A stretch of DNA of 32,898 nucleotides from Acidimicrobiia bacterium (GTDB lineage Bacteria > Actinomycetota > Acidimicrobiia > IMCC26256 > PALSA-610). Positions 1 to 32,898 of the stretch are shown here, in pieces. The position numbers and the translations under genes were made by a program. The notes below the pieces were generated by a model, which did no database searches, had not been told where the DNA came from, and saw only the letters and a program-made list of their open reading frames with translations. Numbering within the stretch: the first letter of the stretch is position 1; every line of letters starts with the position of its first letter. The stretch is from NCBI GenBank assembly GCA_017882905.1, contig JADGOO010000070.1, forward strand, positions 1 through 32,898, written 5' to 3'.

Positions 1-755
1 GCCGGCTTGGTGATCACGGCGCTGCCGTCGGCGTCGACCTCGGCGATCGGATACGGCAGGTCCCAGGGATGGGGGATCGCCCACCAGTCGCCGCTGTAGT
101 TGCCGCCGAGGCTCTGTCCGGAGCATTCGAGGAGATGGCCGATGACGATGCCGGCGGCCATCCGATCCCAGTCGTCGAGCGCCCAATCGTGTGCGTGCGC
201 GGCCGCGGCGAGGAAGAGCGAGGCGTCGGCGACGCGCCCGGTGATCACGACGTCGGCGCCTTCGCGCAACGCGCGCACGATCGGTGCCGCACCGAGATAC
301 GCAGCCGCGAACAGCGGCGGTCCGGGGAAGTCGGCGAAGGGCGCACCGGTGTCGAGATGGCGAAACGACTCGCCCTGCGCGTGCAGGAGGTCGAGCCGAC
401 CCGTGAGATCGTCGCCGAGCACCGTGGCGATGCGAACGCCCTGCATGCCCATGCTGCGTGCCGTGTCGATCGCGGCGCGCGTCGCCGCGGTGGGATTGAT
501 GCCGCCCGCGTTCGTGATCACCTTCAAGCCGTCCGCCACCACTGCAGGCAGCGCGCGCGAGAGGTACGCCGGCAGGTCGCGCGTGTAGCCGAGCGTCTCG
601 TCGCGCGCTCGGTCCTTCTGCAGGACAGCGAGCGTCAGCTCGGCGAGCGCTTCCAGACACAGGTAGTCGACGCCTTCGCCGAGCAGCGAGTCGAGTGCCG
701 TTGGCGTATCGCCGTAGAAGCCTTGTCCGCCGGCGATGCGGACGGTGCCGCTCAC
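1..755 (-). CDS. AtuA-family (DUF1446) protein, partial at left edge
   Basis: The reading frame runs off the left edge, so only the N-terminal ~251 residues are present. Translation from the GTG at 755-753 gives an N-terminus with IAGGQGFYGDTP, then KVITNAGGINP (about residues 80-90), DVVITGRVADAS and VIGHLLECSGQSLGGNY. These are hallmarks of the acyclic terpene utilisation AtuA family (Pfam DUF1446). The family is named after Pseudomonas AtuA of the citronellol/geraniol pathway, but its biochemical role is poorly defined and many members lie outside terpene loci. The GTG start overlaps the TGA stop of the upstream amidase by 4 bp (GTGA), so the two genes are translationally coupled. Family assignment is strong; the substrate here is unknown. 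No sign of frameshift in the visible part. Confidence 0.85.
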   Translation of the reverse strand, partial: MSGTVRIAGGQGFYGDTPTALDSLLGEGVDYLCLEALAELTLAVLQKDRARDETLGYTRDLPAYLSRALPAVVADGLKVITNAGGINPTAATRAAIDTARSMGMQGVRIATVLGDDLTGRLDLLHAQGESFRHLDTGAPFADFPGPPLFAAAYLGAAPIVRALREGADVVITGRVADASLFLAAAAHAHDWALDDWDRMAAGIVIGHLLECSGQSLGGNYSGDWWAIPHPWDLPYPIAEVDADGSAVITKP

Positions 756-2188
756 GCGTGCACCGCGGGTCGGCGCGCCGCCCAGGGCGCCGCCGACTCG
801 ATCTGCGCGGCGAGGCGCACCAGCAGGTCTTCGCGGCCATACGCGGCCACGAAGTGCGCGCCGATCGGCAGACCGTCACTCGACATGCCGAGCGGGAGCG
901 AGATCGCCGGCTGGCCGGTCATGTTGAAACCGGCGCAGAACGGCGCGAACTCGGCGGCCCGCAAGAAGCCGAGCATCGGCATCTCGGCGTTGTCGAACGT
1001 GCCGAGCGGCACGGGCGGCTCCGCCAGTGTGGGCGTGAGCAGCAGGTCGAACTCCTCCCACCACGGCGCCACGGCCATGCCCACGTGCTCGAGCGCGTGG
1101 TAAGCGTCGTAGAGCGACTGGGCGCCGAGCGCACGCCCCATCTCGGCCATCTCGAGCGTGAGCGGTTCGAAGTCGCCCGCGCCGGGCACCACGCCCACTT
1201 CGCGCTCGGCCTTCGTGATCTGGTCGACCACGTCGGCGGTCCAGATCGTGGTGAAGTGACCAACGAGCGTGGGGTCTTCGATGAGCTTCGGATAGCTGTG
1301 CTCGACGGTGTGACCGAGCGACTCGCACAGCCGCGCCGCAGCTTCGGTGGCCGCGATCACCTCGGCGTGCACGTCGCCCGTGCCGAGCGGGTTGTGGGTG
1401 AGCAAGCCGATGCGCAGCCGGCCGGGATCGGCACCCACCTCCTCGCGGTACGGGCGCGCCGGGAGCGGTGCGATCAATGCCTGCCCCGGGAACGGTTGGT
1501 GCACCGCGTCGAGTGCGAGCGCCGCATCGCGCACACTGCGCGTGACGGCCAGCTCGACGACGAGCGCGCGCGTGAAGTGGCCGTCGTGCGGGCCGAGTGA
1601 TGTGCGCCCGCGGCTCGGCTTGAGACCGACCAGCCCGCAACAGCTGGCCGGGATCCGGATCGATCCACCGCCGTCGTTGGCGTGCGCGAGGGGCACCATC
1701 CCGCTCGCCACTGCCGCGGCGCTGCCGCCCGACGAACCTCCGGTGGTGCGCGCCACGTTCCAGGGGTTGCGGCTCGCGCCGTAGGCCGCGGGCTCGGTGG
1801 TGGGCACGAGGCCGAACTCGGGTGTGTTGGTGCGCCCGCAGAGCACGGCACCGGCTTCGAGGTAGCGCTGCGCGAGGTGGTCGGTGTGCTGCGCCCGATA
1901 CCCGGTGCGCTTCCGATACTGCGTGCCCTCGTGATACGGGTCGCCCTCGACGGCGCACGACAGGTCTTTGAACAGCATCGGCACGCCGCGCAGAGGGCCG
2001 TCGGGGAGCGTGGCTCGAGCCTGGGTGCGTGCGCGGTCGAAGCACTCCCAGATCACGGCGTTCAGCTGCGGGTTCAAGGACTCGATGCGTGCGATCGCAG
2101 CATCGACGAGCTCGCTCGGAGATGCCTGGCCCGTGCGGACCAGCTCGGCTTGTGCTGTCGCGTCGAGCGTCGCGAGGTCGTCGGTCAT
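752..2188 (-). CDS. Amidase signature family hydrolase
   Basis: 478-residue amidase-signature enzyme, hydrolysing a C-N amide bond by a Ser-cisSer-Lys triad; probably cytoplasmic, since no signal peptide is visible. The catalytic Lys lies in MLFKDLSC. The Gly/Ser block [14 protein letters not shown] is followed by [14 protein letters not shown], which carries the cis-Ser and the nucleophilic Ser, and then [11 protein letters not shown]. Length is normal for the family. The reading frame extends 12 codons upstream, but ATG 2188 is preferred because AGGGAG lies 5 nt before it. The stop overlaps the start of the AtuA-family gene by 4 bp, so the pair probably works on the same substrate class. 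Substrate cannot be read from sequence; GatA is unlikely because no gatB or gatC is adjacent. Confidence 0.9.
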
Positions 2189-2310
2189 CTCGGCTCCCTG
2201 TGAGTGCGCCGCAGCGCGTGGCAAGGTGTGTCAGAGCGTGGCCCGCCGGCGTGCCCGGCGTCGGCGGTGCGCGGACACGAGTGGTCACCGGCGACGCTAC
2301 GCCGGGCTGG

Positions 2311-2345
2311 TTGGCTCGGCAACGCTGAGTCGCTACCGTGAGCGC
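2311..2345 (+). promoter_or_regulatory. Probable leaderless promoter of the DUF1361 gene
   Basis: TTGGCT (2311-2316) and TACCGT (2334-2339) are separated by 17 bp and resemble -35 and TANNNT-type -10 elements. Only 6 nt separate the -10 from the ATG at 2346, and no Shine-Dalgarno is present. This places the transcript start at or beside the A of the start codon, as in leaderless actinobacterial mRNAs. Confidence 0.55.
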
Positions 2346-3017
2346 ATGTCGGGGCTAGCCGTGGCCGCGCTCACCACCGGTGTCGAGGGCGTTGCCACGT
2401 TGCGGGCCGTGTTGCACCGCTCCGTTCAGCTGCTCGCGCCCGACTCGGCCTTCATGATCTGGAACTCGGCGCTCGCCGTTGTGCCGCTGCTCTTCGCGAT
2501 GCCGTTGTCGGTGGCCCCCCGACGAACAGCCGGATGGTGGTGCGGTGCGGGCGCGTTCGTCTTGTTCTTGCCGAACGCGCCTTACGTGCTCACCGACGGC
2601 ATCCACTTCCTCGACCAGGTGCGCGGCGGCGTTTCGAACCTCGGCGTCTTCGGCGTGCTCGTGCCCGTCTACCTTGCGTTCTTCGCGCTCGGGCTGGGCT
2701 CCTACGTGGTGTGTGTTCGCATTGCGCGCCGTTACGTGAACGACGTCTGGGGGCGGCGCGCCGCTGTTGCCACCGTGTTTGCCCTGCACGCCGTCAGCGC
2801 GATCGGCATGTACCTCGGCCGCATCCTTCGCCTCAACAGCTGGGATGCCCTCACTGCGCCCCATGCCGTCGTCGCCAACCTGGCGCGTCTCGCGCACCGC
2901 ATGCCGGCGCTCGGTGTGTTGGCTGCGTTCGTCGTGCTGATCACGTGCACGACGCTGATCGAAGCCGGCGTCGTCGGGCTGCGAGCCCGCTGGCGTGAGC
3001 ACCGCGCGGTGCTCTGA
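2346..3017 (+). CDS. DUF1361 integral membrane protein
   Basis: 223-residue polytopic membrane protein of the DUF1361 family, with roughly five or six hydrophobic segments along its length. Family markers are FLPNAPYVLTD (about residues 76-86) followed by an acidic/aromatic stretch, and YLGRILRLNSWD (about residues 156-167). Molecular function is unknown for the family. The frame is open well upstream of 2346, but that part overlaps the amidase on the other strand and looks non-coding. ATG 2346 sits 6 nt after a TACCGT hexamer and starts just before the first hydrophobic helix. It is divergent from the amidase and convergent with the YbjN-like gene; a GC hairpin overlaps its stop codon. Confidence 0.85.
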   Translation: MSGLAVAALTTGVEGVATLRAVLHRSVQLLAPDSAFMIWNSALAVVPLLFAMPLSVAPRRTAGWWCGAGAFVLFLPNAPYVLTDGIHFLDQVRGGVSNLGVFGVLVPVYLAFFALGLGSYVVCVRIARRYVNDVWGRRAAVATVFALHAVSAIGMYLGRILRLNSWDALTAPHAVVANLARLAHRMPALGVLAAFVVLITCTTLIEAGVVGLRARWREHRAVL

Positions 3018-3034
3018 GGCGCCGCGCGCGCCTC
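3016..3034. terminator. Candidate bidirectional terminator hairpin
   Basis: A perfect 7-bp stem GAGGCGC/GCGCCTC (3016-3022 with 3028-3034) closes a 5-nt loop between the convergent DUF1361 and YbjN-like genes. It overlaps the DUF1361 stop codon. There is no T-run, which is usual for high-GC actinobacteria, so termination is inferred from position and symmetry. Confidence 0.45.
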
Positions 3035-3041
3035 GCTCGCG

Positions 3042-3521
3042 TCAGCCGGGGAGCGGGGAACCACCCGCGTCGCCGTCGTCACCATCGAGGTCGCCGGTGA
3101 ACTGGACGCGACCGCCGAATCGGATCTGCAGCGTGTTGTCGATCCAGTCGGCCAGCGCTCCAATCGAGTCGCACGCGAACGCGAGCTCGGCGAGATCCAG
3201 CGTGTCGGCCCGCAGCTCGGTGGCCGCGATCACCCGATCCGCTGCGAGGTACACGCGTGCGGCGAGGATCGCGGCGTTGATGTCGTTGAGCTCGACGAGG
3301 AGATCGGGGTACGCCTCGGGGTCGATCGCGTCGAGCACGATCGACCACACGCGAACGAGCACCGGATCATGGTCGAGCAGCGACACGAAGTAGAGCGCGC
3401 TCCCGCGCCGAACGGGGATGTCGCCGTCGGCGTCGATCGTGAGCGGATCGCTCGCCTCGAGGCCGAGGTAGGCCCGCACCGTGCGCTCCACGTGGGGCCG
3501 CAGCGCGTCTCGTCGGTTCAC
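3042..3521 (-). CDS. YbjN / TY-Chap-like domain protein
   Basis: 159-residue soluble acidic protein. The alternating alpha/beta pattern, the segments GSALYFVSLLDHDPVLVRVWS and LLVELNDINAAILAARVYL, and the overall length resemble YbjN-domain and T3SS-chaperone-like (TY-Chap) proteins. Those bind peptides or act as small regulatory folds; no enzymatic residues are expected. The start is GTG 3521, supported by AAGGAG 9 nt upstream. The C-terminus ends in an Asp/Gly-rich tail. A possible promoter lies in 3522-3577 but has no clear -35. The family call is by resemblance of pattern rather than a diagnostic motif, and the partner is unknown. Confidence 0.6.
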   Translation of the reverse strand: MNRRDALRPHVERTVRAYLGLEASDPLTIDADGDIPVRRGSALYFVSLLDHDPVLVRVWSIVLDAIDPEAYPDLLVELNDINAAILAARVYLAADRVIAATELRADTLDLAELAFACDSIGALADWIDNTLQIRFGGRVQFTGDLDGDDGDAGGSPLPG

Positions 3522-3577
3522 GCTCGCAGTCTCCTTGCCCGTGGCGTTCCAGCTCGAACGCGTTGTCTACTACGGCC

Positions 3578-4591
3578 TCACCAGCCGCGTAGGTCGATTG
3601 CCCACTCGTCGATGACCACCGCGCCGAGCCCGGGGCCGTCGACGACGCACAGGCGCTCGTGGTACGCGATCGTCGGATCCACGTGCGCGGGCGCGACCAG
3701 CACGCGGTCGCCCACTCGGAGCTTCACGTCGTGGGGCACGAACGTCACGTGCTCATCGGAGCAGAACCGCACCTCGGCGTCGGCGATCGACGGGTTGCCG
3801 TGATCCATCCCGAGTGCCTTGAGCCCGCAGTCGGCGACGGCGTAACGGCTGTTCACGTGCACGACCGTCGCGGCCACGTGCAACGCGGCGCTGAACGGCA
3901 GGCCGAGCTTCGCGTACGCGGTGTCCATCAGCGCGTAGCTGCCGGCTTGGATCTCGGTGGCCACGTCGTTGATCGCGTACGTACCCGTTCCGCCGGCCGA
4001 CACGATGTCGCCGCCCACGAGCGCGTGCGCAGCGGCGAGCTTCTCCATGCTGCGCGCGCACTCGTCGGTACGTGACGGGGCCGATTCGAGCCCGACCACG
4101 TGACCCTCGTAGCCCATCACGCCCCGCACCGTGAGACCGGCCGCGCGGGCGTCGTCGGCGAGTCGACCGGCTGCGTCGGGCAGGCAACCGCAACGCGGGA
4201 GGCCCACGTTCACGTCGATCAGCACCTCACGGAGCCCTGCCGCGGCTGCGGCGACGATCGTCTCGGCGCTGTCGACGGCGATCGTGACGCGGGCGTCGAG
4301 CTTGGCCAACGCGCGCAGTCGTTCCGAGTCGACGCATTCGTTGGCGAGCAGCAGGTCGGCGCCGAGCCCGGAGAACGCCATCCCGATCACTTCGCGGGGC
4401 GTCGCCGCGCAGAAGTGCGCGTGGCCGTGCTCGCGCTGCTGATGCGCCAGCGCCGTGCACTTGTGGGCCTTGACGTGCGGGCGGAGCCGGCTCCCGGGGA
4501 GCGCCGCGGCCATTGTGGCCAGGTTGTGCTCGAGCGCGGTCGCATCCACGACGAGCGCGGGAGTGGCCAGATCGTGAACCGCGGTCGGCAT
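3578..4591 (-). CDS. D-threonine aldolase-like PLP enzyme (DSD1 / alanine racemase-N fold)
   Basis: 337-residue fold-type III PLP enzyme. The N-terminus ATPALVVDATALEHNL and the PLP-lysine segment LRPHVKAHK (about residues 36-44) are typical of D-threonine aldolase and eukaryotic-type D-serine dehydratase. The phosphate-binding Gly-rich part is SAGGTGTY. The C-terminal metal-binding domain shows DCGLKALGMDHG, SDEHV and APAHVDPT. The His-x-Asp pair in the last motif matches D-threonine aldolases; D-serine dehydratases carry His-x-Cys. Cleavage of a D-3-hydroxy amino acid to glycine plus an aldehyde is therefore the better guess. ATG 4591 is used because upstream codons lie in the divergent gene's region and lack family similarity. 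No Shine-Dalgarno is seen; CATGCT lies 6 nt upstream, so it may be leaderless. Confidence 0.8.
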   Translation of the reverse strand: MPTAVHDLATPALVVDATALEHNLATMAAALPGSRLRPHVKAHKCTALAHQQREHGHAHFCAATPREVIGMAFSGLGADLLLANECVDSERLRALAKLDARVTIAVDSAETIVAAAAAGLREVLIDVNVGLPRCGCLPDAAGRLADDARAAGLTVRGVMGYEGHVVGLESAPSRTDECARSMEKLAAAHALVGGDIVSAGGTGTYAINDVATEIQAGSYALMDTAYAKLGLPFSAALHVAATVVHVNSRYAVADCGLKALGMDHGNPSIADAEVRFCSDEHVTFVPHDVKLRVGDRVLVAPAHVDPTIAYHERLCVVDGPGLGAVVIDEWAIDLRGW

Positions 4592-4608
4592 GGCGCGAGC
4601 ATGGCACG

Positions 4609-4983
4609 GTGAGCCCACTTCCGGCCGAGGCCCGTCGTCCCACCGACCGCGACTGGAGCACGGCCGAGCTGCCGGCCACGCCGCAGCGCGACTTCCTGAT
4701 CCCGTCGCAGCGCTGGCGCGAGGCGCCCGCGTGGCTGCACGACCTGGGTCGCGACTTCGGCGTGGATCTCGTGGCCTACAAGCGGCGCATCGGTCATTGG
4801 CTGCTGTGGCGAGCCGGACCGGCAACCCATGCCGATGCGTGCTACGCCGCCGTCGACGCCGACGATCTCGGTCGCTCGTACACATTTCGACTGCAACCCG
4901 ATGGGGTGGGTTCGGGCGAGGGCCCCGATGGCGTCACGCACAGCCGCTTCCGATCCTGGAAGGAAGCGCTGCGCGACGCGTGA
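4609..4983 (+). CDS. Hypothetical small protein
   Basis: 124-residue soluble protein that I do not recognise. It starts at GTG 4609, only 17 bp from the divergent start of the aldolase-like gene. The body has an ordered look, with conserved-style aromatic and charged positions (WLHDLGRDFGVDLVAYKRR, GHWLLWRAGPATHAD, YTFRLQPDG) and codon use like its neighbours, so it is probably a real gene. No signal peptide, membrane helix or nucleotide-binding motif is visible. Upstream GTG codons in frame would overlap the divergent gene heavily and were not used. It converges on menE with a hairpin between them. Confidence 0.6.
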   Translation: MSPLPAEARRPTDRDWSTAELPATPQRDFLIPSQRWREAPAWLHDLGRDFGVDLVAYKRRIGHWLLWRAGPATHADACYAAVDADDLGRSYTFRLQPDGVGSGEGPDGVTHSRFRSWKEALRDA

Positions 4984-5014
4984 CCGCCGCGTCGGCGATC
5001 ACGCGGCCGGTCAC
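4977..5014. terminator. Candidate bidirectional terminator with nested hairpins
   Basis: Between the convergent small gene and menE, CGCGTGA (4977-4983) can pair with TCACGCG (4999-5005), enclosing a GCCG/CGGC hairpin (4986-4996). Alternatively GTGACCG (4980-4986) pairs with CGGTCAC (5008-5014). No T-run follows. Its position between two convergent stops favours a terminator role. Confidence 0.45.
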
Positions 5015-5020
5015 CAGCGG

Positions 5021-6199
5021 TCAGGAACCGGAGCGCAAGGTGCGCCGGAGCGGCTTGCCCGACGGCGAGCGCGGGATGCTCGACATCAGGCGGAGCTCCT
5101 TCGGGGCCGCCGGCGCGCCGAGCGCGTCGCGCACGAGCGCGCGCAGCTCATCGAGCGTCGGCGGTTGTGCGTCGTCGCGTACGACGACGCACGCCACGAC
5201 CCGTTCGCCCCATTCGTCGTCGGCCTCGCCGATCACGCACACGTCGGCGATCGTCTCGTGGTCGGCGAGGACCCCCTCGACCTCGGTCGGGCTCACGTTC
5301 ACGCCGCCCGAGATGATGAGGTCCTTCAGTCGGTCGACGATCGAGAGCCGCCCTTCGCGGTCGAGCGCGCCCACGTCGCCCGTCCGAAGCCAGCCGTCGT
5401 CGGTGAGCGCTGCCGCGGTGCGCTCGCGGTCGTAGCGATAGCCGCGCATCACGGGTGCGCCCCGCAGGGCGACCTCGCCGTCGACGAGGAGGCGGGCCTC
5501 AACTCCTGCGTTCGGGAAGCCGTTCGTGACACAGCCACCCCAGGTCTCGGTGAGGCCGTACGCGTCGTAGACCTCGACGCCCGTGGCGAGCGCGTCGACG
5601 CGCTGCGGGGCGGGCAGCGGCGCGCCACCCACGACCACCGCGCGAAACGCGCCGAGCGCCCCGCTCTGCGCGAGCCGTCGCAACGTGGTCGGCACCACCG
5701 ACACCACGGTCACGCCGTCGTCGCGGGGCGACGCAGCCACGCGTTCGACATCGAAGCCGTCGTGCACCGTGACCGGCACCCCGGTCACCCACGATCGACC
5801 GAGTATGGCGAGGCCGGCAACGAAGAACAGGGGATGGCATGCGAGCCACCGATCGGCGTCGGTCACGCCGATCGCGGCCGACACGCCGTGCCCCATCGCG
5901 TCGAGGCCGCGTCGAGTGAGCTCCACCGCTTTCGGGCCACCGGTCGTGCCCGACGTGCAGACGATCGCGGCCGTGTCGGCCGGTACGGGCTGGCCATCGG
6001 GCAGGGCGTGCATGCCGTCGACGTCGAGCAGATGCGTGGGGCGCGCCTGCGCGATCAGCGCGTCGATCTGCGCACGCGGCAGCGACGGATTGAGCGGTAG
6101 CACGGCGTCACCGCGGTCCCACGCCGCGAACACAACGGGCGCGAGGGCACGGTTGGTGAGCAGCGTGGCGATGAGCGGCACTTCGTCAGCGGCAGGCAT
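5021..6199 (-). CDS. menE: o-Succinylbenzoate-CoA ligase MenE
   Basis: 392-residue acyl-adenylate-forming ligase; the assignment to o-succinylbenzoyl-CoA formation in menaquinone synthesis rests on the short length and the adjacent menA, menH and menD. Visible adenylation motifs are TSGTTGGPKAVE (residues 82-93, P-loop), YGLTETWG (214-221), DGWLRTGD (268-275), the hinge IVDRLKDLIISGGVNVSP, and the C-terminal catalytic lysine in PSGKPLRR (about 382-388). At ~390 residues it is shorter than typical acyl-CoA ligases because the N-terminal subdomain is reduced, as in actinobacterial MenE. It is divergent from menA with a 60-bp shared promoter region. No good Shine-Dalgarno is seen at ATG 6199; GTG 6181 is an in-frame alternative. 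Confidence 0.9.
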   Translation of the reverse strand: MPAADEVPLIATLLTNRALAPVVFAAWDRGDAVLPLNPSLPRAQIDALIAQARPTHLLDVDGMHALPDGQPVPADTAAIVCTSGTTGGPKAVELTRRGLDAMGHGVSAAIGVTDADRWLACHPLFFVAGLAILGRSWVTGVPVTVHDGFDVERVAASPRDDGVTVVSVVPTTLRRLAQSGALGAFRAVVVGGAPLPAPQRVDALATGVEVYDAYGLTETWGGCVTNGFPNAGVEARLLVDGEVALRGAPVMRGYRYDRERTAAALTDDGWLRTGDVGALDREGRLSIVDRLKDLIISGGVNVSPTEVEGVLADHETIADVCVIGEADDEWGERVVACVVVRDDAQPPTLDELRALVRDALGAPAAPKELRLMSSIPRSPSGKPLRRTLRSGS

Positions 6200-6259
6200 G
6201 CATCGTTACCCTGAACGTGGATCGGTGAGGGGCGTACGGTAATCAGCGGAGGTGGCGGC

Positions 6260-7129
6260 GTGGCAACGGCCGGCGAGTGGGTGCAAGGCGCACGGCCCCG
6301 CACGCTCGGTGCTGCCGTGGCTCCGGTCGCGCTCGGCACCGCGGCAGCCACGATGGGCAACGACGTTCGGTGGTGGCGTGCGCTCGCCGCGCTGGTCGTC
6401 GCACTCGGCATGCAGATCGGCGCGAACTACGCCAACGACTACTCCGACGGTGTGCGGGGAACCGACGCCGAGCGCCGAGGCCCGTTGCGGCTCACCGCGT
6501 CGGGCCTGGCCGCTCCCGGTGCGGTGCGCACCGCGGCGTTGCTGTCGTTGGGAGTCGCCGCGGTGATCGGTGCCGCGCTGTCGATCGCCGTCGATGCACG
6601 CCTGCTCGTGATCGGCGCGGTCTGTCTGGCCGCCGCGGTGCTCTACACCGGCGGACCGAAGCCTCTCGGGTACCTCGGGCTCGGCGAGCTCATGGTGCTG
6701 TTCTGCTTCGGGTTCGTCGCCACGGCCGGCAGTGCGTACGTGCAGCACAAGGAAGTGACCGGCACTGTGTGGCTCGCGTGCCTCGTGACAGGCTTGCCGG
6801 CAGTCGCGATCCTCCTCGCCAACAACATCCGCGATGTTCCCACCGACGCGGTGGCCGGCAAGCGGACGCTCGCTGTGCGCATCGGCGTCGATCGGGCGCG
6901 CGGCGTGTTCACCGGCTGCATCATCGGCGCGCTCATCGCCGTGATCGGCGTGGGGGTGCACCATCCCCGTGCACTGATCGGTCTCGCCGCGATCGTGTTC
7001 GCCGCCGGTCCGGTCCGCATCGTGTCGACCGCGACCGACCCGAAGCGTCTCGTACAGGCCCTCGTGCTCACCGTGCGCTATCAGCTCGCGCTCGCGCTGC
7101 TCGTGTCGGTTGCGCTGTGGAGCTCGTGA
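6260..7129 (+). CDS. menA: 1,4-Dihydroxy-2-naphthoate polyprenyltransferase MenA
   Basis: 289-residue UbiA-superfamily membrane prenyltransferase. It attaches the polyprenyl tail to 1,4-dihydroxy-2-naphthoate in the cytoplasmic membrane, yielding demethylmenaquinone. The first Asp-rich motif is NDYSDGVRGTD (residues 59-69) and the second is NNIRDVPTD (188-196); both carry the Mg-diphosphate ligands. About eight or nine hydrophobic helices surround them. The start is GTG 6260 with a strong GGAGGTGG ribosome binding site at 6248-6255. The 3' end overlaps the 3' end of the convergent menH by 49 bp. The product of this enzyme is the substrate of MenG, encoded at 19169-19852. Confidence 0.93.
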   Translation: MATAGEWVQGARPRTLGAAVAPVALGTAAATMGNDVRWWRALAALVVALGMQIGANYANDYSDGVRGTDAERRGPLRLTASGLAAPGAVRTAALLSLGVAAVIGAALSIAVDARLLVIGAVCLAAAVLYTGGPKPLGYLGLGELMVLFCFGFVATAGSAYVQHKEVTGTVWLACLVTGLPAVAILLANNIRDVPTDAVAGKRTLAVRIGVDRARGVFTGCIIGALIAVIGVGVHHPRALIGLAAIVFAAGPVRIVSTATDPKRLVQALVLTVRYQLALALLVSVALWSS

Positions 7130-7800
7130 AGCAACGCAGCGAGCTCGGCCGGCCGCTCCAATGGGATCGCATGACCGCATTCGACCGCGGCGAGTCGAGC
7201 ACCAGGGATCGCGCCGGCCAGGCGATGAGCGATCGCGGTGAACTTGGCGTCGTGCATGCCGTGCACCACGAGCACGGGGATCGCGAGCTCGCCGAGACGG
7301 TCCCACAGCGGCGTCATCTCGCCGGTACCCAGGTCGCGCAGCGCACCAGCGAGCTGCGCCGCGGTGAACAGCCGACGATCGGCAACTCCGGGAGCATCGC
7401 TGCGCACGCTCGCGAACAGCGGTTGGGCGAGCCATCGCTCGAGGAACGCGTCGACGCCGTCGTGCTCGATCGTTGCCGCGAGCGCTGCGTCGTCCGCGCG
7501 GCGGGCCGCGCGGTCGGCTTCGTCGTCGATCCCCGCCGTGGTGCTCACCAACACCAACCGCCGCACGATCTCCGGTGCGTCGAGCGCGAGCTGGAGCGCG
7601 AGCCGGCCACCCATCGAGTAGCCGCACCACGTCCCGACACCGTGCTGGCTGCCGAGCGTGTGCGCCGCCTCGGCGAACGGCTGACCGAGCGGCACGTCCA
7701 CGGCATGCGCCTCGTCGCGCGTCGGCGCGGGCAGTGCCGCGACCACCGCGTCCCAGCTCGACGCACGCTGGGTGAAGCCCGGAACGAGCCACAACGGCAT
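7081..7800 (-). CDS. menH: 2-Succinyl-6-hydroxy-2,4-cyclohexadiene-1-carboxylate synthase MenH (alpha/beta hydrolase)
   Basis: 239-residue alpha/beta-hydrolase. MenH eliminates pyruvate from SEPHCHC, the MenD product, to give SHCHC. The nucleophile elbow is GYSMGG (Ser62), the acid is Asp184 in VHGMHDAKF, and the His is His210 in ECGHAIPLERP. The N-terminal VPGFTQ and the position beside menD support MenH over a generic hydrolase. ATG 7800 is the only plausible start; the frame upstream has no start codon before it enters menD. No Shine-Dalgarno precedes it, but CACGAT ends 6 nt before the ATG, so it may be leaderless. Its start lies 17 bp from the divergent menD start and its tail overlaps menA by 49 bp. 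The Ser-rich last ~12 residues look dispensable. Confidence 0.88.
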   Translation of the reverse strand: MPLWLVPGFTQRASSWDAVVAALPAPTRDEAHAVDVPLGQPFAEAAHTLGSQHGVGTWCGYSMGGRLALQLALDAPEIVRRLVLVSTTAGIDDEADRAARRADDAALAATIEHDGVDAFLERWLAQPLFASVRSDAPGVADRRLFTAAQLAGALRDLGTGEMTPLWDRLGELAIPVLVVHGMHDAKFTAIAHRLAGAIPGARLAAVECGHAIPLERPAELAALLHELHSATDTSSASAS

Positions 7801-7817
7801 GCAAGGATCGTGACACG

Positions 7818-9590
7818 GTGAGCACCGCCGCGCGCAATGCAGCCGCCGCGACGCGGCTCGTCGCCGCCTTCGTCGAACACGGCGTCCGTCACGCCGTCGT
7901 CGCGCCGGGATCCCGCTCGGCGCCGCTCGCCATCGCCCTCGACCGCGACGGGCGCATCGCCGTGCACGTGGTGCTCGACGAACGCGCCGCCGCGTTTCGC
8001 GCCCTTGGCATCGGCCGCGCCACCGGAACACCGGCCGTGGCGCTCTGCACATCGGGAACCGCGGGAACGCACTTCCACGCCGCCGTCGTCGAGGCACACC
8101 ACGGGCGCGTGCCCCTCATCGTCTGCACCGCCGACCGGCCCCCCGAGCTGCAGGGCGTGGGCGCACCACAGACCATCGACCAACGCGCGCTCTTCGGTCC
8201 TGCGGTCCGATGGTCGGCCGAGCCCGGCCCGCCCGACGACGTCGGCGCGCCCGACTGGGCCGAGCTCGGCGCCCGAGCCGTCGCCGCCACACGCGGTGTC
8301 CACCCCGGCCCTGTGCACCTCAACCTGGCCTTTCGCGAACCGCTGGTTGCTGTGTCTCTGGCGCCTGCTTCGCCCGGCGCGGCGAGCTCCCTGCGGACCG
8401 ACTCGCTCGCTTCGCTCGCCTCGGATCCTCCGGTCGCCGCGTCTCTGGCGCCTGCTTCGCTCGCCTCGGATCCTCCGGTCGCCACGTCTCTGGCGCCTGC
8501 TTCGCCCGCCTCGGATCCTCTGGTCGCCGCTGCCATCGCGAGCGCGCGGCGGGTCCTTGTCGTGTGTGGTTGGGGGAGTGCTTCGGCACACGACGAGATC
8601 GTTGTGGTGAGTGGCGCTCGGCGGTGGCCGGTGCTGGCTGATGCGATCTCGGGTCTGCGCACCGGCGCGCACGCCGTCGCGCACTACGAGGCACTCTTGC
8701 GCGCGCCCGGGTTCGGCGACGCGCACCGTCCCGATCTCGTGGTCCGCGTCGGTGGGCCGCCCACGTCGAAGACGTTGGGGCAATGGCTCGACAATGGCGT
8801 CCCGCAGATCCTCGTCGATCCCGCCGGCGTGTGGCTCGACCCGCAGGGCAGTGCCGCCATGCGAGTGCAGTGCGAGCCGGCGGCGTTCTTCGCCGCGCTC
8901 GGCGCTACGCCGCACGAAGGTGCCGAGGGGGCCGACAGCTGGTTCGCGGCGTGGCGTGATGCCGACGATCGCGCCTCGAGTGCGATCGATGCGGTGGCCG
9001 ACGGAGAGCCGCTCGCAGTGCGCGAGGTGTGGCGGGCACTTCCCGACGAGGTGCGGCTGCTCGTGGCGTCGAGCATGCCCGTGCGCGACCTCGAATGGTT
9101 CGCGAGCAGCCGCACGGGCGTGCACGCGCACGCGAATCGCGGCGTCAACGGGATCGACGGGCTCGTGTCGACAGCACTCGGCATCGCGACAGGGAGCGAC
9201 GCGCCGACCGTCGCAGTGCTCGGCGATCTCGCCTTCCTGCACGATGCGGGTGGCCTGCTGGGCGCGAGCACGCTCTCGGTCGATTGCACGCTCGTGGTGA
9301 TCGCCAATGCGGGCGGCGGCATCTTCTCGTTCCTGCCGCAGGCCGATCCCGACGTGTGCGCACCCGACGAGTTCGAACGCCTCTTCGGCACACCGCAGAC
9401 GGTCGACGTGGCCGCCGTCGCCAGCGCGTACGGCGTGCACGTCGAGGTCGCGGCGGCACAGCACGCCGCCCGCGCGGTGCGCAAGGCACTCGCCGCGGGC
9501 GGTGTGCATGTGATCGTCGTGCCGTCGGATCGCGTGGCCAACGTTGCCGCGCACCGTCGGATCTGGGACGCCGTGGCCGCGTCGCTCTGA
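7818..9590 (+). CDS. menD: SEPHCHC synthase MenD (ThDP-dependent)
   Basis: 590-residue thiamine-diphosphate enzyme adding succinic semialdehyde (from 2-oxoglutarate) to isochorismate, the first committed menaquinone step. The N-terminal domain has APGSRSAPLAIAL and the catalytic-Glu region LDERAAAFRALG; ICTADRPPEL and GVHPGPVHLNL close that domain. The ThDP-binding half has GDLAFLHDAGGLL (from about residue 469) and VVIANAGGGIFSFLPQ (from about 494). The usual second Asn of the GD-NN motif is replaced here (ANAGGG). The start is GTG 7818 with AAGGA about 10 nt upstream. Oddity: residues ~180-238, at the junction of the first and middle domains, carry an in-frame Ala/Ser/Pro repeat absent from ordinary MenD. 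Confidence 0.93.
   Translation: MSTAARNAAAATRLVAAFVEHGVRHAVVAPGSRSAPLAIALDRDGRIAVHVVLDERAAAFRALGIGRATGTPAVALCTSGTAGTHFHAAVVEAHHGRVPLIVCTADRPPELQGVGAPQTIDQRALFGPAVRWSAEPGPPDDVGAPDWAELGARAVAATRGVHPGPVHLNLAFREPLVAVSLAPASPGAASSLRTDSLASLASDPPVAASLAPASLASDPPVATSLAPASPASDPLVAAAIASARRVLVVCGWGSASAHDEIVVVSGARRWPVLADAISGLRTGAHAVAHYEALLRAPGFGDAHRPDLVVRVGGPPTSKTLGQWLDNGVPQILVDPAGVWLDPQGSAAMRVQCEPAAFFAALGATPHEGAEGADSWFAAWRDADDRASSAIDAVADGEPLAVREVWRALPDEVRLLVASSMPVRDLEWFASSRTGVHAHANRGVNGIDGLVSTALGIATGSDAPTVAVLGDLAFLHDAGGLLGASTLSVDCTLVVIANAGGGIFSFLPQADPDVCAPDEFERLFGTPQTVDVAAVASAYGVHVEVAAAQHAARAVRKALAAGGVHVIVVPSDRVANVAAHRRIWDAVAASL
8354..8530 (+). repeat. 45-bp in-frame tandem repeat inside menD
   Basis: Two adjacent 45-bp units (8441-8485 and 8486-8530) differ at only a few bases. 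An earlier interrupted copy has its first ~20 bp at 8354-8374 and its last 31 bp at 8410-8440, split by extra sequence that keeps frame. Each unit encodes a 15-residue SLAPAS-LASDPPVA-type peptide. It lies in the linker after the N-terminal ThDP domain. Confidence 0.9.
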
Positions 9591-9618
9591 ACGAGTTCGG
9601 CGGCCACGGTGCTCCGGG

Positions 9619-12600
9619 CTATCCGGCCGACCAGTACGCCTTGGCCGTCGCGGTGCCGGTGTGCTCGTAGTACTCGACGGTCACCGTGTGATTGCCGCCG
9701 GTGAGCACGACGCCGGCTGTCCGGGTGCGGGCCGAGTGATCGGCCCAGTCGTTGAGCACGATCGCGCCATCGACGCGCACTCGGATGCCATCGTCGGCGG
9801 TGACGTGGAACGTGTAGCGCCCAGACCTGAAAGCAGCCGTTTGGGTCCACCGCACGCTGAAGTTGTCGCTGCCGACCGGCACGCCCGCCGGAGCGGCGGA
9901 GCCCCAGCTGTTGTTGATGGCCGACTCGCAGCGCGTGACCGCCGCCGGTCCGCTGAGGGTCCGGTTCGGGTAGTACGCCGCGAGCCAACGCCCGGCCGGG
10001 CAGCTCGTCGTCGTGTTGAGCGCGGTCCAGCCGGCCTTCGCGGTGGCAATACCAGTGTGCTCGTAGTACTCGACCGTGATCGTGTGCGTACCGGTGAGGA
10101 ACATTGGCGCGCTGGTGGTCATGGTCGCCGCGTGATCCGACCAGATGCTCAGGCGCTTCACACCGTCGACGAACAGCCGGATGCCGTCGTCGCCCGTGGC
10201 GCCGAACGTGTACCCGCCGGCGAAGCTGGTGGTCTGGGTCCAGCGCACGCTGAAGTTGTCAGCGCCGACGGGCACCCCGGCCGGTGCACCCGAGCCCCAG
10301 CTGTTGTTGATGGCCGACTCGCAGCGTGTGAGCACTGGGCTTCCGCTCAGCGTGCGGTTCGGGTAGTAGGAGGCGCGCCACTGTCCGTTTGGGCACGTCG
10401 TTGTCGCACTGGTGACCGTCCAGTCGAACGTCGTGGTGCCGACACCGCCGTGTCCGTCGTCCGCGCTCACGGTCACGCGGAACGGGCTCCCGGCTGCCGT
10501 CGTCGGCGTGCCCGTGACCACACCGGCCGAGCTGATCGTGAGGCCGGCAGGCAGGCCGATCGCCGAGAAGACAACCGCGTCGCCGTCGGCGTCGGTCGCC
10601 GACAACGCCACGATCACAGCGGCACCGACCGTGCCGGACTGCGCACCCGGGTTCGTCACGACGGGGGTGTCGTTGACGGCGGTGACGGTGATGGTGACGG
10701 TGGCGGGTTGCGATGTCACGGTGTTGTCCGATGCCCGGTACGTGAAGGTGTCGGTGCCGTGCCAGTTGGCGGCAGGTTGGTAGGTGTAGCTGCCGTCGGC
10801 GGCGAGTTGCAGTGTGCCGTGCGCGGGTTGCGTGACGACTTCGGCGGCAAGTGCGTCGCCGTCGACGTCGGTGTCATTGGTGAGCACGCCCGGTGCCGCC
10901 ACGCTCAGCAGTGCGTCTTCCGCCACGGCGGCGCTGTCAGCGGATGCAACCGGCGTGTCGTTGACGCTCGTGACGGTGATCGTCACGGCAACGGTCTGCG
11001 AGGACGCCGTGCCGTCCGACGAGCGGTACGTGAAGCTGTCGGTGCCGTGCCAGTTCGCCGCGGGTGCATACGTGTAGCCGCCGTCGGCTGCCAGCGCGAG
11101 CACGCCGTGTGCCGGCTGACTGACGACTTCGGCCGTCAGCGCGTCGTTGTCGGCGTCGCTGTCATTGGTGAGCACGCCGGGTGCTGCCACACTCAGCTGA
11201 CCGTCTTCGGCGATGGTCGCGGTGTCTTCATGCGCAACCGGCGCGTGGTTGACGGCGGTGACGGTGATGGTCACGGCGACGGCTTGCGAGTATGCGTTGC
11301 CATCGTTGGCGCGGTAGGTGAAGGTGTCGGTGCCGTGCCAGCTGGCGGCGGGTTGGTAGGTGTAGCCGCCGTTGGCATCGAGCTGCAGCGTGCCGTGGGC
11401 AGGTTGCGCGACGACTTCGGCGGCAAGTGCGTCGCCGTCGAGGTCGGTGTCGTTGGTGAGCACGCCGGGTGCCGCCACGGTCAGCAGTGCGTCTTCCGCC
11501 ACGGTGGCGCTGTCAGCGTGCGCGACGGGGATGTCATTCACGCCGTTGATCGTGATCGTCACGGTCACAGTCTGCGACGCCAGTGCGCCGTCGTTGGCGC
11601 GGTAGCTGAAGCTGTCTGTGCCGTGCCAGTTCGCCGACGGTGCATACGTGTAGCCACCATCGGCTGCCAGCGCGAGCACGCCATGAGCCGGCTGGCTGAC
11701 GACCTCCGCCGTCAGCGCGTCGTTGTCGACGTCGCTGTCGTTGCTCAGCACACCCGGTGCCGCCACGGTCAGCTGACCGTCCTCATCGACTGCTGCGCTG
11801 TCATCGCTTGCGACCGGTGCGTGGTTCACCAACGCGTAGCGCAGGGTCACCGCCTCGACCACTGGCGTGACGGCGAGATTCGTGGTGGCGAGGCTCGCCC
11901 GGTACTGCAGGTAGCGACCGGCAGGGCTCGTCACGGCGCCGTTGGCACCGAGGGCCGACCAGCCCGACCAAGAACCGTCGGGAACGACGGTGTCGCCGGT
12001 ACGGGTCTCGAACGCCAGCGAGGTGCCGGCGGGTGTTGTCGTCACGGCCGAGAGCGTGCTCCAGGTGGCGCCGTTCCCTGCGTCGGCGATCCGGGAGAGG
12101 AACGTGCCCGGCGACGTGTAGTTGCCGGCGACGGTCACGTCGTCGTATTCCTGGCGTGCGCCGCCGTAGGCGAGAAGGCCGATGCGCGCAGGGACGTAGG
12201 TGGCGTCGCTACCCGTGAACTGCAGGAGGCCGTCGACGTACACCTTGAACGTGGTGCCGCTGACCTCGAGCTTGAGGTTGTACCACTGGTTGAGCACCGG
12301 GAAGGGCAGCGAGAGGTTCTCGCCGACCTTGCGGATGTTCAGTGGCGCGGTGACTCGGTAGACCTTCAGGCCGCCGTAGGCGCCGGGTGCGTATTGCATC
12401 CACCAGTAGTCGCGGTCGCTCGTGGCGCCCCACACGAAGCCGAGCGAAGGTCCGTCGCCGGACCCGGTGCCCACCTGGGTGATGCGCTGCCGGGAAGTGA
12501 TCGTGAAGTCGCCCGACGGTGTGAGCGAGCTGGCGAGCACAGCCGGGTGATAGCTCGGCGGGTCGCTGTTGAGCTCGTGCACGTAGACGCCACTCTGCAC

Positions 12601-15600
12601 GTCCCACACCGGAAGCGGGGTCGTGCTGACGAGACCGTTCCACGCCTGCCAGTTCGTGGCGGCACCGTCGGCTTGATCGAAGCTGTCGGCGACGCCCGAG
12701 GAGGCCAGCGCGACGGCGCCGTCACCGACGGCCGTCACGACGGTGCCCGCGTGGACGCCGGCCAGGAAGTCGGCCTGCGTCGTATCGGTGGCGTCGTGCA
12801 AGCGCGCGCCGGTCGTGAACGAGAACGTGCGCGGTGCGGTCGTCGTGTTGCCGACGAGGTCGCTGACTCCGGCGGCGATCGTCACGGTGTAGGTGTGGTG
12901 TTCGCTCAGACCTGAGGTCGGGGTGAGTACGATCCGGCGGTTGGCGTTCGCGAACGATGTCGTCACGGCCGCACCGCCGCTGATGCCTGCCATCACAGTG
13001 GCCGGCACGATCACCTCGTCGTAGTCGACGGTGATCGGCGCATCGGGGTTCACGTCGGTGGCTCCGTTGACGGGCGCCGAGCCGGTGAACGCGGGCGGTG
13101 TGTTGTCGGTCGCCATGTCGAAGGCCACCGACACCTCGTCGAGGCGAGGCGTGGTCGACAGATCGGTCGTCGCGAGCGTCGCGCGGTATTGCACGTAGCG
13201 GCCGACCGGACTCACGATCGTGCCGTCGGCGGCCACGTTCTCCCACGGCGACCATGTGGTGCCGTCAGGAGAGGTGCGCGTCGCGAACGACATCGTTGTC
13301 GCGGCCGAGGTGACGCCGACCGAGGTCAGCGTCTGGAACCCGGCGGTGGTGCCCGCGTCGAACACCGAGGATACGTAGGTGCCGCTCGCGGGATACATGC
13401 CGCTGACCACTACGGAGTCGACCGACAAGGTCTGGGCGCCGGCCGCGTACACGCGCATCGCATCGCTGAACGTGCGGTGCTGTGTTGCGGCGAGCGAGCC
13501 GTCCACGTAGAACTCGACGGTGTCGTCGCTCTTCCACACGATCTGGAGATCGTGCGGCACGCCGAGCGCCACGCCCGGGATCGCGATGTCGATCTGGCCG
13601 CCGTCGATGCCGAGACCGTCGCTCATGCGCGTACGGGCGAGCAGCTGGCCGTTCTTGGCCGTGAAGATGATCCAGTGCGGGTCGGTCACGCCGTCATCGC
13701 CCGCGTTGAGCGCGGTGGCGAACCCGAAGTGAGCGTTGGATCCGTCGTTGAGTGTGACACGGGCCGAGAGTGTCTGGCGCGTGTAGGTCGCCTGGCTCTT
13801 GATGTAGGAGGCGCCGGTGATGGTCACCTGGCCGTCGGCCACGGTCACCGCGGGCGCACCGGCCCAGCCCCCGGGCGTCCAGGCGGCGGTGTCGAGCGCG
13901 GTGCCGTCGAACTGATCGGAGAAGGTCCCGGTCGTTCCGAGCGCGACCGCGCCCTGCTGCTGTACCACCGTGTCGGTGAGGTTGCCGTCGGCGAAATCGG
14001 CGGCGGTGGTCTCGATCCATCGCGGCGCGCCGGTGGTGAAGGTGGCGTCGTCGGAGGTGGTCGCGTTCGCCGCACCGTCGGCACTGCGAACCTGGAAGTG
14101 ATACGCGGTCTTCGGCGTGAGGCCCGTGAGGGTGACCGAGTGGCTGGTCACGAGGCTCGGCGTCGAGTGGGTCGTGCCGTACGCTGCAGTGGTGCCGTAG
14201 TCGACGGTGCTGTCGGCTGCCTCGTTGGTGGTCCACGTGATCGTCGCCGCGGTGTCGGTGACGCCGGTGGCGGTCACGGCAGCTACGAGCGGTGCGGTCG
14301 TATCGAGGCCGTACGCCGCGACGACCTGCGCCGACGCTGCCGTGGTCGTGACCATCGCGTACTTCCGGCCGGCAACCGTCTTTTCCGTGAAGGTTGCCGG
14401 CGTGCCGCCGACGGTCACGGAGAGCAGCTGCGAGCTGCCTTGCTCGGCCGGCACCATGATCGTGAGTTCCTGACCGGCCTTGGTGGTCGAGAAGTCGAAC
14501 GTGAGGTTGGTGCCGTTCCATGCGACGTTGCGGAACTGCGAAGCGTCACGAGCTTCGACGAAGTCGGCGAGATGTTCGGCCGACCACATCGGGATGTCGT
14601 GGTCACGCGCGTAGGCCCACAGCATGTTCGCCCACGCGTGGGTGATCGCGTCGACGCCGTTGTAGCGCACGGCGTGGATGTTGGCGACGAACGCGGAGTA
14701 GTAGCCGCTGTCGGCCGACTCGATCATCGACTTCATGATGTTGAACGTTGCTTGTGCGCTGAAGCCGTTGTCGGCGAACCACTCGTCGGGCCATTCGGTG
14801 AGTGCCTGGTAGATCGGCAACACGTTGCCCTGTTCGTCGGTGAACTTCTGGGGCAGTCCGCTGCCCGTGAAGTAGCCGTTGGCGTTGTCGCCGTAACCCA
14901 ACAGCCAGTTCATGTAGTGGTAATAGTTCGTGTCGAGCTCCACGCCGTTCGCGGCTTCGATCGCGGCCATGTCGGCCCAACCGGTCCACGCGATGGTGTG
15001 GTTGCGAGCGGTACGGGCGCTGTGCCCGAACTTCGCCTCGAACTGTGCGACGATCGCGGCCTCCGCAGCGGTCATGCCGTCGAGCGTGCGGTCGCCGTAC
15101 ACGTGCACGCCCTGCTCGTTGCCGGCTGCACGCCACGCGGCTTCGGTTGCTACCGACGTGTTCTGGATACCCGACTCACGCATGTAGGTGGTGAATGCGC
15201 CACCGTAGGAATTGGCGTCGTTGATGACCGGCGCAAGCGCGCTCTCGCCGTCGTCTTCACCGTCGCCGGTGTTGACGATCACCGAGGTGTGCGTACCGGG
15301 CAGGTACCACATGCGCGGCGCGGGAGTGTCGAGCATGCTCAACACGACGTTGGCGAAGAAGCGCTGGGCTTCGTCGGCCTGTGGGATGCGGGTGCGCTCG
15401 GGCGCCAGGTAGCTGGAACCCACCGGTCCGGCGAACAAGTCGGACGGCCGGTAGCTGCTCAGGCCGTCGCGTTCTTCACCGACCCACGCCGGGTTGCCCT
15501 GGCGGGTGAGCACGATGCTCTTGGCGAGGTCGAACGTGAAGGCGGCGGCGCGTCCCGAGCCGGCGTTTGCGATGCTCGTCGCGGGACGGGTCGAGGCCGT

Positions 15601-17727
15601 GTTGATCGAGTCGTAGAGGCTCGCGAGCGCTGTCGCGCCGTTGAGCGTGTAGTTGTCGGCGTCACCGTGATACTGCAACGACGTCGCGGTGATGCCGGCA
15701 CCCGGACCTTGTGTGGTGTCGATGCCGAAGAACTCGAGCAGCTGCTCGGGACGCGCGTTCACGTAGGTGAGCCCGAAGAGATCGGCGAGGCTGGCCTCGG
15801 GCCGCATGGCGAGCAGGTGGCCGCCGGCGTTCACGTAATCACGCATCTGCTGCTGCGCCGTCGTGTCGAGGTTCCCGTCGGCGAGCACGACTTCATCGAA
15901 TGCCGCGAGATAGGCAGCGGGGTCGGCCGACGACGTCAGTGCGTCGAGCTCGATCTGCTGGAACTCGACCACGCCCTCGGCCCGCAGGATCTCCGCGAGG
16001 TAGCCGTTGAAGGGGTTCGCAGTGTTGAGCTTGTCGGTGATGAGCAGGATCGGCTGCGCCGCGGGCTGCAATGCGCCGCCGCCGACGCTGACCGTCGTTG
16101 ACGCAGTTGCGTCGCCGAGCATGAAGTCGTCGGCGACACGGGCGCGGATCTTGAATGTGCCGTTGTGGGTGGGGGTGAACGAGTAGGCCCAGGTGCCGTC
16201 AGCCGCAACGGTCGTTGCATGCCACGTCGCACCGTCGTCGGTGGAGACCTGTACCCGGCGCACACCGGGAACCTCGCGTGCGAGACCGATCTGTCCGCCG
16301 ACCTCACCCGAGTAGTACATGTACCACTGGCCGTCGACGAGCACCATCGACGAGCGGTACAGCGTGCTGCCTTCCCACCCGCCGTTCGCTTGGAACGTGG
16401 GGTTGGCCGGGTTCGCAGTCCACGGGCCGTCAGGGCTCGGCGCGTTGTACGTGCCGAGGGTCGCCATGTCGGCGCCTGCGGGGTCGAGATAGAGCATCGT
16501 CCAGATGTCGCGCTGTGCGTCGTAGACGACGTCGACATGAGGTCCGTAGTTGTACGCGCCGAAGTCAACGGCAATGCCGTGCTTCGTCCACGGTCCGCGC
16601 GGATCGTTGGCGGTGTCGTGCACCACGAGCACGTCGCCGTTGTGCAAGACGGTGCGCCACATGTGGTACAGGCCGTCCTTGAACACGACGGCCGGCTCAC
16701 CGGTCTTCGCGCTCGGATCGTTCTCGAAGTCATACGCCGCGTCGGGTGCCACGATCGGGTTGCCGTTCGCCGGCATGGAGGCGGGCGGGTTCGCAGGGTC
16801 GTAGGTGTACGTGCCGCCGTACGGAGTCCAGCTGATGCCATCGGTGGAGAGCGCGAGGCCGATGTAGCCACCACCCGCCATGAAGGCACCGATCGACGAG
16901 GCGGTGCTTGCGGGCGTCTCCATCTCGTAGAAGAGCATCCACGTGTTGCCGACCTTGATCGCTTCGGGGTCGGCGAGGTTCTGCATGTCGAACGGCGGTT
17001 GCATGCCGTAGGTGACGATCGGGTTTGTCACGCCGACCGCGTCGAAGTGCACACCGTCGTTCGAGCGCATGACGACGGGGTCTTCCGCGCCCGGGTACGG
17101 CGTGTAGTACAGGTAGAACTTGTAACCGTCGATGCCCGACGGGAAGTACAGAGCCGAGGGATGCAGCATCGGGCTGTTACCCACATCGTTGCCGTTGTGG
17201 TCCCAGTGGCGCAGCTCGAGCGGATTGTTCGCGTCGCGTTGCCAGATCGATCCTGTTGCTTGTCCGGAGATCGTGTAGCTCTGGCCCGCAGTGAAAGGAC
17301 CTGACGGCACGACCAGACTGCTTGTCGGTCGCTTCGATGCCGGATTGGCCTGCACCGTGAACGCGAAGCTGTAGTCGTTACCGAGCGTGGAGCCGCCCAC
17401 GGCTTGCACGGTGCGCGCCACGACGACGTCGTAGGTAGCGCCGTACGCGAGCTCACCCGGATCGACGCGCACATGCGTCGCGTCCGACACGACGATCTGC
17501 GTTCGTACCATCGCCGCGCCGTTGATCGTCCCTGCGAACGACGCGGGCACGATCGCCTCGCTGAACGTCACGTCGATCTGGGCGGTGCGCGAGGCGTCGG
17601 AACCCGACGGTGTCGCGCCCGCGACGCTGAGGCCTGCCGCGCTCGCTGCCGCTGTCGATGCGACAACGGCGCTCGCGACCATGGCGAGCACGATCAGCAG
17701 GGTGATGATCGATCGGTAGATCCGCAT
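9619..17727 (-). CDS. Giant secreted multidomain glycan-associated protein (2702 aa)
   Basis: Starts at ATG 17727 with GGAGG 6 nt upstream; the frame extends 56 codons further but that is the leader. Approximate layout: signal peptide 1-31; SbsA-type Ig-like domain 32-130; five-bladed GH43/GH32-like propeller 163-488 (paired aromatic/Asp motifs such as LADPEAIKVGNTWMLFYEM); Ig-like 488-552; amidotransferase-like Rossmann region 558-800 (ILLITDK, DYVNAGGHLLAMRP); divergent polysaccharide-deacetylase-like region 803-1056 (TGDGEDDGES, NEQGVHVYGD); Fn3 1140-1233; lectin-like domains 1266-1446 and 1680-1873, each followed by a similar beta module; second Ig-like 1543-1640; four 96-residue cadherin-like repeats 1967-2351; putative Ig 2353-2440; two PA14-like repeats 2442-2702. 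No LPXTG, transmembrane helix or other anchor at the C-terminus, so it is secreted or held by glycan binding. A role in processing or binding an extracellular polysaccharide is inferred from domains. It interrupts the men cluster. Confidence 0.88.
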   Translation of the reverse strand: MRIYRSIITLLIVLAMVASAVVASTAAASAAGLSVAGATPSGSDASRTAQIDVTFSEAIVPASFAGTINGAAMVRTQIVVSDATHVRVDPGELAYGATYDVVVARTVQAVGGSTLGNDYSFAFTVQANPASKRPTSSLVVPSGPFTAGQSYTISGQATGSIWQRDANNPLELRHWDHNGNDVGNSPMLHPSALYFPSGIDGYKFYLYYTPYPGAEDPVVMRSNDGVHFDAVGVTNPIVTYGMQPPFDMQNLADPEAIKVGNTWMLFYEMETPASTASSIGAFMAGGGYIGLALSTDGISWTPYGGTYTYDPANPPASMPANGNPIVAPDAAYDFENDPSAKTGEPAVVFKDGLYHMWRTVLHNGDVLVVHDTANDPRGPWTKHGIAVDFGAYNYGPHVDVVYDAQRDIWTMLYLDPAGADMATLGTYNAPSPDGPWTANPANPTFQANGGWEGSTLYRSSMVLVDGQWYMYYSGEVGGQIGLAREVPGVRRVQVSTDDGATWHATTVAADGTWAYSFTPTHNGTFKIRARVADDFMLGDATASTTVSVGGGALQPAAQPILLITDKLNTANPFNGYLAEILRAEGVVEFQQIELDALTSSADPAAYLAAFDEVVLADGNLDTTAQQQMRDYVNAGGHLLAMRPEASLADLFGLTYVNARPEQLLEFFGIDTTQGPGAGITATSLQYHGDADNYTLNGATALASLYDSINTASTRPATSIANAGSGRAAAFTFDLAKSIVLTRQGNPAWVGEERDGLSSYRPSDLFAGPVGSSYLAPERTRIPQADEAQRFFANVVLSMLDTPAPRMWYLPGTHTSVIVNTGDGEDDGESALAPVINDANSYGGAFTTYMRESGIQNTSVATEAAWRAAGNEQGVHVYGDRTLDGMTAAEAAIVAQFEAKFGHSARTARNHTIAWTGWADMAAIEAANGVELDTNYYHYMNWLLGYGDNANGYFTGSGLPQKFTDEQGNVLPIYQALTEWPDEWFADNGFSAQATFNIMKSMIESADSGYYSAFVANIHAVRYNGVDAITHAWANMLWAYARDHDIPMWSAEHLADFVEARDASQFRNVAWNGTNLTFDFSTTKAGQELTIMVPAEQGSSQLLSVTVGGTPATFTEKTVAGRKYAMVTTTAASAQVVAAYGLDTTAPLVAAVTATGVTDTAATITWTTNEAADSTVDYGTTAAYGTTHSTPSLVTSHSVTLTGLTPKTAYHFQVRSADGAANATTSDDATFTTGAPRWIETTAADFADGNLTDTVVQQQGAVALGTTGTFSDQFDGTALDTAAWTPGGWAGAPAVTVADGQVTITGASYIKSQATYTRQTLSARVTLNDGSNAHFGFATALNAGDDGVTDPHWIIFTAKNGQLLARTRMSDGLGIDGGQIDIAIPGVALGVPHDLQIVWKSDDTVEFYVDGSLAATQHRTFSDAMRVYAAGAQTLSVDSVVVSGMYPASGTYVSSVFDAGTTAGFQTLTSVGVTSAATTMSFATRTSPDGTTWSPWENVAADGTIVSPVGRYVQYRATLATTDLSTTPRLDEVSVAFDMATDNTPPAFTGSAPVNGATDVNPDAPITVDYDEVIVPATVMAGISGGAAVTTSFANANRRIVLTPTSGLSEHHTYTVTIAAGVSDLVGNTTTAPRTFSFTTGARLHDATDTTQADFLAGVHAGTVVTAVGDGAVALASSGVADSFDQADGAATNWQAWNGLVSTTPLPVWDVQSGVYVHELNSDPPSYHPAVLASSLTPSGDFTITSRQRITQVGTGSGDGPSLGFVWGATSDRDYWWMQYAPGAYGGLKVYRVTAPLNIRKVGENLSLPFPVLNQWYNLKLEVSGTTFKVYVDGLLQFTGSDATYVPARIGLLAYGGARQEYDDVTVAGNYTSPGTFLSRIADAGNGATWSTLSAVTTTPAGTSLAFETRTGDTVVPDGSWSGWSALGANGAVTSPAGRYLQYRASLATTNLAVTPVVEAVTLRYALVNHAPVASDDSAAVDEDGQLTVAAPGVLSNDSDVDNDALTAEVVSQPAHGVLALAADGGYTYAPSANWHGTDSFSYRANDGALASQTVTVTITINGVNDIPVAHADSATVAEDALLTVAAPGVLTNDTDLDGDALAAEVVAQPAHGTLQLDANGGYTYQPAASWHGTDTFTYRANDGNAYSQAVAVTITVTAVNHAPVAHEDTATIAEDGQLSVAAPGVLTNDSDADNDALTAEVVSQPAHGVLALAADGGYTYAPAANWHGTDSFTYRSSDGTASSQTVAVTITVTSVNDTPVASADSAAVAEDALLSVAAPGVLTNDTDVDGDALAAEVVTQPAHGTLQLAADGSYTYQPAANWHGTDTFTYRASDNTVTSQPATVTITVTAVNDTPVVTNPGAQSGTVGAAVIVALSATDADGDAVVFSAIGLPAGLTISSAGVVTGTPTTAAGSPFRVTVSADDGHGGVGTTTFDWTVTSATTTCPNGQWRASYYPNRTLSGSPVLTRCESAINNSWGSGAPAGVPVGADNFSVRWTQTTSFAGGYTFGATGDDGIRLFVDGVKRLSIWSDHAATMTTSAPMFLTGTHTITVEYYEHTGIATAKAGWTALNTTTSCPAGRWLAAYYPNRTLSGPAAVTRCESAINNSWGSAAPAGVPVGSDNFSVRWTQTAAFRSGRYTFHVTADDGIRVRVDGAIVLNDWADHSARTRTAGVVLTGGNHTVTVEYYEHTGTATAKAYWSAG
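9622..10405 (-). repeat. Two PA14-like domain repeats (393-bp period)
   Basis: Two copies of a ~131-codon unit with identical stretches such as CESAINNSWGS, DNFSVRWTQT and TVEYYEHTG. The shared DNA anchor TTGTTGATGG recurs at 9911 and 10304, exactly 393 bp apart. PA14 modules usually bind carbohydrates. Confidence 0.85.
10675..11830 (-). repeat. Four cadherin-like repeats, 288-bp period, A-B-A-B order
   Basis: Matching junctions fall at 10675, 10963, 11251 and 11539, each exactly 288 bp (96 codons) apart. Each unit contains APGVL-NDxD, QPAHG and WHGTD-F-YR, typical of the VCBS/cadherin-like Asp-rich calcium-binding repeats. Units 1 and 3 share DNDALTAEVVSQPAHGVLAL; units 2 and 4 share DGDALAAEVV-QPAHGTLQL. 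Confidence 0.9.
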
Positions 17728-17893
17728 GACGACCTCCGTGTGTTCGACGGAGGTCGCACGGGGCGGCGCTTCCGTCGAGGATGCTCGACTCCAGCGCCGG
17801 TTTCGCCATTCGCTCCCCGCAGCGGAGGCGACCCTTCTGCCTCTGCGGATCATTGCGTCGCTGCATCCGACGGTACGGAGCGCAGAAAGGCGC
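17728..17893 (-). promoter_or_regulatory. Structured 5' leader of the giant gene, riboswitch-like, class not recognised
   Basis: Read on the minus strand this leader has three hairpins before the ATG. Hairpin 1 (17848-17817) has stems CCGCA/UGCGG and GAGGC/GCCUC, a 9-nt loop containing GGGUC and a CGC bulge. A purine-rich joint with GAGCGAAUGGCGAAACC follows. Hairpin 2 (17798-17765) has stems GGCGCU/AGCGCC and GUCGAG/CUCGAC around a symmetric GGA/GGA internal loop and a CAUC tetraloop. Hairpin 3 (17755-17731) sequesters the ribosome binding site. Two-hairpin aptamer-like architecture plus a sequestering stem is typical of translational riboswitches, but the conserved bases of classes I know (cobalamin, c-di-GMP, glycine, ydaO) do not fit. 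A further imperfect hairpin can form around 17850-17890. Confidence 0.5.
17731..17755 (-). promoter_or_regulatory. Shine-Dalgarno-sequestering hairpin
   Basis: GACCTCCGT and ACGGAGGTC form a perfect 9-bp stem with a 7-nt loop on the minus strand. The 3' arm holds the GGAGG ribosome binding site, 6 nt before ATG 17727. When this stem is formed, ribosome access to the giant gene should be blocked. Confidence 0.8.
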
Positions 17894-18017
17894 AAGTAGG
17901 GCCAAAGGTCTAATGGGGGTCGTGAGCGACCGTGTTGCGTGAGGTGTCACATCGCGAACGCGTCGGCGTCGAGACTGCGTCGGGTCGCGAGGCGACGGAG
18001 TGCGGGCGTTGATCGTG
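17894..18017 (-). other. Spacer downstream of menF with small hairpins
   Basis: This stretch follows the menF stop and precedes the giant-gene leader. It contains short stems GTCGC/GCGAC (17984-17996) and GGTCG/CGACC (17918-17931), either of which could end the menF transcript. The promoter for the giant gene must lie about here, but I see no convincing -35/-10 pair. No coding region is evident. Confidence 0.3.
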
Positions 18018-19172
18018 CTACGGGCGGACGAGCGCGCGGAGCATCGGTTCGAGCTTCGCTTGGGTCTCGGCCCATTCCGCGTCGGGGTCCGACCCGCGCA
18101 CGATGCCCGCGCCGGCGAGCAGGCGGGCTCGCGGTCCGTCGAGCTCGGCACAGCGCAACGCGACTGCCCATTCGCCATCGCCGCGGCCGTCGACCCAACC
18201 GACCGGGCCCGCGTAGTTCGCGCGTGAGAACGGTTCGAGTCGCTCGATCGCGGCGAGCGCGGCGGCACGCGGCGCGCCGCCCACCGCGGGGGTGGGATGC
18301 AACGCGAGCGCGAGGTCGAGCGCCGTGGTCGGTCGACCGCCGGCGAGCTGGGCGGTGATGGCCGTGGTGAGGTGCGTGACCGTGGTGAGGCGCACCGGCT
18401 CGGGCGGTTGCACATCGATGTCGGTGCACGATGCGTGCAACGCCTCCACGACGGCGTCGACAACGAGCGCGTGCTCCTCGTTGTCCTTGATCGACGTGCG
18501 GAGGCGCGCGATGGCGTCGTCGTCGGCCTGGCGCGAGGCCTGGCGCGCCACGGTGCCCGCCATCGGTCGGGCCATCACGGCCGTGCCGGTACGGCGCACG
18601 AGCAGCTCCGGGCTCGCGCCGACGAAACCGCCGGCGGCGTACACGAAGCAACCGGGTTGCGTGCGCCGCAACCTGGCCAGCACGGCGGGAACCGAGAACG
18701 GCGTGTCGGCCCCGATGTTCACCTCACGCGCGAGCACCACCTTGCGGAGCGTCTTGGCCCGGATCAGCTCGAGGGCCGCCGCGACGGCCGCGTCCCAGTC
18801 GGCGAGGTCTTGGGCTGCCTCCACGCTGAACCGGCGGGGCACGCGCGAGAGCGGTGCGGGCGGCGCGATCTCGGCGCCGTCGATCTCGGTGACGCGGGCG
18901 CCGTTCGCATCGACGCGGACAACGCGCGCCGGCACCACGAGCAGTCCGTCGCTCGTTGCCGAGAACGGGAGTGCGCCGCACGCGATCGCGTCGGGTCCGA
19001 GCTGAGCCAGCGCCTCGGCCACATCGCCGGTCGCCACCTGCGCCGCGCAGCCGCTCGTGACGATCGCCCGCTCGCCGTCGAACCAGGCAAACCCGTCGTG
19101 ACCGAGTGCGTCGAGCGGGTCGAGCGCGCGATGCATCCGTCGCGTGCGCGCCGCGGGCGCGGTGATCGTCAC
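18018..19172 (-). CDS. menF: Isochorismate synthase MenF
   Basis: 384-residue chorismate-binding enzyme converting chorismate to isochorismate, the entry to menaquinone synthesis. Motifs: KVVLARE (144-150, catalytic Lys region), GGFVGASPELLVRR (181-194), MAGTVAR (204-210), SIKDNEEH (227-234), LHPTPAVGGAP (291-301) and YAGPVGW (320-326). The C-terminal domain is complete and there is no lyase or amidotransferase domain, which separates it from salicylate and anthranilate synthases. A siderophore-type EntC is possible by sequence alone, but coupling to menG and the adjacent menD favour MenF. GTG 19172 overlaps the menG stop by 4 bp (GTGA). A later ATG at codon 13 is a weaker alternative. Confidence 0.88.
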   Translation of the reverse strand: MTITAPAARTRRMHRALDPLDALGHDGFAWFDGERAIVTSGCAAQVATGDVAEALAQLGPDAIACGALPFSATSDGLLVVPARVVRVDANGARVTEIDGAEIAPPAPLSRVPRRFSVEAAQDLADWDAAVAAALELIRAKTLRKVVLAREVNIGADTPFSVPAVLARLRRTQPGCFVYAAGGFVGASPELLVRRTGTAVMARPMAGTVARQASRQADDDAIARLRTSIKDNEEHALVVDAVVEALHASCTDIDVQPPEPVRLTTVTHLTTAITAQLAGGRPTTALDLALALHPTPAVGGAPRAAALAAIERLEPFSRANYAGPVGWVDGRGDGEWAVALRCAELDGPRARLLAGAGIVRGSDPDAEWAETQAKLEPMLRALVRP

Positions 19173-19852
19173 GACCGCGTGCCCACGATGAGCTGCGCGG
19201 CGCCCAGGCCGAGGGTGCGCCGGCGCACGTCGCGGAACCCCGCGGCGCGCACCATGTCGAGCAGCTCGGCGTTCGGCGGTAGGTACGACGTGGAAGCGGG
19301 CAGGTATGAGTACGCCTGGCGGTCGGAGAGCAGGCCGCCGATGAGCGGAACGATCTTGTGGAAGTAGAGATGGTGACCGGCGCGCAGCACTCGTGACTCG
19401 GGTTCGCTCACGTCGAGGAGTGCGACCCGGCCACCCGCACGCAACACCCGGGCACACTCGGCGAAGAACGGTGGAAGTGCCGTGAGGTTGCGCAGCGCGA
19501 ACCCGCACGTGACGCCGTCGAACGCCTGCGCAGGAACGGGCAATGTGAGCACGTCGGCGCGCACGAGGGGCGCTTCGGTGCGCGCCGCGAGAAGCATGCC
19601 GGCGGAGAAGTCGACGCCGACGGCGCGCAGACCGGAGCTCTCGAGCTCGCGGCAGAAGTCGCCCGTGCCGCACGCCAGGTCGACGACGCGACTCGCGGGC
19701 GGGAGATCGAGGTTGCGCAGGGCCACGCGCCGCCAGCGCACGTCGAGACGGAACGTGAGCAGCCGGTTGAGCCGGTCGTAGCGCGGCGCGATCCGATCGA
19801 ACATGGCTTCGACGGCAGCAGCCTTGGTCTCGGGCGGGGGGAGCGCGCTCAT
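19169..19852 (-). CDS. menG: Demethylmenaquinone methyltransferase MenG (UbiE family)
   Basis: 227-residue class I SAM-dependent methyltransferase that methylates demethylmenaquinone, the last step of menaquinone synthesis. The family N-terminus MFDRIAPRYDRLN is at residues 17-29, SAM motif I VVDLACGTGDF at 56-66, the post-motif VGVDFSAGML follows, and UbiE signatures GFALRNL, LDVSEPES and YSYLPAS appear further on. Length matches the family. The ATG at 19852 overlaps the stop of the merR gene by 4 bp (ATGA), and its own stop overlaps the menF start, so merR-menG-menF is one translationally coupled operon. No ubiquinone genes are present to suggest a dual role. Confidence 0.92.
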   Translation of the reverse strand: MSALPPPETKAAAVEAMFDRIAPRYDRLNRLLTFRLDVRWRRVALRNLDLPPASRVVDLACGTGDFCRELESSGLRAVGVDFSAGMLLAARTEAPLVRADVLTLPVPAQAFDGVTCGFALRNLTALPPFFAECARVLRAGGRVALLDVSEPESRVLRAGHHLYFHKIVPLIGGLLSDRQAYSYLPASTSYLPPNAELLDMVRAAGFRDVRRRTLGLGAAQLIVGTRS

Positions 19853-20631
19853 CGCCGGTTCGCCTCGACGGTCGCCGCCGCGATCTCCGTCGCGTCGCCG
19901 ACGGCTTCGAGGTGCTCCTGCGCGACTGTGAGCAGGAGCCGTTCGAAGTGATGCGCGACGAGACCGCCGACCGCGGGGAGCAGCACGCGGAACGCCTCCA
20001 CGAGCCGTTCGGCCTTCTCGACGTCAGGGAGCTCGCTGGCGCGCAACGGTGCACGAATGTGCGCGTCGAAGAGGGTGACCGCCTGCTCGGCCGTGTCGCG
20101 CATGCGAGTGTCGTGCTCGCGTGCGAGCGTGAGCAGCTCGGCGATGGGCAGGCCGGTCTCCACGAGCCGCAGCCCTGTGGCGACGATCTCGACGTCGGCC
20201 GGTGTGAAGCGCGCCTCGCCCTCGAATCGGCGCGGCACGAGCAGGCGGCTCGCCACTACCTCGTCGAGCAGCATGACCGGGAGGCCCGTTCGTTGCGCGA
20301 GCTCGTCGAGCGTGAGGAACTCCTCGGACTCGTCGTCGCTGGTGTGGTCGCCGGCCGCGGCCACGACCGCGGCGGCGAGCGGCTCGTCGGTGGCGTCGAG
20401 CTCGCCGCGCACGAGGCGGCCGATCAGCGCGAGGGTGAGGCCCCGAAGGCGCAGCTCACGGATGCGGGCCAGACGCTCGCGGTGCTCGGTGCCGTACCAG
20501 GCGATGCGCCCCTCGCGGTGAGGCGGGGGGAGCAGGCGGCGCTTCTGGTAGAAGCGGATCGTGTCGACGCTCGTGCCCGACAAGCGGGCCAGCTCCTCGA
20601 CGCGCACCCGGTCGCCGGCTGTGTCGCTCAC
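19849..20631 (-). CDS. MerR-family regulator with two HTH domains
   Basis: 260-residue transcription regulator. The N-terminal winged HTH (about residues 9-77) has VEELARLSGTSVDTIRFY and the MerR wing with RIAWYGTEHRERLARIREL. A second MerR-like HTH (about 105-175) has LTLDELAQRTGLPVMLLDEV and FTPADVEIVATGLRLVETG. The C-terminal part (175-260) is helical with two His in VAHHFERLL and no conserved Cys, so a metal sensor of the classic type is unlikely. It is the first gene of the merR-menG-menF operon, implying control of menaquinone supply. The GTG start 20631 lies 8 nt after a TACAAT hexamer with no Shine-Dalgarno, suggesting a leaderless mRNA. Ligand unknown. Confidence 0.85.
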   Translation of the reverse strand: MSDTAGDRVRVEELARLSGTSVDTIRFYQKRRLLPPPHREGRIAWYGTEHRERLARIRELRLRGLTLALIGRLVRGELDATDEPLAAAVVAAAGDHTSDDESEEFLTLDELAQRTGLPVMLLDEVVASRLLVPRRFEGEARFTPADVEIVATGLRLVETGLPIAELLTLAREHDTRMRDTAEQAVTLFDAHIRAPLRASELPDVEKAERLVEAFRVLLPAVGGLVAHHFERLLLTVAQEHLEAVGDATEIAAATVEANRR

Positions 20632-20639
20632 GCCGAGTG

Positions 20640-20671
20640 ATTGTAGGAGCGTTCGCTCCCACGGTTCGCAA
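20640..20671 (-). promoter_or_regulatory. MerR-type promoter with dyad in the spacer
   Basis: On the minus strand, TTGCGA (20671-20666) and TACAAT (20645-20640) are separated by 20 bp. Long 19-20 bp spacers are the hallmark of MerR-activated promoters. The spacer contains the dyad GGAGCG-AA-CGCTCC (20659-20646) abutting the -10. The GTG start of the merR gene follows 8 nt after the -10. Confidence 0.6.
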
Positions 20672-20685
20672 GCGGGGCTCGAGGG

Positions 20686-21450
20686 CTAGCTCTTCCAGAC
20701 GGGGGCCCGCTTCTCGGCGAAGGCCGTGGACCCTTCGATGGCGTCGCCGCTCGAGAACACCTCCACGGCGTAGGCGTCGGTGAGCTTCCAGCCCTCGGCC
20801 TCGCTCACCTCGGCGGCCTCCTTCACGAGCTTGCGCGACAAGCGCACCGCGATCGGCGAGTTCTCGCCGATGCGCTCGGCGAGCGCGACGGCCGTGTCGA
20901 GCACGTCGGCCTTGGGCACGAGCCGGTTCACGAGCCCGAGCTCGAACGCGCGGGTCGCGCTGATCGGGTCGCCCGTCATCGCCAGCTCGAGTGCCAGCGC
21001 CATCGGCACCCGCTTCGGCAGGCGGATCAGGCCGCCGGCGGCGGCGAGCAAACCGCGCGACACCTCGGGGATCCCGAAGCGCGAGTCGTCGGCCGCCACC
21101 ACGAGATCGCACGACAGCACGATCTCGAAGCCGCCGGCGAGGGCCGCACCCTGCACGGCGCCGATGATCGGCTTCGGGAAGTCTCGGGTGACGAGGCCGG
21201 CGAAACCGCCCTTGCCGCGCCCGATCTCCAGGCCGCGACCCTGCGCGACCACCTTGAGATCAGCCCCGGCGCAGAACACGTCGCCGGTGCTCGCGACCAC
21301 GACCGTGCGGATCGCCGGATCGGCCTCGATCTCGTCGAGCAGTGCCGCCATGGTCTGGCTCACCTCGGGGCTGATCGCGTTCTTCGCCTCGGGCCGGTTG
21401 AGGCGCAGGATCGCCACCGGGCCGCGGGTCTCTCGCTCCACTACTGCCAT
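20686..21450 (-). CDS. Enoyl-CoA hydratase / crotonase-family protein with both catalytic Glu
   Basis: 254-residue crotonase-fold enzyme, probably hydrating a 2-enoyl-CoA in fatty-acid or related acyl-CoA degradation. The oxyanion-hole segments are FCAGADLK (about 59-66) and GAALAGGFE (101-109). Both catalytic glutamates of hydratases are present: Glu109 in GGFE and Glu129 in GIPEVSRG. The frame reaches 12 codons further, but ATG 21450 starts directly at the conserved N-terminus (MAVVERETRGPVAILRLNRP). TACGGT lies 8 nt upstream and there is no Shine-Dalgarno, so a leaderless start is possible. It is upstream of, but probably not cotranscribed with, the merR operon, which has its own promoter. 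Exact substrate is not determinable. Confidence 0.88.
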   Translation of the reverse strand: MAVVERETRGPVAILRLNRPEAKNAISPEVSQTMAALLDEIEADPAIRTVVVASTGDVFCAGADLKVVAQGRGLEIGRGKGGFAGLVTRDFPKPIIGAVQGAALAGGFEIVLSCDLVVAADDSRFGIPEVSRGLLAAAGGLIRLPKRVPMALALELAMTGDPISATRAFELGLVNRLVPKADVLDTAVALAERIGENSPIAVRLSRKLVKEAAEVSEAEGWKLTDAYAVEVFSSGDAIEGSTAFAEKRAPVWKS

Positions 21451-21536
21451 GGCGCGGCACCGTATCCGCCCGAGCCGGTGCCGCACACACGAAGTTGGGC
21501 CTCCAGGAGACCCCGAGTGGGAACGACAACCAAGCG

Positions 21537-21986
21537 ATGGATGCGGAGCACGCCAATGTGGTGGCGCGGTGGCGCGTGGCGCCGCTCGACGGCCGCCTCG
21601 GCGCGCTCGTGGTGGGCGCGGGCCTCGGCTTGTGCACCGCAGGCACGCTGCTCGAGCCGCGCGCGCGAGCGGGCGTGGAGCTCAGCTGGTGGGCGCAGCT
21701 GCTCGCCTTGTTCTTCTGGGCGGGCGCGTGCGGGACGGCCGTGGGCGTGCTGCGGCGCCGGCGCGTGGCGCTGCTCGCCGCGTTGCTGAGCGCGCTGTCG
21801 TTCGCCGTCGCTGCCGCGCTGGTGCCGTCGGCCACACCAGAAGGTGTGACGCTGGCCTGGTTCGGTGAGCTCGGCTGCGCGCTCGTGTTCCTGGCGATCG
21901 TGCTGCGGGCGATGGTGGTCAGTGGGCGGCCCGCGCCGGAACGAGTGCCGGCGCCGGCGGAGCTGCGCCGTCGAGCACTCGCGTAA
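21537..21986 (+). CDS. Small four-helix membrane protein, unknown
   Basis: About 149 residues with four hydrophobic segments (for example LGALVVGAGLGLCTAGTLL, WAQLLALFFWAGACGTAVGVL, ALLAALLSALSFAVAAALV and ALVFLAIVLRAMVV). I do not recognise a family. The start is uncertain: ATG 21537 gives a compact protein, and TTG 21495 in frame would add 14 residues. Neither has a clear ribosome binding site. The last 68 bp overlap the end of the convergent MFS gene. Codon use and a clean run of helices favour a real gene. Confidence 0.55.
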   Translation: MDAEHANVVARWRVAPLDGRLGALVVGAGLGLCTAGTLLEPRARAGVELSWWAQLLALFFWAGACGTAVGVLRRRRVALLAALLSALSFAVAAALVPSATPEGVTLAWFGELGCALVFLAIVLRAMVVSGRPAPERVPAPAELRRRALA

Positions 21987-23178
21987 CACCGCGCCGCGCG
22001 ATCCACACCACGAACAGCACGGCGAGCGCGACGAACCCGGCCCCGATCGTCACGCTGCGCAACCCGTAACGGTCGCCGAGCGGGCCCTGCACGTTGAGGC
22101 CGATCGTGTACCCGACGCCGAGCACGACCTGGTTCACCGACAGCACGCGGCCGCGCAGATCGGAAGGCGAGCGCAGCTGCGCGATCGTCGAAAAGCTTGA
22201 CAGCGCGGCGAAGTAGAGCATTCCCGTGAAGAACAAGCCGATGCAGCCGACCTCGGCGTTGGGTGCGAGCGCGTACGCCGACACACAGAACGGCAGACCG
22301 ACGAGCGCGCCGAGCATCACGAAGCGCACGCCGAAGCGGCGCGTGGCGTTGCCGAACGCGAAGCCGGTCACCACCGCGCCGAGCCCTTGCGCAGTGATGA
22401 GCGCGCCCACACTGCCCTTGCCTTCGTGGAACACCTTCACGACCATGGCGGGGATCAAGCCGATGAACGGCGAGATGCACAACGTGGTGAGCGTGAACGC
22501 ACCGAGCACCACGCGCAGCCCCGGATCGCGGCGCACGAAGCGCCAACCTTGAAGGATCGCCGCGAAGATCGGGCCCGCGTCACCCGAGGGTCGCGGGATC
22601 TGCACGAGCAGCAATGCCACGACCACGGCGAGGAAGCTCACCGCGTTGAAGCCGAGCACCCATGCGATGCCGAGCAGCTGGTAGATGCCGGCGCCGAGCA
22701 CCGGGCCGATCACGCGCCCGAGGTTCCACTGCGCGCTGCTGAGACCGATTGCGCTCGGCAGCTCGGCCGCGGGCACGAGGTCGGGCAGGATCGCGCTGAA
22801 CGCCGGGAACACGAGCGCGAACACGCACCCGTTGGCGAGCGCGTACACGGCGATCACCGGCGCGCCGGGCCGCGTCACCACCATCAGCATCGTGGTGACG
22901 GTGGCGAGAACGGTCTGCGCGATCGTGCCGGAGAGGAACAGCGCACGCCGTGACATGCGGTCGGCGAGCGCACCGCCGATCGGTGAGAGGAGTGCCGTGG
23001 GCGCGAACTCGGCCGCCGCGGTCACTGCCGACCACGCCGCGCTGTGCGTGAGGTTCGCCACGTAGTAGCCGAGCGCGGCGGCCTGCATCCAGGTGCCCAC
23101 GTTCGACACGAACGAGCCGAACCACACCGCCCGGAACGCGCGGTGGCGCATCGGCGCCAACGACGCCGGCCAGCTCAT
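21919..23178 (-). CDS. MFS transporter, EntS/MFS_3-like exporter
   Basis: 419-residue major facilitator protein with about 12 hydrophobic helices. The N-terminus RHRAFRAVWFGSFVSNVGTWMQ and the loop GGALADRMSRR (between helices 2 and 3) are typical of the MFS_3/EntS group of drug and siderophore exporters. The central loop (PRPSGDAGPIFAAILQGWRFV) and SPSDLRGRVLSV in the second half also fit. Substrate is unknown. ATG 23178 is 4 bp after the stop of the crotonase-like gene, with GGAG about 8 nt upstream, so the two are one operon. The 3' end overlaps the convergent small membrane-protein gene by 68 bp. Confidence 0.88.
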   Translation of the reverse strand: MSWPASLAPMRHRAFRAVWFGSFVSNVGTWMQAAALGYYVANLTHSAAWSAVTAAAEFAPTALLSPIGGALADRMSRRALFLSGTIAQTVLATVTTMLMVVTRPGAPVIAVYALANGCVFALVFPAFSAILPDLVPAAELPSAIGLSSAQWNLGRVIGPVLGAGIYQLLGIAWVLGFNAVSFLAVVVALLLVQIPRPSGDAGPIFAAILQGWRFVRRDPGLRVVLGAFTLTTLCISPFIGLIPAMVVKVFHEGKGSVGALITAQGLGAVVTGFAFGNATRRFGVRFVMLGALVGLPFCVSAYALAPNAEVGCIGLFFTGMLYFAALSSFSTIAQLRSPSDLRGRVLSVNQVVLGVGYTIGLNVQGPLGDRYGLRSVTIGAGFVALAVLFVVWIARRGVTRVLDGAAPPAPALVPARAAH

Positions 23179-23182
23179 CGCG

Positions 23183-23956
23183 TCACTCCGGCCAGTTCGG
23201 GGCCCGTTTCTCGAGGAAGGCCTGGATGCCCTCTCGAGCGGCGGCCCGTTGCGCGTTGGCCGCCATCACGGGTGCCGTGATCTCGTAGGCCTCACGCTCC
23301 GAGGCGTCGATCTGCGCGTAGAACGCCTGCTTGCCGAGCGCGACGACGGCCGGGCTCGCCGTGGCGATCCGCTCGGCGAGCGCATCGACGGTGGCGTCGA
23401 GCTCGGCCGCGGGAACGACGCGGTTCACGAGCCCCCAGGCCGCGGCCGTGGGCGCATCGATCATCTCACCGGTGAGCAGCATCTCCATGGCGCGTTTGCG
23501 GCCGACGGCGCGCGTGATCGGAACCATCGGCGTGGAGCAGAACAGGCCGATGTTCACGCCTGGCGTGGCGAAGCGGGCGTCGTCGCTGCACACGGCGAGA
23601 TCACACGCGGCCACGAGCTGGCAGCCGGCCGCGGTCGCGACGCCGTGCACGCGTGCGATCACGGGCTGGCGCACGTCGTGGATGCAGGTCATGAGCTCGA
23701 CGCAGGTGCCGAACAGCTCGTCGTAGAACGCGTCGCCGCATTCGCCGGTCATCTCGCGCAGGTCGTGGCCGGCCGAGAACGCGGGGCCGTTGCCGGACAG
23801 CACGACCACTCGAACATCGGGTGTGTGGCTCACCGCGCGCAGCTCGTCGATGAGCTCGCGCATCGTCGCCAGTGACAGCGCGTTGCGCTGTGCCGGCCGA
23901 TCGAGTGTGACCCTCGCGATCGGGCCGTCGTACGCCACCGTCACGCCACCGCTCAT
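23183..23956 (-). CDS. Crotonase-fold protein lacking both catalytic Glu (ECHDC3-like)
   Basis: 257-residue crotonase superfamily member. GPAFSAGHDLREM (about 57-69) and VHGVATAAGCQLVAACDLAV (103-122) form the oxyanion hole. Where hydratases have Glu this protein has Gln113 (AAGCQL) and Gly133 (TPGVNIGLFCST), so simple enoyl-CoA hydration is unlikely. The sequence resembles the ECHDC3-type clade, whose activity is unclear. ATG 23956 is 6 nt after TAGGGT and lacks a Shine-Dalgarno, suggesting its own leaderless promoter, although the ECF S gene ends only 29 bp upstream on the same strand. It shares an operon with the MFS exporter 4 bp downstream. Confidence 0.82.
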   Translation of the reverse strand: MSGGVTVAYDGPIARVTLDRPAQRNALSLATMRELIDELRAVSHTPDVRVVVLSGNGPAFSAGHDLREMTGECGDAFYDELFGTCVELMTCIHDVRQPVIARVHGVATAAGCQLVAACDLAVCSDDARFATPGVNIGLFCSTPMVPITRAVGRKRAMEMLLTGEMIDAPTAAAWGLVNRVVPAAELDATVDALAERIATASPAVVALGKQAFYAQIDASEREAYEITAPVMAANAQRAAAREGIQAFLEKRAPNWPE

Positions 23957-23968
23957 GGCGCAACCCTA
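23957..23968 (-). promoter_or_regulatory. -10 element of a leaderless promoter
   Basis: TAGGGT (23968-23963, minus strand) fits TANNNT and is followed by 6 nt and the ATG at 23956. No ribosome binding site is present. This would let the crotonase-MFS pair be transcribed independently of the ECF operon. Confidence 0.45.
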
Positions 23969-23985
23969 CGCGGCGGATCGGGCCG

Positions 23986-24813
23986 TCACTCCCAGACGGT
24001 GACGGGCGCGAGGCGGTGCGCGACCCGGTCGAACGCGGCGAGCATGGGAGCGCCGAGGGCCAGGATGCACGCCGCGTTGAGCAGCGCGCCGGCCGCATCC
24101 CAGGCGAGTGAGTCGGCCACGTAGAACGACCAGTACCGGTGCAGCGTGGTGGCCACGCCGAGTCCGGGTGCGTAGGAGAGCGCGCCGCCGTCCTGGATGA
24201 GCGGCCACGACCAGAGGTTGATCAGCAACCCGAACACGAACGCCGCCACCCAGCCGTACGCCGCGAGCACCACCAATCGAGGGCGCGGCGACAGCGCTCG
24301 GGTGGCATGGCCCACGAGGCCGGCGAGCGCGCCGAGCGCGGCCGCGGCGAGCATCTGGAACGGCAGCCACGGGCCGATCCCGGCGGTGATCACGGCCGAC
24401 GCCGCCATCGCGTTGAGCCCGAGCAGCGCACCGAAGCGTGGGCCGAATGCGACCGCCGCGAGGATCAGCACGAACCACATGGCGTTGCCGCCACCCGCGA
24501 GCCGCGCGAGACGCAGGAGCCCGATCATCGCGGACAGCACACCGAGCACGGCGATGTGCGCGCCCCGCATCGCACCGCGATGCACCTCGATCACGAGCGC
24601 GCCTACGACAGCGGCGCCGAGCAGCGCGGCCCAGAGCCACGCGTCGCCGCCGTGCTCCGCGCCAGGGAGGGCTTGGCTCGACGTGACGAACGGCCAGCCG
24701 AAGGCCGCCACTCCGATCAGCACGACGAGCGAGTACGTGAGCGCGACCCGTGCTCGATCGAGTGACGACGAGCGTGTCACCGATGCCGCTTCGGGCGCGG
24801 TCAGGGCATGCAT
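23986..24813 (-). CDS. ECF transporter substrate-binding S component, probably for cobalamin
   Basis: 275-residue membrane protein with about six hydrophobic segments. MWFVLILAAVAFGPRFGALLG and AGIGPWLPFQMLAAAALGA match the S-component family that pairs with EcfAA'T, like CbrT-type proteins. The S component captures the vitamin and, with the T and A subunits, moves it across the membrane. Cobalamin is inferred from the divergent B12 riboswitch and the transcobalamin-like gene pair next to the operon. ATG 24813 overlaps the end of the ATPase gene by 13 bp. Another in-frame start is not evident. Confidence 0.78.
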   Translation of the reverse strand: MHALTAPEAASVTRSSSLDRARVALTYSLVVLIGVAAFGWPFVTSSQALPGAEHGGDAWLWAALLGAAVVGALVIEVHRGAMRGAHIAVLGVLSAMIGLLRLARLAGGGNAMWFVLILAAVAFGPRFGALLGLNAMAASAVITAGIGPWLPFQMLAAAALGALAGLVGHATRALSPRPRLVVLAAYGWVAAFVFGLLINLWSWPLIQDGGALSYAPGLGVATTLHRYWSFYVADSLAWDAAGALLNAACILALGAPMLAAFDRVAHRLAPVTVWE

Positions 24814-26375
24814 AGCGCGGCCTCTACGTCGGCGAGGGTGAGCAGCGGCGGAAGCACGCGTAGCACTTGCGGTGCGAACAGCGAGCCGGCGAGCACTGTG
24901 GCCGCGTCGCCGTCGGCGACCACGTCGCCCGCGCCGAGCACCACGACGCGGTGCGCGACGCGCGCGGCGAGCTCTACGTCGTGCGTCGCGAGCAGCACTG
25001 CGCCCCCGGCGGCCGCGTGCTCGTGCACGGCGTGCTCGAGTGCCGTGCGCGACGGCGTGTCCATGCCGCGCGTGGGCTCATCGAGCAACAGAACCTCCGC
25101 GCCGCCGACTGCGACTGCCGCGATGGCGAGGCGTTGGCGTTCGCCGCCCGACAGCGTGCGCGGATGGCGCTCGGCGACGGCGTCGAGATGCAGCCGGTTG
25201 AGCCACTGCTCGACGCGCTCGGGTTCATGGCGGCCGAGCAGGCGCAGCGTCGCCGCCACTTCGGCGCGGGCCGTGGGGGCGGAGAACAGTGCGTTCGGGT
25301 CTTGGGGAACGTAGGCGACGCGCGCGTGACGTTCGATCGTGCCGTGCGCAAGGTTGGCGAAGCCGGTGAGGGCGCGCAGCAACGTCGACTTGCCGGCGCC
25401 GTTGCGGCCGAGCAGCGCCACGACCTCGCCTTCGTGCAGCGTGAGCTCGATGTCGTGCAGCACGCGTCGGCCCCCGAGCTGGACCCGGACGTGCTCGGCG
25501 CGCACGATTGGAGCGCCTTGCGCGCCGGTCGCGCGGCGCGTCTCGGGTGTGCCCAACGGACCGAGTCCGACGGCGTAGCGCCGCGCGTCCTTCACGGTCA
25601 TCGGCGGCGGATCCCAGCCCAGCAGCCGCCCGAGTCGCAGCACCACGGGCGCGCCGTCGTAGTCGGCGAGGGCTTCGACGGGAGGTCCGTCGGCCACGAT
25701 CCGACCCGCGGCCATCACGAGCGCTCGGTCGGCGAGCGGTGCGGCGCGGTCGAGACGGTGCTCGGCGAGCAGCACTGTGGTGCCGAGGTCGGCGTTGAGG
25801 CGGGCCAGTGCGGCGAGCACGTCGTCGGCGCCCTGAGGATCGAGCTGGCTCGTGGGTTCGTCGAGCACGAGCACGCCGGGCGCGGCCGCGAGTGCGCCCG
25901 CGATCGCCACGCGCTGGCGCTCGCCACCCGACAAGGTGGCCGGATCACGATCGCGGAGATGCGCGATCGCGAGGGCGTCGAGCACCTCTTCGACGCGTCG
26001 GCGCATCGACGCGGCGTCGTGGCCGAGGTTCTCGAGCGCGAAGGCGATGTCGCTCTCCACGTGGTCCACCACGAACTGGGCTTCGGGGTCTTGGTGCACG
26101 AAGCCCACCACATCGGTGAGGCGGCGCGGCTCGTGGGCGCGGGTGGACCGGCCGGCAACCAGCACCTCGCCGGCGAAGCGGCCGCCGGTGGCGTGAGGGA
26201 CGAGACCGTTCGCGGCGCGCAGCAACGTGCTCTTGCCCGAGCCCGACGCGCCTGCGAGCACGACGAGCTCGCCGGCGCTGAGTGCGAGATCGACGTCGTC
26301 GATGGCCGCGCCGGCGCGGTCGGGATACGCGAAGCGCACGCCGGTGTAGGTGAGCGTGTGCGTCAACGCGTCCAC
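24801..26375 (-). CDS. ECF transporter ATPase, two ABC domains fused (A-A')
   Basis: 524-residue protein with two complete ABC ATPase domains in one chain, energising the ECF importer. Domain 1: Walker A GASGSGKST (about 42-50), Q-loop FVHQDPEAQ, signature LSGGERQRV, Walker B VLVLDEPTSQLDP, switch His in LLAEHRLD. Domain 2: Walker A GRNGAGKST (about 321-329), Q-loop YVPQDPN, signature LSGGERQRL, Walker B VLLLDEPTRGMD, switch His in LATHDVEL. The start is taken as GTG 26375, which overlaps the T-component stop by 13 bp. The frame is open far upstream only as a shadow of the T gene. Fusion of A and A' is common in actinobacterial ECF systems. Confidence 0.9.
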   Translation of the reverse strand: MDALTHTLTYTGVRFAYPDRAGAAIDDVDLALSAGELVVLAGASGSGKSTLLRAANGLVPHATGGRFAGEVLVAGRSTRAHEPRRLTDVVGFVHQDPEAQFVVDHVESDIAFALENLGHDAASMRRRVEEVLDALAIAHLRDRDPATLSGGERQRVAIAGALAAAPGVLVLDEPTSQLDPQGADDVLAALARLNADLGTTVLLAEHRLDRAAPLADRALVMAAGRIVADGPPVEALADYDGAPVVLRLGRLLGWDPPPMTVKDARRYAVGLGPLGTPETRRATGAQGAPIVRAEHVRVQLGGRRVLHDIELTLHEGEVVALLGRNGAGKSTLLRALTGFANLAHGTIERHARVAYVPQDPNALFSAPTARAEVAATLRLLGRHEPERVEQWLNRLHLDAVAERHPRTLSGGERQRLAIAAVAVGGAEVLLLDEPTRGMDTPSRTALEHAVHEHAAAGGAVLLATHDVELAARVAHRVVVLGAGDVVADGDAATVLAGSLFAPQVLRVLPPLLTLADVEAALCMP

Positions 26376-27541
26376 GCGGGCTCCCGGGCGACGGATTCGT
26401 GGCGATCCATCGCGGTGTCGACAGGCGCGGTCGCGCTGCGCGCGGTGGCGTGGCGCAACGTGAGCAGCGGTGCCAACAGCGACGTGAGCGCCACGACGAG
26501 CAGCACGCTCACTTGCGGCACTTCGAGGCGCGTCGGCGTCCAGTGCAGCGACGACTCGCCCGCGATCGCCGCCCAACCGACCGCGAGCGGTGCGATGGCG
26601 CTGACCGCGATCACTGCGAGGTCGGTCCCCGTGAAGGGGCGCGGGCGGTAGCGCACGCGGCGTTGCGCCCGTGATCCGATGACGATCGCGACCGTGCCCG
26701 CCGCCCCGGACACCACGAACAAGGCGACGGCGGCCGTGGAAGCGCGTGAGATGAGCGCGACGAGGCCGCCGGCGGCGGCCAGCAGAGCAACGAGCATCGT
26801 CCATGCCGAGGTGCGCTCCTCGCGGCTCGGGGTCGAGTGCCCGAGGCCGCGTGCGTCCATCGATTCGGCCAACGCCACTGCGCGTTCCAGACCCGTTTCG
26901 AGCACCGGGATCACCCGCCGGCGCAGCGCGCCACGGCGGCGCACGACACCGCCGGTGCGGGCCCGCTCGGCTTCCTGCACCGCGCGCAACGTGGTGAGGG
27001 TCGAGGGCACGAACGCGATCGCGACGGTCACGACCAGCGCGGGTTCGTGAAACGCGCGGGGCACGGCACGCAGCGCCTCGTGGTGCGAGACGACTGCGTT
27101 CCATGCCGCGAACACTGCGATGAACACCGTGATCGTGTACGCCTCCGCGATCGATTGCAGCAGCACGTCGCGCTCGAACGTGCCGCCGACCGTGAAGCCG
27201 CCGAGCAGGTGCGGCAGCGTGAACACGAACGGCCACCGGAACAGCGTGACGCCCACGCCGTGGGTCGTGAGCGTGGTGATGGCAACCCGGACCACGCCGA
27301 AGATGGCTCCGATCGCGACGAACAGGCCGTAGGTACGGCCGAGCGCGCCGGTGCGGCCGCACGACTCCACGACGAGCGTGCACGCAAGGAGGATCACCGT
27401 GCCGTACACGGCGCTCGGGGCCGCGTACACGCACACCGCGGCCGACGCGGCCCATGCCGTCCACGCCAGCGCGTGCAGGCGTGAGCGGTCCGCCGAGGGC
27501 ATGCGATCCAGGGTCGCGCGCCACGGTGGGTTGTGCATCAT
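26363..27541 (-). CDS. ECF transporter transmembrane T component
   Basis: 392-residue membrane protein with two hydrophobic blocks flanking a cytoplasmic coupling region. The region TLTTLRAVQEAERARTGG and the later ESMDARGLG (Ala-Arg-Gly motif) are the coupling helices that dock into the ATPases. First gene of the T-AA-S operon. Two consecutive ATG codons occur; the first (27541) has GGAGG 7 nt upstream and is used. Its length exceeds typical T subunits because of extra helices near the C-terminus. The promoter is within 27542-27620, shared with the divergent riboswitch gene. No B12 riboswitch is seen in its own leader. Confidence 0.85.
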   Translation of the reverse strand: MMHNPPWRATLDRMPSADRSRLHALAWTAWAASAAVCVYAAPSAVYGTVILLACTLVVESCGRTGALGRTYGLFVAIGAIFGVVRVAITTLTTHGVGVTLFRWPFVFTLPHLLGGFTVGGTFERDVLLQSIAEAYTITVFIAVFAAWNAVVSHHEALRAVPRAFHEPALVVTVAIAFVPSTLTTLRAVQEAERARTGGVVRRRGALRRRVIPVLETGLERAVALAESMDARGLGHSTPSREERTSAWTMLVALLAAAGGLVALISRASTAAVALFVVSGAAGTVAIVIGSRAQRRVRYRPRPFTGTDLAVIAVSAIAPLAVGWAAIAGESSLHWTPTRLEVPQVSVLLVVALTSLLAPLLTLRHATARSATAPVDTAMDRHESVAREPAWTR

Positions 27542-27609
27542 CGCCCCGCCTCCGTTATGGTCGTGCCGGCTGCGGTCGTACCCGACCCGGACGTCGGGTG
27601 CGGTCCCAA

Positions 27610-27756
27610 CTACCAGCGACAGGTGCGTGCACACGGTGATCCGTGTGGGTGGGCCGGTCACTGGGGTGGAGACGGGGGAAGCCGGTGCGAGACCGGCGCT
27701 GACCCGCAACTGTGAGCGGTGGCCGTGAGACCACCGTGAGCCAGGATGCCCGCCGC
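27610..27756 (+). ncRNA. Cobalamin (B12) riboswitch
   Basis: Conserved core elements occur in order on the plus strand: GGCCGGTCACTGG (27652-27664), GGGGAA then the hairpin GCCGGTGCGAGACCGGCGC (27681-27699), CCCGCAACTGTGA (27703-27715) and the 3' B12 box GAGCCAGGATGCCCGCC (27738-27754). The 5' boundary is approximate. Riboswitches of this class bind adenosyl- or related cobalamin and lower expression when B12 is plentiful. The gene 97 nt downstream encodes a transcobalamin-like surface protein. A TATGGT hexamer at 27556-27561 may be the -10. The gap 27542-27852 contains only this switch, its expression platform and the divergent promoters. Confidence 0.93.
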
Positions 27757-27817
27757 AGCTCACGGCGTCGCTCGCGCGGCGGCGTGTCCCCGTTGCCCGC
27801 GGCTCCGGCCGCTCATG

Positions 27818-27839
27818 GGGCCCTCGAGGAGAGGGGCCC
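27818..27839 (+). promoter_or_regulatory. Expression-platform hairpin before the RBS
   Basis: GGGCCC-TC and GA-G-GGGCCC pair with one bulged G around a GAGGA loop, ending 2 nt before the GGAGG ribosome binding site (27842-27846). It is the likely expression platform of the cobalamin riboswitch. It could limit ribosome access or terminate transcription; no T-run follows, so translation control is more likely. Confidence 0.5.
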
Positions 27840-27852
27840 ACGGAGGTGTTGC

Positions 27853-29157
27853 ATGCGTTCCCGTCTCGTGTTGTCGTTGCTCTCGTGCGCCGGCGTTGCC
27901 GCGCTGGCGACCAGCCCCGTCGTGCTCCTCGCATCGGCCGCGTCGGGCGCTCCCGGCGCGGCCGGCCCGAGCACCGCCGTCGCCCAGGCGATCTCGTTCA
28001 TCGCGGCGCAGCAGCGCAGCGACGGCGGGTTCGGTTCCAGCGAAGCAGGCTTCCCCGGTTTCGAGACCCCCGACGCGCTGCTCGCGATCGGCGCCGCGGC
28101 CCAGACCGGCTCGGCATGGAACGCCGGGGAGGCGCGCTCGGCCGTCGAAGCCGTCAGGAACAACGGGCACAGCGGCCTGCACTACCTCGACGATTGGGCC
28201 GACGGTGCCTTCGGCGCGATCAACGCGGGCGGTGCTGCGCGCATCGCAGTCGTAGCCGTAGCGCTCGGGCTCGACCCGGCCTCGTTCGATCCCGACCATG
28301 ACGGCGCGGCCAACCTCGTGAGCATGGTGAGCGCCGGCGAGCAGCCCGACGGCACGTGGGGCGTGGGTGCGCTGAACACGACACTGACCGCCGTGCTCGC
28401 GCTGCGCGCCGTGGGCCACTCGATCGACGCGTCGACGGTTGCCGCGATCGACGCCGCGCAACAGGCGAACGGCGCGTGGAACTTTGCCGGTGACCCGAAG
28501 GGCACCGACATCGACCCCGACACAACGGGGCTCGCCATCGAGGCGCTCATCGCCGCGGGGGTGTCGCCGACCGACGCCGCCGTGCAGCGCGGTGTCGCGT
28601 TTCTGGCCGGTTCCCAAGCCACCGACGGCGCGTGGAGCGACGCGTTCGCCCACGCGGAGAACCCCAACTCGACCGCGCTGGGTGCGCTCGGTGTGATCGC
28701 CGCGGGGTACGACCCCGCGACGCGGTGCTGGCGCGATCAGCTCGCGCCCGCACGTGCCGGTCTTGCCTACGCCAGCCCGCAGCACGCGATCCTCGCCACC
28801 CAGCAGTCCGACGGTCGCTTCGCGAGCCCGAACGACAGCTTCGGCATCAACACCTTCGCCACCGCGCAGGGCGTGCAAGCTGTCGTGCCCGGCTATCAGC
28901 CGGTGGTGCGCGCCGCGCCGCAACCGTGCACGACACCACCGGTGACCACGACGACCACCGCGGCTCCGACCACCACGGCCGGCTCGAACACGACCGTGGC
29001 CGGTCAGGGCGTGACGACGACCACCTCCACGGGAGCGGGCACGCTGCCCCTCACCGGCCGTGGCAGCTCGCGTGGCGCACTGTTCGCCGCGTTGCTCCTC
29101 GTGGCCGGCGGCGCGTTGACGCTCGTGGGTCGGCGGCGCGTGCTCGGCCCGCAGTGA
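27853..29157 (+). CDS. B12-regulated LPXTG-anchored alpha/alpha-toroid surface protein (transcobalamin alpha-domain-like)
   Basis: 434-residue exported protein starting at ATG 27853 with GGAGG 6 nt upstream. Signal peptide ~1-32. Residues ~40-355 form five or more terpene-cyclase/prenyltransferase-type toroid repeats, each with Q-x-x-DG-F/W motifs: QQRSDGGFGS, QPDGTWGVG, QQANGAWNF, SQATDGAWSD and QQSDGRFAS. The same fold makes the alpha domain of intrinsic factor and transcobalamin. A Thr-rich linker (~363-398) leads to LPLTG, a hydrophobic helix and RRR, a sortase-type cell-wall anchor. It lacks the catalytic acidic motifs expected of a cyclase. The B12 riboswitch upstream and the DUF4430-like partner (4-bp overlap) make cobalamin capture the leading hypothesis. 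Direct binding is inference. Confidence 0.82.
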   Translation: MRSRLVLSLLSCAGVAALATSPVVLLASAASGAPGAAGPSTAVAQAISFIAAQQRSDGGFGSSEAGFPGFETPDALLAIGAAAQTGSAWNAGEARSAVEAVRNNGHSGLHYLDDWADGAFGAINAGGAARIAVVAVALGLDPASFDPDHDGAANLVSMVSAGEQPDGTWGVGALNTTLTAVLALRAVGHSIDASTVAAIDAAQQANGAWNFAGDPKGTDIDPDTTGLAIEALIAAGVSPTDAAVQRGVAFLAGSQATDGAWSDAFAHAENPNSTALGALGVIAAGYDPATRCWRDQLAPARAGLAYASPQHAILATQQSDGRFASPNDSFGINTFATAQGVQAVVPGYQPVVRAAPQPCTTPPVTTTTTAAPTTTAGSNTTVAGQGVTTTTSTGAGTLPLTGRGSSRGALFAALLLVAGGALTLVGRRRVLGPQ

Positions 29158-30035
29158 CCCGACGCCTCGCGGCCGCGCTCGTGGTGAGCGCGGCCGCGTT
29201 GTCGTTCGCACTCGCGGCGGTGGGCGGGAGTACCGCGGGTGCCGCCGGTACCGGACATGCGGTCGTGGTGGTCGACTTCGGTGACGGCCACGCGCACGTC
29301 GCCGGTATCAGCTTCGCGAGCTCGTCGATCAGCGGGCTGGCCGCACTCCAGCTCGCTGGGTATGCGCCGGCGGTGCGCGCGTTCGGCGGGAACGGCGGCG
29401 CGGTGTGCGCGCTCACCGACTCGCACGGTACGCAGCTCGGGTGCCCGACCGACTCGTCGTGCTTCACGTGCGCGGCGCCGAACTACTGGGCGTACTTCCG
29501 CGCCGGGCCCGGTGCGCGTCGCTACGCGTACTCGACCGTGGGTGCGGGATCCACGTCGGTCACGAACGGCAGCGTCGAAGCGTGGCGCTGGGGGCCCGGC
29601 ATCGCGCCGCAGTTCGTGAGCTACACGTCGGTGTATCCGCCACCCGTGGTGCCCACGACGAATGCGCCGTCGGCGACCACGGCGCCAAGCGTCGGTGTCG
29701 CAGGTGGCACCACGACCGTGCCGAGCCGCTTCACGCCCACCACGAGCACGGCTCGCGTGACCGTTGCGCCGGGTCGGGTGGCGCCGACTGTGCCGACCAC
29801 GCGTGCGACAACGGGACACGGGCGGTCTGGCTCCACGGCCACCACATCGGGGTCGCCCGCCACGTCGACAACACGGTCGGCGCGCCTCGCGTCCGGTCGC
29901 GCGCCCGTGGTGCATGGAGGCGGCGGCTCGACGGGCGCGTTCGTCGGGTTCGTCGTGCTGGTCGCGCTGCTGCTCGCGGCGATCGTCGTCGTTCGATTTC
30001 GCCGCCGCGCGGCCGGAGTCGCCCCGGCCCGCTGA
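29154..30035 (+). CDS. Membrane-anchored DUF4430-like protein (transcobalamin beta-domain-like)
   Basis: 293-residue exported protein. GTG 29154 overlaps the stop of the toroid gene by 4 bp (GTGA). Signal peptide ~1-31 (RRLAAALVVSAAALSFALAA). The folded part, ~33-162, has VVVVDFGDGHAHVAGISF, SISGLAALQLAGY, four Cys in VCALTDSHGTQLGCPTDSSC and the following CAAP, then NYWAYFRAGPG and VEAWRWGPG. The Tyr-Trp-x-Tyr and Trp-rich end resembles DUF4430, the fold of the cobalamin-capping beta domain of transcobalamin. A long Thr/Ser/Pro linker (~165-255) precedes a C-terminal transmembrane helix and an Arg-rich tail, with no LPXTG. Under the same riboswitch as the toroid protein. Probably completes a corrinoid-binding pair at the cell surface. 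Confidence 0.78.
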   Translation: MTRRLAAALVVSAAALSFALAAVGGSTAGAAGTGHAVVVVDFGDGHAHVAGISFASSSISGLAALQLAGYAPAVRAFGGNGGAVCALTDSHGTQLGCPTDSSCFTCAAPNYWAYFRAGPGARRYAYSTVGAGSTSVTNGSVEAWRWGPGIAPQFVSYTSVYPPPVVPTTNAPSATTAPSVGVAGGTTTVPSRFTPTTSTARVTVAPGRVAPTVPTTRATTGHGRSGSTATTSGSPATSTTRSARLASGRAPVVHGGGGSTGAFVGFVVLVALLLAAIVVVRFRRRAAGVAPAR

Positions 30036-30052
30036 GGCGTCGAGCAAGGGGG

Positions 30053-30088
30053 TTGACCAGCCTTATAACGGCGTTATATGTTGCTCGC
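30053..30088 (+). promoter_or_regulatory. Leaderless promoter overlapped by a palindromic operator
   Basis: TTGACC (30053-30058) is a near-consensus -35. TATGTT (30077-30082) is a TANNNT -10 with an 18-bp spacer, and the ATG follows 6 nt later; TATATG at 30075 is an alternative -10. The perfect inverted repeat TATAACG-G-CGTTATA (30064-30078) fills the spacer and touches the -10. It looks like a TetR-family operator, where binding would block RNA polymerase. Confidence 0.7.
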
Positions 30089-31444
30089 ATGACGACGACG
30101 GCGCCCGCGAACCCTTATCTGGCCGGCAACTACGGGCCGGTGGCCGAGGAGATCACGACCACCGATCTCGAGGTGCGGGGCCGGCTCCCCGAAGCCCTCA
30201 CCGGGCGCTACTTGCGCACCGGACCGAACCCGAATGGCGCGCCGCCGCAGCCGTACCACTGGTTCCTCGGCGACGGCATGATCCACGGCATCGAGCTCGC
30301 CGGTGGTCGAGCCGGCTGGTACCGCAACCGGTGGGTGCGCACGGGCGAGCTCACGACGAAGCTCGGTGCACCCGCGGTCGATGGCCCCGCGCAGCCGATG
30401 TACGACGCGAGCAACACCAACGTGCTCGGCTTCGCGGGTCGCATCCTCTCGCTCACCGAGGGCTGTTATCCCTACGAGCTGTCGCGCGAGCTCGACACGT
30501 TGCGTCGCTTCATGCCGACCGCCGGCGACCTCCCGCACGGTCTCACTGCGCACCCCAAGGTGGATCCGGTCACCGGCGATCTGCACGGGTTCTCGTACTG
30601 GTTCGTCGAGCCGTACCTCTACTACCACGTGATCCGACCCGACGGCACCGTCGCGGTGAGTGAGCCGATCACGTTGCCGCGGTCGGTGTCGATGCACGAC
30701 TTCGCGATCACGCGTGACCACGTGCTCTTCTTCGATCAGCCGTACGTGTTCGATCTCGACATCGCGATGCAGCAGGGCTTCCCGTTCCGATGGGCGCCCG
30801 AACACGGCGCCCGCCTCGGCGTGCTGCCCCGCACCGGAACCGATGCCGACATCCGTTGGTTCGACACCGAGACCTGTTACTGCTTCCATCCCATGAACGC
30901 GTACGAAGGCGCCGACAACACGATCGTTGTCGACGTTCCGAAGATGGACGGAGTGGGGAGTGGCGCCGCGCCCACGCCGAACAAGCTCTCGCTGGAGCGG
31001 TGGACCGTCGATCTGAACGCCGGTCTCGTGAAGCAGACAGTGCTCGACGACACGCCGCAGGAGTTCTGCCGCGTGAACGAGTCGCTCCTCGGGTCGCCTC
31101 ACCGCTTCGGTTACACGATCGGCACGGGCATGGGCGCCGACGACATGCCGTACGCGAGCACGCGGGTGTTCAAGCACGACCTCGTGGCCGCCACCCGCGC
31201 CGACCACGACTTCGGACCGGGTTGCCATCCGGGCGAGCTCGTGTTCGTGGCCGATCCCGAACGAGCGTCGGCCGAAGACGGCGGATGGTGCATGGGTCTC
31301 GTGCACGACGACGCCACCATGCGCACGCGGCTCGTGGTGCTCGACGCGCAGGACTTCGCCGGGTCGCCTGTGGCTGAGGTGATGCTGCCCACACGCGTGC
31401 CGTACGGCTTCCACGGCAACTGGGTGCCCGACACGCTCGCCTGA
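30089..31444 (+). CDS. Carotenoid cleavage oxygenase family protein
   Basis: 451-residue non-haem iron enzyme of the carotenoid cleavage / apocarotenoid / stilbene oxygenase family, cutting a conjugated double bond with O2. The seven-bladed propeller fold is supported by the four iron-binding histidines in the expected contexts: His155 (LTAHPKVD), His203 (SMHDFAIT), His267 (CFHPMNAYE) and His442 (GFHGNWVP). The N-terminus NPYLAGNYGPVAEE and GRYLRTGPNPNG are family-typical. The frame is open upstream only as a shadow of the preceding gene; ATG 30089 is set by the leaderless promoter 6 nt away. Substrate could be a carotenoid, apocarotenal or lignin-derived stilbene. It is regulated by a TetR-like site, but no TetR gene is in the window. 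Confidence 0.92.
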   Translation: MTTTAPANPYLAGNYGPVAEEITTTDLEVRGRLPEALTGRYLRTGPNPNGAPPQPYHWFLGDGMIHGIELAGGRAGWYRNRWVRTGELTTKLGAPAVDGPAQPMYDASNTNVLGFAGRILSLTEGCYPYELSRELDTLRRFMPTAGDLPHGLTAHPKVDPVTGDLHGFSYWFVEPYLYYHVIRPDGTVAVSEPITLPRSVSMHDFAITRDHVLFFDQPYVFDLDIAMQQGFPFRWAPEHGARLGVLPRTGTDADIRWFDTETCYCFHPMNAYEGADNTIVVDVPKMDGVGSGAAPTPNKLSLERWTVDLNAGLVKQTVLDDTPQEFCRVNESLLGSPHRFGYTIGTGMGADDMPYASTRVFKHDLVAATRADHDFGPGCHPGELVFVADPERASAEDGGWCMGLVHDDATMRTRLVVLDAQDFAGSPVAEVMLPTRVPYGFHGNWVPDTLA

Positions 31445-31485
31445 CGGTCGCCGGCGGAAGTGCGCGCCGCGCAGACCGCGGCGGA

Positions 31486-32898
31486 TCAGGATCGCGGGTG
31501 CCTGGCGAGCCAGGCCTCTTCGAGCTCGCCGAGCGGCGTCGACGGCGGCCCGGCCGCGAACGGCCACAGCTCTTCGGCGATCATGCGCCACCGTGCCGTG
31601 GCGCGCAGCTGGGCCAGCACGGCGTGCAACCCGAGGTTGATGCGCTGCGAGATCACAAAGGCGCTCGGCACGTTGGCCCGCCGCGACACGGCGGCGCCCG
31701 GACCACTGAGATCGAACATCTGGCGCACCGTCGATGATGCGTACTCGGCGCTGAACGTGACCGGCGCGTCGTCCATCACGAACTCGTAGAAGTGGCCGAA
31801 GTAGTCGCGCACCATGTCGTCGGTGATCGACGGGTCGGGTCGGAGCAGCCCGACCCGTTCCGCGACGGCGCGAAACCGCGTGATGTCGTGGTCGATCACC
31901 ATCGAGATGATGAGGTCCTCGAACACCTGCACCTCGTCTTGCGTGTAGCGCTTCACGAGGCCGAAGTCGAGGAACGTCACGTGGCCGCCGGGCCTGAACA
32001 GGTAGTTGCCCGGATGAGGATCACCGTTGAACGCGTGGATGCGGTAGATGCCGCGGAACACGAAGCGGAAGATCGCCTCCGCGGCGAGGTCACGCTCGGC
32101 CTGACTCCACTCGTTGGCCACCTCGTCGAACCGCGCACCGATGGCGAGCTCGGTGGTGAGCACTCGTTGCGTCGAGAGCTCGTCGATCACTGCCGGGATG
32201 TGGATGAACGGGTGCTCCGCGAACCAGTCGGCGAACAAGCGTTGGTTTGCTGCTTCGATCGTGTAATCGAGCTCCTCCAAGAGGCGCTCGCGCAGCTCGG
32301 CGACGAGTGGCGCGGGCTCGAGGCCCGGGAAGGCGAACCCGAGCATCCGGAAGAGCAGGTCGGTGTTGTCGAGGTCGGCGCGGATCGCGGCATCGACTCC
32401 CGGGTATTGCACCTTCACCGCGACCGCACGACCGTCGTGGGTGATCGCGCGGTGCACCTGACCGATCGACGCCGCGGCGATCGGATCGGGATCCCACTCG
32501 GCGAACAGCGCCTCCGGTGGCCGGCCGAGCTCGTGTTGCACGACCTCGGCCGCGAGCTCGCGACTCATCGGCGGTGCGTCCTGCTGCAACGCGGCGAGTG
32601 CAGTGCGGAGCTCTTCCGGCATCGTCTCGTCGATGTAGCTGGCCATCTGACCCAGCTTCATCAGCGCGCCCTTCATCTCGCCGAGCGCGCCGGCCACATC
32701 GGCCGCGTTGCGCAGCCGATGCGCGTCATCGAGCGCCACGCGACGCTGCGCCGATGCGAACGTGCGGCGAGCACGGTGCGTGGCGCCCGCCGCGGCGCGG
32801 CGCGCACCCAAGGCCGCGAGGCGAGCCGTGCGCCGGGACCGTGTCGTGCGCAGGCGCTGCCATGCCGCCACGCCGGTCGCGCCGAGCACGCCCGCCAC
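31486..32898 (-). CDS. UbiB/AarF-family (ABC1) atypical kinase, possibly partial at right edge
   Basis: At least 470 residues of an ABC1/ADCK atypical kinase-like ATPase. The family motif KLGQ is at residues 81-84 (KxGQ), the alanine-rich loop is AAASIGQVH, the beta3 Lys is in VAVKVQYPG, the catalytic loop is NGDPHPGNYLF and the metal motif is FLDFGLVKR. These residues define the UbiB superfamily, which supports quinone or lipid metabolism. In an organism without visible ubiquinone genes, a role connected with menaquinone or isoprenoid lipids is inferred only from company. A GTG codon falls exactly on the window edge, so the true start may be that GTG or further upstream. It converges on the oxygenase gene. 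Confidence 0.9.
   Translation of the reverse strand: MAGVLGATGVAAWQRLRTTRSRRTARLAALGARRAAAGATHRARRTFASAQRRVALDDAHRLRNAADVAGALGEMKGALMKLGQMASYIDETMPEELRTALAALQQDAPPMSRELAAEVVQHELGRPPEALFAEWDPDPIAAASIGQVHRAITHDGRAVAVKVQYPGVDAAIRADLDNTDLLFRMLGFAFPGLEPAPLVAELRERLLEELDYTIEAANQRLFADWFAEHPFIHIPAVIDELSTQRVLTTELAIGARFDEVANEWSQAERDLAAEAIFRFVFRGIYRIHAFNGDPHPGNYLFRPGGHVTFLDFGLVKRYTQDEVQVFEDLIISMVIDHDITRFRAVAERVGLLRPDPSITDDMVRDYFGHFYEFVMDDAPVTFSAEYASSTVRQMFDLSGPGAAVSRRANVPSAFVISQRINLGLHAVLAQLRATARWRMIAEELWPFAAGPPSTPLGELEEAWLARHPRS

Follow-up and report, generated by a model that had tools for sequence, protein, structure and literature searches.

The locus described here is best read as a system that captures B12 outside the cell for import by an ECF transporter. 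It lies in a 32,898-nucleotide stretch of DNA from an Acidimicrobiia bacterium (the window), where a cobalamin riboswitch stands before two overlapping genes. The first encodes a secreted alpha/alpha-toroid protein (gene 1) and the second a secreted protein with a predicted transcobalamin-type beta domain (gene 2), and both are neighbours of a transporter with a CbrT-like S component. As a whole explanation of the locus, the proposed B12 (corrinoid) acquisition system is given a probability of roughly 0.8. That the locus takes up corrinoids in one way or another is very probable. By analogy with the animal B12 carriers, it is also slightly favoured that the chains of gene 1 and gene 2 clamp one ligand together. 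If this is true, the ECF importer would have a dedicated extracellular receptor made of the same parts as the animal B12 carriers. The features concerned are the following.

23986..24813, minus strand: ECF S component, CbrT-like (PF12822 and PDB profile match)
24801..26375, minus strand: ECF ATPase A-A', a single chain with two fused ATPase domains; its start codon is inferred
26363..27541, minus strand: ECF T component, CbiQ-like, divergent from the riboswitch (family match)
27638..27771, plus strand: cobalamin riboswitch aptamer (RF00174), 5' of gene 1
27840..27846, plus strand: ribosome-binding site of gene 1, ACGGAGG, 6 nt before the ATG (read in the sequence)
27853..29157, plus strand: gene 1, secreted alpha/alpha-toroid protein, 434 aa, ATG start
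27967..28911, plus strand: alpha/alpha-toroid domain of gene 1, transcobalamin alpha-domain-like (family HMM match)
29044..29058, plus strand: LPLTG sortase motif of gene 1 (read in the sequence), followed by a hydrophobic stretch and RRR
29154..30035, plus strand: gene 2, secreted membrane-anchored beta-domain protein, 293 aa, GTG start
29250..29621, plus strand: DUF4430/transcobalamin beta-like domain of gene 2 (AlphaFold2 and Foldseek)
29934..29993, plus strand: C-terminal transmembrane helix of gene 2 (mean hydropathy 3.24 over 19 residues)

Riboswitch, host genome and ECF genes

The window is one contig of a host genome of 4.36 Mb that is rated 100% complete. A clear B12 riboswitch ahead of two overlapping genes, as the sequence-only reading had described it, is borne out by RF00174, which scores 54.8 bits (E 3.8e-11, gathering score 31.5) and is matched over the full aptamer, model positions 1-189. 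That reading had begun the locus at 27542, the base adjoining the T gene's start; the first base of the aptamer is 27638. The overlap of the two genes consists of four bases, GTGA, in which the GTG of gene 2 meets the stop codon of gene 1. When the leader was folded as a single sequence, the signal was not significant and no expression platform stood out clearly. The riboswitch faces the toroid and beta genes only and is the sole cobalamin riboswitch found across the host genome. The ECF genes run the opposite way and are not downstream of a riboswitch, and no second one serving them was found in the host genome.

The divergent T-AA-S transporter that had been described beside the pair is present, with T, fused A-A' and S all on the minus strand. 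The T protein alone has no Pfam match, and CbiQ (PF02361) is found in 21 of 28 members of its family. TIGR04520 matches A-A' in two stretches (E 1.6e-93). PF12822 is found in 25 of 28 members of the S family, and the only significant match of the S family profile among all PDB chains is CbrT (6fnp_A, E 3.8e-6). By this comparison, CbrT is the nearest solved structure to the S component. Relatives of S in Herpetosiphon (L114, L119) are apparently solitary, with no T, A-A', toroid or beta genes nearby.

The B12 enzymes of the host comprise MetH, proteins of the methylmalonyl-CoA-mutase type and a PduO-type adenosyltransferase. An apparent in-frame TAG in metH proved to be the normal stop codon of that gene. 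Of the corrin-synthesis markers sought in the host genome, CbiC/CobH is absent and CobM/CbiF has no match over the cut-off; FecCD permease, the family of BtuC, is absent as well. Since B12 enzymes are present while both corrin markers and FecCD are missing, the host is, on its gene content, a consumer of B12 without BtuCD, and it probably cannot make the corrin ring.

Two further genes of the window were noted. An RPE65-like carotenoid oxygenase gene (30089-31444, plus strand; PF03055, E 6e-110) follows gene 2, has its own promoter-like site at 30053-30082 and is probably unrelated to the B12 locus. Additionally, a c-di-GMP-II-GAG riboswitch (17786-17869, minus strand; RF03169, 60.6 bits) lies at the 5' end of a 2758-codon open reading frame with VCBS/tandem-95 repeats (9619-17895, minus strand). 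The latter is probably a surface protein under c-di-GMP control, with its true start inside the frame.

The two surface proteins and their fused relatives

Gene 1 begins with a signal peptide and continues through the toroid and a Thr-rich linker to the LPLTG motif, the hydrophobic stretch and RRR, so both the secreted alpha/alpha toroid and the LPLTG-type C-terminus of the original description are present. The toroid matches Pfam SQHop_cyclase_C (E 1.5e-11), as do 29 of 29 members of the gene 1 family, and the family profile matches squalene-hopene cyclase (8e-38) as well as complement-type toroids. By family, the protein is assigned to the alpha/alpha toroids. Cobalamin_bind (PF01122) has no match in gene 1 and is found in 2 of 29 relatives, with a best E of 0.0099. 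Gram_pos_anchor (PF00746) matches gene 1 at E 0.011, which is short of the curated cut-off. About one quarter of the relatives carry an LPxTG-like motif, and many others have a plain C-terminal helix or neither; as judged from these motifs, wall anchoring is not general among them. The host genome contains four sortase genes.

Gene 2 opens with a signal peptide, followed by a domain of some 120 residues, a long Thr/Pro linker and, at the C-terminus, a strong hydrophobic helix, in agreement with its earlier description, and most relatives of the beta protein also end in a C-terminal helix. Pfam matched no family to gene 2, DUF4430 (PF14478) included, and among the relatives DUF4430 was found in 1 of 39, at E 0.028. 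A sequence search of the PDB with gene 2 matched nothing. Sequence searches thus do not tie gene 2 directly to DUF4430 or a solved structure, and the link appears in the structural model alone. A viral fold library yielded nothing significant.

The AlphaFold2 model of gene 2, made with 70 aligned sequences, has a mean pLDDT of 91.5. In a Foldseek search of the PDB, ranks 1-12 are held by 3u7z (RUMGNA_00854), a DUF4430 protein, and by transcobalamin and haptocorrin structures, including human transcobalamin beta domains and whole transcobalamin/haptocorrin, with probabilities of 0.89-1.00. E-values are modest (3.4e-3 to 4e-2, none below 1e-3), and target-normalised TM-scores against isolated beta domains are 0.57-0.71. 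Past rank 12 the probabilities drop, save for intrinsic factor at ranks 14 and 15. Since the top twelve matches are of the DUF4430/transcobalamin type, the model assigns that beta fold to gene 2; the proposed likeness to DUF4430 and the comparison of the predicted structure with transcobalamin have both come out positive.

The sequence-only reading had held that two folds joined in a single animal carrier chain occur here as separate genes, and the relatives strengthen this view. Both domains share one open frame in six related loci, the toroid coming before the beta domain in four (L080, L089, L120, L130) and after it in two (L153, L159). The fusion of L130, from a member of the Nocardioidaceae, was modelled by AlphaFold with a pLDDT of 85.8. 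Transcobalamin or intrinsic factor accounts for each of its top 13 PDB matches (E 1.9e-9 to 8e-8), which outrank every terpene cyclase, and the alignments span 470-493 columns, so that both domains are included. As modelled, L130 gives no transcobalamin-like clamp: the rmsd to transcobalamin is about 20 Å and the domains are oriented differently.

Some variants of the pair were also observed. The fusion of L080 (6069-8381) runs into a long repeat-rich C-terminus that resembles cell-wall-binding repeats, instead of LPXTG. Four Amycolatopsis loci (L124, L139, L142, L146) encode extra-long proteins with two toroid units together with two beta proteins; their two B12 riboswitches diverge, and each points towards a toroid gene. 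Moreover, the host genome holds a second set of toroid, beta and T genes (L052, positions 1-3096 of contig C200) with a beta frame of 310 codons; this 3.1 kb contig begins at the toroid gene, and the leader falls outside it.

Conservation, rival explanations and proposed mechanism

Starting from the S component alone, 80 named loci were gathered, mostly from Actinomycetota, with several from Chloroflexota and one from an Acidobacteria MAG. Fifty of them have T and A-A' and extend 7.5 kb or more upstream of S; these form the full-view subset. The beta protein is encoded in 48 of these, the toroid in 40 and both in 39. A B12 riboswitch was detected in 49 of the 50, and in 47 the next gene downstream on its strand encodes a toroid or beta protein; the proposed co-occurrence of the homologues with B12 riboswitches and ECF S genes is thereby upheld. 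These counts were made with a riboswitch model of 18 aptamers from earlier loci of the same cluster, which is not fully independent because a few of its aptamers come from the same genomes. Rfam's own model confirmed 22 loci of the first set; of 16 named loci checked with it, 11 exceed its cut-off. Genomes of 2-12 Mb carry about 1-8 such riboswitches, and a chance match within 20 kb is therefore of the order of 1 to 2%.

Gene order varies among the loci. In many Actinomycetota and Chloroflexota the riboswitch, surface proteins, T, A-A' and S follow one another on one strand. In the class of the window, divergent ECF genes are the usual arrangement. Duplicate beta proteins are frequent, and their position varies. 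For instance, the beta gene of Chloroflexota loci L109 (5158-5490) and L128 (9187-9519) lies between A-A' and S, not beside the toroid gene. Loci that match NCBIfam SCO2322 strongly have T, A-A' and S, and most have a B12-riboswitch-like RNA. Their riboswitches had seemed absent at the Rfam threshold, a result overturned by the cluster-built model, which finds one in most of them (at one locus only at 18.7 bits). At Streptomyces loci L133 and L149 the riboswitch is over Rfam's own cut-off.

Corrinoid uptake could also be served by surface proteins that act independently, with the beta protein as a receptor feeding S, the toroid as a separate wall scavenger or store, and no shared site. No toroid was detected in 10 of the 50 full-view loci, most of which still have a beta protein, and such independence would suit these loci. 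The same holds for the frequent duplication of the beta gene and its relocation in L109 and L128, and for the human transcobalamin beta domain, which was crystallised alone with cyanocobalamin (5np4). However, fusions in both orders and the four-base gene overlap suggest a joint function, and we consider independent action unlikely. Import of cobalt, a corrin precursor or another tetrapyrrole by the cluster, instead of complete cobalamin, is more improbable. The S component is not CbiM-like and matches PF12822 and CbrT, and cobalt alone would be useless for corrin synthesis in a genome without CbiC and with no CobM/CbiF over the cut-off. This explanation draws on the occurrence of cobalt transporters under B12 riboswitches (PMC2667541) and on the membership of the T component in the CbiQ family, and its precursor part retains some credit as cobinamide, too, is a substrate of CbrT (PMC5997447).

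Pfam's best name for gene 1, the squalene-hopene cyclase C-terminal domain, would fit an exported terpene-cyclase-like enzyme, or else an adhesin, with gene 2 as an unrelated stalk and riboswitch control as incidental. Terpene cyclase identity was dropped, and a cyclase role is unlikely, because the catalytic DxDD motif is absent from gene 1 and from all but 6 of 84 relatives. The signal peptide and anchor of gene 1, the constant linkage with B12 riboswitches and CbrT-like ECF genes, and the ranking of transcobalamin above terpene cyclases for the fused L130 also speak against this explanation, which is the hardest of the three to credit.

According to the preferred reading, B12 capture for ECF import, the riboswitch would permit expression of gene 1 and gene 2 at low levels of cobalamin in the cell, and with plentiful cobalamin it would repress these surface genes. 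The toroid of gene 1 would be displayed outside the cell, probably linked to peptidoglycan by sortase, and the beta-grasp domain of gene 2 would project from the membrane on a long, flexible stalk. Homology with transcobalamin and the natural fusions suggest that toroid and beta domain together may enclose cobalamin outside the membrane. For import, the captured cobalamin would then go to the CbrT-like S component of the neighbouring ECF transporter, in this presumed order of hand-over; the relay from wall to membrane to importer suggested by the sequence-only reading would be of this kind. The broader proposal that a wall toroid and a membrane beta protein form a two-chain cobalamin clamp feeding the ECF S component, widespread in Actinomycetota and Chloroflexota, is tentative and stands a little below even odds. 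Open-licence papers yielded no experimental study and neither binding nor transport data on any member.

The proposal would offer a testable function for two families named only by Streptomyces locus tags (SCO2321, SCO2322) and for an ECF S family across Actinomycetota and Chloroflexota. It would also explain the vitamin supply of B12-dependent members without BtuCD. Furthermore, the two halves of the animal B12 carriers would have bacterial counterparts, some split and some fused, which provide material for the proposal that animals obtained their carriers from bacteria. ECF transporters are generally described as operating without an external binding protein; if confirmed, the present system would be an ECF importer served by extracellular binding proteins.

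Comparison with known systems

Animal transcobalamin, intrinsic factor and haptocorrin combine, like the window, an alpha/alpha toroid with a DUF4430-type beta-grasp domain, and they are the best structural match of both gene 2 and the fused L130. They are single chains, whereas the window has two separate chains with separate predicted anchors, as two overlapping genes. The window sequences are too distant from the animal carriers for Pfam Cobalamin_bind or DUF4430, and the domain orientation of fused L130 is unlike that of transcobalamin.

Among transporters, ECF-CbrT of Lactobacillus delbrueckii (6FNP) is a proven cobalamin and cobinamide transporter (PMC5997447). It shares its module with other S components, and CbrT sits with nrdJ and pduO, whereas the window has a dedicated T, A-A', S cluster with two extracellular proteins. 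Its S component is also longer (275 aa versus 182 in CbrT). For Actinomycetota, an ECF module preceded by a riboswitch was put forward in a 2017 study as the B12 importer in acI actinobacteria (PMC5301498). The passages on this predicted importer contain no discussion of toroid or beta proteins at the surface. The ECF genes of the window cluster also occur in Nanopelagicales, at loci L116, L132 and L154.

Bacterial surface proteins of the toroid/SLBB type, encoded in operons with CbiO/CbiQ-like genes, were reported by Burroughs et al. 2007 (PMC1796856), who suggested that they scavenge B12. Those systems, from low-GC Gram-positives, planctomycetes and archaea, resemble the window in having a secreted, sometimes wall-anchored toroid, a transcobalamin-like beta domain and ECF-type genes. 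The general idea of B12 scavenging by toroid and beta proteins beside ECF genes is thus not new and was proposed in 2007 for other bacteria. Compared with them, the branch in Actinobacteria and Chloroflexota is more divergent, often split into two genes, linked to riboswitches and equipped with a CbrT-like S component. NCBIfam SCO2321 and SCO2322, whose function is not named, match genes 1 and 2 weakly and far under the family cut-offs (32 bits against 300 and 18 bits against 85, respectively). What is new is the joining of a divergent, often split toroid/beta pair with a B12 riboswitch and a CbrT-like S component over two phyla, in a system that takes in the SCO2321 and SCO2322 families.
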